Shown here: positions 1 through 64,000 of the stretch, piece by piece | Numbering within the stretch: position 1 is the first letter of the stretch | Layout of the letters: each line of letters starts with the position of its first letter | Origin: Oscillospiraceae bacterium | GTDB lineage: Bacteria > Bacillota > Clostridia > Oscillospirales > Oscillospiraceae | Reading direction: 5' to 3' | DNA length: 64,000 bases | Assembly (NCBI GenBank): GCA_017434755.1 | Contig: JAFRER010000018.1 | Location: 1-64,000 of the forward strand | Translations under genes and position numbers: made by a program | Notes under the pieces: model-generated | The model's input: only the letters and a program-made list of their open reading frames with translations | Databases searched by the model: none | Told to the model about the DNA's origin: nothing

Positions 1-150
1 AAACAGAGCATCGGGGTCTGAAAAGTGCCACTCCGTAATCTGATCGTATTACAAGAAATTCTGTAACAAGATGACACGAGTTCAGGATTCTCCGAAAACC
101 CTGTGTCTTGTTCCCGCTTAATCTGCGCATAACAAAGCTCTTGGCTGAAA

Positions 151-203
151 AAATGCACCCCACCCAACAGAAATGCACCCCGCCTCTGCCCCGGGGTGCA
201 TTT
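151..203. repeat. Triple 11-base repeat, two direct and one inverted copy
   Basis: The word aaatgcacccc occurs at 151-161 and again at 171-181, exactly 20 bases apart, and its reverse complement occurs at 193-203. The second and third copies form a 12-bp stem with a 9-base loop. No T-run follows, so a terminator reading is weak. The two-helical-turn spacing of the direct copies would suit an operator, but no regulator can be named. Confidence 0.55.
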
Positions 204-230
204 GTATCAAAATTAGAGTCATTTCCCAGA

Positions 231-266
231 AGAAAACGACGTGTTTCGGCACGTCGTTTTCTTTTT
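231..266 (+). terminator. Intrinsic terminator
   Basis: A perfect 13-bp stem (231-243 with 250-262) has a 6-base loop and is followed by a T-run to 266. It must serve a transcript entering from left of the window, because no gene on this side precedes it. Confidence 0.85.
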
Positions 267-343
267 ACCGCACTTTTATCGGACTATAGGCAGATCTATA
301 GTTTTTCAGAAGCGCAGATACGCTTTTTTGTTTATTATACATA

Positions 344-372
344 TTGCACAACGGGAGCTCTTGTGGTACACT
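344..372 (+). promoter_or_regulatory. Probable promoter of the hom operon
   Basis: TTGCAC at 344-349 and TACACT at 367-372 are separated by 17 bases. The -35 box is weak and the -10 box matches four of six. It would start a leader of about 50 bases before hom. Inference from the motif only. Confidence 0.4.
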
Positions 373-428
373 GTCGTCGTTCAAAATACACGTGTCTTTA
401 TATTGCGGACACTAAGAGGAGTTAATGT

Positions 429-1577
429 ATGAAAGTTGCAGTTCTTGGATTTGGAACAGTCGGCTACGGCGTTTATGAGATGCTCAAAAACGCGGACGGC
501 CTTGAGCCCGGATCCGTTCTTGTTCGTCCCGGCAAAGACGATGCGGAGTTCAAGGTCACTTCGATCAGCGAGATCACCGAAGACCCCGATATATGGGCAG
601 TCGCCGAAGTGATGGGCGGGACCAATCCCGCTTATGAGTTTGTTTCCGCCGCGCTCCGCGCTGGAAAGCATGTGGTAACGTCCAACAAGGCCCTTGTTGC
701 GGCATACGGGCCGGAGCTTGAGAAGATCGCGGATGAAAAAGGCGTCGCGTTCCTGTTCAGCGCGGCATGCGGCGGTGCCGTCCCCTTCCTCCACAACATT
801 GCTCTTGCCGTTGAAAGCGACAAAATCCTCAGTCTGGGCGGCATACTCAACGGCACCACGAACTATATGCTCGACGCGATGCAGAGCCGCTTCATGACAT
901 ATGCGGATGCTCTCGCGGACGCGCAGGCTCTCGGTTACGCCGAGGCCGATCCCACGGCCGATGTCTCCGGGATGGATGCACTGCGCAAAATAATGCTGGC
1001 ATGCGCCGTTGCCTACAACATGCTCCCTGACAGCGGGCTTTGCTGTGAAGGCATCGAGAGCATAACCGCGGAGGATGTGAACCATATACAGGCAGGAGGC
1101 TATACCTGCAGGCTCGTTACTTCCGGCGGACTTTCCGAAAGCGGACAGCTTTACGCCTATATCGAGCCGGTCCTCTTCCCTGCCAACGCTCCCGAATGCT
1201 CGGTCCTGAAGAATTTCAACATGGCCAAATACATCGGCGAGAACTCCGGTCAGATCGTTTTCATGGGCCAGGGCGCCGGCAGATGGCCGACCGCCTCCGC
1301 CGTGGTCAGGGATCTGAATGACATCCTGCACGGCAAGCGCTTCATGATGCGCCCGGACTGCGAGCGGGTCGCCGCGGACAACTCGCTTTGCGAGCACAAG
1401 TATTATGTCAGGCTGCCCGAGGAACTGGCGGACGCGCTTCCGGCAGAGAAAACAGACGTATATGACGGCATCGCGAGAGTGATCACCAAAGAGATACCCG
1501 TCCAGGCAATGCACGATTTTGCAAAAGAATCCAGAAAGGACGGCAGCAGTGTGTTCTTTGCGGCTATCGGTGAGTGA
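429..1577 (+). CDS. hom: Homoserine dehydrogenase, form without ACT domain
   Basis: This enzyme reduces aspartate semialdehyde to homoserine with NAD(P)H, the branch point to threonine and methionine in the cytoplasm. The N-terminal Rossmann motif GFGTVGYG is at residues 7-14, the SNKALVA segment with its conserved Lys is at 85-91, and the family signature GILNGTTNYML is at 138-148, followed by the GYAEADPTADVSG region. At 382 residues it is shorter than the roughly 430-residue Bacillus type, and the C-terminal ACT regulatory domain is missing. AAGAGGAG precedes the ATG. It is first in an operon with aspartate kinase, three bases downstream, and asd. Feedback control may rest on the kinase, which does carry ACT domains; that is inference. 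Confidence 0.95.
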   Translation: MKVAVLGFGTVGYGVYEMLKNADGLEPGSVLVRPGKDDAEFKVTSISEITEDPDIWAVAEVMGGTNPAYEFVSAALRAGKHVVTSNKALVAAYGPELEKIADEKGVAFLFSAACGGAVPFLHNIALAVESDKILSLGGILNGTTNYMLDAMQSRFMTYADALADAQALGYAEADPTADVSGMDALRKIMLACAVAYNMLPDSGLCCEGIESITAEDVNHIQAGGYTCRLVTSGGLSESGQLYAYIEPVLFPANAPECSVLKNFNMAKYIGENSGQIVFMGQGAGRWPTASAVVRDLNDILHGKRFMMRPDCERVAADNSLCEHKYYVRLPEELADALPAEKTDVYDGIARVITKEIPVQAMHDFAKESRKDGSSVFFAAIGE

Positions 1578-1580
1578 ACG

Positions 1581-2894
1581 ATGCTGAAAACTGTTAAATT
1601 CGGAGGTTCCTCCGTTGCGGGTGCGGATCAGTTCAGGAAAGTAAAGGCGATCGTGGAATCTGACGCATCCAGAAGAGTTGTGGTGGTGTCCGCCGCGGGA
1701 AAGCGCAGTTCGGATGACCACAAGCTCACGGATCTGCTGTATCTGTGTCATGCGCATCTTCAGTACGGCGTATCCTGTGACGAGATATTCGACAGCATAC
1801 GGGACCGTCTGATCTCCATACGGGATGAACTGGGACTGAGCTGCCCGTTGGAGGAAAAACTTCAGGCTCTGCGCGCAAGACTGAACCGGGATTTCAGCGT
1901 GGACGAGCTCGTTTCACGCGGTGAATACTTCACCTCCATGCTCATGGCCGAGTATCTGGGCTACGCCTTTGTAGATGCGGCAGACTGTGTGTTTTTCAAC
2001 TTTGAAGGCCAGCTCGATATGGACAAAACCGGATCGGCCATCAAAACTGCACTGGAAACGTATGACAGGATCGTGATCCCCGGCTTTTACGGCAGCCTCC
2101 CATCGGGCCGGATCAAGGTGATGTCCCGCGGAGGCAGCGATATTTCCGGCGCACTGGCCGCGGCGGCGACAGACTCCGATATATACGAAAACTGGACCGA
2201 TGTTTCGGGGATCCTCATGGCGGATCCCAAGATCGTGGAAAAACCGAGATCCATCTCCAAAATCACTTACGGCGAGCTTCGCGAGCTTGCGTTCATGGGG
2301 GCCTCCGTGCTTCACGAGGAATCCATCCTTCCCGTAAGAGAAAAAGGTATCCCTCTCAACATCCGGAACACCAATCGTCCGGAAGATCCCGGTACGATGA
2401 TCGTGGGAAATGTGGAGGAAGAGGAGGAGGATGAGCGCTTCCTCACCGGCATCGCAGGACGGCGGGGCTTCAATGTGCTCACTCTGCACAGGCATGACAT
2501 GAACCTCAGCCACACGCTTTCCAGAGCTCTGGCCGTGTTCGACAGGTATCATGTGAACGTGGAGCATATCACGCTGGGTCTCGATTCCTTCGCGCTCGTC
2601 GCATCCGCCGCTTCCCTGGGCGACAATCTCTACGAGATCATCTCCGACATGAAAAAAGAATGCCATGCCGAAGATATCGAAGTGCAGGACAACATTGCGC
2701 TGGTCGCGGCTGTAGGTAGAAAGATGTCTTCCCGTCTGGGCACCTCCGGGGAGATCTTCAATGCTCTCGGTTCCAACGGTGTCAACATCCGGACCATTGC
2801 CCAGGGTGCAGATGAACTGTCTATCATCATAGGCGTGGACAACCGTAATTTTGAAACGGCGATCCGTGTGCTTTACGACGGTTTTGCCGGATAA
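1581..2894 (+). CDS. lysC: Aspartate kinase, monofunctional, with C-terminal ACT domains
   Basis: This enzyme phosphorylates aspartate with ATP, the first step of the lysine, threonine and methionine pathway. The kinase signature KFGGSSV is at residues 6-12, and the nucleotide-binding stretch around MSRGGSDISG is near 178. The C-terminal part (about residues 300-437) has two ACT-like segments, including the typical GSNGVNIRTIAQG. Length (437) fits the LysC/AK III type rather than the alpha/beta-subunit type. It starts three bases after hom and ends 19 bases before asd, so the three genes form one transcript. Which end product inhibits it cannot be read from the sequence. The symbol is by family resemblance. 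Confidence 0.93.
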   Translation: MLKTVKFGGSSVAGADQFRKVKAIVESDASRRVVVVSAAGKRSSDDHKLTDLLYLCHAHLQYGVSCDEIFDSIRDRLISIRDELGLSCPLEEKLQALRARLNRDFSVDELVSRGEYFTSMLMAEYLGYAFVDAADCVFFNFEGQLDMDKTGSAIKTALETYDRIVIPGFYGSLPSGRIKVMSRGGSDISGALAAAATDSDIYENWTDVSGILMADPKIVEKPRSISKITYGELRELAFMGASVLHEESILPVREKGIPLNIRNTNRPEDPGTMIVGNVEEEEEDERFLTGIAGRRGFNVLTLHRHDMNLSHTLSRALAVFDRYHVNVEHITLGLDSFALVASAASLGDNLYEIISDMKKECHAEDIEVQDNIALVAAVGRKMSSRLGTSGEIFNALGSNGVNIRTIAQGADELSIIIGVDNRNFETAIRVLYDGFAG

Positions 2895-2913
2895 ATACAA
2901 AGGAGAATGCAGA

Positions 2914-3921
2914 ATGAAAAAGCTTAACATCGCAGTCCTCGGCGCGACCGGTGCCGTCGGTCAGGAAATGCTCAAGGTCCTTGCGGAATACGATCTTCCC
3001 ATCGAGAAGCTTCTTCCTCTCGGAAGTGCGAGGAGCGCAGGCAGGAAGATCCTTTTCAAGGGGAAAGAGGTCGAAATACAGGAAGCGACGGACGGGTGCT
3101 TCAAGGGGATGGACTTCGTCCTCGGCGCCGTTGAGGGAGACATGTCCAAGCGCTTTGCCCCCGCGATCAAGGCGAGCGGGGCCGTATACATCGACAACAG
3201 CTCGGCCTTCCGTCTCGATCCCGAAGTTCCTCTCGTAGTACCGGAGGTGAACGGTGCCGACGCATTCGAAAACAAAGGCATCATAGCCAACCCGAACTGC
3301 TGCACCATCATCGCTCTTATGGCGGTGGCAGGAATAGAAAAGCTCTCCCGGATCGAGAAAATGGTAGTCTGCACCTATCAGGCGGTCTCCGGAGCCGGAC
3401 AGGCGGGCATCGCGGAGCTTGAAAGCCAGATGAAAGCTCTGGCAGCCGGCGAAAAGCCCGAGATAAAGACCTTTGCCACCCAGATAGCTCTGAACGTCAT
3501 CCCCTTCATCGATGCGCCCTACGGCAACGATTACAGCAAAGAGGAGATGAAGATGCAGAATGAGGGGCGGAAGATCCTTCACGATCCCGATCTGAAAGTA
3601 AACTGCACCTGCGTACGTGTTCCCGTAATGCGCTCCCATTCCATCGCCGTCACTCTCCGGACCGCGGAGAAGGTCGACATCGAGAGCGCAAAGAAAGCCA
3701 TTGCTTCCTTCCCGGGTGTCCGTCTGATAGAGGATTATGAGGGCAGATGCTATCCCACTCCGATCGACACGACCGATCAGGACCTCGTGTGGGTGGGCAG
3801 GATCCGTCAGGACCTTACGGATGAAAACGGCATCACGCTCTGGTGCTGCGGTGATCAGATCCGGAAAGGCGCTGCCAGCAACGCCGTGCAGATCCTGAGG
3901 CTGCTTGCCGAAAAGGACTGA
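2914..3921 (+). CDS. asd: Aspartate-semialdehyde dehydrogenase
   Basis: This enzyme reduces aspartyl phosphate to aspartate semialdehyde with NADPH, linking the two preceding genes. The NADP-binding motif GATGAVGQ is near residue 10, the catalytic segment NPNCCTI has the nucleophilic Cys, and the SGAGQAG and later RVPVMRSHS segments are typical. The start ATG at 2914 follows AAAGGAG by a good distance; a longer frame beginning at 2851 would overlap the kinase gene and lacks a binding site. The protein is 335 residues, normal for the family. A bidirectional terminator follows directly. The fixed order hom-kinase-asd makes this a compact aspartate-family operon. Confidence 0.96.
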   Translation: MKKLNIAVLGATGAVGQEMLKVLAEYDLPIEKLLPLGSARSAGRKILFKGKEVEIQEATDGCFKGMDFVLGAVEGDMSKRFAPAIKASGAVYIDNSSAFRLDPEVPLVVPEVNGADAFENKGIIANPNCCTIIALMAVAGIEKLSRIEKMVVCTYQAVSGAGQAGIAELESQMKALAAGEKPEIKTFATQIALNVIPFIDAPYGNDYSKEEMKMQNEGRKILHDPDLKVNCTCVRVPVMRSHSIAVTLRTAEKVDIESAKKAIASFPGVRLIEDYEGRCYPTPIDTTDQDLVWVGRIRQDLTDENGITLWCCGDQIRKGAASNAVQILRLLAEKD

Positions 3922-3935
3922 TCCTTAATAAAAGC

Positions 3936-3973
3936 AAAACAGCGTTCCGTCTTTTCAGACAGAACGCTGTTTT
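3936..3973. terminator. Bidirectional terminator between asd and the MATE gene
   Basis: A 12-bp stem (3936-3947 with 3962-3973) encloses a short inner stem. An A-run on the left and a T-run on the right make it work in both directions. The hairpin abuts the stop codon of the convergent MATE gene at 3974. Confidence 0.85.
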
Positions 3974-5356
3974 TCATGCCACCAGATTGTTGACCCATTT
4001 TCTGCTTCTCAGGAACAGCCAGCCTATTACGCACTTTATCAGTTCCAGCGACTGGACGACACAATACATCGGTAGTATTCTCACGTCTGTGAACCTGGAG
4101 AGGATAAACGCTGTCGGAATGCACAGCACCCACATGAACACGCTGTCAAACAGAAAAGTGATGATCGTCTTGCCGCCGGAGCGCAGCGTGAAATAGCAGG
4201 TGTTGGTAAATGCGAGGAATGGCATCAGACAGGCTGTGACCGTTATCATCTGCGAAGCGAGATTCTTGACCGTTTCGGATGTGTTGTATACCTTCGGTAT
4301 CTGAGGGGCAAGGAGTATCATGATCCCTCCCACGAATGCGCACATCACCACAGCAAACGCGATAAGCTTCCGGTCGTCCTCGACCGCCTCCTCCAGTTCC
4401 CCTGCTCCGAGCCTCTGGCCCACCAGGATCGACACCGTAGAACCCATGGCAAGGACGGCACAGAAAAAGAGATTGGTGATCGTAGACGCGATGTTTGTGG
4501 CGGAGACCACTTCAAGTCCTCTCATCGAGTAGCACTGATTCATGAATGTCATTCCGCACGACCACAGGAGTTCATTCATCAGCAGGGGCATCCCCGTCTT
4601 TGTCACATTTCTTATAAGGGCGGAAGGCACCTTCAGAGTCGAATACAGACCTTTCATAAAGGGTGCTGCCGTTTTGCCCGCATGTGAATGTATGACCACT
4701 ATTGCACATTCAGCCAGTCTCGCAATGACTGTGGCAAGCGCCGCACCTTTCACTCCCATGACGGGAAAGCCCAGTTTGCCGAATATGAAAATATAGTTGA
4801 AAACAAGGTTGATCAGGACTGCCGCGATACCTGCCTTCATGGGCAGCATGGTCTCTCCGGTATCGCGCAGCGTGCCGGCATATACCTGAATGACCGCAAA
4901 CGGAATGATCTGCAGATACATGACGGACAGATACTCTTTTGCGTACAAAAAAGCCGCCTGCAGGTCCAGACCCTCTTCTCCCTCATGCAGGAACAGAGAG
5001 ATCAGCTTCTCGTGGAACAGAAGGAGCAGCGTGAACGCGATAACGACGATCAGTGACGCTGCCCATATCTTAAGGCGCATCGTCGCGCGGACACCTTCCT
5101 TGTCGCCTTTTCCGTAATACTGCGCGGTGAAAATGCCCGCTGCCGCGACAGCAGCAAACATGCACAGGCTGAAAACGAAAAACAGCTGGTTGACGATCGC
5201 CACGCCGGACATGGGTTCTGTTCCGACCTGCCCCACCATGATATTGTCGAGCAGATTGACAAAATTGGTTATTACATTCTGTACGAGCACGGGGATCATT
5301 ACCGAAAACATCTTCCGGTAGAATTTCCGGCTCCCTATCAATGATCTCAGATCCAT
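3974..5356 (-). CDS. MATE family multidrug/toxin exporter
   Basis: This is a membrane antiporter of the MATE (NorM/DinF) superfamily, 460 residues with about twelve hydrophobic segments. The family-typical opening PVLVQNVITNFVNLLDNIMVG near residue 22 and the repeat-half motif SILVGQRLGAGE around 310 are seen. Such proteins expel cationic drugs or metabolites with Na+ or H+; the substrate here is unknown. It stands alone, since a terminator (5391-5424) lies just upstream and another at its end. The start codon has only a weak purine-rich binding site, so the exact start is less sure. A second MATE gene lies at 62077-63444 and is clearly distinct in sequence. Confidence 0.92.
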   Translation of the reverse strand: MDLRSLIGSRKFYRKMFSVMIPVLVQNVITNFVNLLDNIMVGQVGTEPMSGVAIVNQLFFVFSLCMFAAVAAAGIFTAQYYGKGDKEGVRATMRLKIWAASLIVVIAFTLLLLFHEKLISLFLHEGEEGLDLQAAFLYAKEYLSVMYLQIIPFAVIQVYAGTLRDTGETMLPMKAGIAAVLINLVFNYIFIFGKLGFPVMGVKGAALATVIARLAECAIVVIHSHAGKTAAPFMKGLYSTLKVPSALIRNVTKTGMPLLMNELLWSCGMTFMNQCYSMRGLEVVSATNIASTITNLFFCAVLAMGSTVSILVGQRLGAGELEEAVEDDRKLIAFAVVMCAFVGGIMILLAPQIPKVYNTSETVKNLASQMITVTACLMPFLAFTNTCYFTLRSGGKTIITFLFDSVFMWVLCIPTAFILSRFTDVRILPMYCVVQSLELIKCVIGWLFLRSRKWVNNLVA

Positions 5357-5390
5357 ATCACTACCAAAGCTTCTTTCAGCGAACAGTCTT

Positions 5391-5424
5391 AAAAACCGCA
5401 GCTGCAGTCTGTGCAGCTGCGGTT
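5391..5424 (-). terminator. Terminator after the F420-ligase-like gene
   Basis: A perfect 13-bp stem (5394-5406 with 5412-5424) has a 5-base loop. On the minus strand it is followed by a T-run (plus-strand A-run 5391-5395). It lies 29 bases beyond the stop codon of the gene at 5453. Confidence 0.9.
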
Positions 5425-5452
5425 AATCTGTCCTTTTTGATCGAATGAGCGT

Positions 5453-6646
5453 TTATTCCGTGGTGTAGTTATCAAAGTATCCCTGGATGTAAACGATCGG
5501 TGTTCCCTTGTCTCCGCTGCCTGAGGTGAGGTCGCAGAGAGAGCCGATAAGATCGGTAAGCCGACGGGGCGTCGTCCCTTCAGAGACCATTTTGCCTACC
5601 AGATCAGCGTCCTTTTTCCGGATCTCCTGCTTGATGGCGCTGCCGAGGGCCTCTCCGGACAGCTCCGCAAAATCATTGTCCGCGAGATACTTGAGCTTAA
5701 GCTCACTGGGGGTTCCGTCAAGCCCTGAGGTGTATGCAGGGGACACCACGGGATCGGCCAGCTCCCAGATCTTTCCTACAGGATCTTTGAAAGCGCCGTC
5801 GCCGTATACCATGACTTCAACATGCTTTCCGGTCTTTTCCAGAACGATGGCCTGGATCTGTTCCACCAGTCCCTGGCAGTCTCTCGGGAAGAGCTTTACC
5901 CTGTCCTCGGTCGCCTTGTTGCTTCCGAGGAGCCCGTATTTCTCATTGTATCCGCTACCGTTGACAGGGGACGTCATGATCTCATCAAGTCCGAAGACCT
6001 TCTGTGCACCCGCAGCCTTGAGGAGGCGTTTCGTCCTGGCGCGCGTGTGGATATCGCAGCAGATGACATCCCCGGTATAGTCAAGGATCTTCCTGCAGTC
6101 GTTGGCAAAGATCACTTCGACCTCGGCTCCGGATTCCTTTATCAGCTGCATGTAGTATTCGACATAATCCATTCCGGTGAATCTGTGCTTTACATATCCG
6201 AAAAGCTCACGGTACTGTTCAAGACTAAGCACGTCCCTGTACGGATCCACGCCTTTTTCATCAAGAAGGTCTATGTCGAACAGGTGGTTCCCGACCTCAT
6301 CGGACGGATAGGAAAGCATCAGCGTGATCTTCTTTGCGCCTTTTGCAATGCCCCTGAGGCATATGGCAAAGCGGTTGCGGCTGAGGATCGGGAAAATGAC
6401 CCCGATATGCTCACCGCCGAGCTTCGCCTTCACATCGGCGGCGATATCGTCCGTTCCTGCATAGTTGCCCTGTGCGCGTGCGACGATCGCTTCGGTCATC
6501 GCTATGACATCTCTGTCTCTGATCTCGAGTTCGCCGTTTTCTGCAGCTGCAAACACGCAGTCTGTCACGATCTTAGCCACGTCATCCCCGCTGCGGATGA
6601 TAGGTGCGCGAATACCTCTTGAGGAGGTCCCAACCATTCTGCTCAT
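5453..6646 (-). CDS. Coenzyme F420-0:L-glutamate ligase-like protein
   Basis: This 397-residue protein resembles the F420 gamma-glutamyl ligase family (CofE/FbiB N-terminal domain, PF01996). Segments seen are the opening VGTSSRGIRAPII, the ITEAIVARAQGN-like stretch (here MTEAIVARAQGN) near residue 55, and the acidic metal-binding regions including VMVYGDGAFKDP. CofE itself adds glutamate to F420-0 with GTP. No other F420 gene is in the window, and most Clostridia lack F420, so the true substrate is open. The start at 6646 has GGAGAG ten bases upstream; a longer frame from 6730 is refused because a good promoter (6708-6736) sits inside it. It is a single-gene transcript ending at 5391-5424. 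Confidence 0.8.
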   Translation of the reverse strand: MSRMVGTSSRGIRAPIIRSGDDVAKIVTDCVFAAAENGELEIRDRDVIAMTEAIVARAQGNYAGTDDIAADVKAKLGGEHIGVIFPILSRNRFAICLRGIAKGAKKITLMLSYPSDEVGNHLFDIDLLDEKGVDPYRDVLSLEQYRELFGYVKHRFTGMDYVEYYMQLIKESGAEVEVIFANDCRKILDYTGDVICCDIHTRARTKRLLKAAGAQKVFGLDEIMTSPVNGSGYNEKYGLLGSNKATEDRVKLFPRDCQGLVEQIQAIVLEKTGKHVEVMVYGDGAFKDPVGKIWELADPVVSPAYTSGLDGTPSELKLKYLADNDFAELSGEALGSAIKQEIRKKDADLVGKMVSEGTTPRRLTDLIGSLCDLTSGSGDKGTPIVYIQGYFDNYTTE

Positions 6647-6707
6647 ATCCGATATCTCTCCTTCATGATTTTTAGAAAGTACAATACTGAAGCAAAACAA
6701 CAGAATC

Positions 6708-6736
6708 AGTATAATACAAGGGATATGCAATGTAAA
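6708..6736 (-). promoter_or_regulatory. Promoter of the F420-ligase-like gene
   Basis: On the minus strand TTTACA (6736-6731) and TATACT (6713-6708) are 17 bases apart, each matching five of six consensus bases. Transcription would start near 6701, giving a leader of about 55 bases before the ATG at 6646. Confidence 0.6.
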
Positions 6737-6775
6737 ACATATGTTTTATCTGTCATATTTTTTTGATCTGATGTT

Positions 6776-7201
6776 TCAGAACTCATCGTCCCTGAGGACA
6801 TCTACTATGGTTTCAACGCCGTTTTCAACGAGCGTGAACACAGAAAAGCCCTCGTAATCGAGCTGCCCGTCCTCCGAACCCGGTTCGCCGAGACAGCTGG
6901 GGCCGTAATCCTGAAACTCCGGCCAGCCGATTGCTTCATAGAGCTCTTCGACTGTTTCTCCGATCAGTCCCAGGGCTGTCTGGTATTTTTCATTGTCAAG
7001 GCCTGTTTCTTCCGGCTGTGCAGTCTCATTGGGAGTATCCGGCTCGATCTGCACTTCCTCTGTCGGGGCAGGTTTTTCCGTTTCCGTCACGGGTGCGGGC
7101 GTTTCCACAACGACCGTCGTCTCGTGCTTCTCGCTCCCGCATGCTGTCAGAAGCAGCCCTGTAAAAACAAATGCAAGCAGCAGTATGAGTATCTTTTTCA
7201 T
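6776..7201 (-). CDS. Small lipoprotein of unknown function
   Basis: A 141-residue predicted lipoprotein. The signal peptide has two Lys followed by a hydrophobic core and the lipobox LTAC, giving Cys-21 as the lipidated residue. A low-complexity linker rich in Pro, Thr and Glu spans about residues 27-65, as in surface lipoproteins that must cross the wall. The globular part (about 70-141) is small and acidic with no family I recognise. GGAGGAAAAC precedes the ATG. It lies 18 bases after the SLH/transglutaminase gene and is the last gene of the envelope cassette, which suggests a role outside the membrane; this is inference from position. Confidence 0.8.
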   Translation of the reverse strand: MKKILILLLAFVFTGLLLTACGSEKHETTVVVETPAPVTETEKPAPTEEVQIEPDTPNETAQPEETGLDNEKYQTALGLIGETVEELYEAIGWPEFQDYGPSCLGEPGSEDGQLDYEGFSVFTLVENGVETIVDVLRDDEF

Positions 7202-7219
7202 GTTTTCCTCCGAATAGCG

Positions 7220-8776
7220 TTATTTTCTCGTATACCGGATGTACATCCAGCCTTTCATTTCATCATGGAGCTTAAAGAACATATCGTAGTTCTTTCCGCT
7301 TCTCCTGTGCAGCATAACAAGTTCGGGATCGCAGATGTACGGTGTGCCGTCCTCGATGATCTCACACCAGCCGTGTGGCTCATACTCACGCCCGACGGTC
7401 CCGCTGAACACCACTGCGTCATATCCGAGCGCTCTGGCCAGCATGCAGAAGGTCCCTGCATAGCTGTAGCAGTTGCCTCTCCCGGTGCTGAGCATGAGCA
7501 ATGCTTCTTTCTGAGCAAATGTTGTATCCCCGTATTTATAGTAATTGCGCCTCAGGTAACTGAAGGAAGACACCGTATATTCGAACAGTTCCTTGAGAAG
7601 CTCCTCCCTCGTCATCCCTTCATGGTACAGGCTGTCAATTACCTCATACACCAGCGCGTCCAGTTCCGGATCCCCGCAGGTATAGATCCCGTCGCTCCCG
7701 AACTTGAAACCGTCGACAAAAACAAGGGTATCCCGCTCTCCGTCGAAGGTATAGCCTTCCTGTTCGAAATCTCTGGCAAAATGTCCGTCCGCGTCTATAT
7801 AATACAGTCTTCCGCCGTTAAAGAACCTGCCTTCCGGCTGCTTTTCAAGTGCCTTGCCGGATGTCCATTTTTCTCCCCCGGCAAAACGCTCATATTCGTG
7901 TTCCACCGCCGCTTCGACGAGAGGAAGATAGTATTCATCTTCCGGCCTGTACTCGAGGATGCCTCCGACGAACTCATCCGGCGGAAGCTCTGAGCTGTCT
8001 CTGCCGAGCACTCTGTTCATGAGTCTTACGGCATCTATCCTTGTAATGCCGCTGTACGGATCGGCGGCGGTCTTTTCGCCGTATTCGATCCAGCCTCTTT
8101 CCGCTGCGATGCAGAAAGCGCCGTATGTTGGTTCCTTCTCCGTAATGTCGGAAAAACTGTATGTTCCGTCGGCAGGAGGATAAAAGGAGGCAAGCATGCG
8201 TATGAGCTCTCCGCGGCTCATATCATCCTCCGGATAAAAACGGCTGTCGGTGCATATGCCGAGATCTTTCAGCGCTCCGGCGGGCTCAGCATATTCCGAT
8301 TCTTCATCTATATCCTCGAACCGCCCCCCGGTTTCGGGTTTTTCCGAAAGGACGGACCAGATCATCCGTGCGGCATCTCCCCGGCTGAGTGTGTCGTCGG
8401 CATGGAACAGCCCCTGTTCATCCGCAAATAAATACGGAACGTGGTTTTCCGTGTCCAGCGAAATGATATATCTGGCGGTGTACTCCTCATCGATCTTCGC
8501 CGTTATCTCCGAAGGCCGGAGCAGCTTCCCGTTTTCATTTTCCCATCCGAGAAAGGTATATCCGCTGACTTCCTCCGGCTCATCAAGGATCACCGGGGTG
8601 TTGATGAGCGTGGTTATACGTTTTTTCGTTCCGTCAAAGTAATTCAGCGTTACGGTAACACTGTAATTCTCCCAGATATAATCCTCGTTGCGCACGCTGT
8701 CCAGATGCCTCACGTATAAGGCGCTTCCCGCAGCCAGTGCAAGTGCGAATATGAATGCCGCAATGATCACGATCAC
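7220..8776 (-). CDS. Membrane-anchored protein with InlB-like, SLH-like and transglutaminase-like domains
   Basis: Domains in order: an N-terminal membrane anchor (1-22), an InlB B-repeat-like segment with the YTFLGW motif (about 38-103), two to three SLH-like motifs (about 110-270), and a C-terminal transglutaminase-like domain with Cys-436 in GRGNCYSY, His-468 in EPHGW and Asp-483 as a plausible catalytic triad. SLH motifs usually bind pyruvylated wall polysaccharide; bacterial transglutaminase-like domains are often proteases or amidases, so the reaction is uncertain. The start is problematic: the frame opens with GTG at 8776, the in-frame upstream stretch to the stop at 8837 is Lys/Ser-rich as expected for a cytoplasmic tail but holds no ATG, GTG or TTG. 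A frameshift or unusual start is possible. Confidence 0.75.
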   Translation of the reverse strand: MIVIIAAFIFALALAAGSALYVRHLDSVRNEDYIWENYSVTVTLNYFDGTKKRITTLINTPVILDEPEEVSGYTFLGWENENGKLLRPSEITAKIDEEYTARYIISLDTENHVPYLFADEQGLFHADDTLSRGDAARMIWSVLSEKPETGGRFEDIDEESEYAEPAGALKDLGICTDSRFYPEDDMSRGELIRMLASFYPPADGTYSFSDITEKEPTYGAFCIAAERGWIEYGEKTAADPYSGITRIDAVRLMNRVLGRDSSELPPDEFVGGILEYRPEDEYYLPLVEAAVEHEYERFAGGEKWTSGKALEKQPEGRFFNGGRLYYIDADGHFARDFEQEGYTFDGERDTLVFVDGFKFGSDGIYTCGDPELDALVYEVIDSLYHEGMTREELLKELFEYTVSSFSYLRRNYYKYGDTTFAQKEALLMLSTGRGNCYSYAGTFCMLARALGYDAVVFSGTVGREYEPHGWCEIIEDGTPYICDPELVMLHRRSGKNYDMFFKLHDEMKGWMYIRYTRK

Positions 8777-8853
8777 CAGAGCGGTGTTTTGTCCTTTGCT
8801 TTTTTTACTTTTGTCACGCTTCGGGCTGATGGGATATCATCTCTTTTCTTATA

Positions 8854-10221
8854 TCAGGCGGCATTTGAAAAACACATGACGCTCTCATTGCCGTAAACAA
8901 CAGCTATGCTGCCGGTCTCCCCGGAAGGGATCCATGCGGAGACGACGGGAGCGGATCCTTCCGGATAAAGGATCGCGGCTTCATAACATACCCCGTCACA
9001 TACAAAGTATGCACGGGTCAGGCCCTGAACAGATTCGGCAGGAATCACACACTGCAGGAGAGTCATATCGCTCGACGCAGCAGTTCTGCCCTTTTCCGCA
9101 GATACCGTCAGGGCAGGCATCTCCGAAGTGCGGGCGGGAAGGTCTCTGACCGGAGCCGGATAAACGGGCATGTATTCCAGAAGATAGGCGATATTTCTCT
9201 CCACTATCTCAATAACAACGGCATCGGTCTCTTCCTGCTCGAGCCGGACAAGCTCGTATGAGGCGGATCTTGAAAACCGCGCGTCACGAAAGCTTTCGGC
9301 AAGATACGGATAAAGGGAGACGCCGAAGGAGTCTCTCCAGCACAGGAGCCTGCCGTTCCCTGCCCCGCATGAAGACTCTATGCTGATCGCGTTGCCGCCG
9401 TTGGGGTCCTTTGCCGTGGTAAAGGAAAAGCCCGGAACATATCTGCGGTCTGTCTCGGTATATTTCCCGACCGGACAGAGCATCTCATACAGGTCACCCG
9501 TATGCTCCTCCCCGTCCGTGAAGCCGGATGAAGAGAAAGAACCGTCTCTGCCGAGACCGGTGAGAATAACATCCGCCGCGAGAGCAGCGCCCTCGGAATC
9601 CCAGTGAGAATCCGTTTTAAAGTACAGCACCCTGTTCTCATCAGAAAAAGCGGAAAACAGATCGGCGTACCGGATCCCGTATCTTTCCATGAACGGCACC
9701 AGTTTCCCGGCATTTCCCGAACCATCGGACCGCGGCACATAAGCAGGCATCGCTTCCGGATAAAGACTGTTCTTGTTCGGAGCTATGGAGAAAACGAAAT
9801 CCGCCCCTTTGCTCTCTGCATATTCCTGCATCAGCGAGAGGTTCCTGGCGACAGCCTCAAGCTTTTCGTCCTCCAGGCCAAGGCCCATATAGTCATCAAG
9901 GCTCTCCGAATAATAAAGCCATCCGTTCCTGCCTATGACCACCTTGTCTTCCACGGAAGTCCGGAACAGAGAAGCATTCAGACCGGACCAAGCGGTGACG
10001 AGCTCCTGTCTGAAGGCAAACCTGTCCCCCGCCCAGTCGGCTATCTCCGAAAGATAATCCTTGTTCATCTTCCCGTTATTTTCCCGTATCGCCGGAAACT
10101 GCGAAAGCACCTCGTTTGCCGCAGCTTCAGACTGCCCGAAAATGAGCATGCCGAGAGACGGAATTAGGCAGAGCAGAAGGAACACGATTATCACTATTCT
10201 GTTTATGACGGCATCCTTCAA
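8854..10221 (-). CDS. AlgX/AlgJ-like SGNH acetyltransferase-family protein
   Basis: A 455-residue protein with one N-terminal membrane segment (about residues 8-30) and an extracytoplasmic SGNH-type domain. The DxH pair is Asp-204/His-206 in KTDSHW, and the Ser is Ser-299 in RDSFG, the layout known for AlgX and AlgJ, which transfer acetyl groups to exopolysaccharide. A TTG start at 10221 is chosen because AGGAG lies six to seven bases upstream; an ATG at 10296 would overlap the upstream gene by 65 bases. It follows the MBOAT gene by ten bases, so the two probably form the membrane and extracellular halves of one O-acetylation machine. The acceptor polymer is unknown. Confidence 0.85.
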   Translation of the reverse strand: MKDAVINRIVIIVFLLLCLIPSLGMLIFGQSEAAANEVLSQFPAIRENNGKMNKDYLSEIADWAGDRFAFRQELVTAWSGLNASLFRTSVEDKVVIGRNGWLYYSESLDDYMGLGLEDEKLEAVARNLSLMQEYAESKGADFVFSIAPNKNSLYPEAMPAYVPRSDGSGNAGKLVPFMERYGIRYADLFSAFSDENRVLYFKTDSHWDSEGAALAADVILTGLGRDGSFSSSGFTDGEEHTGDLYEMLCPVGKYTETDRRYVPGFSFTTAKDPNGGNAISIESSCGAGNGRLLCWRDSFGVSLYPYLAESFRDARFSRSASYELVRLEQEETDAVVIEIVERNIAYLLEYMPVYPAPVRDLPARTSEMPALTVSAEKGRTAASSDMTLLQCVIPAESVQGLTRAYFVCDGVCYEAAILYPEGSAPVVSAWIPSGETGSIAVVYGNESVMCFSNAA

Positions 10222-10231
10222 CGATAGACTC

Positions 10232-11650
10232 CTAAAACTGAGTGTAGATAAAGGGGGTGAATCCTCCGCGCGCCATGGCCATAAGGCAAAGCACAAACAG
10301 GATCAGACTGAACAGATATCCGGCGCAGGCACCTGCTTTGCTCCCGGCTTCCATACCGGAGCAGAGCTTTTTGAGCCTCGCCGCAAGTCCGCCTGCCAGA
10401 ATGACGCCTGTGATCAGGATCAGACAAGTCGCCGCAGGCAGAAGCCTGCGGATCTCATAGCTCCCTGCCGGTAAAACGGAAAAGGAAAACATGGATCGCA
10501 GCATAACTGCGGCATCTTGCAGTGTGTCTGCCCTGAAAACGACGAACAGAAGCATGACCGCAAGCAGCGTATACACTCTGTTCAGGACTCTTCCGACCCG
10601 GTTCTTCTCAAGCCTGTCTGTCGGGATGATCCCCGAATCTTCAAGATTGCACAGAACCCCATGCACCAGGCCCCAGACTATAAAGGTCCAGTTTGCGCCG
10701 TGCCAGATCCCCGTGCAGAGGAAAACGATCATCCTGTTGAAATACTTCCTTGCCGTTCCCCTTCTGCTCCCTCCGAGAGGGATGTAAAGATAGTCCCGGA
10801 ACCATGTGGAGAGAGATATATGCCAGCGTCTCCAGAAATTCCGGACGGAGGACGCGCTGTACGGAAGATCGAAGTTTTCCGTTATCCCGAATCCGAACAT
10901 CCGTGCAAGGCCGACCGCCATGTCGCTGTAACCCGAAAAATCATAATACAGCTGCAGCGCATAGCATATGCCGCCCAGCCAGGCAAGCCGCCAGTCCGTA
11001 AGGCCTTTCATCGCGAACACACTGTCCGCGACCTTCGCCGCCGCAGCGGACAGTATTACTTTCTTCGCCAGTCCGTTTATGAACCTTCTTATTCCGGAAA
11101 CGGTCCTGTCCGGAGACACGCTTCTGCTCATAAGCTGAGGCGCAAAATCCCCGAATCTAAGGATAGGCCCCTGTAAGAGCTGAGGGAAGAACGACATAAA
11201 AAGCAGCACATCCAGGAAGTCTTTCGTCCCGCCGCTTTTATCTCTGTAGGTGTCAGTCACATAGGAGATGCCCTGAAAAGTAAAGAAAGAGATGCCGAGA
11301 GGCAGCGCGATCCCCGAGAGTTTCCATGAAGCGGAAAACAGACTGTTTATATTGGATATGACAAAATCCGTATACTTGAAGACAGCAAGCATCCCGAGAT
11401 CCAGGATCACCGTAATGACAAATACGGCCTTTCTGCCTTTCTCAAGCCTGATCAGCAGCAGCCCCGCCATATAATCGATCAGAACAGCCAGAAGAAACAG
11501 CGGCACGAAAGCAAGCTGTCCGAATGCCAGAAAAATCAGGCTGACAGCTGCGAGGAAGATGTTCTTCCGTCTGAGTCCCGGTATGATCCTGTCCAGCAGA
11601 AACACCGCCGGAAGAAAGAAAAACAGGAATAAAGGTGATGAAAACGACAA
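10232..11650 (-). CDS. AlgI/DltB-like membrane-bound O-acyltransferase (MBOAT)
   Basis: A 472-residue polytopic membrane protein of the MBOAT family. It carries the family signature around RRWHIS (His-277) and the invariant His-317 in GIWHGAN, together with the AlgI-typical opening MSFSSPLFLFFFLP. Family members pass acyl groups across the membrane to extracellular polymers. The start is TTG at 11650; it is the only start codon between the upstream in-frame stop and the conserved opening, and its binding site is poor. It heads the cassette with the AlgX-like gene, the SLH/transglutaminase gene and the lipoprotein. Similarity is nearer AlgI than DltB, because an AlgX-like partner rather than DltA/DltC follows. 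Confidence 0.93.
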   Translation of the reverse strand: MSFSSPLFLFFFLPAVFLLDRIIPGLRRKNIFLAAVSLIFLAFGQLAFVPLFLLAVLIDYMAGLLLIRLEKGRKAVFVITVILDLGMLAVFKYTDFVISNINSLFSASWKLSGIALPLGISFFTFQGISYVTDTYRDKSGGTKDFLDVLLFMSFFPQLLQGPILRFGDFAPQLMSRSVSPDRTVSGIRRFINGLAKKVILSAAAAKVADSVFAMKGLTDWRLAWLGGICYALQLYYDFSGYSDMAVGLARMFGFGITENFDLPYSASSVRNFWRRWHISLSTWFRDYLYIPLGGSRRGTARKYFNRMIVFLCTGIWHGANWTFIVWGLVHGVLCNLEDSGIIPTDRLEKNRVGRVLNRVYTLLAVMLLFVVFRADTLQDAAVMLRSMFSFSVLPAGSYEIRRLLPAATCLILITGVILAGGLAARLKKLCSGMEAGSKAGACAGYLFSLILFVLCLMAMARGGFTPFIYTQF

Positions 11651-11687
11651 GGAGGCACACCCTTTTCAGTCACTTTTTGAGAACAAA

Positions 11688-11743
11688 ACAATACGGAGTT
11701 AAAACACGTACAGAATATTGTACCACTTAACTCCGTATATTGT
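11688..11743. repeat. Inverted repeat flanking the MBOAT promoter
   Basis: The arms 11688-11702 and 11727-11743 match over 15 bases with a two-base bulge, and a 5-bp inner stem (11708-11712 with 11719-11723) nests between them. The right arm covers the -35/spacer of the promoter at 11717-11746 and the left arm lies about 8 to 22 bases after its start point. It may be a two-site operator, or a terminator for the upstream rlmI-like gene, since a T-rich stretch follows on the minus strand. Confidence 0.6.
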
Positions 11744-11746
11744 CAC
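11717..11746 (-). promoter_or_regulatory. Promoter of the envelope O-acetylation cassette
   Basis: On the minus strand GTGACA (11746-11741) and TACAAT (11722-11717) are 18 bases apart, each five of six to consensus. Start near 11710 gives a leader of about 60 bases before the TTG at 11650. Confidence 0.55.
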
Positions 11747-11776
11747 TATTTTTCTGTTCTGCGGAGAGTATCCGGA

Positions 11777-12997
11777 TCAGATCACTTGAAAGATATAGAA
11801 TTTCAGATAATCGGTCTCCGGAACGTTCCAGAGAATCGGATGATCGGGAGACTGCTGTCGTGCTTCTATCTGTTTCAGTTCGACCGCTGCGTCTGCTGCG
11901 GCGCTGCGCAGCATCCTCTCGAAGTTCTCGTGCGGCATGAAGTGGCTGCAGGAAGCGGTCGCCAGATATCCGCCCCTGGGGAGCAGCTTCATCGCGCAGG
12001 AATTGATCTCCCGGTACCCCCTCTCGGCATTCCCGGCGGTCTTTCTCGACTTTGTGAAAGCAGGAGGATCGAGGATGATCAGATCGAACCGCTTGCTTCC
12101 CCCGTCAAGCTGCGCGCGCAGATAGTCGAACACGTCCGCGCAGATGAACTCCATCCTGTCCGAAAGGGCGTTTCTCTCGGCATTGCGTCTGGCCATATCC
12201 AGTGCATCCGCGGAAACGTCCACAGCGGTCACATGCTCAGCGCCGCCTTTGGAGGCATTGAGTGCGAAGGACCCCGTATGGGTAAAGCAATCAAGTACCT
12301 TTCTGCCTTCCGATATCCTCGCAACTGCAAGCCTGTTGTATTTCTGGTCAAGAAAGAAGCCCGTTTTCTGACCGTTTTCAACGTCAACGGAATAAACGAT
12401 GCCGTTTTCTTCGATATCGACGATCGTATCCGGGTCCTCAGGCTCTCCGAACCATCCTTTATACTCTTCCAGCCCTTCGAGCGCCCTCAGTCTCACGTCA
12501 TTGCGCTCATAGACCCCCCTGATATTCTGCCCGTCGCTTCTGAGCACGTCCAGTATGATCGGAAAAAGAACACCTTTTATGGCTTCGATCCCGTATGAAA
12601 GGGTCTGCGCCACAAGGATATCCGAATACCGGTCCACCGTCAGTCCCGGGAAACCGTCCGATTCGCCGAAAATCACTCTGCAGCATGAAAGCCCGTCCTT
12701 CATGACGGTCTTCCTGTATTCCCATGCATAAGCGACCCTTCTGCGCCAGAAAGCCTCATCAAAGCAGTCGTTGGCATTCCGGGAGACAAGTCTGACTCGG
12801 ATCCTGCTTTTTTCGGAGAAGAATCCGCTGCCGAGGTATCTTCCCTTTATGCTCACTGCATCCACAACGGAGCCGTTGGGGATCCCGTTATCCGCCGAAA
12901 CGATCTCTCCTTCATATATCCACGGGTGCCCGTTTCTGACCCATCTTGAGCCTTTTTCGCTGACGACCACACGCGGGAGTTCTCTTTCCGTCTTCAT
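11777..12997 (-). CDS. rlmI: RlmI-like class I SAM-dependent 23S rRNA (cytosine-C5) methyltransferase
   Basis: A 406-residue protein of the RlmI/YccW family. The N-terminal PUA-like domain has the typical GHPWIYEGEI (about residues 20-29), the SAM-binding motif is DCFTHTGSFALNA, and the catalytic region shows LDPPAFTKSR followed by ATASCSHFM. RlmI methylates C1962 of E. coli 23S rRNA; the target here is inferred from family. The start at 12997 fits the family N-terminus, but no clear Shine-Dalgarno is seen, and the longer frame to 13357 only overlaps the VanY gene. It starts 20 bases after that gene and may be co-transcribed with it. Confidence 0.88.
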   Translation of the reverse strand: MKTERELPRVVVSEKGSRWVRNGHPWIYEGEIVSADNGIPNGSVVDAVSIKGRYLGSGFFSEKSRIRVRLVSRNANDCFDEAFWRRRVAYAWEYRKTVMKDGLSCCRVIFGESDGFPGLTVDRYSDILVAQTLSYGIEAIKGVLFPIILDVLRSDGQNIRGVYERNDVRLRALEGLEEYKGWFGEPEDPDTIVDIEENGIVYSVDVENGQKTGFFLDQKYNRLAVARISEGRKVLDCFTHTGSFALNASKGGAEHVTAVDVSADALDMARRNAERNALSDRMEFICADVFDYLRAQLDGGSKRFDLIILDPPAFTKSRKTAGNAERGYREINSCAMKLLPRGGYLATASCSHFMPHENFERMLRSAAADAAVELKQIEARQQSPDHPILWNVPETDYLKFYIFQVI

Positions 12998-13017
12998 GTC
13001 ACAGTATCGCCGCTGAC

Positions 13018-13902
13018 TCAGTTTGTGTACAGAGCAAGGAACTCTTCGAGCGTGAGCCCGTTGGCCATGATGTATTCCGCCACATCCGTTCCCACATAGC
13101 GGAAATGCCATGGCTCGTACATGATCTCGGTGATCTCTTCCTTTCCGTCCGGGAAGCGGACGATGAAGCCGTATTCCTGACAGTGCACGCTCATCCACTT
13201 GTACAGCGCGGTCTCCTCGATCGTGCGGTTCTTCGTGGGATAATAGCGGTCGGTGATATCGCAGCACAGGCCGCTCTGGTGTTCGCTGTAGCCGGCAGGC
13301 AGTGTGATATAGAAGCCCTTGGAGTCTTTTCCGTCCGTTATGCCGTTGTTCTCGCACACACGGCGGAAGTTTGCCGCCTGCTCATTATAGCTGCGGTATC
13401 CGGAGGACAGATACACGCTCAGACCTTCGTTTCGCGCCGCCTGCACGAAGGCCTTCAGCGGCTCGATGATCCGGGAGTCGAACTGCTGTCCCTCCAGGGT
13501 CACCAGCTCCGGCGGCACATATTCGGCAATGGAGGTGCTGGGGTTGGCCAGCAGGAATTCCCAGCTTGTGATATCAATGTCCGGCGGAGCGGGAAGGCCC
13601 AGCGCCGCGGCGCGTCCTTCGGGACTGTCCGGATCCACCGTCGGCACCGGCTCGGGCTCCGTTCCCTCCGTCCCTCCTGTCCCGGTTCCTTCCGTGGAAA
13701 AGATGCCGGGTGTCACGGTCACCTCCACCGTTACCACCACGGTCTTCGGCTGTGCATCCTGCAGCAGCCGGTCAAGATCATAGTTTTTTACGCTCATAAC
13801 GAGCACCGCCGCGAACACGGCCAGCAGAACCAGTCCTGTTATAAGCCTAACAATTCGGTTGTTCTTCAATTGCGCATCCTCTTTCGAACGGTATTGTCTC
13901 AT
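13018..13902 (-). CDS. VanY-type D-alanyl-D-alanine carboxypeptidase (M15B)
   Basis: A 294-residue membrane-anchored peptidase with an N-terminal membrane segment (about 17-37), a Thr/Pro/Gly-rich linker (about 53-95) and a VanY domain. The SGYRS motif is at 167-171, the zinc ligands are His-208 in EHQSG, Asp-215 and His-266 in EPWHF, with Glu-263 as the likely catalytic base. Such enzymes trim the terminal D-Ala of peptidoglycan stem peptides outside the membrane. No VanS/VanR/VanH/VanA genes are near, so this is more likely housekeeping wall turnover than glycopeptide resistance. The 13,500-13,750 part is GC-rich compared with the neighbours. Confidence 0.92.
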   Translation of the reverse strand: MRQYRSKEDAQLKNNRIVRLITGLVLLAVFAAVLVMSVKNYDLDRLLQDAQPKTVVVTVEVTVTPGIFSTEGTGTGGTEGTEPEPVPTVDPDSPEGRAAALGLPAPPDIDITSWEFLLANPSTSIAEYVPPELVTLEGQQFDSRIIEPLKAFVQAARNEGLSVYLSSGYRSYNEQAANFRRVCENNGITDGKDSKGFYITLPAGYSEHQSGLCCDITDRYYPTKNRTIEETALYKWMSVHCQEYGFIVRFPDGKEEITEIMYEPWHFRYVGTDVAEYIMANGLTLEEFLALYTN

Positions 13903-13982
13903 GAGAGTATATCAAAAACCGCGCGGATTGTACACGGGTTTTTCAAAACAGCGGGAAAACGGCCCCTTCCGCGGCGGTATGC

Positions 13983-14020
13983 AAAAAACAGCCCCGCGAT
14001 CCTGCGGATCACGGGGCTGT
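13983..14020 (-). terminator. Terminator after the MarR-family gene
   Basis: A stem of 9 bp (13988-13996 with 14012-14020) continues after one mismatch into a 5-bp inner stem with a 3-base loop. A T-run follows on the minus strand. It lies 16 bases beyond the regulator's stop codon. Confidence 0.85.
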
Positions 14021-14036
14021 CCCGGATACTGTTGCA

Positions 14037-14489
14037 TTACCTGTTGGACTGGATCACTTTGCTGAGAATCTCCAGGAGCGTCTGTTTTTCTTCATCGGAG
14101 CAGGCGGCATAGATCTTTCTGTCCGCTTCGATGATCGTTTTCCGGAATTCGCCGCTTATGCGCTTCCCTTCTTCCGTCGGAAAAAGCAGCTGGCTTCTTT
14201 TGTCGTTCGGATTGTCCATCCGGAAAATAAGGCCTTTTTCCTCCAGCTCCAGCGTCATCTTCAGAACAGCGGGGGGTGTGACGGACAGGAGCTCGCAGAC
14301 CACGCTCTGGCTCGTGCCGCCGTTGGTCTCCTCCTGGACAATGAAGCTCAACTCAATGCCCTGGAGCGCGGTAATATCCAGCTCTCTCAGCGCAAGACGG
14401 TGCCTTTTGTTGACGATGTTACTCAGCGCGCTCATAAGATCGCCGATCGTCTGCTCGAATTCGGGCGCAGATGTCTTATTGAAGCTCAT
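14037..14489 (-). CDS. MarR family transcriptional regulator
   Basis: A 150-residue winged-helix repressor of the MarR family. The recognition region (about residues 58-90) includes LSVTPPAVLKMTLELEEKGL, and the wing is followed by DNPNDKRSQLLFPTEEGK, the typical NDxRx2 pattern. The ATG at 14489 has ACAGGGT at a suitable distance; another ATG six bases further out is too close to it. It is monocistronic, with a terminator below. Its ligand and targets are unknown; no transporter or stress gene is divergently attached, and the nearest gene upstream is PFOR. Confidence 0.9.
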   Translation of the reverse strand: MSFNKTSAPEFEQTIGDLMSALSNIVNKRHRLALRELDITALQGIELSFIVQEETNGGTSQSVVCELLSVTPPAVLKMTLELEEKGLIFRMDNPNDKRSQLLFPTEEGKRISGEFRKTIIEADRKIYAACSDEEKQTLLEILSKVIQSNR

Positions 14490-14711
14490 AATCATACCCT
14501 GTTTTCTGTAATGTATACACTTTTTTAACAAGTATCGATGATTATATATCATATCTGCGATTCTGGCAACATTTTTTCACAAACAGGCCATTTATTTAAC
14601 TATTTTACTATTTTCTTGGATTATTTGCGCCGGTATTCTCCGGCCCAGCCTTGTCCGAAAAAAATACGTTCTCTCCGGCGTGTTTTTCATTCCGCAGAAT
14701 CCCGGCTTGCA

Positions 14712-14747
14712 GAAGAACACCCCCGGCGGCAAATGCCGCCGGGGGTG
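14712..14747 (-). terminator. Terminator after PFOR
   Basis: A perfect, very GC-rich 13-bp stem (14718-14730 with 14735-14747) has a 4-base loop. The minus-strand tail is TTCTTCT, a weak T-run. It lies 28 bases after the PFOR stop. Confidence 0.75.
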
Positions 14748-14774
14748 CTTTCATGATTGTTGCTTCGGGAGGGA

Positions 14775-17700
14775 TCACTCGTAGAGAGAGACCAGCTTCT
14801 TCAGGTGATCGAAGCGCTCCTTCGCGTTCTCCTCGTTGCGCGTGAAGAGATCCTCGGCTCTCTCCGGGAACTCGCGTGTCAGGCGGCTGTAGCGTGCCTC
14901 GTTCATGAGGAACTCGCGGTAACCGCCGGCAGGCTCCTTGCTGTCCAGTGTGAAGGGCTTCTCTGCCGCAGGATTGAAGCGGAAGAGGTTCCAGTAACCG
15001 CACTTGACGGCCTTGTCCATCTCTTTCTGGCAGTTCTCCATGCCGCCCTTGATGCTGTGCATCTCGCAGGGGGCGTAGGCGATGATGAGGGACGGTCCCT
15101 TGTAGGCTTCCGCCTCTGCGATGGCCTTAAGGGTCTGTACCTTGTTGGCGCCCATGGCGATCTGTGCCACATAGACATAACCGTAGGTCATGGCCATTTC
15201 GGCGAGGGACTTGGACTTGATTTCCTTACCGGCAGCCGCGAACTGAGCGACCTGACCGATATTGGAAGCCTTGGAGGCCTGTCCGCCGGTGTTGGAGTAG
15301 ACCTCGGTATTGAACACGAAGACATTGACATCTTCGCCCGAAGCGAGGACATGGTCAACGCCGCCGTAGCCGATATCGAACGCCCAGCCGTCTCCGCCGA
15401 AGATCCAGCAGGACTTCTTGTTGAGGTAGTCTTTCTTGGCAAGGATCTGTGCACCAAGCTGGCATGCGTCGCAGGTGCAGACCTTCTCGCCCTTCGCCTT
15501 TGCCTCCTGGGCGGCAGCAAGTGCAGCGGGCTGTCCGTCACCGAAGATCTTCTTCGCAAAGTCGGAGCTGAAGAAGCTGATGCAGCTGTCGATATCGCCG
15601 ACGCTTTCCTCGAGAGCCGCTATGAAGGCTTTTGTAGCCGCCTGGTTGGTGTTGCCGTCGTCATAGGTGTCGAGCCACGCCTGAGCGGCATCCTTGAGCT
15701 CCTGGCAGCAGGAATGAGCGGCTATGAGCTCTTCGACCTTGGCCTTGAGATCGTCGCGGATCTTCTTCTGGCCGAGGTACATACCGAGACCGTGCTCGGC
15801 ATTGTCTTCAAAGAGGGAATTGGCCCATGCGGGTCCCTTGCCTTCCTTGTTGACGGTGTACGGGGAAGTTGCTGCCGGGCCGCCCCAGATGGAGGAGCAT
15901 CCGGTCGCGTTGGAGATGAGCATATGATCGCCGAACAGCTGGGTGACGAGACGGGCATAGCTGGTCTCGGCGCAGCCTGCGCAGGAGCCGGAGAACTCAA
16001 GATACGGCTGAGCAAACTGGCTGAACTTGACGTTGTCGGGAACGAACATATCCTTCTTCTCGGAAACAGCGGAAACCATGTAATCGAAGACTTCCTGCTG
16101 CTCGGTCTGGCTCTCCAGCGGAGCCATCTCGATCGCGCCGACCGCGCACTGGCCTATGCAGACGCCGCAGCCCATGCAGTCCAGCGGCGATACCGCCATG
16201 CAGAACTTATACTCGCCCTTGCCCTTGCCGGCCTTGATATCGGCAAGCTTGGCCTGAGCGGGAGCTGCAGCGGCTTCAGCCTCGGTGAGTGCGAAGGGAC
16301 GGATCGTTGCATGCGGGCAGACGAACGCGCACTGGTTGCACTGCACGCACTTCTCGGCATCCCACTTGGGAACGGAAACGGCAATGCCGCGTTTCTCATA
16401 AGCGGATGCGCCGAGCTCAAAGGTACCGTCGGCATGATCGACGAACTTGGAGACAGGCAGAGAATCGCCGTCCATCTTGTCAACGGGATCAAGGATGGCG
16501 CTTACCATCTTGACGGTCTTCTCACGGCCGGTCTTCTTCACGTCCGCCGCTTCGTCAACAGCGTTCTTCCACGACTCGGGAACGTCGACCTTGACATAGG
16601 CGGTTGCGCCCGCATCGATAGCCGCATAGTTCATGTCGACCACATCCTGGCCCTTCTTCAGGTAGGAGTGGAGCGCAGCATCCTTCATGTACTGGATGGC
16701 CTCAGCCTCGGGAAGGACCTTCGCGAGGGAGAAGAAAGCGGACTGGAGGATGGTGTTGGTGCGCTTACCCATGCCGATCTTCTTGGCAAGGTCGATGGCG
16801 TTGATCATGTAGAGCTGGACATTGTTGTTTGCGATATAGCGCTTGGAGGCAGCATCGAGGTGATGCTCGAGCTCCTCGAAGTTCCACTGGCAGTTGACAA
16901 GGAAGATGCCGCCCGGACGTACATCACGCGCGATGGGGAATCCCTTGGTGATGTAGGACGGAACATGGCAGGCGACAAAGTCTGCCTGATTGATGTAGTA
17001 CGGGCTCTTGATGGGCTTGTCGCCGAAGCGGAGGTGACTGATGGTCACGCCGCCGGTCTTCTTGGAGTCATACTGGAAGTAGGACTGGATGTATTTGTCG
17101 GTATGGTCGCCGATGATCTTGGTGGAGTTCTTGTTTGCTCCGACGGTTCCGTCGCCGCCGAGACCCCAGAACTTGCACTCGATGGTGCCTGCGGGAGCCG
17201 TGCTGGGAGCGGGAACTTCCTCAAGGGACATGTTGGTCACGTCATCGACAATGCCGACTGTGAACTGGCGCTTCATTTCATCCTTCTTCAGTTCGTTGTA
17301 CACAGCGAACACGGAGGAAGGAGGAGTATCCTTGGAACCGAGGCCGTAACGGCCGCCGATGACCTGGACATCGTTCTTTCCGGCGTTGGCAAGCGCGGTG
17401 ACGACATCGAGATAGAGCGGCTCGCCCTGGGCGCCGGGCTCCTTGGTGCGGTCAAGAACAGCAATCTTCTTCGCGGTGGCGGGGATGGCCTCGATAAGCT
17501 TGTCCGCGCGGAACGGACGGTAGAGACGCACCTTGACAAGACCGACCTTCTCGCCCTGAGCGGTGAGGTAATCGATGACTTCCTCCGCGACATCGCAGAT
17601 GGAACCCATGGCTACGATCACGCGGTCGGCGTCGGGAGCTCCGTAGTAGTTGAAGAGCTTATAGTCGGTACCGAGTTTGGCGTTGATCTTGCCCATGTAC

Positions 17701-18434
17701 TCTTCGACTATTCCGGGAATGGCCTCATAGTACTTGTTGGAAGCCTCGCGGTTCTGGAAGAAGATATCTCCGTTCTCATGGGAGCCGCGCATGACGGGAT
17801 GCTCGGAGTTGAGAGCACGGTCGCGGAACGCCTGAACGGCATCCATGTCGACCATATCCGCCAGATCCTTGTAATCCCACTCTTCGACCTTCTGGATCTC
17901 GTGGGATGTGCGGAAACCGTCAAAGAAGTTCAGGAAGGGGACGCGGCCTTTGATCGCGGCAAGATGCGCAACGGGAGACAGGTCCATGATCTCCTGGACA
18001 TTGGTCTCGCAGAGCATGGCAAAGCCGGTCTGACGGCAGGCCATAACGTCGCTGTGGTCTCCGAAGATGCTCAGCGTATGGCTTGCGAGGGCACGTGCGG
18101 AAACATGGAAAACGGCGGGAAGAAGCTCACCGGCCATCTTGTACATATTCGGGATCATCAGGAGAAGGCCCTGAGAAGCGGTATAGGTGGTGGTGAGTGC
18201 GCCGGCGTTGAGTGAGCCGTGTACAGCACCGGCGGCACCTGATTCCGCCTGCATTTCCTGGACCTTTACTCTGGATCCGAAGATGTTTTTGCGTCCGTTT
18301 GCAGACCACTGGTCAACATAGTCGGCCATGGGGCTGGACGGAGTGATGGGGTAGATAGCGGCGACTTCAGTGAACGCGTAGGATACGTGGGCGGCTGCGG
18401 TATTGCCGTCCATTGACTTGAAGTGTCTCTGCAT
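14775..18434 (-). CDS. nifJ: Pyruvate:ferredoxin (flavodoxin) oxidoreductase, single-chain
   Basis: A 1219-residue PFOR that oxidises pyruvate to acetyl-CoA and CO2 and passes electrons to ferredoxin or flavodoxin, a core step of anaerobic energy metabolism in the cytoplasm. The N-terminal MDGNTAAAHVSYA and YPITPSSPMA segments are typical of domain I. Two 4Fe-4S motifs, CVQCNQC near residue 696 and CMGCGVC near 751, form the ferredoxin-like domain. The thiamine diphosphate site GDGWAFDIGYGG lies near 1010 and ends in YSNTGGQ; further conserved Cys occur near 815 (GSCAGC). The start MQRHFKS is preceded by GGAG at a rather long distance. Codon use is strongly biased, as expected for a highly expressed gene. 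The symbol follows common usage (nifJ or por). Confidence 0.97.
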   Translation of the reverse strand: MQRHFKSMDGNTAAAHVSYAFTEVAAIYPITPSSPMADYVDQWSANGRKNIFGSRVKVQEMQAESGAAGAVHGSLNAGALTTTYTASQGLLLMIPNMYKMAGELLPAVFHVSARALASHTLSIFGDHSDVMACRQTGFAMLCETNVQEIMDLSPVAHLAAIKGRVPFLNFFDGFRTSHEIQKVEEWDYKDLADMVDMDAVQAFRDRALNSEHPVMRGSHENGDIFFQNREASNKYYEAIPGIVEEYMGKINAKLGTDYKLFNYYGAPDADRVIVAMGSICDVAEEVIDYLTAQGEKVGLVKVRLYRPFRADKLIEAIPATAKKIAVLDRTKEPGAQGEPLYLDVVTALANAGKNDVQVIGGRYGLGSKDTPPSSVFAVYNELKKDEMKRQFTVGIVDDVTNMSLEEVPAPSTAPAGTIECKFWGLGGDGTVGANKNSTKIIGDHTDKYIQSYFQYDSKKTGGVTISHLRFGDKPIKSPYYINQADFVACHVPSYITKGFPIARDVRPGGIFLVNCQWNFEELEHHLDAASKRYIANNNVQLYMINAIDLAKKIGMGKRTNTILQSAFFSLAKVLPEAEAIQYMKDAALHSYLKKGQDVVDMNYAAIDAGATAYVKVDVPESWKNAVDEAADVKKTGREKTVKMVSAILDPVDKMDGDSLPVSKFVDHADGTFELGASAYEKRGIAVSVPKWDAEKCVQCNQCAFVCPHATIRPFALTEAEAAAAPAQAKLADIKAGKGKGEYKFCMAVSPLDCMGCGVCIGQCAVGAIEMAPLESQTEQQEVFDYMVSAVSEKKDMFVPDNVKFSQFAQPYLEFSGSCAGCAETSYARLVTQLFGDHMLISNATGCSSIWGGPAATSPYTVNKEGKGPAWANSLFEDNAEHGLGMYLGQKKIRDDLKAKVEELIAAHSCCQELKDAAQAWLDTYDDGNTNQAATKAFIAALEESVGDIDSCISFFSSDFAKKIFGDGQPAALAAAQEAKAKGEKVCTCDACQLGAQILAKKDYLNKKSCWIFGGDGWAFDIGYGGVDHVLASGEDVNVFVFNTEVYSNTGGQASKASNIGQVAQFAAAGKEIKSKSLAEMAMTYGYVYVAQIAMGANKVQTLKAIAEAEAYKGPSLIIAYAPCEMHSIKGGMENCQKEMDKAVKCGYWNLFRFNPAAEKPFTLDSKEPAGGYREFLMNEARYSRLTREFPERAEDLFTRNEENAKERFDHLKKLVSLYE

Positions 18435-18481
18435 GTCTTTAAATCATCTCCATATCAAAAAATAGTAACAATGCTTTTCGC

Positions 18482-18510
18482 ATAATCTGACTTTTACAGT
18501 CTATCATCAA
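18482..18510 (-). promoter_or_regulatory. Probable PFOR promoter
   Basis: Minus-strand TTGATG (18510-18505) and GATTAT (18487-18482) have a 17-base spacer, each four of six to consensus. The leader before the ATG would be about 40 bases. Confidence 0.4.
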
Positions 18511-18659
18511 ACGGCAGAAAAGTAAACCTAAAAAAGCCTCCGGTCCGCGCAAAAAGCGCCGATACGAAAACTCTCCCAATTGGCCGCCTGTTTTCACGCC
18601 TTTTCTTTGTAAATAATCACATTCTTCTGTCTGAACGGCCGCTTCCGGGAACTTTTCAC

Positions 18660-18688
18660 TTGTGATTTTACTTTATATGTATTATAAT
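18660..18688 (+). promoter_or_regulatory. Promoter of the Asp23-fakA pair
   Basis: TTGTGA at 18660-18665 and a perfect TATAAT at 18683-18688 are 17 bases apart. Transcription would start near 18695, about 80 bases before the ATG at 18777. Confidence 0.65.
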
Positions 18689-18776
18689 CACTTGCAATGC
18701 TTTTTTAATAATTAGCATTATTACATTAAACTGTTTGCCGTTTTTCTTTCTCTTAATACAAAGGGGGCAGAAGAAA

Positions 18777-19130
18777 ATGCTCAACATAAACCGCGAATCC
18801 GGAAATATAAGCATTGATAACGAGGTGTTCACCTATTTTGCCGGTGAAGCCGCCACAAGCTGCTTCGGCGTCAAGGGAATGGTCGCCTGTTCCAAGGAAG
18901 GCGGTCCCTGGCAGCTGCTGAAGCGGGAAACGATGTCCAAGGGAGTCATCGTAAAATACGACGATGACAATGACTCCATCTCCCTTGAGCTCCACATCGG
19001 CGTGGATCACGGCGTGAACCTCGCGGCTGTTTCTTCAAGCATCATAAAAGAGGTCAAATACAAACTTGAGACCGCGACCGGCGTCCCGGTAAAAAGCGTG
19101 GACGTTTTTATAGACACCATCATCAAGTGA
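18777..19130 (+). CDS. Asp23/Gls24 family protein (YloU-like)
   Basis: A 117-residue Asp23/Gls24 (DUF322) protein. The typical segments are the N-terminal GNISIDNEVFTYFAGEAA, the central Gly/Val turn FGVKGM, and the C-terminal VNLAAVSSSIIKEVKYKLE followed by V..VDVFID. Family members are small, membrane-associated proteins linked to envelope stress or fatty-acid metabolism. AAGGGGG stands eight bases before the ATG at 18777; a longer frame from 18735 lacks a binding site. The gene precedes fakA by 41 bases, the same order as yloU-yloV in Bacillus. Confidence 0.92.
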   Translation: MLNINRESGNISIDNEVFTYFAGEAATSCFGVKGMVACSKEGGPWQLLKRETMSKGVIVKYDDDNDSISLELHIGVDHGVNLAAVSSSIIKEVKYKLETATGVPVKSVDVFIDTIIK

Positions 19131-19171
19131 TCTCCCCGCTTTTCTGATCCGGGCATTTCGGAGGTGCTGAT

Positions 19172-20842
19172 TTGACAAACTATATAGATGCGAATGCATT
19201 CAAGAATATGATCCTGTGCGCCAACGCCGCGCTTCAAAGCAACATCCAGGCCATCAACGAACTCAATGTTTTCCCCGTGCCTGACGGCGACACCGGCACG
19301 AACATGGGTCTTACCCTGTCTAACGCCGTGACGGAGCTGAACAAAAAGGAGTTTTCCTCTCTTGACGATGCGGCTGACTGTGTCGCTTCCGCACTTCTGC
19401 GCGGAGCGCGCGGGAATTCGGGCGTCATCCTTTCGCTGCTTTTCAGGGGCATTTCCAGACGGCTGAAGGGTATGGATTCCGCGGGTCCCGTTGAGTTTTC
19501 CGGGGCAATGTGCGACGGCGTCGACGCGGCGTATAAAGCCGTGATGAAACCTGCGGAAGGCACTATCCTTACCGTTTCGCGCCTTGCTTCCGCTGCGGCG
19601 AAAAAGGCCGCGGAGTTCGGCGCGGATGTGGACGGCATGCTGGAATGTGCGGTAGTGGCCGCAGAGGAAGCGCTGGAAGACACCGTAAACCAGAACCCTG
19701 TTCTGAAAAAGGCCGGCGTCATCGATGCCGGCGGAAAAGGCTACTGTGTTATCCTGACGGCGATGCTGCAGGCTTTCCGCGGTGAGTTCGTTATGTCTGA
19801 CGATCCATCGGCTCAATTTGCCGGATCTGCAAACGTTTTCAGCGGCCTCAATCCCGAAGACATTACTTTCGCTTTCGACACCGTTTTCATCGTAAACAAA
19901 AAGGCTGAAACGTCCATTGCCCCGTTTCGCGCTTATCTCGATTCCATCGGTGACAGCATCGTGATCAACGAGGATGATGAGATCTTCAAAGTTCATGTTC
20001 ATACGGACATTCCCGGTGAAGTACTTACCGAAGCGCAGAAATACGGAACGCTTGAGCTTGCCAAGATCGAAAACATGGTCACGCAGGCTGAGCAGCAGGC
20101 GGCAGGAAAAAAGGCGCAGAGCACAGATGATCTGGATGCTGTTGAAAAAGAACTGGAGCAGAGTTCCGAGCCTGCCGAACCGGAAAAGGAATTCGGAGTG
20201 GTATCGGTATGCGCAGGCGACGGGATGGCGGATGTGTTCCGGCAGCTCGGATGTGACAGTATCGTGACGGGCGGTCAGACAATGAACCCCTCCACAGAGG
20301 ATATACTTCACGCAATTAACTGCACCAACGCTTCCACGGTGTTCGTTCTCCCCAACAACAAGAATATCATAATGGCTGCGGAGCAGTGCATTCCTCTGAG
20401 CAGGAAGAAAGTAGTAGTCATTCCCTCCAAGACCGTTCCGCAGGGAGTCACCGCCATGCTGAACTTTATGCCGGAGGGTGCGGCCGATGAGATCACTGCC
20501 GCCATGACCGACAGTCTCTCCTCCGTCCATACCGCGATGGTGACATATGCGGCAAGGGATTCTGAGTTCGACGGCCACTCCATCCATGCCGGCGAATACC
20601 TCGCTCTTCTCGACGGTGCTCTTGTGGGAAGCTTCACCAGCATTTCCACCTTATTCAAGGAACTCAGCTGGGCAATCGACGAACTGAACCCCGAATTCAT
20701 AACCATGTATTACGGGGCGGATGTGGACGAGGAAGACGCTTCCGCCGTTTCCGACACCTTCAAAGGCAACTTCCCGGATGCGGAGATAACCGTTATCAAC
20801 GGAGGCCAGCCTGTTTACTTCTATATGATCAGCATCGAATAA
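19172..20842 (+). CDS. fakA: Fatty acid kinase subunit FakA (DhaL domain plus DegV-like domain, YloV)
   Basis: A 556-residue kinase subunit. The N-terminal DhaL-type ATP-binding domain (about 1-200) has VPDGDTGTNMGLT at 36-48, holding the Asp residues that bind Mg-ATP, and LRGARGNSGVILS near 85. A linker rich in Glu follows near 320, and the C-terminal half is DegV/FakB-like. FakA phosphorylates a fatty acid presented by a FakB protein for membrane lipid synthesis; no fakB is in this window. The start is TTG at 19172 with GGAGGT nine bases upstream; the family N-terminus matches. A terminator follows at 20856. Confidence 0.93.
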   Translation: MTNYIDANAFKNMILCANAALQSNIQAINELNVFPVPDGDTGTNMGLTLSNAVTELNKKEFSSLDDAADCVASALLRGARGNSGVILSLLFRGISRRLKGMDSAGPVEFSGAMCDGVDAAYKAVMKPAEGTILTVSRLASAAAKKAAEFGADVDGMLECAVVAAEEALEDTVNQNPVLKKAGVIDAGGKGYCVILTAMLQAFRGEFVMSDDPSAQFAGSANVFSGLNPEDITFAFDTVFIVNKKAETSIAPFRAYLDSIGDSIVINEDDEIFKVHVHTDIPGEVLTEAQKYGTLELAKIENMVTQAEQQAAGKKAQSTDDLDAVEKELEQSSEPAEPEKEFGVVSVCAGDGMADVFRQLGCDSIVTGGQTMNPSTEDILHAINCTNASTVFVLPNNKNIIMAAEQCIPLSRKKVVVIPSKTVPQGVTAMLNFMPEGAADEITAAMTDSLSSVHTAMVTYAARDSEFDGHSIHAGEYLALLDGALVGSFTSISTLFKELSWAIDELNPEFITMYYGADVDEEDASAVSDTFKGNFPDAEITVINGGQPVYFYMISIE

Positions 20843-20855
20843 GTATAGAGAAAGC

Positions 20856-20888
20856 AAAAGAGCCGCTGCAATAGCAGCGGCTCTTTTT
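20856..20888. terminator. Bidirectional terminator between fakA and the his-operon end
   Basis: A perfect 14-bp stem (20856-20869 with 20874-20887) has a 4-base loop and a flanking T-run on the right and A-run on the left. The right arm reaches the stop of the convergent nuclease gene, so it ends both transcripts. Confidence 0.9.
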
Positions 20889-22057
20889 CATATCCGGGAC
20901 ATCGTTTTTCGAAACACGCCGGATGCTATATCTCTGCTGTCGATCACGCCGATCCGCAGTTCAGCTGCCCTGCGTTTCGCCATATTCGAGCAGGCGCCGG
21001 TAGTGATCAGATAGGCCTTCGCCATTTCTCCGCCGAATCGGTCCCGGAGAATGCTCAGTTCGTTTATGGCCTCCGTCTTCACATCGCAGGTCTTGCAGCT
21101 GATAAACACCGGCATTACTCCCTTGGTCGCGACAACGTCTATCTCATTTGATACGCCGGCCCTTCCGGATTCTCCCTCCCAGTCCACCACCGCGCTTGTG
21201 ATGACATCGTCAAAAGATCCGGATTCGACACACACCTTATACGCATACAGTTCCAGCACACTTCCGACATCTCTCATCCACGCCCGTATCTGCAGGTCGG
21301 AAAACCGGAATTCCACGCTCTTTTCCGCTTCAATGCAAAGATCGGAGATGAATCCGATCTCCTCATACTCCCGGAGGATCTTTTCCGGAGCAGGGAGTTT
21401 TCCTCCCCGCTCTCCTTTCTGGAAATAATCTCCGTGCACATGAAGGGGGATCTCAGCTTCCGGCTTCGTTCCGGACAGCTGCTGGATAAACTCCACCGCG
21501 CGGACCCAGTCCCGTTTGTTGTTGATATACAGCTCATAGAAAGGCTCGATACGATCCATATATCCCGAAAGGATGGAGTTGTCTACCCGGCCGGTATGCA
21601 GGGCTCCTCCCGCCATAAGGATGATGTCCTCCACTTTGTAGCTTATCGGACATTCCAGATCGGATGCGAAAGCGGCATTGCTGATGCTGAAAAAGCGGTT
21701 TTTCCTGCGGCTGTATGTAAAAACGGGTATGTCCGGTCTGTCTGCGCTGAGGCGTCCTGCAGCAAAAAGCGCGTCGTCCGTCCCTCCGGTGATATCGATC
21801 GCACAGTCCGGAAAACTGTCGGTTATACTGCGCAGGACCGTGAGTATCTCACCGGCGTTAAACAGTCTCGTCCGCCGGAAGATGATCTCCGTATCGATCC
21901 CGCGATGAGCCAGATATCTATTTATCTTTCTCTTATGCTCCTTATTGTCAGGGATCTCTTCGGGATAGACGAACACGGTCCTGACCGGTCTGAACATCTC
22001 CGTTGCCAGAACATTTTCCAGCGGCCTGTTATCATAAAGTTCTATCAGTGTCTCCAT
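20888..22057 (-). CDS. CARF-DUF1887 (Card1/Can2-like) nuclease-family protein
   Basis: A 389-residue protein with a Rossmann-like N-terminal domain bearing ITGGT at 89-93, the motif of CARF domains that bind cyclic oligoadenylate, and a C-terminal DUF1887 PD-(D/E)xK-type domain. Catalytic-core candidates are Glu-269 in VLELY, Asp-307 in NEIDVV, and Lys-322 in ISCK. The position two before the Lys is Ser-320, where Card1 is remembered to have Glu; activity is therefore not assured. Card1 and Can2 are type III CRISPR effectors that cut nucleic acid when activated. Here there is no CRISPR array, cas10 or other cas gene. AGGAGG sits six bases before the ATG, and the gene begins 50 bases after hisJ with no terminator between, so it is probably co-transcribed with the his operon. 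Confidence 0.82.
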   Translation of the reverse strand: METLIELYDNRPLENVLATEMFRPVRTVFVYPEEIPDNKEHKRKINRYLAHRGIDTEIIFRRTRLFNAGEILTVLRSITDSFPDCAIDITGGTDDALFAAGRLSADRPDIPVFTYSRRKNRFFSISNAAFASDLECPISYKVEDIILMAGGALHTGRVDNSILSGYMDRIEPFYELYINNKRDWVRAVEFIQQLSGTKPEAEIPLHVHGDYFQKGERGGKLPAPEKILREYEEIGFISDLCIEAEKSVEFRFSDLQIRAWMRDVGSVLELYAYKVCVESGSFDDVITSAVVDWEGESGRAGVSNEIDVVATKGVMPVFISCKTCDVKTEAINELSILRDRFGGEMAKAYLITTGACSNMAKRRAAELRIGVIDSRDIASGVFRKTMSRI

Positions 22058-22107
22058 GCGGAACCTCCTATGGGCAGCTGCCGCCCGTATGCATACGATG
22101 CCCGCTC

Positions 22108-22857
22108 TTACAGCAGGTTTTCGAATCTGTCGAATCCGAACGCGATGGTATCGGCGCTGTGACTGTCGCTCGACAGGATGAATCTGCCGCCGCGCTGTCT
22201 GAGATAATCGATGATCCTGCCTTCCGGGTACGGAGAACAGCGCCAGCCCCTTGAAATAGCCCCGGTATTGATCTCAAAGGGCTTCCCGAACGGAAGCAGT
22301 CTGTCTGCCGCCCGCTGCCAGGCAGCGATATAGCCTGGATCGTCCGTGTCGATCTCCATTCCTTTTTCGGAAAACTTGGTAATGAGATCAAAATGACCGA
22401 TTATGTCGGCGCCGGTCTTCTCCGCAACATGCGATACGGCATCGTAATAGTCTTCCGCCAGGCAGCGGAAATCTCCACTGTAGTGATCGGCAAGCGCCTG
22501 TTTCAGCACCTCCGGCCTGTCATCGACCGCAAAATACGCTCCGTCCTTTTTCAGATAATGGACCGACCCGATCACATAATCGAAGTCCGACGCATCCTGT
22601 TCGGACCAATAATCCAGTTCGATGCCGCAGAGGATCTCGATCCTGCCGCGGTATTTTTCTTTCAGCCCCGTTATTTCGTCGATATACTTCCGGACACTGT
22701 CCCCTGTCATTCCTTCCCGCGGATTGAAGGGGACACTGCTGTGTTCGGAAAAGCCTATGCGCTCCATTCCCATCGAGAGAGCAGAAAGCACCATCTCTTC
22801 CGGCGTGTTCCGCCCGTCGCCGTATATTGTGTGCATATGCAGATCTGTACGGATCAT
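22108..22857 (-). CDS. hisJ: Histidinol-phosphatase, PHP family
   Basis: A 249-residue PHP-domain phosphatase that removes phosphate from L-histidinol phosphate. Metal-binding motifs are visible in order: DLHMHT at residues 5-10, FSEHS near 36, the GSVHY segment near 96, GHFDL near 150 and DSHS near 230. The length and motifs are those of the HisJ/HisK type used in Bacillota instead of the HAD-type HisB phosphatase. Its start overlaps the stop of hisIE by four bases (ATGA), indicating coupled translation. Its presence completes the pathway, as the hisB here encodes only the dehydratase. Confidence 0.93.
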
Positions 22858-23504
22858 CCGGTCATTTTCTCCTGTTTTACTTTATGATCAATCACATGTC
22901 TTGACGAAAGCTCGCGGATAACGTCTTCCGTGCTGATCCCGGCCTCGGTCATCAGTACGAGCACATGATACACGAGATCCGCGATCTCATAGACCGTCTC
23001 TTTTTTGTCCTCCGCCTTGGCGGCTATTATCACTTCCGTCGTCTCCTCGCCGACCTTTTTCAGTATCTTGTCAAGTCCCTTCTCGAAAAGATAGGAAGTA
23101 TAGGAGCCTTCCTTCGGTTCGCTCTTTCTCCCCTTTATCAGCTCCATGAGGCCGGATAATGTGAAATCGTTCTGCTCATCACTGTCCCACACCGGGTATT
23201 CAAAGCAGGACTGCGTACCAAGATGGCAGGCGGGGCCTTCCGGTTCCACGACGATCACGAGGGCGTCCCTGTCACAGTCAGCCGTGATCGAAACGATATG
23301 CTGGTAATTGCCGCTGGTCTCGCCCTTCAGCCAGAGTTCCCCCCTCGACCTGCTCCAGAAGCATGTGAGCTTTTTCTCTATGGATATTCGCAGGCTCTCC
23401 TCATTCATATACGCAAGCATAAGGACTCTTCTTGTTGCAGAATCCACCACTATCGCGGGGATGAGTCCTTTTTCATCAAATCTGAGTTCGGAAATATCTG
23501 TCAT
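22854..23504 (-). CDS. hisIE: Bifunctional phosphoribosyl-AMP cyclohydrolase / phosphoribosyl-ATP pyrophosphatase
   Basis: A 216-residue fusion carrying steps two and three of histidine synthesis. The HisI half (about 1-110) shows [28 protein letters not shown] and the metal ligands in TADCDRDAL and [10 protein letters not shown]. The HisE half (about 115-216) shows the all-alpha pattern with [22 protein letters not shown] and [13 protein letters not shown]. It follows hisF by nine bases and overlaps hisJ by four. The fusion is common in Bacillota. Confidence 0.96.
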
Positions 23505-23513
23505 GTTCTCACC

Positions 23514-24272
23514 TCATATCCTTACGGGGATCCCGTTGCGGGCCATTTCCCTCTTCAGGTCCTCTATCCTGATCTCACCGAAATGGAACACCGAGGCCGC
23601 AAGCCCCGCGTCTACCTTTGGCAGTGCTTTGAAAAGCGTCAGGAAGTCCTCCGTTTTCCCGGCTCCTCCGGAAGCTATCACCGGCACGCTGACGGCTTCA
23701 CATACCGCTTCGAGCATCTCCAGGTCAAAACCCTTTTTCACTCCGTCCGTATCGATCGAATTGACCACGATCTCCCCGGCGCCGGAATCAACGCAGCTTT
23801 TTATCCACGATACCGCTTCCATTCCCGTATTCTCGCGCCCGCCTTTGGCAAAGACCCGGAACACGCCGTCGACACGTTTTATATCCACGGAGAGCACCAC
23901 ACACTGATCACCGTATCTGTTGGCTGCTTTTTCAATTACGCCCGGATCCCTTATGGCGCCCGAATTGACGCTCACCTTGTCGGCTCCGCATTTGAGTACT
24001 CTGTCAAAATCCTCGACCGTATTGATCCCTCCTCCTACTGTCAGGGGGATAAATACGTTTGCGGCCGTTTCCCGCAGGATATCCGTAAAGATCCTCCGGT
24101 CCTCGGAAGAAGCGGTTATATCATAGAACACAAGTTCGTCCGCTCCGCAGGAACTGTAGTATTTTGCAAGGCCGACCGGTGAAGCGACGTCGTTAAGTCC
24201 CTTGAAGTTTATGCCTTTTACAACTCTGCCGTCTTTGACATCGAGGCACGGTATTATTCTTTTTGTTATCAT
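23514..24272 (-). CDS. hisF: Imidazole glycerol phosphate synthase, cyclase subunit
   Basis: A 252-residue TIM barrel that joins with HisH to make imidazole glycerol phosphate and AICAR from PRFAR and ammonia. The opening RIIPCLDVKDGRVVKG holds the catalytic Asp-11, and the second catalytic Asp lies in the VNSIDTDG segment near residue 130. Phosphate-binding GGGI and ASGGAG segments are intact. Its start overlaps the end of hisA by four bases. Confidence 0.97.
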   Translation of the reverse strand: MITKRIIPCLDVKDGRVVKGINFKGLNDVASPVGLAKYYSSCGADELVFYDITASSEDRRIFTDILRETAANVFIPLTVGGGINTVEDFDRVLKCGADKVSVNSGAIRDPGVIEKAANRYGDQCVVLSVDIKRVDGVFRVFAKGGRENTGMEAVSWIKSCVDSGAGEIVVNSIDTDGVKKGFDLEMLEAVCEAVSVPVIASGGAGKTEDFLTLFKALPKVDAGLAASVFHFGEIRIEDLKREMARNGIPVRI

Positions 24273-24982
24273 TCGGCGGCCTCCAGCGCTTGCTTAAGAT
24301 CAACATCTCCCGTATACAGAGCCTTTCCTATTATCGCACCGTATAATCCCATTTCCGCCAGTTTCCGGATATCATCGATACACGACACTCCGCCGGAGGC
24401 CACGATATCCATATCGAGGCTTTCGGAGAGATTCCTGTACAGTTCGAGATTGGTTCCCTGAAGCACTCCGTCTTTTGATATATCCGTGCAGATAACGGTC
24501 TTAACGCCGGCATCCTTCATCTCTCCGAAGAATCGTTCCGCCGTGATCCCGGAGCTTTCCGTCCATCCTTTTACGGAGATGAACCCGTCGCGTATATCCG
24601 CTCCCACCGCGATACGCTCTCCGTACTGATCGACCGCCCTCTTCAGAAGATCCCGGTCCTGCACGGCCGAAGTGCCGAGAATGACCCTGTCGAGTCCGGA
24701 TGAAAGGTACCTCTCAATAACATCCATGGAGCGAATCCCGCCGCCGATTTCACAGAAAGCCCCGCTTTTGCTTTTTATCATACAGACCGTTTCGAAGTTC
24801 GGCGTAAGGCCGGATCTGGCTCCTTCCAGATCCACGATATGGATATGTGAGGCGCCGCTTCTCACAAAGCCCGCTGCGACACCGGCAGGATCGTCACTGT
24901 AAACGGTCATGCGGGAATAATCGCCTTTATAAAGCCTGACGGCTTTTTTTTCATACAGATCTATTGCGGGAAAAAGATACAT
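24269..24982 (-). CDS. hisA: Phosphoribosylformimino-5-aminoimidazole carboxamide ribotide isomerase
   Basis: A 237-residue TIM barrel catalysing the Amadori rearrangement of ProFAR to PRFAR. The opening FPAIDLYEKKAVRLYKGDY holds the catalytic Asp-8; the second catalytic Asp is in CTDISKDG near residue 170, and the IVASGGVSC phosphate loop is present. It starts two bases from the hisH stop, so the pair is tightly linked. Confidence 0.97.
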   Translation of the reverse strand: MYLFPAIDLYEKKAVRLYKGDYSRMTVYSDDPAGVAAGFVRSGASHIHIVDLEGARSGLTPNFETVCMIKSKSGAFCEIGGGIRSMDVIERYLSSGLDRVILGTSAVQDRDLLKRAVDQYGERIAVGADIRDGFISVKGWTESSGITAERFFGEMKDAGVKTVICTDISKDGVLQGTNLELYRNLSESLDMDIVASGGVSCIDDIRKLAEMGLYGAIIGKALYTGDVDLKQALEAAE

Positions 24983-24983
24983 T

Positions 24984-25595
24984 TCAGGTCTCCTCGCAAA
25001 ACGCCCGGAGGATGTTCAGGCCGACTTCTCCGCTTTTTTCCGGATGGAACTGGCAGCCGTACACATTATTGAGTCCGACGACAGCCGTAAGCTCCGCTCC
25101 GTATTCAGCCGTGGCCGCGACTAATCTTTCATCCGTCCGGGCATAATATGAATGGACGAAATATACATGGTCCCCGTTCCGGATAAATCGGAACAGCGGT
25201 GAGTCTTTCTTTAAAGAGAGACTGTTCCAGCCGATATGCGGGATCTTCAGATCGCGGGGGATCACATCGGAGATCGGTCGTATTTCACCCGGCAGAAGAC
25301 CGAGTCCCTCATATTCTCCGTACTCATAGCTTTTTTCGAAAAGTAGCTGCATTCCGAGACAGATTCCCAGCAGAGGCTTCCCTGCCGTCGCTTCCTCCCT
25401 GACAACGGCTCCGAGTCCGCTCGAATCCAGCTTTGCGGCTGCGTCCCGGAATGCTCCGACCCCCGGAAGGATCAGTTTGTCCGCAGCACGCAGCGCATCG
25501 GCATCTGCCGTCACCGTGACTTCATGGCCTATCGCGGCAAATGAGCTCTTCAGCGAAAACAGGTTCCCGACACCGTAGTCCGCGATCGCTATCAT
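24984..25595 (-). CDS. hisH: Imidazole glycerol phosphate synthase, glutaminase subunit
   Basis: A 203-residue class I glutamine amidotransferase that supplies ammonia to HisF. The opening IADYGVGNLFSL, the nucleophile Cys-79 in GICLGMQLL, and the His/Glu of QFHPEKS near residue 186 are all intact. Its start overlaps hisB by four bases. Confidence 0.97.
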   Translation of the reverse strand: MIAIADYGVGNLFSLKSSFAAIGHEVTVTADADALRAADKLILPGVGAFRDAAAKLDSSGLGAVVREEATAGKPLLGICLGMQLLFEKSYEYGEYEGLGLLPGEIRPISDVIPRDLKIPHIGWNSLSLKKDSPLFRFIRNGDHVYFVHSYYARTDERLVAATAEYGAELTAVVGLNNVYGCQFHPEKSGEVGLNILRAFCEET

Positions 25596-26182
25596 CCGAT
25601 GACCCCTTTCGTCGAAGGGAGCTCATCCGCATTGAGTGCATCGATCGAAACCGCCTGTTTCAGGCTTCGTGCGGCAGATTTGAACACTGCTTCGATGATG
25701 TGATGTGAATTGCCTCCGGCAAGCTGTCTGAGATGCAGCGTACAGCCTGCGTTTCTGACGAATCCGAGCCAGAATTCCTCTACGAGTTCCGAATCGAAAC
25801 TGCCGACCTTTTCCGTCGGGATCCGGATCTCATAACCGAGATAGGGCCTGCCGGAAATATCCACCGCTGAGAGGATGAGAGCCTCGTCCATAGGAAGGAT
25901 GATACTCCCGTATCTGCCTATACCTTTCATATCTCCGAGAGCTTCTTTGAAGGCCTGCCCCAGAACGATGCCTATATCCTCCACGCTGTGGTGATCATCG
26001 ACCTGATTGTCGCCTCTGCATGTGAGTTCGATATCAAATCCGGCGTGTTTTGAAAAAGCCGTGAGCATGTGATCCAGAAAGCCGCATCCGCTGTCGATAA
26101 CGCTGCCTCCTTTTCCGTCAAGCTCAAGCCGCAGTTTTATTTCCGTCTCGTTTGTTTTTCTTTTTATCTCCGCGGATCTCAT
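25592..26182 (-). CDS. hisB: Imidazoleglycerol-phosphate dehydratase
   Basis: A 196-residue monofunctional dehydratase converting imidazole glycerol phosphate to imidazole acetol phosphate. The manganese-binding motifs HHSVEDIG near residue 64 and the later SHHIIEA (about 160-166) are both present, along with FLDHMLTAFSKH. There is no phosphatase domain, which agrees with the separate hisJ. It overlaps hisC and hisH by four bases on either side. Confidence 0.97.
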   Translation of the reverse strand: MRSAEIKRKTNETEIKLRLELDGKGGSVIDSGCGFLDHMLTAFSKHAGFDIELTCRGDNQVDDHHSVEDIGIVLGQAFKEALGDMKGIGRYGSIILPMDEALILSAVDISGRPYLGYEIRIPTEKVGSFDSELVEEFWLGFVRNAGCTLHLRQLAGGNSHHIIEAVFKSAARSLKQAVSIDALNADELPSTKGVIG

Positions 26183-27243
26183 CTTTTCTCCTCCAGCAGT
26201 TCTTTTATAGTACGTATAAGTGTTTCCATGTCCTCAAGTTTTCCTATGGTGATCCTGTTATAATCGCTTATTTCTGGTTTTGAAAGATGCCTGATCAGTA
26301 TCCCGCGCTCTTTAAGCTCAAGATACAGTTCTTTCCCTCCGATATCCGGATGTCTGACAAAAATGAAATTTGCGGAGGAATCCGTCACCGAAAAGCCGAG
26401 TTCTTTGAGTTTTTCGGTAGTATAAGCCCTATTATCGGCAATGATAGAACAGTTTTTTTCAAAATACTCCCTGTCTTTCAGAGCTCCTATCCCTGCGGCC
26501 ATCGTCATGGAATTGATATTGTACGGATTCGTGGAATACTTGATTTTTCTGAGGTCACGGATCAGTTCGGCATTGCCGGCACCGAATCCGAGCCTTGCCC
26601 CCGCCATCGAGCGCGATTTGGAGAAGGTCTGCACGACAAGAAGGTTGTCATATTCATGGATCAGTGGAATGCAGCTCTCAGCGCCGAAATCGACATAAGC
26701 CTCATCGATCACCACGACGTTTTCCGGATTCCGGATAAGGATCTGCTCGATCTCCGCTCTTTTCAGCGCGATCCCTGTCGGCGCGTTCGGGTTTGCAAGG
26801 AATATCGTCTTGCCGATATCGAAATAATCCGTGATATCTACGGAAAAATCCTCTTTCAAGGGTATCTCGACGTAGGGCAGATTGTTTATTTCGGCAAACA
26901 CCGGATAGAAGCCGTAGGCTATGTCCGGAAACGCCGCGGGATGCAGATCGTCACAGAAAGCCATAAAGGCAAAGTTCAGTATCTCGTCCGAACCGTTGGT
27001 GAACAGCAGCTCATTTTCTGCCAGTCCGAAGACCTCTGCTGCGGTCTTCACCAATCCGGTGCATTCGGGATCCGAGTACAGATTCAGCCTTTCAAATGCC
27101 GCTGAGGCCTCCTGCACGGCAAGATCGGAAACAGGAAAGGGAGACTCATTGGTATTGAGCTTTATATATCTGCGGTCCCTCGGCTGCTCACCGGGTGTAT
27201 AAGGATCGAGATAAGCGTATTTATCACTGAAAAACCTGCTCAT
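26179..27243 (-). CDS. hisC: Histidinol-phosphate aminotransferase
   Basis: A 354-residue PLP-dependent fold type I aminotransferase that converts imidazole acetol phosphate and glutamate to histidinol phosphate. The LNTNESPF opening, NPNAPTG near residue 151, the VIDEAYVDF segment, and TFSKSRSMAGARLGF with its PLP-binding Lys near 210 are visible. It overlaps both neighbouring his genes by four bases. Confidence 0.96.
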   Translation of the reverse strand: MSRFFSDKYAYLDPYTPGEQPRDRRYIKLNTNESPFPVSDLAVQEASAAFERLNLYSDPECTGLVKTAAEVFGLAENELLFTNGSDEILNFAFMAFCDDLHPAAFPDIAYGFYPVFAEINNLPYVEIPLKEDFSVDITDYFDIGKTIFLANPNAPTGIALKRAEIEQILIRNPENVVVIDEAYVDFGAESCIPLIHEYDNLLVVQTFSKSRSMAGARLGFGAGNAELIRDLRKIKYSTNPYNINSMTMAAGIGALKDREYFEKNCSIIADNRAYTTEKLKELGFSVTDSSANFIFVRHPDIGGKELYLELKERGILIRHLSKPEISDYNRITIGKLEDMETLIRTIKELLEEKR

Positions 27244-28520
27244 TCGTCCGCCTTCTTTCTTGAGAGAACGCTTCTCGCATGTCCGGTTAGACCTTCCTGC
27301 CTTGCAAAAAGCGCGATATCTTCCGCAACTGCATTCAAAGCATCGCGGGTGTAATAGGTGAACTGGGATTTTTTGATAAAATCATCCACCGAAAGCGGAC
27401 TGCCGTATTTAGCGGTCCCGCCGGTCGGAAGAGTATGGTTCGGACCGGCATAGTAATCACCCAGCGGCTCCGGCGCATCACGTCCGAGAAAGATCGAGCC
27501 CGCGTTTTTCACTTTGTCAAGGTATCCGAACGGATCGTCCACGCACAGCCCCAGATGCTCCGGCGCTATCTCATTTGCGATCTCCAGCGCCTCCTCCAGG
27601 CTGCCGGTGATTATGATCTTTCCGTTGTTCTCTATCGAGGCCCTCGCTATTGCTTCTCTCTCCAGCAGAGAAAGCTGTCTTTCGATCTCCTTCTGAACTT
27701 TCTCCGCAAGATCTTCGGAATCCGTGATGAGCACCGCGCTGGACATGACATCGTGCTCTGCCTGGGCAAGAAGGTCCGCCGCCAGGACAGCGGGATCCGA
27801 TCTTCCGTCCGAAACAATGAGCACTTCACTGGGTCCCGCCTCGGCATCGATGGAGACCTCACCGTATACCTGTTTCTTTGCAGCCGCAACATACGCGTTG
27901 CCGGGGCCTACTATCTTATACACCTTCGGAATGCTCTCCGTGCCGTATGCAAGCGCGGCAATCGCCTGAGCGCCGCCGACTTTGTAGATTCTGTCCACTC
28001 CCGCCGTATGTGCCGCCGAGAGGATCGCCGGATCCACCTTTCCGTCTTTCCGCGGAGGCGTTACCATGACAATCTCCGCGCATCCGGCTATTTTGGCGGG
28101 GATCGCATCCATCAGCACAGTGGACGGATACGGAGCAGTGCCGCCCGGCACATACAGCCCCACCTTCTCTATCGGCGTAATCTTCACGCCTAGCACGGTG
28201 CCGTCGGGATTCTCAATCCTGTAGCTTTCCCGGATCTGGCAGGAATGGAAGCGGCGGATGTTCGCTGCCGCCTTCTCAAGGACCGCCTTGAAACCGTCGG
28301 AGACCTCTCCGAGCGCCTCATCCATCTCCTCATCGCTGACGAGGAAATCATCGATCGCAACGCCGTCGAACCTTTCCGAATACTCTCTCAGTGCGGCGTC
28401 ACCGCGCTCTCTGACATTCCGGATTATCTGCGCGACCGTTTCTCCCACCTCGGACACCGGAAAGGATCTGGAAAGGATCTCTCCCGGTGAGGAAAGGCCG
28501 CATTTCAGAATCTTTATCAT
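27240..28520 (-). CDS. hisD: Histidinol dehydrogenase
   Basis: A 426-residue zinc enzyme that oxidises L-histidinol to histidine with two NAD+. Recognised segments are YVPGGTAPYPSTVLM near residue 125, VGGAQAIAALAYGT near 180, AGPSEVLIVSD near 230, LLAQAEHD with the zinc-ligand region, and the APEHLGL and GPNHTLPTGGTAKY segments toward the C-terminus. It lies between hisG and hisC with four-base overlaps on both sides. Confidence 0.97.
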   Translation of the reverse strand: MIKILKCGLSSPGEILSRSFPVSEVGETVAQIIRNVRERGDAALREYSERFDGVAIDDFLVSDEEMDEALGEVSDGFKAVLEKAAANIRRFHSCQIRESYRIENPDGTVLGVKITPIEKVGLYVPGGTAPYPSTVLMDAIPAKIAGCAEIVMVTPPRKDGKVDPAILSAAHTAGVDRIYKVGGAQAIAALAYGTESIPKVYKIVGPGNAYVAAAKKQVYGEVSIDAEAGPSEVLIVSDGRSDPAVLAADLLAQAEHDVMSSAVLITDSEDLAEKVQKEIERQLSLLEREAIARASIENNGKIIITGSLEEALEIANEIAPEHLGLCVDDPFGYLDKVKNAGSIFLGRDAPEPLGDYYAGPNHTLPTGGTAKYGSPLSVDDFIKKSQFTYYTRDALNAVAEDIALFARQEGLTGHARSVLSRKKADE

Positions 28521-29155
28521 GTTTCCACCTCTGCCTGCGCAGACAGGCCCTTCATCACTCTTTCTATCATCTCCTGCCTGAAACGGAAAGCCGATCTGTT
28601 CGCGATAAGTCTCGCGCTGATCTCAGCTAAGGTGTCTATGATCCTGAGATCGTTCTCCCGGAGCGTGGTGCCCGTCTCGGTAATATCCACGATCACGTCG
28701 GACAGGCCCAGGATCGGTGCGATCTCAATGGATCCGTTCAGATGTATGATATCGATCTCCCGCCCCGTGGACGCATAGTATCTCCGGGCAATTCCGGCAT
28801 ACTTCGTAGCCACTCTCAGTGTCCTCTGCGGATCATCCCTGTATCCGTCCGGAGCGGCGGATATCATGCGGCATTTTCCTGTTTTGAGATCAAGGAGTTC
28901 ATAGACATCCGGCTGATACTCCATCAGGATATCCTTGCCCGCAACGCCGATATCCGCGGCTCCTCTCTCCACATATACGGGAACGTCCGACGGTTTCACC
29001 CAGAAGTACCGGACTCCCGCCTCAGGGTTTTCAAAAGTCAGCTTCCGGTTCGTCTCCAGGATCTCAGGGCAGGGAAAACCCGCGGCCTCGAACATCTTAT
29101 ATACTTTGTCGCCGAGCCTTCCTTTCGGAAGCGCGATATTCAGCATTCTTTCCAT
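28517..29155 (-). CDS. hisG: ATP phosphoribosyltransferase, short form catalytic subunit
   Basis: This enzyme couples ATP and PRPP, the first and committed step of histidine synthesis. LNIALPKGRLGDKVY opens the protein and the PRPP loop is in the DVIVDITETGTTLREN segment near residue 155. The length (212) is that of the short form, which lacks the C-terminal histidine-sensing domain and needs HisZ; hisZ is directly upstream. The ATG at 29155 has GAGGTGG at a good distance, so it is preferred to one at 29170 and to the inner Met three codons on. Confidence 0.95.
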   Translation of the reverse strand: MERMLNIALPKGRLGDKVYKMFEAAGFPCPEILETNRKLTFENPEAGVRYFWVKPSDVPVYVERGAADIGVAGKDILMEYQPDVYELLDLKTGKCRMISAAPDGYRDDPQRTLRVATKYAGIARRYYASTGREIDIIHLNGSIEIAPILGLSDVIVDITETGTTLRENDLRIIDTLAEISARLIANRSAFRFRQEMIERVMKGLSAQAEVET

Positions 29156-29166
29156 GCGGTCCCACC

Positions 29167-30111
29167 TCAAAGCAGTTCGTCCGGCAGAGCGATCCTCTCC
29201 AGTTCGTCCAGATAGACGGCAAATCCGACGGCATTCGATCTCCTGCCCATCTTCTCCATGAGTCTGTCATACTGGCCGCCGGAGAGGACTCTGTCCGGTA
29301 TACCGTCGATGAACCCTCTGAAAACGATGCCGTTATAATAGCTCACGTCACCGATCAGCGAAAAATCTATCTCGGTTCTGGAGCGGACGCCGGGATCCTT
29401 CAGTCCGCAGATGATCATTTTCATTCTTTCCAGTCTGCTGCGAAGCTTGTCTCCAGCGCAGAGTTTTTCAAGCTCCGGCAGCACTTTGTCCGCTCTTCCG
29501 TAGACGGAAAGAAGTCTCTTCAGAGGCAGACTTCTTTCCTCAGGGATGTTTTCCTGTGCGCAGATCTCGGCTATCCCGTGCAGATTCCTCTCACCCGCAC
29601 ATTTAATTATCCTTCGTCTGACATCCTCGGAGTCTGTCATGTCATCCAGCAAAGCAAGCGGTATATCCATATCAGACAGCTCCAGAACATATGCGTTGCT
29701 GAGCATCCCGAGGCTCTCCGCGGCAAGTGAAATGACTTCGGCAAGGCATTCCGTATCTATCCTGCCTATGCATTCAAGCCCTGTCTGCATGATCTCTTTG
29801 AAAGACCCCGTTTTTTTAGACACACGGTAAACGCTCTCATCATAGCAGAGCTTCCTCAGACGGTCAGCCTCGTCTCTGCTGTTTCGGATTATCGAAAGAG
29901 TCACATCCGGCTTGAGTGCCATGAGCATGCCGTTCGTATCGGTAAAGGTTATGACATTGTCCGAAACAAGGAAGTCCTTGTTCCGGCTGTACAGGTCATA
30001 TTCCTCGAAACGGCTCATCGTGTACTTTTCGTATCCGCTGGCCATGTATAAGGCACGCAGGGCGAAGAGGATCCTCTCGGTGTTGCTCAGAACGGAAGCG
30101 TCAAACTTCAT
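29167..30111 (-). CDS. hisZ: ATP phosphoribosyltransferase regulatory subunit
   Basis: A 314-residue paralogue of the histidyl-tRNA synthetase catalytic core that partners with short HisG and gives it activity and histidine feedback. Motif-like segments include the class II region FEEYDLYSRN, TDTNGMLMALKPDVTLSIIR, a LECIGRIDTECLAEVISL stretch and the C-terminal SGGQYDRLMEKMG. It lacks an anticodon-binding domain, so it is not a synthetase. The ATG at 30111 follows AGGAG by a good distance and overlaps the yerC stop by eleven bases; a longer frame from 30132 is less likely. Confidence 0.93.
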   Translation of the reverse strand: MKFDASVLSNTERILFALRALYMASGYEKYTMSRFEEYDLYSRNKDFLVSDNVITFTDTNGMLMALKPDVTLSIIRNSRDEADRLRKLCYDESVYRVSKKTGSFKEIMQTGLECIGRIDTECLAEVISLAAESLGMLSNAYVLELSDMDIPLALLDDMTDSEDVRRRIIKCAGERNLHGIAEICAQENIPEERSLPLKRLLSVYGRADKVLPELEKLCAGDKLRSRLERMKMIICGLKDPGVRSRTEIDFSLIGDVSYYNGIVFRGFIDGIPDRVLSGGQYDRLMEKMGRRSNAVGFAVYLDELERIALPDELL

Positions 30112-30406
30112 CTTCCTTCTCCTGTTCCTCAAGTCTTGCTATCACCGTTTCATATCCGCCGTCACCGTAATTCAGGCATCTGCTTACCCGGCTGATGGTC
30201 GTGCTGCTTGTCCCGACCTGCCGGGAGATCTCCTGATAGCTTTTCCCGCTGTACAGAAGTCGTGCGGTTTCAAACCTTTGTGCCATATCCTGGATTTCCT
30301 TTATCGTGCAGAGATCTTCAAAAAAGGCTCTGCTCTCGTCCTCTGACTCAAGAAGCAGAACGCTGCGGAAAAGAGCATTTACCGCTTCCGAATAATAGTT
30401 TTGCAT
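30101..30406 (-). CDS. yerC: YerC/YecD family TrpR-like regulator
   Basis: A 101-residue protein of the TrpR-like YerC/YecD family. The helix-turn-helix lies at about residues 55-80, with SYQEISRQVGTSSTTISRVS and the family-typical CLNYGDGGY after it. It is the first gene of the his operon, has a good promoter of its own (30437-30465) and overlaps hisZ. Homologues have been proposed as histidine-gene repressors; from memory only, and here position is the main argument. AAGGAGAC precedes the ATG. Confidence 0.88.
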   Translation of the reverse strand: MQNYYSEAVNALFRSVLLLESEDESRAFFEDLCTIKEIQDMAQRFETARLLYSGKSYQEISRQVGTSSTTISRVSRCLNYGDGGYETVIARLEEQEKEDEV

Positions 30407-30436
30407 ATCTGTCTCCTTTGCGATTATTACTTTAGC

Positions 30437-30465
30437 AGTCTATCACTCTATTCTAATAAAGTCAA
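30437..30465 (-). promoter_or_regulatory. Promoter of the histidine operon
   Basis: Minus-strand TTGACT (30465-30460) and TAGACT (30442-30437) are 17 bases apart. Start near 30430 leaves a leader of only about 24 bases, too short for a T-box or attenuator, so control would have to be at initiation. Confidence 0.6.
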
Positions 30466-30483
30466 CTATAATAATACGATATC

Positions 30484-30512
30484 TTTAAGAGTTTTTTAAA
30501 ATATGCTATAAT
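30484..30512 (+). promoter_or_regulatory. Possible promoter of the DUF2974 gene
   Basis: A perfect TATAAT at 30507-30512 has a poor -35 candidate, TTTAAG at 30484-30489, with a 17-base spacer. A 6-bp hairpin (30554-30573) stands directly before the ribosome binding site AAAGGAGG. Confidence 0.4.
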
Positions 30513-30585
30513 CAACACAACGAATGTTCGATGCAAGCGGTAATTTGGTCATACTGTCCTGTACGCGGGACAGAAAGGAGGATAC

Positions 30586-31659
30586 ATGGCAGGTATTCTT
30601 GATTATATTAAGTGGCGAGGTGATCTCAGCCATGAGGTTTCGCCTTTCAATGAAGTAGACTACTATGTGTTTTCAAAGATTGGTTCGCCTGATTTTTCCG
30701 GGATCGTTCCTGACGATGATTCCACGATTGACCTTCAAAACTGCACAGACAGGCTTTTTGGTGATGATCCCGATTCAGTTTCGTTGGGCCTTTTAGCCTC
30801 AAAAAGCATTCTTAAGGTCCTTCGTATCCTGCCTTCCAAACCGAGATACCGGGATCTGTTGCTTTCCGGATTTAGGGCAGTGTTCAGTGAATCTGATACA
30901 GAGCAGTTCTCAGCACTCACTCTTATCCTTCCGGATGGAGTCTGTTTTGTCAGTTTCAGAGGAACTGACGATTATTTAGTATCCTGGAAAGAAGACCTTC
31001 AGTTGAGCGTCAAAGATTCCATTCCCGCTCAACGTGACGCTGCCGCATATCTTCAATGGGCTGCTTCTGTCTATCCCGGTCCCATTATAGTTGCCGGACA
31101 TTCCAAAGGCGGCAATCTTGCCGTCTATGCCGCGACCATGCTCTCCCCTGATCTTCAGGCCAGGATCAAAGGGGTATATAGTTTTGACGGTCCCGGTTTC
31201 AAGGCGGACTTCTTTACCCATGACGGTTTTCTTGCAATCAGTGACCGTTTGCATGAGATTGTCCCTGAAACATCCATTATAGGCATTCTTCTTGAGAAGG
31301 CACTTCCTTATGAAATAGTCCGATGTGTATACTCCGGAATCCAGTCCCACGACGGATACCGCTGGGAAACATCGCCCACCGGCTTTGTCCGCGCTGAGTC
31401 GCTGACCGATTCCAGCGAAGCTTTGAATGAGACCATGGATAAAACTATCAGCGAAATGTCTCCGGAAGAGGCAGATTCTCTTATTGGAGAGCTTTTCCGG
31501 ATTCTGACGGACACCGGTGCAAAGACTGTTTCCGATCTGGCGGATTTCAATCTCATAGGCAGTTTCCGCCTTGCCAAGAACCTGATCATGGAGAGCCAGA
31601 TCCGGGGTCTTGGCGGCAAACTGATCGAAAACATGATCAAATGCATCATCCGTCAGTGA
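30586..31659 (+). CDS. DUF2974 (Mbeg1-like) alpha/beta hydrolase
   Basis: A 357-residue protein of the DUF2974/Mbeg1-like family related to class 3 lipases. The nucleophile is Ser-173 in GHSKGGN; the oxyanion strand is VSFRGTDD at 122-129, and the following FDGPG near 205 may carry the acid. There is no signal peptide or membrane segment, so it should be cytoplasmic. Substrate is unknown. AAAGGAGG sits seven bases before the ATG, one of the strongest binding sites in the window. It is divergent from the his operon and only 72 bases before the next gene on the same strand. Confidence 0.85.
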   Translation: MAGILDYIKWRGDLSHEVSPFNEVDYYVFSKIGSPDFSGIVPDDDSTIDLQNCTDRLFGDDPDSVSLGLLASKSILKVLRILPSKPRYRDLLLSGFRAVFSESDTEQFSALTLILPDGVCFVSFRGTDDYLVSWKEDLQLSVKDSIPAQRDAAAYLQWAASVYPGPIIVAGHSKGGNLAVYAATMLSPDLQARIKGVYSFDGPGFKADFFTHDGFLAISDRLHEIVPETSIIGILLEKALPYEIVRCVYSGIQSHDGYRWETSPTGFVRAESLTDSSEALNETMDKTISEMSPEEADSLIGELFRILTDTGAKTVSDLADFNLIGSFRLAKNLIMESQIRGLGGKLIENMIKCIIRQ

Positions 31660-31731
31660 TGCTGTACAAGGACATTCCCTTTTTCATGCATTCACTCATC
31701 TGAGATCCTTATCATTTTTCCGGAGTCTGCC

Positions 31732-33069
31732 ATGCCAGAATCTGAAATCATCACGTTCCGCTATCCGAACGGTGAGTATCAGAGAGTCCAGAAGGTCACT
31801 TTCGACAGCTGGTCACAGCTGGAATATCTTCTCCCCTCCCGTTCCGAAAGAGCCTTCGATTCGCTGTGCTCCCTCTATAAACGCTATATAATCCCGAAGT
31901 GTCCCTGGTTATTCGGAAGACTCATCCTTTTCCGCATCCCGGATGATGTCACGGTTCCTTTTCCCTTTGAAACGGAACGGTACGGTTCCGTGGCGGACAA
32001 ACTCACAGCAGCCGCCATCGCTTTGCGAAGCGGTGTCGTGGTCGCCGGGAATAAACCGGTCTTTCTGTCCGGCGCAGTGAGGGAATTCTGGAGATGTCTC
32101 GAGGTCAGAAACTGCGTGAAGATCCTCTGCGGGTATCTTCCCCACACGACGGTCCTGCCTGTTAACGACCTCTGCGGATTTCTGACCGAAAACGAAAACT
32201 CTGCCGCTTTCCGGTCCAGTGCTTCATTTTTTACCATGGAGCGCTTCGACTGCGCCAGCGCATATGACAGCATAGGCACTCCGATAGGCCTCCATGTAAA
32301 GGACGGCTTCATCTTCAGCCCGCCGATGTATTTGCGCGAAGCCCTGCTCGTCGGAAAAGACGGGAAGGCTTCGATTGCGGTTCCTCGGCTTTCCGATCTC
32401 ACGATGGAAATAAACGGTTCATCCGTAACCCCGGACGAAACAAATACTTTTTTCAGACCTTCCTGCCGGATCACGCCGAAACACGGAGAAAGGGACCTTG
32501 TCATAATCGGTTCGAAGATCGCCGCCGTGCATGAAGGCGGAAACACTTTCGTTCCTTCTTCCGGTTTCGTTCTCCGGGACTGCGGTACCCATGCGATGCC
32601 CGGAGACACGGTGACTTATCACGGATTAGAGGATGTGCTTTTCGGCATTCAGGCCGGAAACAGCGCTGTTGTCAACGGGAAAAAGACCGGGCATTTTATT
32701 TCCCCTTTTTATAATATCAAAAGGCTCTGGAGCACATCCTACCCTCCCAGCCTTTACCCGCTCAATTATAACAGAGACAGGGCGCCCAGAATGGTATTGG
32801 GAACGGACAGCGGCGGCACGCCGGTCATCCTGTGGGCAGAGGGAGCCGGCAAACTGAAGTATTTCCCCGGAAAAGAAAGCTGCGGCGCTTCCCTTTCGGA
32901 GATGGAGGATATCTGTCAGAAGCTCGGTCTTGTCAATGCCGTCAATCTCGACGGCGGAGGCTCGGCGCAGATCATTCTGAACGGTTCACGCTCCCTCAGG
33001 ATCTCCGACAGGAATCCGGACAATACCGAGGCAGAGCGCGCGATCCCCGTAGCTCTGATGATCAGATGA
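31732..33069 (+). CDS. Phosphodiester glycosidase family protein (NAGPA-like)
   Basis: A 445-residue protein whose C-terminal half (about 250-445) is a phosphodiester glycosidase (NAGPA, DUF2233) domain, with the motif NLDGGGSAQ from residue 404 and the preceding SLSEMEDICQKLGL helix. Known family members remove GlcNAc from a phosphodiester. The N-terminal half has no family I recognise, and no signal peptide is visible. CGGAG stands about seven bases before the ATG. It overlaps the next gene by ATGA. A second protein of this family is at 34575-35831. Confidence 0.83.
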   Translation: MPESEIITFRYPNGEYQRVQKVTFDSWSQLEYLLPSRSERAFDSLCSLYKRYIIPKCPWLFGRLILFRIPDDVTVPFPFETERYGSVADKLTAAAIALRSGVVVAGNKPVFLSGAVREFWRCLEVRNCVKILCGYLPHTTVLPVNDLCGFLTENENSAAFRSSASFFTMERFDCASAYDSIGTPIGLHVKDGFIFSPPMYLREALLVGKDGKASIAVPRLSDLTMEINGSSVTPDETNTFFRPSCRITPKHGERDLVIIGSKIAAVHEGGNTFVPSSGFVLRDCGTHAMPGDTVTYHGLEDVLFGIQAGNSAVVNGKKTGHFISPFYNIKRLWSTSYPPSLYPLNYNRDRAPRMVLGTDSGGTPVILWAEGAGKLKYFPGKESCGASLSEMEDICQKLGLVNAVNLDGGGSAQIILNGSRSLRISDRNPDNTEAERAIPVALMIR

Positions 33070-33710
33070 ACAGCATGAGGATAATCAAAGAAACCGAAAA
33101 CACGATAATATGCGTCAAGCCCGCAGGTGTTCTGTCGACAGATGAGCCCGGCGGGATGCCTTCACTCGTCAGGGATGCCCTCGGAGAAGCCTGTTCAGAA
33201 ATCTGTACAGTTCACAGGCTCGACAGAGTCGTCAGCGGACTGATGGTGCTGGCAAAGAACAGCACGGCCGCTTCAATTCTCGGACAGCAGATCATGGCCC
33301 GTTCATTCGAAAAAGAGTACCTTGCCGTGATACATGGCTGTCCTCAGGAATCGGAAGGCAGATTCACGGATCTGCTTTTCCGTGACAGATATGCGCGCAG
33401 GACACTCATTGCCGACTCTCCCGCCAAAGGCGTCCGGGAAGCCGTGCTCGATTATTCGCTGCTGGAGAAGACGGATGATCTGAGTCTGGTGAAGATCTGT
33501 CTGGGTACCGGCAGGACCCACCAGATCAGAGTCCAGTTTTCATCAAGAGGCATGCCCGTCGTCGGAGACAGGAAATACGGCACGGATGACGGCTGCGATA
33601 TCGCCTTGTGGTCATACCGTCTGGCATTCGATGAGCCTTTCACAGGCGAAAGGATAGATATCTCCCTGCCTCCGCCCGGACAATATCCGTGGAATCTGTT
33701 CGGCTGTTGA
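33066..33710 (+). CDS. RluA family pseudouridine synthase
   Basis: A 214-residue RNA pseudouridine synthase of the RluA family. The catalytic Asp-53 lies in HRLDR, followed by SGLMVLAK, and the C-terminal GTGRTHQIRVQF and GDRKYG segments are standard. No S4 RNA-binding domain is attached, so it resembles the short RluA/RluC-like stand-alone type; the target site cannot be told. Its ATG at 33066 overlaps the preceding TGA, hence translational coupling. A bidirectional terminator follows. Confidence 0.92.
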   Translation: MNSMRIIKETENTIICVKPAGVLSTDEPGGMPSLVRDALGEACSEICTVHRLDRVVSGLMVLAKNSTAASILGQQIMARSFEKEYLAVIHGCPQESEGRFTDLLFRDRYARRTLIADSPAKGVREAVLDYSLLEKTDDLSLVKICLGTGRTHQIRVQFSSRGMPVVGDRKYGTDDGCDIALWSYRLAFDEPFTGERIDISLPPPGQYPWNLFGC

Positions 33711-33719
33711 ACTGCATGC

Positions 33720-33752
33720 AAAAAGGAAGCCGCCATCGGCGGCTTCCTTTTT
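33720..33752. terminator. Bidirectional terminator
   Basis: A perfect 15-bp stem (33720-33734 with 33738-33752) has a 3-base loop, an A-run at the left and a T-run at the right. It separates the convergent pseudouridine synthase and NUDIX genes. Confidence 0.92.
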
Positions 33753-33772
33753 ATTGTCATTTATTCCTTAGA

Positions 33773-34342
33773 TCAGAACGCAAACGGATCCGGTCTTTCT
33801 ATTGTCTGTCCGGGCCAGAGCTCATCCGGATCGCAGAGGTCATATTTCTTCACATAATCGATCATCATGGCAAAATCCGCGCATCCGGGACGGACAGGGC
33901 CGGCAAGCTCCGCTGCTTTTTTCACATCCACCCAGACCGCCTCTTCCACCTCGTCCGAGAGATGGAACTCGCACTTGGGGCAGAATGCCAGAAACGCGAT
34001 CATCAGCACACCGCCTCTGAACCAGTATGTCCCGAGGCTCTCGAGATTCCGGATCTCGATGCCGAGTTCCTCCTTTATCTCCCGCACCGCTGCATGCTCC
34101 GCGTTCTCTCCCGGAAGGATGAAGCCGGAATTATACATCCAATGCCTGTAAGTAAGGTGGGACTGTCTCGTCATGACCACCTCGTTATACTCATTGTAAG
34201 TCAGGACAATGACCGCTGTTGGGAAGGAATCGTACCATGTTTTTTTACAGGGATCGCACCAGGGCACCATTCCGTCTTCCTTCGATTCTCTCAGAGAGAG
34301 TTTTCTCCCGCACTGGGGACAGTATTCATAGTGAAGTACCAT
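33773..34342 (-). CDS. NUDIX hydrolase with N-terminal zinc ribbon
   Basis: A 189-residue protein with a small zinc ribbon (Cys-8, Cys-11, Cys-29, Cys-32) and a NUDIX domain. The Nudix box is complete: a Gly, five residues, Glu, seven residues, then REIKEELGI. This is the layout of NUDIX proteins related to NADH pyrophosphatases, but the NudC-type SQPWPFPxS motif is not seen, so the substrate is open. It is third in an operon after a phosphodiester glycosidase and a small membrane protein. Confidence 0.92.
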   Translation of the reverse strand: MVLHYEYCPQCGRKLSLRESKEDGMVPWCDPCKKTWYDSFPTAVIVLTYNEYNEVVMTRQSHLTYRHWMYNSGFILPGENAEHAAVREIKEELGIEIRNLESLGTYWFRGGVLMIAFLAFCPKCEFHLSDEVEEAVWVDVKKAAELAGPVRPGCADFAMMIDYVKKYDLCDPDELWPGQTIERPDPFAF

Positions 34343-34368
34343 TTTCTCTCCTCAGCTGACGGAATCAG

Positions 34369-34560
34369 TCATTTTCTCGCTCTGACGATCGCTCCGACCG
34401 ATGAGACGACCACAACAGCGCAGAAAATGAAAATGAAAACCTTCGTGGTATTGCTCGTGAGAAACGACATAAGCGGATTGAAGCCGTTCAGAATGGTTAT
34501 CACGACGAGAGCAAGCGCCATGCAGATTGCCAGATGACTCAGAAACTCCATAATCTTCAT
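34369..34560 (-). CDS. Small membrane protein, unknown function
   Basis: A 63-residue protein with two predicted membrane helices (about residues 8-28 and 40-58) and a basic C-terminus. GGAAG stands nine bases before the ATG. It lies 14 bases after the phosphodiester glycosidase gene and 26 before the NUDIX gene on the same strand, which supports it as a real gene. No family is recognised. Confidence 0.7.
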   Translation of the reverse strand: MKIMEFLSHLAICMALALVVITILNGFNPLMSFLTSNTTKVFIFIFCAVVVVSSVGAIVRARK

Positions 34561-34574
34561 AGGGTATCTTCCTT

Positions 34575-35831
34575 TCAGCCTGCGGAGTCCGGCGTCTCCG
34601 CGATGAGAAGGATCTCACCGAGATTGCGGCCGCCGCCACTTGGTATATTATACCTTTTTCCGTTGAACGTGAGGATCGATGAAGCGCCTCCGTCCATATT
34701 ATAGGCGCGAACGCAGCCGAGATCCTCGAATATCTGCGCAAATTCCGTAAGGACCATTCCGCGGGCATGGCTCTGTCTTCCGTCCGCCACCACGAAACAG
34801 TAGTGTCCCGGTTCATAGTAGCCGAATCCGCTCCTCGGAGCCGCTTCCTTTTCGATCACATAGGTGGTATTGAAGCTCGTCATGGCCTTTCCATTGGAGT
34901 CGAGAAGCATGGGGCCGAATTTCCAGGTCTGGTAAGCACCTGAGGCGATGATGTCCGCCGGATCATAGGCGGAGGGCGAATAGGTCTCAACAGTCCCGTC
35001 ATAGTAGAGCACGCAGAGATCGTACTCCATGGGTTCGTCATAATACACTTCGCCGTTACGCACCAGAATGCCGAACTTCTGATTGTTGCACCAGTCTCCG
35101 TTCATGGAGAGAATCGCTCCGGAATTCCGGGCCATGGCAACGGCTTCCTGCTCGCCATAATAGGAGTATTGCCCGTTGGCAAAATATGTTTGAAAATTCT
35201 CCATGCTCGCCACATAGATGTCACAGACGTAATAGGTCTGGAAATAGCCGTTGTACTCTCCGCTGAAGGTGTCAATCGTAATAGAGATGTTCGGACTTGA
35301 ATAGGAATTTTCGGTTATAACGACTTCATCCGTAAATTTATCGGCGAATTTTCTCTGCCATTCGGTACGGCCGTCATCCACGACGGGAGGCTGCTCGGTT
35401 TCCGCCGGATCATCGGGGATCTCCGATGTTACGGCCGGTTCCGGCGTTTTCTCCGGTTGAGCGGAAACCGTCGCGGGGACATTTACCGTAGAGATCGGCT
35501 GGACAACGGTGTTCCCTGCCGTAAGTCGGGGAAGAACATGGTGGAAGAAAGCGAAAACGACAAGGATCATCCCGGTCATCAGCATATCGAGAAGGACCAT
35601 CCGCAGCACAGAACCGCGCTTTTTCTCTTTTGTCGTGTTGACACGGTATTCTTCTTCCGTTCTTCCCACTGCCTGCTCTTCCCTGATCCGAACCTGTGCA
35701 TCTCGCCGGATGCGCTCCGGATAGTCACGTTCTCCCGGGACTGTCCTTTGTTCCGGAGAAACTCCTGTATTGTTGACCGCTCTCCTCGCGGAAGCGGCTG
35801 AATGCTTTGGACTTGAATGTCTGCCTTCCAT
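34575..35831 (-). CDS. Membrane-anchored phosphodiester glycosidase (NAGPA-like)
   Basis: A 418-residue type II membrane protein. About 73 charged N-terminal residues precede one membrane helix (about 74-99), then a Pro/Thr/Glu linker, and the extracytoplasmic phosphodiester glycosidase domain (about 170-418) with AILSMNGDWC and the hallmark NMDGGASS toward the end. Related proteins in Bacillota are thought to act on wall or exopolysaccharide phosphodiesters. The ATG at 35831 has GGAGAG seven bases upstream; an alternative at 35873 lacks one and would leave no leader after the promoter's start point. Confidence 0.88.
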   Translation of the reverse strand: MEGRHSSPKHSAASARRAVNNTGVSPEQRTVPGERDYPERIRRDAQVRIREEQAVGRTEEEYRVNTTKEKKRGSVLRMVLLDMLMTGMILVVFAFFHHVLPRLTAGNTVVQPISTVNVPATVSAQPEKTPEPAVTSEIPDDPAETEQPPVVDDGRTEWQRKFADKFTDEVVITENSYSSPNISITIDTFSGEYNGYFQTYYVCDIYVASMENFQTYFANGQYSYYGEQEAVAMARNSGAILSMNGDWCNNQKFGILVRNGEVYYDEPMEYDLCVLYYDGTVETYSPSAYDPADIIASGAYQTWKFGPMLLDSNGKAMTSFNTTYVIEKEAAPRSGFGYYEPGHYCFVVADGRQSHARGMVLTEFAQIFEDLGCVRAYNMDGGASSILTFNGKRYNIPSGGGRNLGEILLIAETPDSAG

Positions 35832-35875
35832 TATTCTCTCCAAAAAAGTCGGTCTTATAAGCTGTCCGGTCATTC

Positions 35876-35905
35876 AGTATACGACAAAAACCGGGATAAT
35901 GTCAA
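35876..35905 (-). promoter_or_regulatory. Promoter embedded in a terminator loop
   Basis: Minus-strand TTGACA (35905-35900, perfect) and TATACT (35881-35876, five of six) are 18 bases apart. The -35 box lies in the loop of the terminator at 35885-35913. The start near 35869 gives a leader of about 38 bases for the glycosidase operon. Confidence 0.65.
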
Positions 35906-35913
35906 ATCCCGGT
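35885..35913 (-). terminator. Terminator after the uridine-kinase-like gene
   Basis: An 8-bp GC-rich stem (35890-35897 with 35906-35913) has an 8-base loop and a five-base T-run on the minus strand. It lies 40 bases beyond the stop codon of the gene at 35953. Confidence 0.75.
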
Positions 35914-35952
35914 CTTTGTCTATACAGCATGAAAGGGGCATTCGGACGGATC

Positions 35953-36888
35953 TCAGTACTCGTATATGCCGCCGCCTATGAATTCGCGTATGAGAGAATC
36001 CGGGGCTACCAACGGTTCTTCGATGATCCCGAACATCTGAAGGGCGGGAAGCACCTTCCGTATCTCATCGAACCGTTCGATCCCCTGCGGAACGGCGGAG
36101 AAAAGCTTTGTGGCTATGGAGTTCAAAACGGGCAGCTCATACGGAAGAGAGGAGTCAAACTGATAGTCAGCCTGATCTTTGTAGGGGGAAATATATTTGA
36201 TCTCACCTCGCCGGACATTTCCCCACATCGACATCGTGTCCGCAGGGTCGGTGCCGCGGAAGAGATAATCCCTCACGGTGCGGCGCACGAGTCTGAACCA
36301 TGTCCTCTTGAAAACGATATTCCCTTCGAATTCAACATCGCTTCGCGCCGAGATATACAGCTTGAATGCATTGGGATGGCGCGCGGTGATCATGCTGTTG
36401 AGCGCATGGATGCCTTCGAAGATCACGATCTCGTTTTCTTTCAGCTTGATGGATTTGGAAGGTTCCTGTATCCGCATCTGCCGGGAGAACTCATATTTCG
36501 GAACGAAGATCCTCTCTCCCGCCTCAAGCTGGTCAAAATGCCTGTTCAGCAGTTCCATATCCAGGCACAGCGGGCTTTCAAGGTCATAATCCCCTTCGGG
36601 TGTACGGGGGACCGTCTCCGGCTCTATTGTGTTGAAATAGTCATCCATGGCCACGTAGTGGGATTGGATACCCCTTCTCTCCAGCGCCTCCGCTATCTTC
36701 ATGGACGTGGTGGTCTTTCCCGAACCTGAAGGGCCGGAAAGCAGGACAATAAGGCTTTTCTTTTTGTTCTCAAGGATCAGGTCCGCCGCCTTTTCGACTT
36801 TTGCCAGATATGCCTCGTCCGCCTCTTTCATAAAGCCGACGGGATCGGCAACTGTTTTATAATTCAGTTCCTTCAGCTGATATGCCAT
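35953..36888 (-). CDS. Uridine kinase/phosphoribulokinase-family P-loop kinase
   Basis: A 311-residue P-loop kinase of the uridine kinase/phosphoribulokinase family. The Walker A GPSGSGKTT is near residue 52, the substrate-binding YVAMDDYFN segment follows near 80, and the strand-end acid is in VIFEGIHALN. It is longer than true Udk (about 210 residues), with an N-terminal extension of about 45 residues and a longer C-terminus, so uridine as substrate is not certain. The ATG at 36888 has AAGGAG seven bases upstream; it overlaps the 3' end of hemZ by 32 bases, indicating one transcript. Confidence 0.87.
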   Translation of the reverse strand: MAYQLKELNYKTVADPVGFMKEADEAYLAKVEKAADLILENKKKSLIVLLSGPSGSGKTTTSMKIAEALERRGIQSHYVAMDDYFNTIEPETVPRTPEGDYDLESPLCLDMELLNRHFDQLEAGERIFVPKYEFSRQMRIQEPSKSIKLKENEIVIFEGIHALNSMITARHPNAFKLYISARSDVEFEGNIVFKRTWFRLVRRTVRDYLFRGTDPADTMSMWGNVRRGEIKYISPYKDQADYQFDSSLPYELPVLNSIATKLFSAVPQGIERFDEIRKVLPALQMFGIIEEPLVAPDSLIREFIGGGIYEY

Positions 36889-38365
36889 GTTCATTCTCCT
36901 TTGAAAAGAATCCGGTGATCTTTTTTCTGTCCGCACAGATCTTACCGATCGTCTCTATATACTCTTTGGGATATTTCGGGTTCATGACACGGATGTTTCT
37001 TCCGTCTCCCGGGCGGATCAGCTTTGTCGATCCCCCGCCGCCCATGGCGATTATACTGCAGAGCTCTTCCATTATACAGATATTATACAGGTTGGCAAAG
37101 CCTTTTTTTGTCCAGCCCGTGTTCTCAAAACCGCCGGACATGAATTTCTGCCGGTACAGATAATACGGCTCATATCCCTTTTCCCGGAGGAGCTTCGACG
37201 AAAAGTTCAGCATTCTTCCGACTTCTTCCCCTGAAGGAATCTCCGTTTCTTCAAGTGTTATCCGGGAGCCTTTTTTCAGAGAAAGCGTATGGACCGTGAT
37301 ATTCTCCGGTTCCAGTCCGGAGACCGTGCGCAGAGACCTTTCGAAGTTTTCCGGGGTATCGGAAGGAAGCCCTGCGATCAGATCCATATTGATCTGAAAA
37401 GCGCCAGCAGCCCTCACCATATCCACAGCCGAAAGGATATCTCCCGCAGTATGCTTCCGGCCTATCACATTCAGAACAGAGTCTGACATCGTCTGCGGGT
37501 TGACACTGATGCGCGTGACGCCGTGTTCCCGCATGACAGCGAGCTTTTCTGGGTTGATGGTTTCCGGACGCCCCGCCTCTACCGTGAATTCCCGGACGGA
37601 TGAAAGATCGAATCGCTGTTCTATTTCCGAAAACAGTCCATACAGCTGCTCCGGGGCCAGGGTTGTCGGAGTCCCTCCGCCGAAATAAACGGACACAGGC
37701 CTCAATCCTGCTGAAGCGGCAGCCTTGGCTGTCGCCCGGATCTCCTTTTTGAGCGCCTCCGTGAACGGAGCGATCAGATCACGGCTTTTTTCCACGGACT
37801 GACTGACAAAGCTGCAGTATGAACAGCGTGTCGGGCAGAACGGGATGCCGACATAGAGACAGACATCCTTTTCTTTCAGCCCCGCTCTCGTGCGCATGGT
37901 GTATGCCGCCGTGTCCATGCACAAAGCAGCCCGTTCCGGAGAGACATCATATTCCTTTTCGAATCTCTCCAGCGCATCCCGGCTGTTCTGTTCCTCATCC
38001 AGAATACGGGAAAGGACCTTTCCGGGACGGACCCCTGTCAGAGCCCCCCATACCGGTCGCGGAACTCCCAAACGCAGCGCGGCTCTGTAGATCGCATTCT
38101 TCAGCAGCCGCTGCTCTGTCCTGTTCGAAAGGAGAACCCCCGCATTTTCGTCAACGAAAGCGGAATCCCTGCCCTCCCGGCAATCCTCTCCGTTTATCAA
38201 AAGGCATGCCGCTTCAGTGATACTTCCGTTCCGGCGAAGGCTGACCTCCATCCTGTCTCCTTCGGGGTCCCCTCCCGGATACTCCGGTCTTTCTTCGGGG
38301 AAAACGGTAAGAAGCATCTGCTCCACAGCATATTTATAATCATGTCCGAAGAGATATATTTTCAT
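36857..38365 (-). CDS. hemZ: Coproporphyrinogen dehydrogenase HemZ (radical SAM)
   Basis: A 502-residue HemN-related radical SAM protein of the HemZ type. The iron-sulfur motif is in PFCPTRCSYCSF near residue 180, followed by the SAM-contact region YFGGGTPTTL and the VEAGRPETI stretch. The N-terminal 160 residues match the extra domain that sets HemZ apart from HemN. It is thought to oxidise coproporphyrinogen III without oxygen, though some relatives have other roles and no other haem gene is here. No Shine-Dalgarno stands before the ATG; a perfect -10 box lies only seven bases upstream, so the transcript may be leaderless. Confidence 0.9.
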   Translation of the reverse strand: MKIYLFGHDYKYAVEQMLLTVFPEERPEYPGGDPEGDRMEVSLRRNGSITEAACLLINGEDCREGRDSAFVDENAGVLLSNRTEQRLLKNAIYRAALRLGVPRPVWGALTGVRPGKVLSRILDEEQNSRDALERFEKEYDVSPERAALCMDTAAYTMRTRAGLKEKDVCLYVGIPFCPTRCSYCSFVSQSVEKSRDLIAPFTEALKKEIRATAKAAASAGLRPVSVYFGGGTPTTLAPEQLYGLFSEIEQRFDLSSVREFTVEAGRPETINPEKLAVMREHGVTRISVNPQTMSDSVLNVIGRKHTAGDILSAVDMVRAAGAFQINMDLIAGLPSDTPENFERSLRTVSGLEPENITVHTLSLKKGSRITLEETEIPSGEEVGRMLNFSSKLLREKGYEPYYLYRQKFMSGGFENTGWTKKGFANLYNICIMEELCSIIAMGGGGSTKLIRPGDGRNIRVMNPKYPKEYIETIGKICADRKKITGFFSKENEHGISAEGTEL

Positions 38366-38372
38366 ATTTTGT

Positions 38373-38401
38373 ATTATATCATCAGCAGGTCATAAATGCA
38401 A
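38373..38401 (-). promoter_or_regulatory. hemZ promoter, possibly leaderless
   Basis: Minus-strand TTGCAT (38401-38396) and a perfect TATAAT (38378-38373) have a 17-base spacer. Only seven bases separate the -10 box from the ATG, so transcription should begin at or next to the start codon. Confidence 0.5.
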
Positions 38402-38408
38402 AAAATGC

Positions 38409-38437
38409 TTGAAATCACTTGCTTTTTCAGTTAAGAT
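38409..38437 (+). promoter_or_regulatory. Promoter of the carD-like gene
   Basis: TTGAAA at 38409-38414 and TAAGAT at 38432-38437 have a 17-base spacer. The start near 38444 leaves about 47 bases before the ATG at 38491. Confidence 0.5.
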
Positions 38438-38490
38438 AATTATGTAGGGCAGTTATGGAGGCAGTATCGTATAAGAAGCGGAGTATTTTA

Positions 38491-38985
38491 ATGTTTTGTG
38501 TCGGCGAGAAGATTATCTACGGTGAAAACGGAGTATGCACCGTTGAAAAGATTGCCCCTCTTGAAATGAACGGGTCCGTTCCGGACAGGCTGTTTTATCA
38601 TCTCAGGCCTCTTGTGGGCAGCGGCAGACTGTTTACGCCGGTCGATTCCAACGCATATATGAGACCGGTCATGAGCAGGGACGAAGCTGAGGCCTTCATC
38701 GCCGGAATACCCGCAATTGAGCCGGCCATATGCAGTGACAACCGATTCAATCATGTCGATTCTTTCTACAGGGATCTTTTCAAAACGCACGAACTTGAAG
38801 ATCTGGTTTCCGTGATCAAAGGTCTTACCCTGCGTCTCGACGAAAAGAAAACAAGAAGCAGCCGGGCGGAAGCTACTATAAAGCGGGCAAAGGATATTTT
38901 ATACAGCGAACTGTCCATTTCTCTTGACATAGACCTGAAATCGGTCGAAAGCTATATTGCTGAAAAATCAGGTCCGATCGTTTGA
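38491..38985 (+). CDS. CarD family transcriptional regulator
   Basis: A 164-residue CarD/CdnL-type protein. The N-terminal RNA-polymerase-interaction domain begins MFCVGEKIIYGENGVCTVEKI, and the alpha-helical C-terminal DNA-binding part (about 70-164) is rich in Lys and Arg. CarD proteins bind the beta subunit of RNA polymerase and steady open complexes. The ATG at 38491 has GCGGAG seven bases upstream and begins the domain exactly; a frame from 38455 adds twelve unmatched residues. It is divergent from hemZ and followed by its own terminator. Confidence 0.88.
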   Translation: MFCVGEKIIYGENGVCTVEKIAPLEMNGSVPDRLFYHLRPLVGSGRLFTPVDSNAYMRPVMSRDEAEAFIAGIPAIEPAICSDNRFNHVDSFYRDLFKTHELEDLVSVIKGLTLRLDEKKTRSSRAEATIKRAKDILYSELSISLDIDLKSVESYIAEKSGPIV

Positions 38986-39026
38986 TCACGGTCTCAAGGC
39001 GATCATCTCTGACCACTTAACCGAAA

Positions 39027-39062
39027 CACCGGTCACCCTCTCAGGGCGGCCGGTGCTTTTTT
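39027..39062 (+). terminator. Terminator after the carD-like gene
   Basis: A 6-bp outer stem (39027-39032 with 39050-39055) and a 4-bp inner stem precede a T-run at 39057-39062. Confidence 0.75.
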
Positions 39063-39079
39063 ATTTGCCTGGCGCAGAT

Positions 39080-40516
39080 TTACGTGTTGTTTTTTATGAT
39101 TGCCTTATAGAAATCCACAGCACCCGTGAGACTCGAGCAGTCGATGTTCTCATTGATCCCGTGCATTCCCTTCATCTGGTCTTCTCTGTATGCAACAGGT
39201 GCAAATCTTATACATGCGTCACATATCTCCTGATAAAACCGCGCATCGGTGCCGCCGGTCATGACATAGGGGCACACCGGCAGTCCGGGGAACACCTCGC
39301 CTATTACACGTTCGACCAGATGGAAGGCGTCGCTGTCGGTGTTTACGGGCGGCATTGCTCCGTAGGCTCTCAGCACTTCCACATCGATATCATGTTTTGC
39401 AGCCAGCTTTGCAATCACCGCATTGCTCTCCTCCGGCCCCTGATGCGGAATATAACGGAGGTTGATCGTCAGGGTCGCCTCCTGCGGCAGAACATTGCTT
39501 GCCTCCGATCCCGACTGCATCGTGAATGCCACGGTGGTACGGAGCAAAGCAGCAGCCTCCGGTGAGATCGACGGAAGGATCTTTTTCAGAAGAGGGCCGA
39601 AAAGCCAGAGGTTGCCGAAAAGCAGCCTGTAATGGAAGGGCCCGTATGCGGAGATGCTTTTAAACATCTCTCTGACCTCCGGCCCGAACTCCAGTTTCAT
39701 CGGATCATGCCTTTCAAAGTCATAAACGAACTTCGACAATCTGGCAATCGGAGAATTTCTGGAAGGATAACTGGAATGACCGCCGTGTGACCGTGCGGAG
39801 AGCTTCAGATCACCCATTCCTTTTTCCAGAATGCCTACCATGGCATAGTATCCTTCGATACCTTTCAGTGGCGATTCCACGATGGCGCCGCCTTCATCAC
39901 AGACCAGATACGGCCTGACATTGCGGCGCTTCAGCTCTTCGACGAGTTTTGTGCATCCGTCTCCCCCGACTTCTTCGGTGCAAGAAGAGCTCAGATATAC
40001 ATCCTGTTCCGGAACATATCCGTCCGCAAGCAGTTCTTCCACAGCCTGGAAAAAGCCCATTACATCACACTTGATATCCCCGCTGCCGCGGCCCCACACC
40101 TTCCCGTCTGCAATGTCACCGGAAAAAGGGCCGTGGAGCCACTCTCCCTCCGCCGGGACGACGTCCTGATGGCTCATGAGCACGACCGGTCTTTCACCGC
40201 TTTTCCCTTTCCAGCAGAAAAGGAGGTTCCCGTCGATCTCGGTCTTTTCAAGCTTTGCATGGACCAGCGGAAAGAGTTCTTCAAGCACCTTGTGGAATCC
40301 GAGGAATTTCTCTCTCTGGTCTATCCCATGATAAGATACTGTCTCGACCTTTACCATCTCCGACAGTTTTGCAGCGTATATCCGCTCTCTTTCCGGATCG
40401 GATGCGGGCCGCCAGGCCGACTTCCGTGCGGGTGTGGAGATCGTTTTGATGACGGCGATCAACACGAGCAGAAGCAATACGGCAAGGGCCGCAAGGATAA
40501 AATAAACGATCAGCAT
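39080..40516 (-). CDS. Membrane-anchored M20 family metallopeptidase (Gly-Xaa carboxypeptidase-like)
   Basis: A 478-residue M20 peptidase with an N-terminal membrane helix (about residues 3-24). Zinc-site motifs are in order SHQDVVP, GRGSGDIKCD, CTEEVGGDG and DEGG; the dimerisation (lid) domain begins around ARSHGGHSSYP, and a final His is near HGINENID. The N-terminal helix followed by TPARKS resembles the PM20D1/Gly-Xaa carboxypeptidase subgroup. It probably works on small peptides or N-acyl amino acids at the cell surface. AGGAGAAATTC precedes the ATG at 40516. It is next to the opp operon on the same strand, which fits peptide use. Confidence 0.9.
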   Translation of the reverse strand: MLIVYFILAALAVLLLLVLIAVIKTISTPARKSAWRPASDPERERIYAAKLSEMVKVETVSYHGIDQREKFLGFHKVLEELFPLVHAKLEKTEIDGNLLFCWKGKSGERPVVLMSHQDVVPAEGEWLHGPFSGDIADGKVWGRGSGDIKCDVMGFFQAVEELLADGYVPEQDVYLSSSCTEEVGGDGCTKLVEELKRRNVRPYLVCDEGGAIVESPLKGIEGYYAMVGILEKGMGDLKLSARSHGGHSSYPSRNSPIARLSKFVYDFERHDPMKLEFGPEVREMFKSISAYGPFHYRLLFGNLWLFGPLLKKILPSISPEAAALLRTTVAFTMQSGSEASNVLPQEATLTINLRYIPHQGPEESNAVIAKLAAKHDIDVEVLRAYGAMPPVNTDSDAFHLVERVIGEVFPGLPVCPYVMTGGTDARFYQEICDACIRFAPVAYREDQMKGMHGINENIDCSSLTGAVDFYKAIIKNNT

Positions 40517-40593
40517 GAATTTCTCCTGCCTTTCTTTTTCCTGACTTCGGAATACAGAACGATAAAGAGCCCCGCATAGATATCCTTTTATAA

Positions 40594-40632
40594 TCATTAT
40601 GCCCTTACTGGAATAGTGTAAGGGCATAATGA
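40594..40632. repeat. Perfect 15-bp inverted repeat
   Basis: The arms 40594-40608 and 40618-40632 are exactly complementary with a 9-base loop. Neither strand has a T-run beyond the hairpin. It lies five bases past the last opp-operon stop and about 80 bases before the M20 start, so it may be a terminator without a T-run, an RNA processing site or an operator. Confidence 0.65.
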
Positions 40633-40636
40633 CTTA

Positions 40637-40912
40637 TTACAGATAGAACAGCAGGATCACCAGCGCTAACCCCACGGCAAAGCACAGTCCGATCAGCAAC
40701 ACGGCCTTCAAGGCTCCCAGGATCGCCCAGACCCGCTCTTTGCGGGTAAAGGCGCTGTCATCTGCAGCCGGAACGCTGTCTGCACGCGCGGACCTCGCAG
40801 GATCGTTTTCTCTAGGGACAAACCCGAAGGGGTTCCTGCGTGTCACTCCGCTCATGTCGGCAATGGTCCTGCCGTCATCTTCAAAACCGTCTCGAATGTC
40901 TTCGTTTTTCAT
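40637..40912 (-). CDS. Small membrane protein coupled to oppF
   Basis: A 91-residue protein. The first 60 residues are hydrophilic and include a possible conserved core DMSGVTRRNPFGF at about 19-31; the last 27 residues are one membrane helix. Its ATG overlaps the stop of the oppF-like gene by four bases, so translation should be coupled and the amount matched to the transporter. No family is recognised. A small accessory subunit or assembly factor of the peptide transporter is a reasonable guess, no more. Confidence 0.7.
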   Translation of the reverse strand: MKNEDIRDGFEDDGRTIADMSGVTRRNPFGFVPRENDPARSARADSVPAADDSAFTRKERVWAILGALKAVLLIGLCFAVGLALVILLFYL

Positions 40913-41952
40913 TCTTCGTCATACAGGTGGCATACCACGTAGTGCCCCGGCTCCACCTCATGCTGACAGGGGGTCTCAACCTTGCAGCGCTCCGTACATC
41001 TGGCGCAGCGTGTATGGAACTTGCAGCCCGAAGGCGGATTGGCCGGGCTCGGGATGCTTCCCTCCAGAACTATCCTCTTCATCTTGGCATCCGGATCGGG
41101 GATGGGAATGGCGGAGAAGAGTGCTTCCGTATAGGGATGGAGAGGATTCGAGAAGATGTCGTCCGTGCTCCCGTACTCGACCAGATCGCCCAGATACATC
41201 ACTCCGACAGAATCGGAAATATGCTCGACGACGCTCAGGTCGTGGGAGATAAAGAGATAGGTCAGCTTGAACTGCTCCTGCAGTTCTTTCAGCAAGTTGA
41301 TGATCTGCGCCTGGATCGAAACATCCAGCGCCGAAACAGGCTCGTCGCAGACAACGAATTCCGGATTGAGCGCAAGCGCGCGGGCGATGCAGATTCTCTG
41401 CCTCTGGCCGCCCGAGAACTCATGCGGATAACGGTCCTTGTGGAAGGGCTGCAGACCGCACTTGTCCATGATGTCGTCAATGTAATCGTCAAACTCTTTT
41501 GCCGGCACCAGATTGTGCTCACGGACCGCCTCGCCGATGATCTCGCCTACCGGAAGACGCGGGGAAAGGCTGGAGAAGGGATCCTGGAAGATAATCTGCA
41601 TTTTCGGGCGCAGCGCGCGCATCTCCTTGGCCGTCAGGTCATATACCTCCTGCCCGTTGAAGAGCACCTGCCCGCCGGTCTTTTCCCCGGACAGCCGCAG
41701 GATGGTGCGTCCGCAGGTGGTCTTGCCGCAGCCGGATTCGCCCACGAGGCCCATGGTGGTCCCGCGTTTCAGATTGAATGTGACACCGTCCACAGCCTTG
41801 ACGTATCCCACGGTGTGGGCGATCAGACCGTCCTTGATGGGGAAATACTTTTTCAGCGCATTGACCATAAGGATGTACTGCGGGTCATATTCTACCGGAG
41901 TATATTCGTTTGTAATCACAAGGGAGGATTTTTCCTTCGCGTTCGCCATCAT
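40909..41952 (-). CDS. oppF: Oligopeptide ABC transporter ATP-binding protein OppF-like
   Basis: A 347-residue ATPase of an Opp/Dpp-type importer. Walker A is GESGCGKTT near residue 74, the signature is SGGQRQR, and Walker B ends in VVCDEP. The C-terminal oligopeptide-transporter extension has the Cys-rich FHTRCARCTERC segment that typically carries an iron-sulfur cluster or metal. It overlaps oppD and the small downstream gene by four bases each. Confidence 0.95.
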   Translation of the reverse strand: MMANAKEKSSLVITNEYTPVEYDPQYILMVNALKKYFPIKDGLIAHTVGYVKAVDGVTFNLKRGTTMGLVGESGCGKTTCGRTILRLSGEKTGGQVLFNGQEVYDLTAKEMRALRPKMQIIFQDPFSSLSPRLPVGEIIGEAVREHNLVPAKEFDDYIDDIMDKCGLQPFHKDRYPHEFSGGQRQRICIARALALNPEFVVCDEPVSALDVSIQAQIINLLKELQEQFKLTYLFISHDLSVVEHISDSVGVMYLGDLVEYGSTDDIFSNPLHPYTEALFSAIPIPDPDAKMKRIVLEGSIPSPANPPSGCKFHTRCARCTERCKVETPCQHEVEPGHYVVCHLYDEE

Positions 41953-43100
41953 GCATCCTCCTTCCCGTCATAATAGAGATAGCAGCTGACCTCATGGGTA
42001 TCACTGAGCTTGATCGTTCCGGGATACTCGCCGGAGCAGCGGGCGCACTGTTTTTCACAGCGGTCCTTAAAGTAGCAGTAATCCGGCATGTTGATCGGAT
42101 TCGGCACTTTCCCCGGTATGGAATACAGCTTGTCAATCTTTTTGCCGACTACGGGCTTTGATGCCATCAGGCCGATCGTATACGGATGTGCGGGATGATG
42201 GAAGATATCGTCCGCGGTGCCCTTTTCCACGATCCTTCCCGCATACATGACCACCACGTAATCGGCCATCTCGGCAATGACACCCAGGTCGTGGGTGATA
42301 AACATAATGGAGGAATTGATCTTATCCTTCAGATTGCGAAGCAGATCAAGGATCTGGGCCTGGATCGTGACATCCAGAGCCGTGGTGGGTTCATCTGCGA
42401 TAATAATGCGCGGATTGCAGGCAAGAGCCATCGCGATGACCACACGCTGACGCATGCCGCCGGAAAGCTCGTGCGGGTACATTTTATAAACGCCCTCGGA
42501 ATTGGCAATGCCCACCATCTCCAGCAGTTCGATGGTGCGAGCTTTGATCTCCGCCTCGGTCTTCCCTTCCCCGTCGTGCAGCTCGATGACCTCGTTGATC
42601 TGGTCCCCGATGCGGAACACCGGGTTCAGAGCCGTCATGGGCTCCTGAAAGATCATGGAGACATAGTTGCCGCGGAGTTTCTGCAGGACCTCGTTCGGGG
42701 CCTTGGTGACGTCGTAGGCCTTGCCGTTGCCCATGTTCAGGCGGATCTCGCCGCTCACCACCTGCCCCTGGGGGCGCTGGAGCAACTGCATCAGCGAGAG
42801 GCTGGTGACCGACTTGCCGCAGCCGGATTCACCGACCACACCCACGGTCTTGCCGATGGGCACATCGTAGCTTACGCCGTCCACAGCCTTCACGGTGCCG
42901 GCGTCGGTAAAGAAATAGGTATGCAGGTCGTCGAACTCCACCGAGTTGTTCCAGTCGCGCATCTGCGTGAGATACTCGCTCTCGGGAACGTTCTTGCGTT
43001 TGCGGTTCTTTTCGTATGCATTCGTGATCTTCCGGTTTTCTCTCGAAATACGTCTTGCTTCTTTAGCGGAAAGGTATCCGTCGTTTGTTTTTTTAGCCAT
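41949..43100 (-). CDS. oppD: Oligopeptide ABC transporter ATP-binding protein OppD-like
   Basis: A 383-residue ATPase, the second of the Opp pair. Walker A is GESGCGKSV, the signature SGGMRQR, and Walker B ends in IIADEPTTALD. The C-terminal Cys-rich segment DRCEKQCARC resembles that of OppF. An N-terminal extension of about 45 Lys/Arg-rich residues precedes the ABC domain, slightly longer than usual. It overlaps oppF by four bases and follows oppC by 17. Confidence 0.95.
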   Translation of the reverse strand: MAKKTNDGYLSAKEARRISRENRKITNAYEKNRKRKNVPESEYLTQMRDWNNSVEFDDLHTYFFTDAGTVKAVDGVSYDVPIGKTVGVVGESGCGKSVTSLSLMQLLQRPQGQVVSGEIRLNMGNGKAYDVTKAPNEVLQKLRGNYVSMIFQEPMTALNPVFRIGDQINEVIELHDGEGKTEAEIKARTIELLEMVGIANSEGVYKMYPHELSGGMRQRVVIAMALACNPRIIIADEPTTALDVTIQAQILDLLRNLKDKINSSIMFITHDLGVIAEMADYVVVMYAGRIVEKGTADDIFHHPAHPYTIGLMASKPVVGKKIDKLYSIPGKVPNPINMPDYCYFKDRCEKQCARCSGEYPGTIKLSDTHEVSCYLYYDGKEDA

Positions 43101-43117
43101 GCTCGCACACCTCCCGT

Positions 43118-44680
43118 TCAGCGTTTCATCTTCGGATCGAAGGCATCTCTAAGGCCATCACCCACCAGGTTCCATGCCAGAACGGTCAGCAGCAGGAGCG
43201 TTCCTGCCGGAACCCAGATGAACCAGTAATTCTGCAGAACGAAAGTATTATTAACATCATTTATTATATTGCCCCAGGATGCAAAGGGATATTTAACACC
43301 CAAGCCGAGAAAGCTCAGAGAAGCCTCTGTGATAATAGTCCCGCCGATTCCCATGGTGACGGAAACAATGATCTGGGGAATGACGTTCGGGACCAGGTGC
43401 TTGAATATTCTTCTGGATACCCGGATGCCGCCCGCCTCGGTGGCCGTCATGAACTCCTGCTCACGCAGGGACAGGATCTGGCCGCGTATGAGGCGCGCCA
43501 TGCCTGGCCAGCCCAGGAAGCCGAGAATCAGCATAAGGTAAACCATGCGAAGCTTAGGATCTACATTCATAGCGTCCATCGCAGCGCCGAGAATAATAAG
43601 CAGAGGCATCGAAGGGATACAGTAGAATATATCCACGATACGCATGATCAGGTTGTCGACCCACTTGCCGAAGTAGCCTGCAAGGCCGCCCATGATGATG
43701 CCGAGAATGGTGCTGATGGCCTCCACGATGAAGCCGATGATCAGGGACACGCGTCCGCCGTACATCAGCCTCGTCAGCATGTCCATGCCGTTGCGGTCCG
43801 TGCCGAGCCAGTGCTCGCGGCTGGGAGCCGCGTAGGTGTCATATACGCGAGTCTCCGTAGCCTGCCGAATCACCCAGTTTTTGACATCTGCTTTATAGTC
43901 TATGGTATACTCATGTTCAATGCCGTCGGTGTCGGTAAAAACAAATTTGTCGGCGCCTGCCTCCAGTTCGGCCACCAGCTCCTCCTGGAAAGTGCGGGAG
44001 AGGAATGTGCCGGGGACAATGGTCTGGATGACATACCGGCTTATAAATGCGAGTTCTTCGCCTTCCGGCGTTGAAACGCCGCCGTCATCATCGATAAAGA
44101 AATCCGTTCCCTCATTAGAAAAGCTTTTCTCTCCGTTCGTATAGGCCTTCAAAGCATTAAAGACAAACTCGAACTGAAGAGTTTTCCCTTCCACGCTGGG
44201 CGTAACGATATCCTTATAGGCAATACCTATCGTTGTATCGCTTTCGAGGAGCGTAACGCGGTAAAAATCAGGGCCCTCCTCGTAAACTCCATAGTCTATC
44301 TCACGGTAAGTAAAAGAATCCTTATGCTTTTGAGTAGCAAGCACTACCTGTGCCTGAATAATGGAATCGAATTTCTGATCCGGAGCAGCCATGTACCGGA
44401 GTTCATTATTTTTAACCGCACCGGCATATTCCTTGTTTTGGATATCAATGCGGTAAAATTGCTGGTTTTCTCCATACGGACTCAAAATTCCGCCCAGAAA
44501 AGAGAATGCGAACATAAAAGCAAGTACGATAAGCCCCACGACGGCTATCCGGTTGCGGAGAAAACGCTTTGTAACCATAGCGCCCGGAGAGAGGACCTTG
44601 ACGCGGCGGTCGTCGTTCAGAGAATACTGCTCCTCTTCAACTTGAGCCACAGTGTTTTTGTTTTCTGTATTATCGCTCAT
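43118..44680 (-). CDS. oppC: Oligopeptide ABC transporter permease OppC-like with large extracytoplasmic insertion
   Basis: A 520-residue permease, against about 300 residues for usual OppC. After a first membrane helix (about 44-67) there is a stretch of about 215 hydrophilic residues (70-285) before the standard HWLGTDRNGMDMLTRL motif, where the ordinary loop is about 40. The insertion is rich in Asp, Glu and Thr and should lie outside the membrane. The remaining five helices and the coupling loop MTATEAGGI are normal. The ATG at 44680 has GGAG upstream; a frame from 44734 would overlap oppB by 35 bases. Confidence 0.9.
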   Translation of the reverse strand: MSDNTENKNTVAQVEEEQYSLNDDRRVKVLSPGAMVTKRFLRNRIAVVGLIVLAFMFAFSFLGGILSPYGENQQFYRIDIQNKEYAGAVKNNELRYMAAPDQKFDSIIQAQVVLATQKHKDSFTYREIDYGVYEEGPDFYRVTLLESDTTIGIAYKDIVTPSVEGKTLQFEFVFNALKAYTNGEKSFSNEGTDFFIDDDGGVSTPEGEELAFISRYVIQTIVPGTFLSRTFQEELVAELEAGADKFVFTDTDGIEHEYTIDYKADVKNWVIRQATETRVYDTYAAPSREHWLGTDRNGMDMLTRLMYGGRVSLIIGFIVEAISTILGIIMGGLAGYFGKWVDNLIMRIVDIFYCIPSMPLLIILGAAMDAMNVDPKLRMVYLMLILGFLGWPGMARLIRGQILSLREQEFMTATEAGGIRVSRRIFKHLVPNVIPQIIVSVTMGIGGTIITEASLSFLGLGVKYPFASWGNIINDVNNTFVLQNYWFIWVPAGTLLLLTVLAWNLVGDGLRDAFDPKMKR

Positions 44681-44699
44681 TGTCTGCCGTTCTCCTTTC

Positions 44700-45692
44700 C
44701 TATGCGATGCGGACCCGCGGGTCGACCACCGCATAGAGGATATCGGCGATCAGGTTCCCGACCAGCGTCAAAATGGCAAGGAAGGCCAGATAAAACATGC
44801 TGAAGGGAATGTCCCCGGCCACCATCGCGTGGTAAGATGTATAGCCGATGCCGGGGATGGAAAACATCGTTTCGGTGAACAGAGCCCCAGAGAAAAGTCC
44901 CGGCAGGGATCCGCCGACTATGGTCACCAAAGGGATCAGCGTATTCCGGAAAGCGTGCTTGTAGATGACCTTGTGCTCGTCCAGTCCCTTAGCCCGTGCG
45001 GTGCGGATGTAGTCCGCGTTGAGGACCTCAAGCATGTTGGTTCGGGTGTAACGCATCAATCCTCCGATAGAAATGACAATAAGCGTCAGGATCGGAAGCA
45101 CTAGATGGTGGCATTTATCCAGAAACTGTCCCCAGGCATTCAATTGTTCATAGTTTCTTCCGACCAGTCCGAACAGGTCGAACCAGCCCAGCTTGACACT
45201 GAACAGAAGCTTCAGCAGAGCGATGAAAAAGAACGTCGGCAGTGAAATAAAAGCGATTGCAAGAACCGAGATCGTGTAGTCGGTCTTCGTATACTGCTTC
45301 GTGGCCGCGATGATGCCCAGCGGGATGGCGATCACCAGCTCGAAGAACATGGTGATGAGTCCCATCCAGAAGCTGAGCCAGACGGTATCGTTGAATTTTT
45401 CGATGACCGGCACGGTATAATACCAGCTGTCTCCGAAACTGCCGCGGAAGAAGTCCCCGAGCCAGTGGAAATAACCGGCAATAATTCCTCTGTCCATACC
45501 GTACATTTCGTTCAGCTGAGCCATCCATTCCTCAAAGCTTTTGGAATTTGGCTGGAGAGATTTCTGACGCGCCATGGCTTCGATATAAGATGTCGGCAGA
45601 CAGCGCATCAGAGTATAAATGATCAGCATTACGAAGAAAAAGATGATCACCGCCAGAAAGAGGCGCTTGATGATGTATTTGCGCACAGGCAT
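44700..45692 (-). CDS. oppB: Oligopeptide ABC transporter permease OppB-like
   Basis: A 330-residue permease with six predicted membrane helices. The N-terminal RLFLAVIIFFFVMLIIY helix, the loop with MDRGIIAGYFHWLGDFFRGSFG, and the coupling loop RTARAKGLDEHKV near 235 are typical of OppB/DppB. It follows oppA after a 222-base gap that holds two stem-loops, and precedes oppC by 19 bases. Confidence 0.95.
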   Translation of the reverse strand: MPVRKYIIKRLFLAVIIFFFVMLIIYTLMRCLPTSYIEAMARQKSLQPNSKSFEEWMAQLNEMYGMDRGIIAGYFHWLGDFFRGSFGDSWYYTVPVIEKFNDTVWLSFWMGLITMFFELVIAIPLGIIAATKQYTKTDYTISVLAIAFISLPTFFFIALLKLLFSVKLGWFDLFGLVGRNYEQLNAWGQFLDKCHHLVLPILTLIVISIGGLMRYTRTNMLEVLNADYIRTARAKGLDEHKVIYKHAFRNTLIPLVTIVGGSLPGLFSGALFTETMFSIPGIGYTSYHAMVAGDIPFSMFYLAFLAILTLVGNLIADILYAVVDPRVRIA

Positions 45693-45778
45693 GACCTCCG
45701 TTCATTTGGGGACCGGAGAAGCCGCTTCCCGTTATGCACGGAACAGCGCTTCGGCTGCGAGCCCGCTAAATATCCGTA

Positions 45779-45836
45779 CTGCCGCATAACCTAAGGCAGT
45801 CATCCGGGACCGCAACTGCCCTTGGTTATACGGCGG
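45779..45836 (-). repeat. Imperfect 22-bp stem-loop in the oppA-oppB gap
   Basis: The arms 45779-45800 and 45815-45836 match at 18 of 22 positions, with a 14-base loop. No T-run follows. With the next hairpin it probably protects oppA mRNA or lowers read-through into oppB. Confidence 0.55.
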
Positions 45837-45840
45837 TTGG

Positions 45841-45874
45841 ATATCCCTGCGGCCCCGAAGGACCGCAGGGATAT
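45841..45874 (-). repeat. Perfect 12-bp stem-loop in the oppA-oppB gap
   Basis: The arms 45841-45852 and 45863-45874 are exactly complementary with a 10-base loop. No T-run is present on either side. It lies 41 bases after the oppA stop. Confidence 0.65.
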
Positions 45875-45914
45875 GGTTTGCCGGACAGATCCGGCAGAGT
45901 ATTAACATCTTAAA

Positions 45915-48218
45915 TCAGTTGAGTTCGATGTTCTCGATCTCACTGAGCCAACCGTAAAAGGTGGTGATATCGGGGGTCACGGTATCCAGATTGACACGCT
46001 CGGTGCTGAAGATCACGCAGTTCTGACGCTGATAGTTCGGGATTTCGACCGCCCAGTCGATGATAATATCGAGGCAGGCCTTGTACATGGCCTTACGGTA
46101 AGTCTGATCAAGAGAAGCTCTGGCATCGAGGATAAGCTGATTGAGTTCCGCATCGTCGATATCATACATATAGTTGGAACCGCCTGCAACATGATTCTCA
46201 TCGCCCGAGAAATAGATCTGGTACATATCCGGATCAAGGCTGGCGCCCCAGGCGGCAGTCCAGATGCCGATATTCTCAGCCTCAATGTCGGTCCAGATTT
46301 GAGAGGTATCGGAGTAGTCCTTGATGATAAGGGTCATGCCGATCTTCTCGAGAGCATTCTTTGCTTCGCTCAGGATCATGAATGCAGGGTGGTCTCCGTT
46401 TCCGCCTGCGGGAATACCGGCGGTGTACTCAAGAGAAGCGCCCTTAGGTGCGGCTGTGAGTTTTCCGTCCTCAACTGTATAGCCAGCTGCCTCGAACCAG
46501 CCGAGAGCATCCCGCAGAGCGGCATCATATCTCTCTTCATCAGTCATGCCAGCAGTGTAAATATCATTGCCGTCCACATCGGTGGAGAAGGCCACTTTGT
46601 AGCCGTCGTCAGCGGGACGCGGAGCGGCCCAGGAAGTATTAGAAATCGGGTAATTGATAACGGATGCGGCATCGCCATAGTAGGAGTCGTTTGCAACAGC
46701 ACGGTATACCGCAAAAATGGTGCCGAGGCCCTTGCGGAGCGCCTTGGAGGCATCCGAAGCAGGATCTTTGTCGACATTGATGACATTGGCGCTCATGCCG
46801 ATATAGCCGTAGCCGAGGTTGTCGACAAGGCTTGTGGTGATGACATCACCGTTGATGCTGTCATTTCCGTTGATTGAGCTGATCTGCGCAGCTTTGTCCT
46901 TGGAGAAGGAAGGATCGGTAATATCGATGGTTCCGGTAACAACGCCGTTGAGCTTATCATCGTCGGTGTAGCAAACAATGAAGTTCACGTACTTTGTTTT
47001 GGGGGCGCCTTTGAAGTAAAGGTCATTTGCTTCAAAGTATACCACACCGTTTTCAAACTTAACAAACTTGTAGGGGCCTGCGCCGACGGGCTGGGTGGTC
47101 TTTGCCCTGACGGAACTCAGGTCGCCCTTGGTGAAGCCGAACATATTGTTGTCATAATCATAAAGGGAAGCATCGCCGTAGTAATGCAGCGGAGCAACTG
47201 TTACGCCAAGATTATAAATAGCAGTAGCATCAACTTCCGTAAGAACAATTCTCATGCTGTAATCACCGGTCTTCTGAATTCCGGTGATGCTGGGAGCAGA
47301 CTCTCCGGTCTGAACACCGACGGTATATGAATCATAATCATTCATGAGAGACCAAAGGGAGGAGCCAGCGGACTCAGTGCTGGAAAGATCGTTGAGATCT
47401 CCAGCGTAAGCTTCATACATCATATCAAAGAAGTCAGCAGCAGTGGCGTCCGCCGGGATCTCGAATCCCCACAGGGCAGCGGAGCTGGCAACGTCGGATG
47501 CGCCGTAGTCCGCATAGTTGGCAAGGCAGTAGTCCACGATCTCCTGAGCAAATGCTGCACCTGCCTGAGCAACATCCTCCCAGAAAGCATTGTACTGTTC
47601 CTCTGTGAAGAACTCGTTCTCCTCATATCCGTCACGACCTGCAGCAACGATGAGGTTGGCCAAGCTGTCCATTCCGCTACGGTATGCTTCCATGCCCTCA
47701 ATGGGAACGGAGAAAAGAGAACTGTTGCCATCATAGGTCGGGTCACAAAGAACATACATGCTGAAGATGGCATCGTCAATGGTAACGGGTTCGCCATCAG
47801 AGAAGACAAGATCGTCACGCATAACGAAATCATAATATACGGTGCCGTCATCGTTCTCTGTGATGGTGAGATCTGCTGGGCCATAGTAGGTATAGGGAGT
47901 GCCGTTGTACTCAACAGTCTCGCCCGCAATACCTTTGGTTATGATCGCGCCGGTACGGTCATTGCCAAGAAGGGAAATCTGGGTCATTGCCCAGACATCC
48001 TGATCGTATGCGGTCTCACTGAAAAACGGTGAGAATTTGCTGTTGAAGGAATCATATCCCACAACCAGCGGCGTGTCGTTTGCTGCCGGAGCGGCATCGG
48101 CCGGGGTACCGGTCGTGTCCGTCGGAGCGGTATCCGTCTGAGCAGGAGCGGTCTCTCCGCAGGCGGCCAGAGCAAATACCATTGCAAGTGCAAGAAGCAT
48201 TGCCAAGAATTTTTTCAT
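45915..48218 (-). CDS. oppA: Oligopeptide ABC transporter substrate-binding lipoprotein OppA-like
   Basis: A 767-residue solute-binding lipoprotein of the Opp/Dpp class (SBP_bac_5). The lipobox LAAC gives Cys-20, followed by a Thr/Ala/Pro linker (about 21-48) and the binding domain. The typical YDFVMRDDLVFSDGEPV segment is near residue 128. Compared with common OppA proteins (about 540-600) there is an extra block of about 120 residues (185-305), largely acidic and aromatic. GGAGGAAAAG precedes the ATG. A strong promoter is at 48341-48369 and two stem-loops separate it from oppB, which would favour more OppA than permease. Confidence 0.95.
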   Translation of the reverse strand: MKKFLAMLLALAMVFALAACGETAPAQTDTAPTDTTGTPADAAPAANDTPLVVGYDSFNSKFSPFFSETAYDQDVWAMTQISLLGNDRTGAIITKGIAGETVEYNGTPYTYYGPADLTITENDDGTVYYDFVMRDDLVFSDGEPVTIDDAIFSMYVLCDPTYDGNSSLFSVPIEGMEAYRSGMDSLANLIVAAGRDGYEENEFFTEEQYNAFWEDVAQAGAAFAQEIVDYCLANYADYGASDVASSAALWGFEIPADATAADFFDMMYEAYAGDLNDLSSTESAGSSLWSLMNDYDSYTVGVQTGESAPSITGIQKTGDYSMRIVLTEVDATAIYNLGVTVAPLHYYGDASLYDYDNNMFGFTKGDLSSVRAKTTQPVGAGPYKFVKFENGVVYFEANDLYFKGAPKTKYVNFIVCYTDDDKLNGVVTGTIDITDPSFSKDKAAQISSINGNDSINGDVITTSLVDNLGYGYIGMSANVINVDKDPASDASKALRKGLGTIFAVYRAVANDSYYGDAASVINYPISNTSWAAPRPADDGYKVAFSTDVDGNDIYTAGMTDEERYDAALRDALGWFEAAGYTVEDGKLTAAPKGASLEYTAGIPAGGNGDHPAFMILSEAKNALEKIGMTLIIKDYSDTSQIWTDIEAENIGIWTAAWGASLDPDMYQIYFSGDENHVAGGSNYMYDIDDAELNQLILDARASLDQTYRKAMYKACLDIIIDWAVEIPNYQRQNCVIFSTERVNLDTVTPDITTFYGWLSEIENIELN

Positions 48219-48340
48219 CTTTTCCTCCTGAAATAGATTATTATATATGGAAAGCGGGTTATCCCCGGATCCAAACAGTATTATCCATCCATATATCTGA
48301 TACGGAAAAGGAACGTTAGAACTGAAAAAATAACTATATA

Positions 48341-48369
48341 AGTTTATCTCCTATTCGTTTTTCTGTCAA
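48341..48369 (-). promoter_or_regulatory. Promoter of the opp operon
   Basis: Minus-strand TTGACA (48369-48364, perfect) and TAAACT (48346-48341) have a 17-base spacer. The start near 48334 gives a leader of about 115 bases before oppA. No riboswitch was recognised in it. Confidence 0.65.
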
Positions 48370-48401
48370 CAATTCATTGTAATGTTCTAAGTTTTCTCTT
48401 T

Positions 48402-48947
48402 TCATTTCGTACTTTTTTTACACCAGGTGATCTCTCGGAAAAATTTCAGCATTATTAGATCTGCTGCAATCAGCGCAGTGATCAGGCAGATGAACGCAGC
48501 AGTATATGTTTCACGTCCGTCAAAACCGTTCACTATCAGATACACTGCTTCCGCAGCCAGTGTTGCCGCTGCAGAGATCCCTTCTGCCAGCAGCCACCTC
48601 GGAATGGCTGGTACGGTCTTTTCATATACATATTCTCTAACAGTCAGCCCGGAGGCAAAAAGCCGGACTGTTTTAAGCGTTTTTATGAAACAGCATATGA
48701 TAACTGCAAGAAACGGAAGTATCACATAAAAGCAGTTGGTGCTTCCCGCTGCGGGGAGCAGGCCTGCGGTAAAAACAAAAGCGGCTGAAAGGAAAAGCAT
48801 GATAAGGATCGATCTCCTCAGAACCGCAAACCGTTCCCCTTCCATGTCGGGACGGAAATGGTCGCCCGTATAGACATATTCCCCGTTAACTGCCGGTCTG
48901 AAATCACTCAGATACTGTTTTCTCTTTCGTTTTTGTTGCTTATCCAT
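48402..48947 (-). CDS. Membrane protein of unknown function
   Basis: A 181-residue protein with a basic, hydrophilic N-terminus (about 1-45) and four predicted membrane helices (about 46-67, 72-90, 117-137, 145-166). No family is recognised. Its ATG overlaps the ispE stop by eight bases, so it is the last gene of the GH13-ispE operon. The C-terminus is basic. Confidence 0.75.
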   Translation of the reverse strand: MDKQQKRKRKQYLSDFRPAVNGEYVYTGDHFRPDMEGERFAVLRRSILIMLFLSAAFVFTAGLLPAAGSTNCFYVILPFLAVIICCFIKTLKTVRLFASGLTVREYVYEKTVPAIPRWLLAEGISAAATLAAEAVYLIVNGFDGRETYTAAFICLITALIAADLIMLKFFREITWCKKSTK

Positions 48948-49830
48948 TCTGCATGCCCTGTCCGATCAGTATGGGAACGTTTTCAAATGCCCCCGCCATC
49001 CTGTACTCTTTTTTTAGCGCTTCCGCAGTTTCTCCGGCAGTTTTGCGGTCGCCGAACACACCGAACACCGCGGACCCCGTTCCGGTCATCACCGCTCCCA
49101 GTGCGCCGCAGTCCAGCAGCCGGTTCTTTATCTCGGCGATCGTCCTCATCCTGCGGTCTCCGACATCTTCAAACACATTATACATTCTTCTGCAGATCCC
49201 TCTCAGGTCCCCTGTCCCGAGTGCGGCAACGATCCCGGAAGTATCCGGATGGCACCTGAGTCTCTTCCCGTCGATCTTTCTGAACAGTTCGGGAGTGGAA
49301 ACGGAAAACTCGGGCATCACGATCACATAGGCGCACTCCGGCATGGGCGGCAGCGCGGTGAGTCGCTCACCTCTTCCTTCGGCGAGCATTGTTCCCCCGA
49401 CCGTGCAGAATGCGACATCCGACCCGATCTTTTCCGCGGCAGTGATCATCCCTTCACGATCCAGAGGCTCTCCGAACGCTCTGTTGAGCGCCCGGAGGAC
49501 TGCCCCCGCATCCGCCGAACCGCCGGCAAGACCCGCTCCGACGGGGATGTTCTTTGTTATTTCTATATCCATCCCCTGAAAAGGCACGGACGCTTCCGAA
49601 AAGAAGATCTTCGCCGCCTTCACGGCAAGATTTCTTTCATCTCCGGGTATAAAACCCATATTTGTGACAGCTCTGACAGTTTCCCCGTCATGCGGAACGA
49701 TCCGGACCTCATCACAAAGGGAAACCGTCTGCATGACCATCGCGAGATCATGGTACCCGTCCGCTCTTCTGGACAGCACATCAAGAGAGATATTCAGTTT
49801 TGCGAACGCTTTTTCTTTTAACTCATTCAA
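48940..49830 (-). CDS. ispE: 4-diphosphocytidyl-2-C-methyl-D-erythritol kinase
   Basis: A 296-residue GHMP kinase of the MEP isoprenoid pathway that phosphorylates CDP-methylerythritol. The opening KAFAKLNISLDVLSRRADGYHDL is typical, the ATP-binding motif is PVGAGLAGGSADAGAVLRALN near residue 90, and the third motif is MTGTGSAVFGVF toward the C-terminus. Its start overlaps the GH13 gene by eight bases; the pairing of a glucosidase with ispE looks accidental rather than functional. Confidence 0.95.
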   Translation of the reverse strand: MNELKEKAFAKLNISLDVLSRRADGYHDLAMVMQTVSLCDEVRIVPHDGETVRAVTNMGFIPGDERNLAVKAAKIFFSEASVPFQGMDIEITKNIPVGAGLAGGSADAGAVLRALNRAFGEPLDREGMITAAEKIGSDVAFCTVGGTMLAEGRGERLTALPPMPECAYVIVMPEFSVSTPELFRKIDGKRLRCHPDTSGIVAALGTGDLRGICRRMYNVFEDVGDRRMRTIAEIKNRLLDCGALGAVMTGTGSAVFGVFGDRKTAGETAEALKKEYRMAGAFENVPILIGQGMQNG

Positions 49831-51514
49831 AAAGATACACTCTCACTTCATATGGTCTTGTCGTGAACCCGTTTGAAACCACATAATTGTATTCGTAATT
49901 CGTGAAGACCGCTTCTCCCCTGCTCAGGTCGAAATCCTCCGGTGCTTCGAAACGGACGCTTTCCGCAGTGAAGGAGCATACCACAAGCAGTTTTTTCCCC
50001 TCGTATTCTCTCAGATACGCATAGAGCCTGTCGCTGTCCGCACATAGTTCCTTATAGTCCCCGTAAAGGGCAACGGGATTATCCAGCTTAAAGCGGACGA
50101 GTTTCCTGTAGAAATTGAGCAGAGAGTCTGGATCTCCGTCCTGAGCCGCGACGTTTATCTCCCTGTAATTCCCGTTTACGGGGAACCAAGGCTCGCCATC
50201 GGAAAAACCGGCATTCCTTTCGCTGCTCCACTGCACGGGAGTTCGGGCATTGTCCCTGCTGGACCTGTTTACGAGCTCCATAACTTTTTTCTTCGGCATG
50301 AACCTCATGGCAACGCGGGCGCTGTTAATTGTCTGGACATCAGCATACGAATCCAGATCGGGGAGGTCTATGTTCAGCATCCCGATCTCCTGCCCCTGAT
50401 AGATGAAAGGGGTGCCTCTCTGGAGCATATACATCGCCGCGAGCATCTTGCCGCTCTCCACACGATAGTCCTCGTTCCCGTAGCGGCTTATTATCCTGGC
50501 ATGGTCGTGGTTTTCTATATACAGTGCATTCCATGCCTTTCCGTACAGTTTTTCCTGCCATTCGGAAAACGCCCTTTTCATCTTCTTCAGATCGAAGGGG
50601 CGCTGGATCATGTCCGTCATGAAGCAGTCCGCTTCCATATGGTTGAACGCTATCATCTCATCGAGGACCCTGTCCGGCCCTTCGCTCAGGTATTTGAGGG
50701 CCGTATCGGCGCTCGTGAGCGGACTTTCGCCCACTATGAAGCAGTCATATCCGTCGAGCACGTCATTTTTGAACTCGCGCATATATTCAAGCGCTTCCGG
50801 GCGGTTTGAAAAATGCTTCATCCCGTTGGCAACGGGAAGCTTCGGATACGAATTCGGCAGACCGGGCGTTTTTCCGATGAATGTGATCACATCCTCCCGG
50901 AATCCGTCCACACCCATATCCAGCCAGAAACGCATGATCTTTTTGACTTCCTCCCGGACCTTCGGGTTGGCCATATTCAGATCCGGCTGTTTTTTCGCAA
51001 AGAGATGAAGATAATACTCATCGAGCCCCTCATCGTATTCCCAGGCCTCTCCTTCAAAAAGGCTCATCCAGTTATTTGGCGGGATCCTGTGTTTCCAGCG
51101 GAGCTTGCCTTTGAGCCTTCCCTCCCGCCAGATGTAATAGTCGTGGTAGGGATTATCCCTGCTCTTCCTGCTCTCTTTGAACCAGTTATGCTCATCCGAG
51201 GTATGGTTCACGACCAGATCCATAAATACGCGCATTCCTCTTTCATGCGCTCCGTCAAGCACTTTTCTGAACAGATCGAGGTCTCCGTAGTCCGGATGGA
51301 TATTCATATAGTCCGAAATATCATACCCGTAGTCTGCATTCGGAGAGGGATAGATCGGTGAAAACCAGATGGCGTTTACATTCAGGCTTTTAATATAATC
51401 CAGCTTCGACAGGACACCCCACAGGTCGCCTATCCCGTCGCCGTTTCCGTCGCAGAAACTGCGGCACCAGATGTGGTATACCGCCATCTCCTTATACCAG
51501 CTGTTCCCGTTCAT
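49823..51514 (-). CDS. GH13 oligo-1,6-glucosidase / alpha-glucosidase
   Basis: A 563-residue GH13 (subfamily 31-like) enzyme. The nucleophile is Asp-208 in GFREDVI, the acid/base Glu-263 in VGESP, and the transition-state pair His-336/Asp-337 in ENHDHAR; the calcium-site region DGNGDGIGDL is at 22-31. The residue after the nucleophile is Val, which in this family goes with alpha-1,6 rather than alpha-1,4 preference. No signal peptide is present, so it acts on imported isomalto-oligosaccharides in the cytoplasm. The start has GGGGGAG upstream and a promoter at 51551-51579. No sugar transporter is next to it. Confidence 0.93.
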   Translation of the reverse strand: MNGNSWYKEMAVYHIWCRSFCDGNGDGIGDLWGVLSKLDYIKSLNVNAIWFSPIYPSPNADYGYDISDYMNIHPDYGDLDLFRKVLDGAHERGMRVFMDLVVNHTSDEHNWFKESRKSRDNPYHDYYIWREGRLKGKLRWKHRIPPNNWMSLFEGEAWEYDEGLDEYYLHLFAKKQPDLNMANPKVREEVKKIMRFWLDMGVDGFREDVITFIGKTPGLPNSYPKLPVANGMKHFSNRPEALEYMREFKNDVLDGYDCFIVGESPLTSADTALKYLSEGPDRVLDEMIAFNHMEADCFMTDMIQRPFDLKKMKRAFSEWQEKLYGKAWNALYIENHDHARIISRYGNEDYRVESGKMLAAMYMLQRGTPFIYQGQEIGMLNIDLPDLDSYADVQTINSARVAMRFMPKKKVMELVNRSSRDNARTPVQWSSERNAGFSDGEPWFPVNGNYREINVAAQDGDPDSLLNFYRKLVRFKLDNPVALYGDYKELCADSDRLYAYLREYEGKKLLVVCSFTAESVRFEAPEDFDLSRGEAVFTNYEYNYVVSNGFTTRPYEVRVYLFE

Positions 51515-51550
51515 ATCCGCTTACTCCCCCGGTCCGTTTTATTAAATCAG

Positions 51551-51579
51551 ATTTTATCACATTCCGCCTGATTAAACAA
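51551..51579 (-). promoter_or_regulatory. Promoter of the GH13-ispE operon
   Basis: Minus-strand TTGTTT (51579-51574) and TAAAAT (51556-51551) have a 17-base spacer. Start near 51544 leaves about 30 bases before the ATG. Confidence 0.55.
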
Positions 51580-51611
51580 TCTTCAGAAATCACTGCATTC
51601 GTAACGCTTTG

Positions 51612-51640
51612 TTGACAATTACAGCGGTATAATGTAGTAT
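51612..51640 (+). promoter_or_regulatory. Promoter of the Ig-like surface protein gene
   Basis: A perfect TTGACA at 51612-51617 and TAGTAT at 51635-51640 have a 17-base spacer. Start near 51647 gives a leader of about 70 bases. Confidence 0.55.
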
Positions 51641-51717
51641 GCTCTCGTCATAAGATAATACCGAAAGAACGACTTTCCGGCTTTTTTGATCGCTTTTCCG
51701 ATCGAAAGGACAAAAAA

Positions 51718-53472
51718 ATGAAAACAAGGTTCACAGCAATCGTTCTTGCTGTTTTCATAGCCTTATCACTCACCGTATACGCCAGTGCGGACACCTGGCC
51801 GAATTTCGGCACGGTCATCGCGGGAACAGCCTGCAATCAGCCCATAAGCGATGCCGACAGAGCCATTGCCATCGCACTGCATGACGAGGACGGGGACGGA
51901 GTGCCTGAAACCAGACTCCCTTCCGGTCTTGATCTTCTTGCCGAGCCTGATCCGGCGACCGGCACGGCGCATTACTATCTGCGCGGTACACCGCTATATG
52001 CAGGTGAATACTCCTTCATTCTTGTCGCCCTTTTTGAGGATGGAAGTTCCCAGCTTCTTCACTGCTCACTGAGAGTAGATCCTGCCATCCCCTCCGTCAT
52101 TGCCGCCCCCGAGATAGTATGCGGTGTAAATGAATCAGCCACCGTATCCGTTGACGCCTCTGCAATTGACGGCGGGACCCTTAGCTATCAGTGGTATGTG
52201 AACTCCATAGCGTCGACCGACGGCGGGCTCGCAGTCATCGGAGCCGTGAGCAGTTCCTATGCGGTTCCGACAAATGAGGCCGGAGAGCATTACTATTACT
52301 GCTATGTTACGAACACCAACAACGGCATCAGCACCGGGGTCTACTCATCCCCCACCCGAGTTCTGGTCAACGGCATCTCGTCTATTTCGGTCACCACCTT
52401 GCCGGTGGTCATAAAATACACCGAGGGAGACGCTCTCAACACGCTCGGTCTCCAGATAGAGGCTCTCTATTCGGACGGATCCACGGAGGTTATATCCGAT
52501 CCTTCTGTTCTCGGAATCTTTCCGCTGGTCTTTGAAGAGGCAGGAGAACAGCCCGTGACCGTCAGCTATAAGGGCAAGACCTGCACATTCAATGTTGAAG
52601 TCGAAAAGTCCAAGGATCTGGTCGAGATCGTCAGCATGCCGAACAAGATGAACTACGAGGTCGGTGACAGTATCGACATCACCGGACTTGTCCTGAAGGT
52701 GACGAAGAGAGGGCAGGAAACGCTTGTAAACAGCGGCTTCAACTGGTCGCCCAAGATCGTCACCGCGGAAGGTTCCCGCCAGATCACCGTCATCCTTGAA
52801 GACGGGAATTCCACCACGTTCAATGTCACCGTCGCTCCCGGGAAAAAGGATCAGAGCATACGGATAGAGACCCCTCCGGACAAGCTGACCTATAAAGTGG
52901 GAGACAGGCTCGATGTCAGAGGCCTGACCATCACCGTGATAACCAATAAGGATTCCCGAGTGATCAGTTCCGGATACACCTACAGCCCCGCCACTTTTAC
53001 CGAAGCCAATGAAAACCAGCAGGTCACTGTGACATACGGCAGCTTTACCGCAACTTTCACCGTTCGGGTCGAGGCCGATGAAACATCGGTTCCTTCTCCC
53101 TCTCCTTCTGTGACTTCTGCACCCGATCAGGGCGGAACTCCGCTCATCCGCGTCACGCCTCCTCCGGCGGAGACCCATGATGAGAGCGGGACTCCTGTTA
53201 TTATCATCATACTGGCCGTAGTGATCGCGCTTGCTGCGCTCGCCGGTGCCGTCATCTATTTCATCATGGCGCGTTCGGTGAAGAAGCCCGAAGCGGAGGA
53301 AACGGTCCCGGAGGAAGAGTCCGATCTGTCCGGATCCTCCGGTGAAGAACCTCCCTCCGAAGAAAACTCACCCGAAGCGCCAAAACCGGAACACCGCAGC
53401 AGTGTGGAACCGGATAAAACGGATTACTTTGAAGGCCTTTTCGATGATGAGGAAAAAAGCGACATGAGCTGA
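51718..53472 (+). CDS. Surface protein with bacterial Ig-like repeats and C-terminal membrane anchor
   Basis: A 584-residue predicted type I membrane protein. It has a signal peptide (about 1-25, cleavage near ASA-DT), an Ig/PKD-like region (about 30-220), three related bacterial Ig-like (Big_3-type) repeats (about 222-300, 303-378, 383-455) each with a form of 'Y..GD.ld..GL.i', a Pro/Ser/Thr linker, a membrane helix (about 498-520) and an acidic cytoplasmic tail of about 64 residues. There is no LPXTG motif and no SLH motif. AAAGGAC lies before the ATG. A role in adhesion or scaffolding is likely, but the long acidic inner tail suggests contact with a cytoplasmic partner; inference. Confidence 0.8.
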   Translation: MKTRFTAIVLAVFIALSLTVYASADTWPNFGTVIAGTACNQPISDADRAIAIALHDEDGDGVPETRLPSGLDLLAEPDPATGTAHYYLRGTPLYAGEYSFILVALFEDGSSQLLHCSLRVDPAIPSVIAAPEIVCGVNESATVSVDASAIDGGTLSYQWYVNSIASTDGGLAVIGAVSSSYAVPTNEAGEHYYYCYVTNTNNGISTGVYSSPTRVLVNGISSISVTTLPVVIKYTEGDALNTLGLQIEALYSDGSTEVISDPSVLGIFPLVFEEAGEQPVTVSYKGKTCTFNVEVEKSKDLVEIVSMPNKMNYEVGDSIDITGLVLKVTKRGQETLVNSGFNWSPKIVTAEGSRQITVILEDGNSTTFNVTVAPGKKDQSIRIETPPDKLTYKVGDRLDVRGLTITVITNKDSRVISSGYTYSPATFTEANENQQVTVTYGSFTATFTVRVEADETSVPSPSPSVTSAPDQGGTPLIRVTPPPAETHDESGTPVIIIILAVVIALAALAGAVIYFIMARSVKKPEAEETVPEEESDLSGSSGEEPPSEENSPEAPKPEHRSSVEPDKTDYFEGLFDDEEKSDMS

Positions 53473-53477
53473 CAGGC

Positions 53478-53516
53478 GAACGGTGCCGGATATGCATACC
53501 GGCACCGTTCCTTTTT
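53478..53516 (+). terminator. Terminator after the Ig-like protein gene
   Basis: A perfect 12-bp stem (53478-53489 with 53499-53510) has a 9-base loop and a T-run at 53512-53516. Confidence 0.88.
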
Positions 53517-53538
53517 CCCGATTATTTCAGAAAAATCA

Positions 53539-53568
53539 TTGACATACCTGATGTTCCTGTGCTATTAT
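53539..53568 (+). promoter_or_regulatory. Promoter of the tRNA cluster
   Basis: A perfect TTGACA at 53539-53544 and TATTAT at 53563-53568 have an 18-base spacer. It lies about 40 bases before the first tRNA. Confidence 0.65.
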
Positions 53569-53616
53569 TTTTTGGCTGACCGGTAATCGGCCGGAAGCGG
53601 AATTGAAGCAAGCCTT

Positions 53617-53690
53617 GCAGGTGTAGTTCAATGGTAGAACACCAGCCTTCCAAGCTGGATACGTGGGTTCGATTCCCATCACCTGCTCCA
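53617..53690 (+). tRNA. tRNA-Gly (TCC)
   Basis: A 74-base gene with all four arms, anticodon TCC at 53649-53651 in a seven-base loop, a standard GTTCGA T-loop and an encoded CCA end. It is the first of five tRNAs between one promoter and one terminator. Confidence 0.96.
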
Positions 53691-53713
53691 CTCTTCAATA
53701 AAGAGGCAGATAT

Positions 53714-53790
53714 GCGCCAATAGCTCAGCAGGATAGAGCAACTGCCTTCTAAGCAGTAGGTCAGGGGTTCGAATCCCTTTTGGCGTGCCA
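53714..53790 (+). tRNA. tRNA-Arg (TCT)
   Basis: A 77-base gene with anticodon TCT at 53758-53760, standard D- and T-arms and an encoded CCA end. It reads AGA/AGG codons. Confidence 0.96.
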
Positions 53791-53857
53791 GATGTATGCC
53801 GGGAGGATCCGTGCCGTGAATCTCTCCTGGCATACAGGCGAATAAAAATGCATATTT

Positions 53858-53934
53858 GGTGGGATTAGCTCAGTTGGTAGAGCACCGGATTGTGGTTCCG
53901 GGTGTCGTGGGTTCGAGCCCCATATCCCACCCCA
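53858..53934 (+). tRNA. tRNA-His (GTG)
   Basis: A 77-base gene counted from the extra G at position -1 (53858), which faces the discriminator C, the identity pair of tRNA-His. The anticodon GTG is at 53892-53894 and CCA is encoded. Confidence 0.96.
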
Positions 53935-53971
53935 CTTTTTTCTGTTTCCCGCTTTTTCCGGCGAATATCAT

Positions 53972-54045
53972 TGGGATGTAGTGTAATGGTAACACACCGG
54001 ACTTTGACTCCGATATAGTGGGTTCGAGTCCCGCCATCCCAGCCA
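53972..54045 (+). tRNA. tRNA-Gln (TTG)
   Basis: A 74-base gene with anticodon TTG, a normal T-arm and an encoded CCA end. The acceptor begins TGGGATG, usual for tRNA-Gln. Confidence 0.95.
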
Positions 54046-54051
54046 TCATAC

Positions 54052-54127
54052 GCCCCAGTAGCTCAGGCGGTAGAGCACCTGCCTTTTAAGCAGGGTGTCC
54101 GGGGTTCGAGTCCCCGCTGGAGCACCA
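54052..54127 (+). tRNA. tRNA-Lys (TTT)
   Basis: A 76-base gene with anticodon TTT and an encoded CCA. The acceptor stem has one mismatch at its third pair (C opposite A). It lies six bases after tRNA-Gln. Confidence 0.94.
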
Positions 54128-54128
54128 T

Positions 54129-54169
54129 AATAAAGAGATCTCAGACCCTGAGATCTCTTTATTAGTTTT
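54129..54169 (+). terminator. Terminator of the tRNA cluster
   Basis: A perfect 16-bp stem (54129-54144 with 54148-54163) has a 3-base loop and a short T-run. It starts two bases after the tRNA-Lys CCA. Confidence 0.88.
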
Positions 54170-54279
54170 CCATGTATTACGGTTCTTGATCTGCCCTTCT
54201 TTTTCAATCTGCTGATACACGTTCTGCTCTATCCTGTTTATCAATGAATTATCTGTTCTGACGAAGGAGATCGCTGCGG

Positions 54280-55437
54280 ATGGGCTCATTGCTGTTAGCG
54301 GTTATCTATCTGGTCTTTATCAGCCTCGGTCTGCCGGATTCGCTGCTCGGATCCGGCTGGCCTACCATGCAGACAGCTTTTGGGGTTCCGTCATCTTACG
54401 CGGGATACGTGTCCATGACGGTCTCATTCATGACGATCCTCTCCGCATTGCTCAGTCCGTGGATGATAAAACGATTCCATACAAAATGGATCGTGATCGT
54501 TTCGATTTTTCTGACAGTGCTCGGGCTCCTGGGCTTTTCGATCTGCGGGCAGTACTGGATGCTCTTCCTGTTTGCGATACCATACGGCCTCGGTGCCGGA
54601 TCGATAGATGCATCGGTCAATCACTATGTGGCAAGCCACTATTCCTCTTCCGTCATGAACTTTCTTCATTGCTTTTACGGTGTCGGCGCTGTGATCAGTC
54701 CGACCATCATGGCGCTTGCTCTGAAACTGGCAAGATGGAATGAGGGATACCGCTGGACAGCATATATCCAGACGGGGATCCTGCTGATCGTGATCCTCTC
54801 TCTGCCCTTATGGAAACAGAACGAAGCAAAAGAGGAAGAAGAGATCCGCGACAGCGCGGGGATAAGGGAAACCCTTCGGGTTCCGGGCGTGCTGCTCACT
54901 CTGATCGCTTTCTTCTCCTACTGCGCCGGAGAGGCGACCTGTTTCCTGTGGACCCCGAGTTTCTTTGCCGGGACCAGACCGGGACTGAGCGAGGAGATCA
55001 TCGCTGCCTTCGGCTCTCTTATATTCGGCGGTCTGATGCTTGGCCGTCTGATCTCAGGGTTTATCTCCAATAAGCTGGGTGACAGACTTCTCATCCGCAT
55101 CGGCATCGCCGTTGAACTGCTCGGCATCCTGCTGGTCTTTTTACCTGCAGAGAGTTATATTGTGACAGCGGCCGGCTTTGTGGTGATCGGCACAGGCATG
55201 GGGCCGGTCTACCCGGCGATCCAGCACATGGCTCCGTCAAATTTTGGAGCACGCCACAGCGCGGCAGTCATCGGACTGCAGATGGCTTCCGCTTATATCG
55301 GGAGCACGTTCATGCCGATGGTCTTCGGTCATCTGCAGCAGGCAGCCGGGATCGGTATCATGCCGGTGTATCTGCTGGTTTTTGCTCTGATGAACATCGG
55401 CTTGCTTGAGCTTGCCTATAGAAAACTGCCGATATAA
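54280..55437 (+). CDS. MFS transporter
   Basis: A 385-residue major facilitator with about twelve membrane helices. The first half has SLGLPDSLLGSGWPTMQ near residue 16 and the second half the GRLISGFISNKLGDR loop near 255, which is the MFS motif-A equivalent. The pattern is nearest the fucose/glucose permease-like group (FucP/YfkF), so a sugar or small organic solute is possible. AAGGAG stands ten to eleven bases before the ATG. It lies after the tRNA cluster and before a terminator, as a single gene. Confidence 0.88.
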   Translation: MGSLLLAVIYLVFISLGLPDSLLGSGWPTMQTAFGVPSSYAGYVSMTVSFMTILSALLSPWMIKRFHTKWIVIVSIFLTVLGLLGFSICGQYWMLFLFAIPYGLGAGSIDASVNHYVASHYSSSVMNFLHCFYGVGAVISPTIMALALKLARWNEGYRWTAYIQTGILLIVILSLPLWKQNEAKEEEEIRDSAGIRETLRVPGVLLTLIAFFSYCAGEATCFLWTPSFFAGTRPGLSEEIIAAFGSLIFGGLMLGRLISGFISNKLGDRLLIRIGIAVELLGILLVFLPAESYIVTAAGFVVIGTGMGPVYPAIQHMAPSNFGARHSAAVIGLQMASAYIGSTFMPMVFGHLQQAAGIGIMPVYLLVFALMNIGLLELAYRKLPI

Positions 55438-55539
55438 TGAAGAAAGCTCTGCCGTGAAACAGGCGCTTTGCTCGAACTCGCTTCGCCTTCCATTTTGCTG
55501 CGCCATTCTCCCGCTTTTTCTGATGATCCGTAATAAGCT

Positions 55540-55570
55540 GAAGCCCTTGAAGTTTACAAGGGCTTCTTTT
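55540..55570 (+). terminator. Terminator after the MFS gene
   Basis: A perfect 10-bp stem (55540-55549 with 55557-55566) has a 7-base loop and is followed by TTTT. It lies about 100 bases after the stop; the stretch 55438-55539 shows no gene. Confidence 0.8.
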
Positions 55571-55575
55571 CGTCG

Positions 55576-55604
55576 TATACATTTTTCCTTTTATGAATTA
55601 TAAT
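55576..55604 (+). promoter_or_regulatory. Promoter of the flavodoxin-like reductase gene
   Basis: TATACA at 55576-55581 and a perfect TATAAT at 55599-55604 have a 17-base spacer. The leader would be about 37 bases. Confidence 0.5.
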
Positions 55605-55646
55605 CTTAATAAGTGTGTCACATAAAACAGAAAGGAGCATGTTACT

Positions 55647-56276
55647 ATGGCAAAGGTTCTTCTACTGAACGGCAGTCCCCATGCAAACGGCTGCGCCGCA
55701 GCGGCGCTTGCTGAGATGATAAAAGTTTTTGATGCCGAGGGGATCGAAACGGAACTGGTCCAGGTGGGCATGAAAAACATCCGGGGCTGCATCACCTGCG
55801 GCAAATGTGAAGAGCTCGGAAAATGCGTGTTTGATGATCTCGTCAACGAGGTTGCCCTGAAACTTGCCGAAGCGGACGGTCTGGTCGTAGGCAGTCCGGT
55901 CTACTACGGCTCGCCGAACGGGACGGTCATCGCTTTCATGGACAGGCTTTTCTACAGCTCGGGCAACATCTCAAAGCACATGAAAGTCGGTGCAGCCGTG
56001 GTAAGCTGCCGCAGAGGCGGAAACACCGCAAGCTTCGATGTGCTCAACAAGTATTTCACCATAAGCGGCATGCCGGTCGCCTCAAGCAGCTATTGGAACC
56101 AGGTGCATGGCTTTTCCGCGGAGGATGTGGAAAAGGATCTGGAGGGACTCCAGACCATGCGCAATCTTGCACGGAATATGGCATTCATGATCCGGGCGAT
56201 CGCCGACGCGAAGGAAAAGCACGGCCTGCAGGAAATGGAAGGCGATGCCTTCACCAGTTTCCCGGACGGGAAATGA
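55647..56276 (+). CDS. Flavodoxin-family NAD(P)H-dependent FMN reductase
   Basis: A 209-residue flavodoxin-fold oxidoreductase (NADPH-dependent FMN reductase group). The phosphate-binding opening LLNGSPHANG is at 5-14, and the flavin contact VVGSPVYYGSPNG is near 79-91. Between them is a Cys pair, CITCGKCEELGKC, typical of the iron-sulfur flavoprotein-like or multimeric WrbA-like subgroup, but the Cys spacing does not show a full cluster site. AAAGGAG precedes the ATG. It starts a run of four genes on the same strand with short gaps. Confidence 0.88.
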   Translation: MAKVLLLNGSPHANGCAAAALAEMIKVFDAEGIETELVQVGMKNIRGCITCGKCEELGKCVFDDLVNEVALKLAEADGLVVGSPVYYGSPNGTVIAFMDRLFYSSGNISKHMKVGAAVVSCRRGGNTASFDVLNKYFTISGMPVASSSYWNQVHGFSAEDVEKDLEGLQTMRNLARNMAFMIRAIADAKEKHGLQEMEGDAFTSFPDGK

Positions 56277-56326
56277 CACAGCCCGGTCTGTATGCTCAGT
56301 TTCTCTGTTAAAAGGAAGGCCATTCC

Positions 56327-56950
56327 ATGAAAAGAATTCTTATTGCGGTTGTGCTCGCGGTCCTGACAGTATCTGTCCTGTGCTCCTGCGGGAAATCAGA
56401 CCCTGCTTCGGAAACCGCTGTTTCAGACCCGGCAGCGTCAAGCATCGAATCGCCGGATCCATCAGACGAGACAGTCACTGACGCCGCTCCTGCCGCAGTT
56501 CAGAATACACTGTCAGATGAGACCGGCACATCCGGCTTTTCCCCGGATTTTTCTTTTGAGACCACGGACCGTGACGGGAACACGTATAATGAGCGTGTCT
56601 TTTCCGGTCATAAGCTCACAATCGTGAATTTCTGGGAGCCCTGGTGCGGCCCCTGTGTACGTGAAATGCCGGACCTGCAGGAACTGTATACGGTTTATTC
56701 TGATAAAGGGCTCAACATCATCGGTATTTATTCAACACCCGAGATGGAAGAGAATGTGGACAGCGTGCTCAGATCATCTGGGATCACCTTCAGTATCCTG
56801 AATTACACAGATGCATTCGATGAGTTCCAGACCGGATACGTTCCGACTACGATTCTTGTTGACGGTTCCGGACACATCGTCGGTGAGACCCTGATCGGTT
56901 CGAGGTCATATGCAGCCTGGGAAGCAATAATAACGGAGTACCTTTCATGA
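56327..56950 (+). CDS. TlpA/ResA-like thioredoxin-fold lipoprotein
   Basis: A 207-residue lipoprotein with a thioredoxin-like domain. The lipobox VLCSC gives Cys-21, a Ser/Asp/Glu-rich linker (about 22-68) follows, and the active site is WCGPC at 106-110 in a TlpA-type VNFWEPWC setting. The cis-Pro is in YVPTT near 177. It should act as a thiol-disulfide reductase outside the membrane; a partner such as CcdA is not in the window. AAAAGGAAGG precedes the ATG. Confidence 0.9.
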   Translation: MKRILIAVVLAVLTVSVLCSCGKSDPASETAVSDPAASSIESPDPSDETVTDAAPAAVQNTLSDETGTSGFSPDFSFETTDRDGNTYNERVFSGHKLTIVNFWEPWCGPCVREMPDLQELYTVYSDKGLNIIGIYSTPEMEENVDSVLRSSGITFSILNYTDAFDEFQTGYVPTTILVDGSGHIVGETLIGSRSYAAWEAIITEYLS

Positions 56951-56984
56951 GATCAGAAAAACTGCATAATTCTGAGGAAATGCT

Positions 56985-58259
56985 TTGAAGAAGAACTCTC
57001 TCATTCCTTTAATACTGATTCTGGTCGCGGTACTGGCGATGTCCGTGGCGATAGTACTGTACGCACGGTATGTTTCCGGGGCAGATCCGGAACCGGTAAT
57101 CACTCCGGAAGTACCATCGGAGCCGCTGCCCGAACCTGATCCGTCTCCCGAAACAGCTGTCACGGCGGACCCGACACCTCAGCCGGTCAGCACGCCGGAG
57201 CCCGAGGCTGAACAGGAGATATCCCCGCTCTACTGCACGATCTGGCCGATAACGGATCTGGATGTATACAGTGACGGTTCAAAGGAAAACGTGATCGGGA
57301 CCGCGCCGGCAAGCGCCATGTACTGTGTGCTGGAGGAGGACGCGGAAAACGCTCTGTTCAGGATCAGGCTTTCAGACGGGGTCTACGGATATATCGACAG
57401 CACCTTCTGTCTTATCAATCTTCCGGAATACATCGGCGGGCTTTGTTCGTATGATATAACGAACAGCTACTCATCGCTTTACGCGATCCATGAATATGAG
57501 ATCCCGGGACTGACGGGCAAGGTGATAACTGGATATGAGAACATCCGTCTTGCTGACGGGAGCTATCTGGTCCCGTTCCTGTATCCCTGCACGCAAAAGC
57601 TGATCTCTGCCGCAAACCGGGCTCTTGAATCCGGATACCGCATACGGATCTACGATTCATACAGGCCGAGATGCGCCACAAATCATATTTATAACACGGC
57701 CGTCTCCATCCTGGATGTGATGCTGCCCTCAGCCACCTATTCAGGGGCTGTCGTGAGCCTGCCTCCGATCCCCGAGCCGAAAGAAGACGAGCCTCCGCGG
57801 TCCTATCTGAAATACAGAGACCTGATCGAGCGTAACGGCTGGGATATCGGCTCGTTCCTCGCTCCCGGCTGGTCACAGCATAACAGGGGCGTGGCCATTG
57901 ATATGACCTTTGAGGACGCCGTAAGCGGTGAAGCGATCACAGCGCAGACCAACATGCACGACCTGAGCTCCTACAGCACGATATACAGCAACAATCAGGC
58001 GGCTTCTTCCATTCTCAGTCTGATGGAAGCAAGTGGTCTGCATAACATCGTCTCCGAGTGGTGGCATTTTCAGGATAACGAGATCATCAACTCTCTGAAG
58101 CCACCCTACTGTGAAAACGGGGTCTCGGCCGAGGGCTGGATCGCGGATGAGGCCGGCGAGATGTACAGGAACGCCGACGGCACTCTCATGATAGACTGTG
58201 TGATGGTGACGGACGAGGGGAATTTTGTTTTTGATCCGGACGGGCATCTTGTCCCTTGA
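56985..58259 (+). CDS. VanX-type (M15D) D-Ala-D-Ala dipeptidase-family protein with SH3-like domain
   Basis: A 424-residue membrane-anchored peptidase: N-terminal helix (about 5-28), a Pro/Glu/Thr linker (about 34-80), an SH3b-like segment (about 82-142) and an M15D domain. Catalytic residues are Arg-227 in DSYRP, zinc ligands His-299 in SQHNRG and Asp-306, and Glu-358/His-361 in EWWHF. An extra C-terminal piece of about 50 residues follows the domain. VanX splits free D-Ala-D-Ala, but an SH3-like wall-binding segment suggests action on peptidoglycan. No van resistance genes are near. Confidence 0.87.
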   Translation: MKKNSLIPLILILVAVLAMSVAIVLYARYVSGADPEPVITPEVPSEPLPEPDPSPETAVTADPTPQPVSTPEPEAEQEISPLYCTIWPITDLDVYSDGSKENVIGTAPASAMYCVLEEDAENALFRIRLSDGVYGYIDSTFCLINLPEYIGGLCSYDITNSYSSLYAIHEYEIPGLTGKVITGYENIRLADGSYLVPFLYPCTQKLISAANRALESGYRIRIYDSYRPRCATNHIYNTAVSILDVMLPSATYSGAVVSLPPIPEPKEDEPPRSYLKYRDLIERNGWDIGSFLAPGWSQHNRGVAIDMTFEDAVSGEAITAQTNMHDLSSYSTIYSNNQAASSILSLMEASGLHNIVSEWWHFQDNEIINSLKPPYCENGVSAEGWIADEAGEMYRNADGTLMIDCVMVTDEGNFVFDPDGHLVP

Positions 58260-58336
58260 ACAAAAACCTTGAACGCTTATCGCAGCTCTGATAGAATAAA
58301 CAAAAGCACATCTGAACGTTATGTGGAGGAAATGCT

Positions 58337-58918
58337 ATGAGAAAATGGATACTTCTTGTCCCCGCGATCGCATCTCTTGCTGTCGGAACCTATATCCTTG
58401 TAAAGAAAGATAATGAGGACGCCTCCGATGTTCCGGAGAAAAAAGGCGCAGAAAAGAAAGAGGTTCTGAACCCGAAGACCGGAAGCTACAGCTTTGTTTC
58501 GGGATTCAAGGACGCAAGGACCGTCGGTCTTGAATTCACCTACGATGCCGACAGATTCTCTTACAGGCAGATAGAGGAGGACTTCCTCACATTTACCAGC
58601 GTGTCCCACGCCGCCGCTATCTACGGTGAGGATTTCAATATCCAGATAGAATACGCCGATCTGGCCGGCGGAGAGGACTTTGCCGCGCTGGCGGACGTTC
58701 TCAGGGAAAAGAAGACCGGATTTGCTCCCGTCTGCTATGGTGACAATTCCGGATACATGTATTACAACGGCGACAATGTCTGTTTTGTCTTCCCTGCCAC
58801 GAAATACAGCTATATCCTCATCACCGTCATCAAGGATAAAAACAGCGACATCGATTACAGGGACCTCCCTGATGATCCGGATGTGGCTGCTATCCTCGGG
58901 TCCATAAGGATACTCTGA
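58337..58918 (+). CDS. Membrane-anchored protein of unknown function
   Basis: A 193-residue protein with one N-terminal membrane helix (about 5-22), a Lys/Glu-rich linker (about 24-45) and an extracytoplasmic domain with no family I recognise, rich in aromatic residues. GGAGG stands about eight bases before the ATG. It is the last gene of the run that begins with the flavodoxin-like reductase and ends at a strong terminator. Confidence 0.75.
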   Translation: MRKWILLVPAIASLAVGTYILVKKDNEDASDVPEKKGAEKKEVLNPKTGSYSFVSGFKDARTVGLEFTYDADRFSYRQIEEDFLTFTSVSHAAAIYGEDFNIQIEYADLAGGEDFAALADVLREKKTGFAPVCYGDNSGYMYYNGDNVCFVFPATKYSYILITVIKDKNSDIDYRDLPDDPDVAAILGSIRIL

Positions 58919-58932
58919 CATCTGCATCAAAC

Positions 58933-58974
58933 AATAAGCAAGCCCGGGAACCGTGATTCCCGGGCTTGCTTATT
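58933..58974. terminator. Bidirectional terminator
   Basis: A perfect 18-bp stem (58933-58950 with 58957-58974) has a 6-base loop. It separates the convergent anchored-protein and alpha-galactosidase genes and directly abuts the stop codon of the latter. Confidence 0.9.
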
Positions 58975-61278
58975 TCAATTCTGTTTTTTTATTTCAAAGA
59001 GATTTGACCCGAAATCTCCCTGAACTCGCAGATCCTTATCATACCCTGTTCCTGAAAACCGCTTTCCTAAGGGTATGCCTGCCCGCAGCGCTCTGCCGGA
59101 GCACACCGCCTCCGTTTTTCCGTCGTACATTTTGTAGTGTCGGTCTGCCGTTCTCAAAACTCTTCCTTCCGGATCAAGCTCAATCGGCAGAATATGCTTC
59201 AGCAGTCCGCCGAACTGCCTTACCCGCAGCAGCTGCGGCCGGCTCTCCACGGTGTATACCGCGTCCTTCTCCGGAAGCTCCGCGCAGAGCCACTCCAGCT
59301 CCGGGCCCGCCGGCACCAGCCGGTGGAACAGGCCGCAGAGGCAGCGTTCGGCATCGGAGACCTGCCAGCAGACGGCGCCGTTCTCCGCCCGGTTCCGCCG
59401 GAAGCAGCCGAACTGGAAGGTCTTGCGCCGGGCCTTGTAGTAGGCGATGATGTCCTTCAGCTCCGCCTCGTCCACCGGCTGCATCCGGTCCAGATCGAAT
59501 TCCAGGCCGAAGGCGCCGAAGAAGGAGACATTGGCCCGGGTGGACAGCGGCGTGTTCCGCAGGGTCATGGCGTGGGGCGCCGCGGAGATGTGGGCCCCCA
59601 TGGTGCTCTGGGGATACAGATAGGAAAGGCCGGTCTGGATGTTCAGCCGCTCGATGGGGTCCGTGTCGTCCGAGGCCCAGATCTGCGGGGCAAAGCAGAG
59701 CATGCCCAGGTCGAAGCGGTTGCCGCCGGAGGCACAGCCCTCCAGCAGGATCTGCGGCCGCGGCCTGAAGATCCGCCCCAGGACCTCGTACAGGCCCAGG
59801 ATGTATTCATAGGCTTTCTCCCCCGTCACCGGGGAGCAGCGGTTCATGTCCCACTTGACATATTGGATGTCCGTGGCGTCCAGAATGGCGGAGACGGAAT
59901 TTACGATATAGTCCCGCACCTCGCTCTTCGTCAGGTCCAGCAGCAACTCGTTGCGCCCGTAGAGCTCCCCGGAGCCCGGGGAGGCCAGCACCCAGTCCGG
60001 GTGCGCCCGGTAGCAGTCCGAATCGGGGTTGACGGCCTCCGGCTCGAACCACAGTCCGAACTGCATGCCTTCGGCATGGATCCTGCGGGACAGTCCTTCC
60101 AGCCCGCCCGGGAGCTTCTTGCGGTTCACATTGTAGTCCCCGAGGCCGGCGTGATCGTCGTTGCGCTCGCCGAACCAGCCGTCATCGAGAACGAAGAGTT
60201 CACATCCGAGTTTTTTTGCCTTTCTGGCCAGAGAGATCAGTTTTGACTCGGTAAAGCTGAACATGCAGCCTTCCCAGCTGTTAAACAGCACGGGCCTTTC
60301 CCTGCGTCTCCAGTACTTTGGAACGACGCAGTCGTTAATGAAATCATGCATGCGTTCTGACAGGCCGTTATAGCCCCGTTCAGACCATGCGATTACTGCG
60401 TCCGGCGTTTCGAAACGCTGTCCCTGCGGCATTTCGGCGCACAGTCCCTCCGGACTGATGCCCTGCAGTACTCTTGTGAAACCCACGGCAGAGCGCTGAG
60501 CGGAAGAATAGTGGTTGCCCGACCAGACAAGGTTGAACCCGAAGACCTCTCCGCTGTCTTCATTGGCATCGCGTGCTGCAAGAAGAAAGCCCGGATTATG
60601 CCTGTTGGAGGAAAAGCCGTTGGTGCTCTCGTTGACGATTCTCGAGTATGAGACAGGCACATCGTGTCTGTGCGTCTCCCGTATCCATCCCCCGTCGAAG
60701 GTCGACATCACATAATCACCCTTGAGATCAACGCAAGCGCTCATAAGCTTTTTCACGCAGACAGATCTGTCCGAATCGTTGACCAGAACCGTCCGTCTTA
60801 CAAGGACCGTATCAAAAAGGGAAAAGTACAGCTCCAGCCTGAGTCCGTCAAGGAGTGCATTGTCCGAACGCATCACGATCTTCAGCGTCTCATGCTCCCC
60901 TGAGGCATGCGGCATGACAGATGTCTCAGCAGCGGGTTCATCTGCCGTCTCAGAGTATGAATAGACAAAATCACCGGAAAGCGGCTCTCCGTCCACGAGA
61001 ATCTCAACAGGACTCTCTCTGTAGTCACCGGCCCCGGTTTCACTCCAGGCAAGAGGCATCGTATCAAGACTGGAGCCGTTATCTTCCTGCGAATACAGCA
61101 CATCGTTACCCCAGCCGAAAAGTGTGCTGCAGCACATGGCATCGGCGTCTTCAGGCAGAACCGGCGCCCCCATATGCAGCAGCTGCAGCTTGCCCCAGCG
61201 GATCTTCATCAGGCAGCTCAGCCGTTCGTTTCCCAGGAAAAAAGTCAGCCCGGAATCGTTTTCCGTTTTTCGGATCAT
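58975..61278 (-). CDS. Alpha-galactosidase, GH36
   Basis: A 767-residue GH36 enzyme without a signal peptide, acting on raffinose-type alpha-galactosides in the cytoplasm. The substrate-binding segment LDDGWFGERNDDHAGLGDY is near 365, the nucleophile is Asp-477 in YVKWDMNR, the CASGGNRFD motif is near 520, and the acid/base is likely Asp-537 in WASDDTDP. The ATG at 61278 is chosen because GGGGGAGG is just upstream and the family begins there; a frame to 61416 adds 46 unlike residues. Base composition is uneven: about 59,240-60,170 is clearly GC-richer than either end of the gene, which suggests recombination within it. Confidence 0.94.
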   Translation of the reverse strand: MIRKTENDSGLTFFLGNERLSCLMKIRWGKLQLLHMGAPVLPEDADAMCCSTLFGWGNDVLYSQEDNGSSLDTMPLAWSETGAGDYRESPVEILVDGEPLSGDFVYSYSETADEPAAETSVMPHASGEHETLKIVMRSDNALLDGLRLELYFSLFDTVLVRRTVLVNDSDRSVCVKKLMSACVDLKGDYVMSTFDGGWIRETHRHDVPVSYSRIVNESTNGFSSNRHNPGFLLAARDANEDSGEVFGFNLVWSGNHYSSAQRSAVGFTRVLQGISPEGLCAEMPQGQRFETPDAVIAWSERGYNGLSERMHDFINDCVVPKYWRRRERPVLFNSWEGCMFSFTESKLISLARKAKKLGCELFVLDDGWFGERNDDHAGLGDYNVNRKKLPGGLEGLSRRIHAEGMQFGLWFEPEAVNPDSDCYRAHPDWVLASPGSGELYGRNELLLDLTKSEVRDYIVNSVSAILDATDIQYVKWDMNRCSPVTGEKAYEYILGLYEVLGRIFRPRPQILLEGCASGGNRFDLGMLCFAPQIWASDDTDPIERLNIQTGLSYLYPQSTMGAHISAAPHAMTLRNTPLSTRANVSFFGAFGLEFDLDRMQPVDEAELKDIIAYYKARRKTFQFGCFRRNRAENGAVCWQVSDAERCLCGLFHRLVPAGPELEWLCAELPEKDAVYTVESRPQLLRVRQFGGLLKHILPIELDPEGRVLRTADRHYKMYDGKTEAVCSGRALRAGIPLGKRFSGTGYDKDLRVQGDFGSNLFEIKKQN

Positions 61279-61380
61279 GGCGTCCTCCCCCGTATCCCTT
61301 GTGAATACTTTGTTTTTTAATAATGTATCATAGTCGCGCCCCGAGCGCAACAGCGCGGCGGCCACCTTGGCAGAAAGCGG

Positions 61381-61409
61381 TTGCATTCGGTGGGCAGCGG
61401 CATTATAAT
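61381..61409 (+). promoter_or_regulatory. Promoter of the cytidylate-kinase-like gene
   Basis: TTGCAT at 61381-61386 and a perfect TATAAT at 61404-61409 have a 17-base spacer, and the ATG is 30 bases on. The -35 box is weak. Confidence 0.5.
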
Positions 61410-61439
61410 CGAGCAAAAAACGACCATCGGGAGGCGTCT

Positions 61440-62093
61440 ATGCGACTCATCACCATCAGCCGCCAGTTCGGCAGCGGCGGCCGCGAGCTGGGGAAACGGA
61501 TCTCCGACATCCTCGGCTGGGACTACTACGACAAGGAGATCATCCAGAAGCTGGCAGACGATCAGGGTCTGGACCCGGACTATGTGAAAAGCGTCCTGTC
61601 CAATCACGGCTGGAACACCATCCCCATGACCTTCCGCAGCAGCTTCTCCTCCGCCGTGTTCAGCAGCGGCTTCAGCAACGACATCCGCACCGCCCTTCTG
61701 ATCCGCCAGCGGGAGATCATCGAGAGCATTGCCGCGGCCGGGAACGACTGCATCATCGTGGGCCGGGACGCGGACATCATCCTCAGCGAACACAGCCCCT
61801 TCCGCATCTTCGTCTGCGCGGACATGCAGAGCCGCATCGACCGCTGCATGCGCTTCGAGCAAAAGAAGGAGGAGGCGGAGCGCCTCAGCGAGAAGGAGAT
61901 CGAAAAGAACATCCGGCGCATCGACCGGGACCGCTCCCGCATGCGGGAGCTGCTGACCGGCCTTGCCTGGGGGGATGCCGGTGCCTTCGATCTTTCGGTA
62001 AACTCCACGGGCTGGGAAATCAAGGCCCTGGCGCCCGCCGTAAGCGAATTCGCCGTGAAATGGTTTGAACGGAACGATGAGCGCATTGGCTGA
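61440..62093 (+). CDS. Cytidylate kinase-like family protein
   Basis: A 217-residue protein of the cytidylate kinase-like (AAA_26) family. The P-loop region is ISRQFGSGGRELGKR at about 6-20, with GSGGRE replacing a usual GxxxxGK[ST], as is normal for this family. The lid helix region carries RRIDRDRSRM near 160. True CMP kinase activity is doubtful, because the family commonly differs from Cmk. GGGAGG stands before the ATG at 61440. It overlaps the start of the MATE gene. Confidence 0.85.
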   Translation: MRLITISRQFGSGGRELGKRISDILGWDYYDKEIIQKLADDQGLDPDYVKSVLSNHGWNTIPMTFRSSFSSAVFSSGFSNDIRTALLIRQREIIESIAAAGNDCIIVGRDADIILSEHSPFRIFVCADMQSRIDRCMRFEQKKEEAERLSEKEIEKNIRRIDRDRSRMRELLTGLAWGDAGAFDLSVNSTGWEIKALAPAVSEFAVKWFERNDERIG

Positions 62094-63444
62094 AAGACGG
62101 GATCTTACCACCGGCGAGGTCTGGAAGAAGCTGCTGATCTTCTTCCTGCCCATTGCCGCCGGCACCTGCATCCAGCAGCTGTACAGCGCTGTGGACGGCA
62201 TGGTGGTGGGCCGCTTCGTTGGCACCGCCGCCCTGGCCGCCGTGGGCGGCAGCGCCGCGCAGGTGATCAATCTGCTGATCGGCTTCTTCGTTGCGCTGAC
62301 CACGGGTTCCTCCGTGCTCATCGCGCAGATCTTCGGAGCGGGCCGCTACGAGGACATCAAAAAAGCCTCGGGCACGGCCGTGACCATGTGCCTGGTCATG
62401 GGCCTGGCGCTGACGGTCTTCGGCCTGCTGGCTTCCCCCGCCATCCTCCGCCTCCTGCGCACCCCCGCCGACACGCTGGCAGACTCGGTGTGCTATCTGC
62501 GGATCTATTTTCTGGGGGTCCCCTTCATCCTGGTACTGAACATGGAATCGAACATGCTGCGCTCCGTGGGCGATTCGGTGAGTCCCTTCCTGTTCATGGT
62601 GGCCGGCTGCGTGTGCAACATCCTGCTGGACTTCGTGTTCGTGGTGTTCTTCCGCTGGGGCATTGCCGGCGTGGCCGTGGCCACGGTGGTCTCCCAGGTG
62701 CTGAACATGGCGCTGCTGAGCGCGAAGCTCTTCCGTCCCGGGGGAGAATACGGCCTTACCCTCTCCGACCTGGGCCTGCGGAGGCAGTACATCGGCGGCA
62801 TGCTGCAGATCGGTGTCCCCGCCGGGCTGCAGGCCTCCATGTTCAGCGTGTCCAACATGGTGATCCAGGTAGGCGTCAACTCCCTGGGCACCCTGGTGGT
62901 GGCCTCCTGGGCCATGACCTCCAAGGTGGACGGGCTGTACTGGGCCGTGAGCAACGCGCTGGGCGCCGCCATCACCAGCTTCGTGGGGCAGAACATCGGC
63001 GCCGGGAACTACGAGCGTGTGAAGCAGTGCATCCGGCAGGGCATGCTCCTTTCGGTGGGCATCACCGTTTTCCTCAGCAGCCTGCTGATGCTGCTGGGAA
63101 AGCCCTTGCTGCACATCCTGACCACCGACACGGACGTGATCTCCACCACCTACACCATGATGGGCTACTTTGTGCCCTACTATTTCACGTGGACGCTGAT
63201 CGAGGTGCTCTCCGCCGTGCTGCGGGGCGCCGGGGACGCCGTGCGGCCCGTGATCATCATCGGTCTGGGGATCTGCCTGTTCCGCATAGTCTGGATCGTG
63301 ACGGTGTTCGCGGCCTTCCACACGGTGCTGGTGCTGTCGCTGTCCTACGTGACCTCCTGGGTCATCACGGGGATCGCCCTGTTCGTCTATTATCGCCGGG
63401 GCACCTGGCTGGAGCGGGCGAAGAACCGCATCAAACAGAACTGA
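62077..63444 (+). CDS. MATE family exporter, second copy
   Basis: A 455-residue MATE protein with about twelve membrane helices. The first half has FFLPIAAGTCIQQLYSAVDGMVVG near residue 22 and the second half TSFVGQNIGAGNYERVKQ near 303, both family landmarks. The ATG at 62077 is preferred to a TTG at 62065, since GGAACG precedes it, and it overlaps the kinase-like gene by 17 bases, so the two are coupled. It differs clearly from the MATE gene at 3974, and its third codon positions are very GC-rich. Confidence 0.93.
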   Translation: MSALAERRDLTTGEVWKKLLIFFLPIAAGTCIQQLYSAVDGMVVGRFVGTAALAAVGGSAAQVINLLIGFFVALTTGSSVLIAQIFGAGRYEDIKKASGTAVTMCLVMGLALTVFGLLASPAILRLLRTPADTLADSVCYLRIYFLGVPFILVLNMESNMLRSVGDSVSPFLFMVAGCVCNILLDFVFVVFFRWGIAGVAVATVVSQVLNMALLSAKLFRPGGEYGLTLSDLGLRRQYIGGMLQIGVPAGLQASMFSVSNMVIQVGVNSLGTLVVASWAMTSKVDGLYWAVSNALGAAITSFVGQNIGAGNYERVKQCIRQGMLLSVGITVFLSSLLMLLGKPLLHILTTDTDVISTTYTMMGYFVPYYFTWTLIEVLSAVLRGAGDAVRPVIIIGLGICLFRIVWIVTVFAAFHTVLVLSLSYVTSWVITGIALFVYYRRGTWLERAKNRIKQN

Positions 63445-63466
63445 GCAGACGTGGAATCAAACAAAG

Positions 63467-63502
63467 AAAACAGCTGTCTTCCGTTTGGAAGACAGCTGTT
63501 TT
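63467..63502. terminator. Bidirectional terminator between the MATE gene and ppdK
   Basis: A perfect 16-bp stem (63467-63482 with 63487-63502) has a 4-base loop, and a T-rich tail stands on both strands. Confidence 0.92.
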
Positions 63503-63519
63503 GATTTTTATTGAGGGAC

Positions 63520-64000
63520 TTACTTTTCGTCCTTGATGGCCGCCTGGGCCGCCGCCAGTCTCGCGATGGGAACGCGGAAGGGGCTGCAGGAGACATAGTC
63601 CAGACCGACCTTGTGGAAGAACTCCACGGAGGACGGGTCGCCGCCGTGCTCGCCGCACACGCCGAGATGGAGGTCCGGACGGGTGGCGCGGCCGAGCTTG
63701 CAGGCCATTTCGACGAGCTTGCCGACACCGATCTGGTCTACCTTTGCGAACGGATCGTTCTCATAGATCTTCTTGTCGTAGTAAGCGGAGAGGAACTTGC
63801 CGGCGTCGTCGCGGCTGAAGCCGAAGGTCATCTGGGTCAGGTCGTTGGTGCCGAAGGAGAAGAACTCGGCCTCCTGGGCGATGTCGTCCGCGGTGAGGGC
63901 GGCTCTGGGGATCTCGATCATGGTGCCGACCAGGTACTTCATATCGACGCCGGATGCTTCAATGATCTCATCCGCGGTCTTGACGACCACATCCTTGACG
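63520..64000 (-). CDS. ppdK: Pyruvate phosphate dikinase, C-terminal part (cut by the window)
   Basis: About 160 residues of the PEP/pyruvate-binding C-terminal domain, running off the right edge with no start in view. The segments [20 protein letters not shown], the catalytic-Cys motif GVCGEHGG and the terminal [18 protein letters not shown] are those of PpdK. The enzyme interconverts PEP, AMP and PPi with pyruvate, ATP and Pi; in Clostridia it often works in glycolysis. It should meet PFOR metabolically, though far apart in this window. Confidence 0.96.

Follow-up and report, generated by a model that had tools for sequence, protein, structure and literature searches.

A Card1/Can2-like nuclease gene without a CRISPR locus in an Oscillospiraceae genome belongs to a conserved and relocating orphan lineage

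Nucleases of the Card1/Can2 type are usually taken as parts of CRISPR systems, and the window analysed here (the whole stretch of 64000 nucleotides at the start of contig JAFRER010000018.1 of an Oscillospiraceae bacterium) raises the question of what such a nuclease is for when its gene stands behind hisJ. The gene (20888..22057, reverse strand) is an ORF of 389 codons with an ATG start and an AGGAGG closely 5′ of it. Its product scored 31.3 bits with the Pfam model Card1_endonuc (PF09002, DUF1887), which passes the gathering score of 26.4 bits, and matched the PADLOC profile CARF4--CARF_PDDEXK (PDLC01895; no description in the library) over its full length at 2e-43; no NCBIfam family was found for it. 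From fold and conservation, the CARF domain spans approximately residues 1–140 (21638..22057, reverse strand), with TLIELYD..P.EN at β-1, GGTD after strand 4 and TYSR after strand 5. The PD-(D/E)xK nuclease domain, delimited by profile and conservation, spans approximately residues 265–389 (20891..21265, reverse strand) and holds E269, N304-E305-x-D307 and S320-C321-K322. Both the ITGGT motif and the serine residue of ISCKT are present. An AlphaFold2 model computed from an 80-row alignment (pLDDT 91.6, pTM 0.87) found its best PDB fold match in VC1899 (1xmx; E 1.5e-22, TM 0.77, 16% identity), followed by the Dysgonamonadaceae Can2, the Sulfobacillus Can2 with cA4, Cdn1 and Card1, with EndoMS among the weak matches (5gke, E 1.9e-3). 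By sequence, the nearest solved chains were Can2, VC1899 and the Dysgonamonadaceae protein. The gene call and the Can2/Card1 layout of an N-terminal CARF and a C-terminal PD-(D/E)xK domain, as claimed in the original prediction, were thus confirmed by the ORF, the profiles and the comparison of the predicted structure with the PDB.

The upstream neighbour (22108..22857, reverse strand) is an ORF that we take, from its context, to be hisJ, encoding histidinol-phosphatase. Between its end at 22108 and the nuclease gene lies a gap of 50 bases (22058..22107, reverse strand), which contains the AGGAGG and gave neither a terminator-like nor a sigma-70-like match; no sigma-70-like site was found in 20700–22900 as a whole. 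The longest terminator-like match in that region was a 14-pair hairpin with a T-rich tail directly 3′ of the nuclease stop codon (20856..20887, reverse strand). Both the short gap with its own AGGAGG and no terminator, and the terminator behind the nuclease gene, therefore stand as predicted. Being near-symmetric, the hairpin might also act as terminator for the DAK-type gene that converges on it (19172–20842, forward strand). Elsewhere in the window, a small reading frame at 30101–30406, which is presumably TrpR-like, overlaps the beginning of the his cluster.

The prediction had also stated that the window carries no CRISPR locus, and within the coverage of the profile searches the same holds for the complete set of draft contigs (2335076 bases in 27 contigs, 97.89% complete). 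Neither the window nor the remaining 26984 bases of its contig showed regularly spaced repeats when scanned by a repeat-spacing script, which did detect arrays in loci L138 and L047; loci L133, L134 and L135 gave none. There was no match in the genome to the models of the Cas10 palm (PF22335), Cas1, RAMP (PF03787) or SMODS (PF18144), each of which matched in control genomes, nor to A3, a profile of III-D-like Cas10 relatives; a further Cas10 query, PF20824, matched nowhere, controls included, and was set aside. The PF22335 and RAMP models both matched in the relatives G029, G172 and G282, which lie outside the clade carriers described below. The III-D-like modules of genomes G015 and G024 reached only 26–27 bits with PF22335 and were missed by PF03787, meaning that Cas10 modules of similar divergence may have gone undetected. 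The proposed genome check for cas10 and other cyclases thus came out negative for Cas10 and, on the cyclase side, for the SMODS model PF18144 alone, with CD-NTases beyond that model and the unassembled ~2% of the genome lying outside the coverage. Among 22 carriers the SMODS model, which bears on a role as CBASS effector, matched in one.

Next, we asked whether the orphan state is peculiar to this genome. No Cas10 match over the cut-off was found in 50 carrier genomes, which derive from 80 public loci and are in part the same genomes as those with G numbers here; most are MAGs, with completeness not given, so that single absences are weak. Two weak Cas10 matches in this set were GGDEF proteins. 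Two of the carriers are named strains, Merdimmobilis hominis Marseille-P2769T and Pseudoflavonifractor phocaeensis An858, both with the gene and without a Cas10 match. RAMP matches were absent from all 22 clade carriers and from the five next-nearest carriers. Within the genus, the gene was present in 16 of the 36 other genomes, many of these being incomplete. Cas1 matched in 5 of 41 genomes and in none of the 17 same-genus carriers. One genome of the genus (G029:C19:23357–26947) has Cas10 and RAMP matches and no DUF1887 match. Orphan status is therefore usual among carriers and no accident of the window's own genome.

A survey of 394 genomes of the order yielded 44 with a match to the clade profile at any depth, six of which, the own genome included, exceeded 560 bits and so reached clade level. 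Cas10 was over the cut-off in 27 genomes, and both Cas10 and DUF1887 occurred in three (G172, G282 and G245); matches near the cut-off were counted without inspection, that of G245 being 27.7 bits in a 293-aa frame. Cas10 was thus found in 3 of the 44 genomes with a DUF1887 match compared with 24 of the 350 without (odds ratio 0.99, p 1.0), and a stricter Cas10 threshold (<1e-20) gave 2/44 compared with 11/350 (p 0.65). These counts fit an independent occurrence of DUF1887 and Cas10 matches across the order, and we do not claim that the gene avoids Cas10. A second survey, of 393 genomes of the class, gave 45 matches, with the own genome alone at clade level; the clade is therefore narrow and patchy. 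Its labelled kin are Oscillospiraceae/Ruminococcaceae. Among the other DUF1887 matches, genome G051 holds two divergent copies (contigs C1 and C6; loci L037 and L038), and matches lie inside frames of 1420, 835 and 723 aa in G070:C12 (L150:6018–10277), G182:C9 and G816:C24 respectively, which are possible fusions.

Cas10-bearing relatives do exist. In genome G282, a DUF1887 gene (L138:6998–8227) is the last gene of a Cmr-type operon (L138:336–8227; G282:C9) that reads, by sequence and order, as a cas6-like gene, cmr1 to cmr6 and a cas10 with GGDD, with cas10 and cmr4 confirmed by PADLOC and a CRISPR-like array behind the operon at ~8600–9400 of L138. In the maximum-likelihood tree, the window protein falls into an 82-row clade (100/99) apart from this Cmr-linked row, the deeper order being unsure owing to long branches. 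A different, CRISPR-less, III-D-like Cas10 module was detected in 2 of 17 same-genus carriers (G015 and G024) and in none of 20 non-carriers. The two cassettes (L134:6753–10514, G015:C91; L133:2478–6996, G024:C100) encode a Cas10d-like protein with AGDD/GGDD, a Cas5_IIId-like protein of ~580 aa and a Csx19-like protein, and that of L133 additionally encodes a Csx20-like protein extended at its C terminus. The fetched stretches contained no array and neither genome had a Cas1 match; possibly the cassettes are to be grouped with the array-less HRAMP/ARAMP systems mentioned in the excerpted text of PMC12669027. As a candidate partner this module was rejected: it is present in only 2 of 60 genomes, both of which carry the orphan gene, and absent from the window's own genome.

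A functional link to histidine biosynthesis fared no better. The original prediction had asked whether the hisJ–nuclease adjacency is conserved in relatives, and hisJ stood directly upstream in only 2 of the 80 public loci (L053 and L054), a share that could be slightly higher, given that L055 is truncated within the gene and eight more loci have <700 bases upstream. A third locus, L086, has hisIE ~1 kb upstream of the gene with no hisJ match between them. Among 16 same-genus carriers, where the gene sits in differing genomic places, his genes lay beside it in G009 alone, five contigs (L003, L025, L026, L028 and L036) being too short to show both flanks; G026 has a hisJ-like match of 33% identity on the other side of the nuclease gene. 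Among the loci examined, the his link is thus confined to the window genome and its closest relatives, and as a general functional link to the operon it was rejected. Nor was any fixed partner gene seen in the 85 loci surveyed (80 public loci, the window and four order-level loci): the commonest real neighbour was a 4Fe-4S membrane protein in 11 loci, ABC transporter paralogues were scattered over 20, and the larger neighbour groups were reading frames overlapping the nuclease gene itself. A phage or plasmid origin was likewise rejected, as there were no matches in 50697 phage records, no confirmed viral contigs and a single distant plasmid record (24.8%).

While the gene relocates, its sequence is held. 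Comparison of the window with L053 gave dN 0.049 and dS 0.631 (ratio 0.078), and with L054 a ratio of 0.10 at a dS near saturation, showing that the gene is under purifying selection. In an alignment (A6) of 80 rows, consisting of the window and 79 public loci with the truncated L055 left out, 52 columns are invariant, and these include E269, N304-E305-x-D307 and S320-C321-K322. The core residues E305, D307 and K322 are thus kept in every row, and the glutamate of the ExK motif is serine in all 80. NExD and the same serine were found in all 24 further DUF1887 rows from the order, giving SCK in 104/104 rows (102 different, as two of the added rows duplicate A6 ones). The serine in place of glutamate had been put forward as a hint of lost activity, which these rows do not support. 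Because SCK occurs in all of them, including the one behind the Cmr operon with its array, the alignments indicate that the serine is characteristic of the lineage and consistent with a protein tied to CRISPR.

We then compared the ligand pocket with that of Can2, using the cA4 contacts listed in the excerpt of Zhu et al. (PMC7969007), according to which none of them is conserved in VC1899, an orphan not regulated by cA4. By HMMER alignment, which is gapless at the first loop, Can2 S19, D20, H21, T42, K99, Y118 and S121 correspond to D9, E10 (N10 in the window), R11, P32, D94, T114 and R117; a MAFFT alignment shifted the first loop by one residue, placing Can2 Asp20 at D9, and the HMMER version was preferred. 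Four contacts, Ser19, Thr42, Lys99 and Tyr118, are accordingly replaced by D9, P32, D94 and T114 in the window clade. The seven mapped positions had a mean entropy of 0.35 compared with 1.37 for the CARF domain, and only 0.16% of random position sets were as low. D9, E14, N15, D94, T114 and S116 are invariant in the clade, and R11 and R117 nearly so. These patterns suggest that the pocket is under selection and chemically unlike that of Can2. In the excerpted text of Makarova et al. 2014 (PMC4012209), every CARF family has members unlinked to CRISPR-Cas, and a missing basic residue after strand 4 is taken to mean that CARF families may bind distinct ligands. The invariant aspartate at the Can2 Lys99 position might be read in this way; however, the Cmr-linked relative of G282, which by its position is expected to be a cOA effector, has Asp there too, and its pocket otherwise contains Lys10 and Arg114. 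Asp94 alone does not therefore exclude cOA, and we dropped it as proof against such a ligand, with which the pocket may be compatible. The suggestion that such a protein answers another source of ligand, or that its domain was re-used, is consequently favoured by the conserved yet different pocket, which is an argument from alignment and no proof.

Our preferred reading, tentative and a little short of an even call, is that the protein, whose gene has come to stand alone in a clade of gut bacteria, may be an active nuclease with the Can2/Card1 fold, gated by a ligand from a non-Cas10 source. The protein would form a homodimer, and its CARF pocket would bind a small nucleotide-like signal made by a non-Cas10 enzyme, either of the host or triggered by phage. 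Ligand binding would open the PD-(D/E)xK cleft, which could then nick or cut nucleic acid, and cleavage might serve as a defence or dormancy response. That the protein acts as a CRISPR-independent standing alarm, a lone CARF nuclease sensing through its remodelled pocket the nucleotide-like product of a synthase that is neither Cas10 nor SMODS, is a possible form of this reading that we hold with more reserve. Against this reading count the modules of G015 and G024, which might make cOA, and the weak RNase activity, unregulated by cA4, of VC1899, the closest structure by fold. These two genomes, holding both the orphan gene and a III-D-like module, also lend weight to an effector acting in trans, answering cOA or SAM-AMP whose makers, type III systems or Cas10 relatives, are transient on other elements or in other strains; so do the shared SCK core and Asp of the Cmr-linked relative and the Cas10 matches in the genus (G029) and, with the near-cut-off ones uninspected, in the order. 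We nevertheless consider this unlikely given the odds ratio of 0.99 over 394 genomes, the 50 carriers without Cas10 and the branching of the window clade apart from the Cmr-linked row, the last being read with caution because of the long branches.

The absence of signs of a mobile origin, the conserved core and the weak EndoMS match would suit a housekeeping or repair nuclease similar to EndoMS/NucS, independent of a ligand and keeping the CARF domain as a dimerization scaffold. This is rather improbable, since the gene is patchy within its genus and conservation is higher at the pocket positions than in the remaining CARF domain. Decay after the loss of a type III locus, as proposed for VC1899, is the least credible explanation, and we regard it as very improbable: serine in the ExK motif and acidic residues in the pocket would suit it, and VC1899 is termed possibly degenerate in the excerpt of PMC7969007, but the low dN/dS with L053, the 52 invariant columns and the presence of SCK in the Cmr-linked relative all speak against decay.

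Returning to the preferred reading of a ligand-gated nuclease, orphan DUF1887 proteins are already known from VC1899; what is new is an orphan lineage that is conserved throughout its clade and relocates, evidence that the serine is not decay, and independence from Cas10. No earlier description of the clade was found in open-licence papers. Across an order, DUF1887 and Cas10 matches are independent of each other, and none of the tested carriers of one clade yielded a type III CRISPR system, while the pocket is conserved yet rebuilt. With two named carrier strains, the question of orphan CARF ligands becomes directly testable. If the alarm reading were true, CARF-based immunity or stress signalling would form an independent system beyond CRISPR.

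Compared with known systems, the window protein has the same CARF plus PD-(D/E)xK layout and fold as Can2 (7bdv and 8bao) and Card1 (6wxw and 6xl1), the cA4-activated ancillary nucleases of type III systems, and shares with Can2 the NExD motif and the lysine of xCK, both kept in 80/80 A6 rows. In contrast with Can2 and Card1, no type III system was found in its genome; Can2 has ECK where it has SCK, and none of the four cA4-site residues common to Can1 and Can2 is kept. The DUF1887 protein of G282 belongs to the same family and order and agrees with it in the SCK core and in Asp at position 94, but comes with a Cmr operon containing cas10 and an array, and has Lys10 and Arg114 where the clade has mostly Glu10, and Thr114 (80/80 rows). 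The DUF1887 protein VC1899 of Vibrio cholerae, the best fold match, is described in the excerpt of PMC7969007 as having weak RNase activity not regulated by cA4: like the window protein, it is an orphan without a tie to type III CRISPR, has Asp at the Can2 Ser19 position and a pocket unlike that of Can2. According to the same excerpt, Arg is retained in VC1899 where Can2 has Lys99, and the VC1899 sequence reads IECK; the window protein has Asp94 and ISCK, and in the window protein the orphan state extends over a conserved clade.
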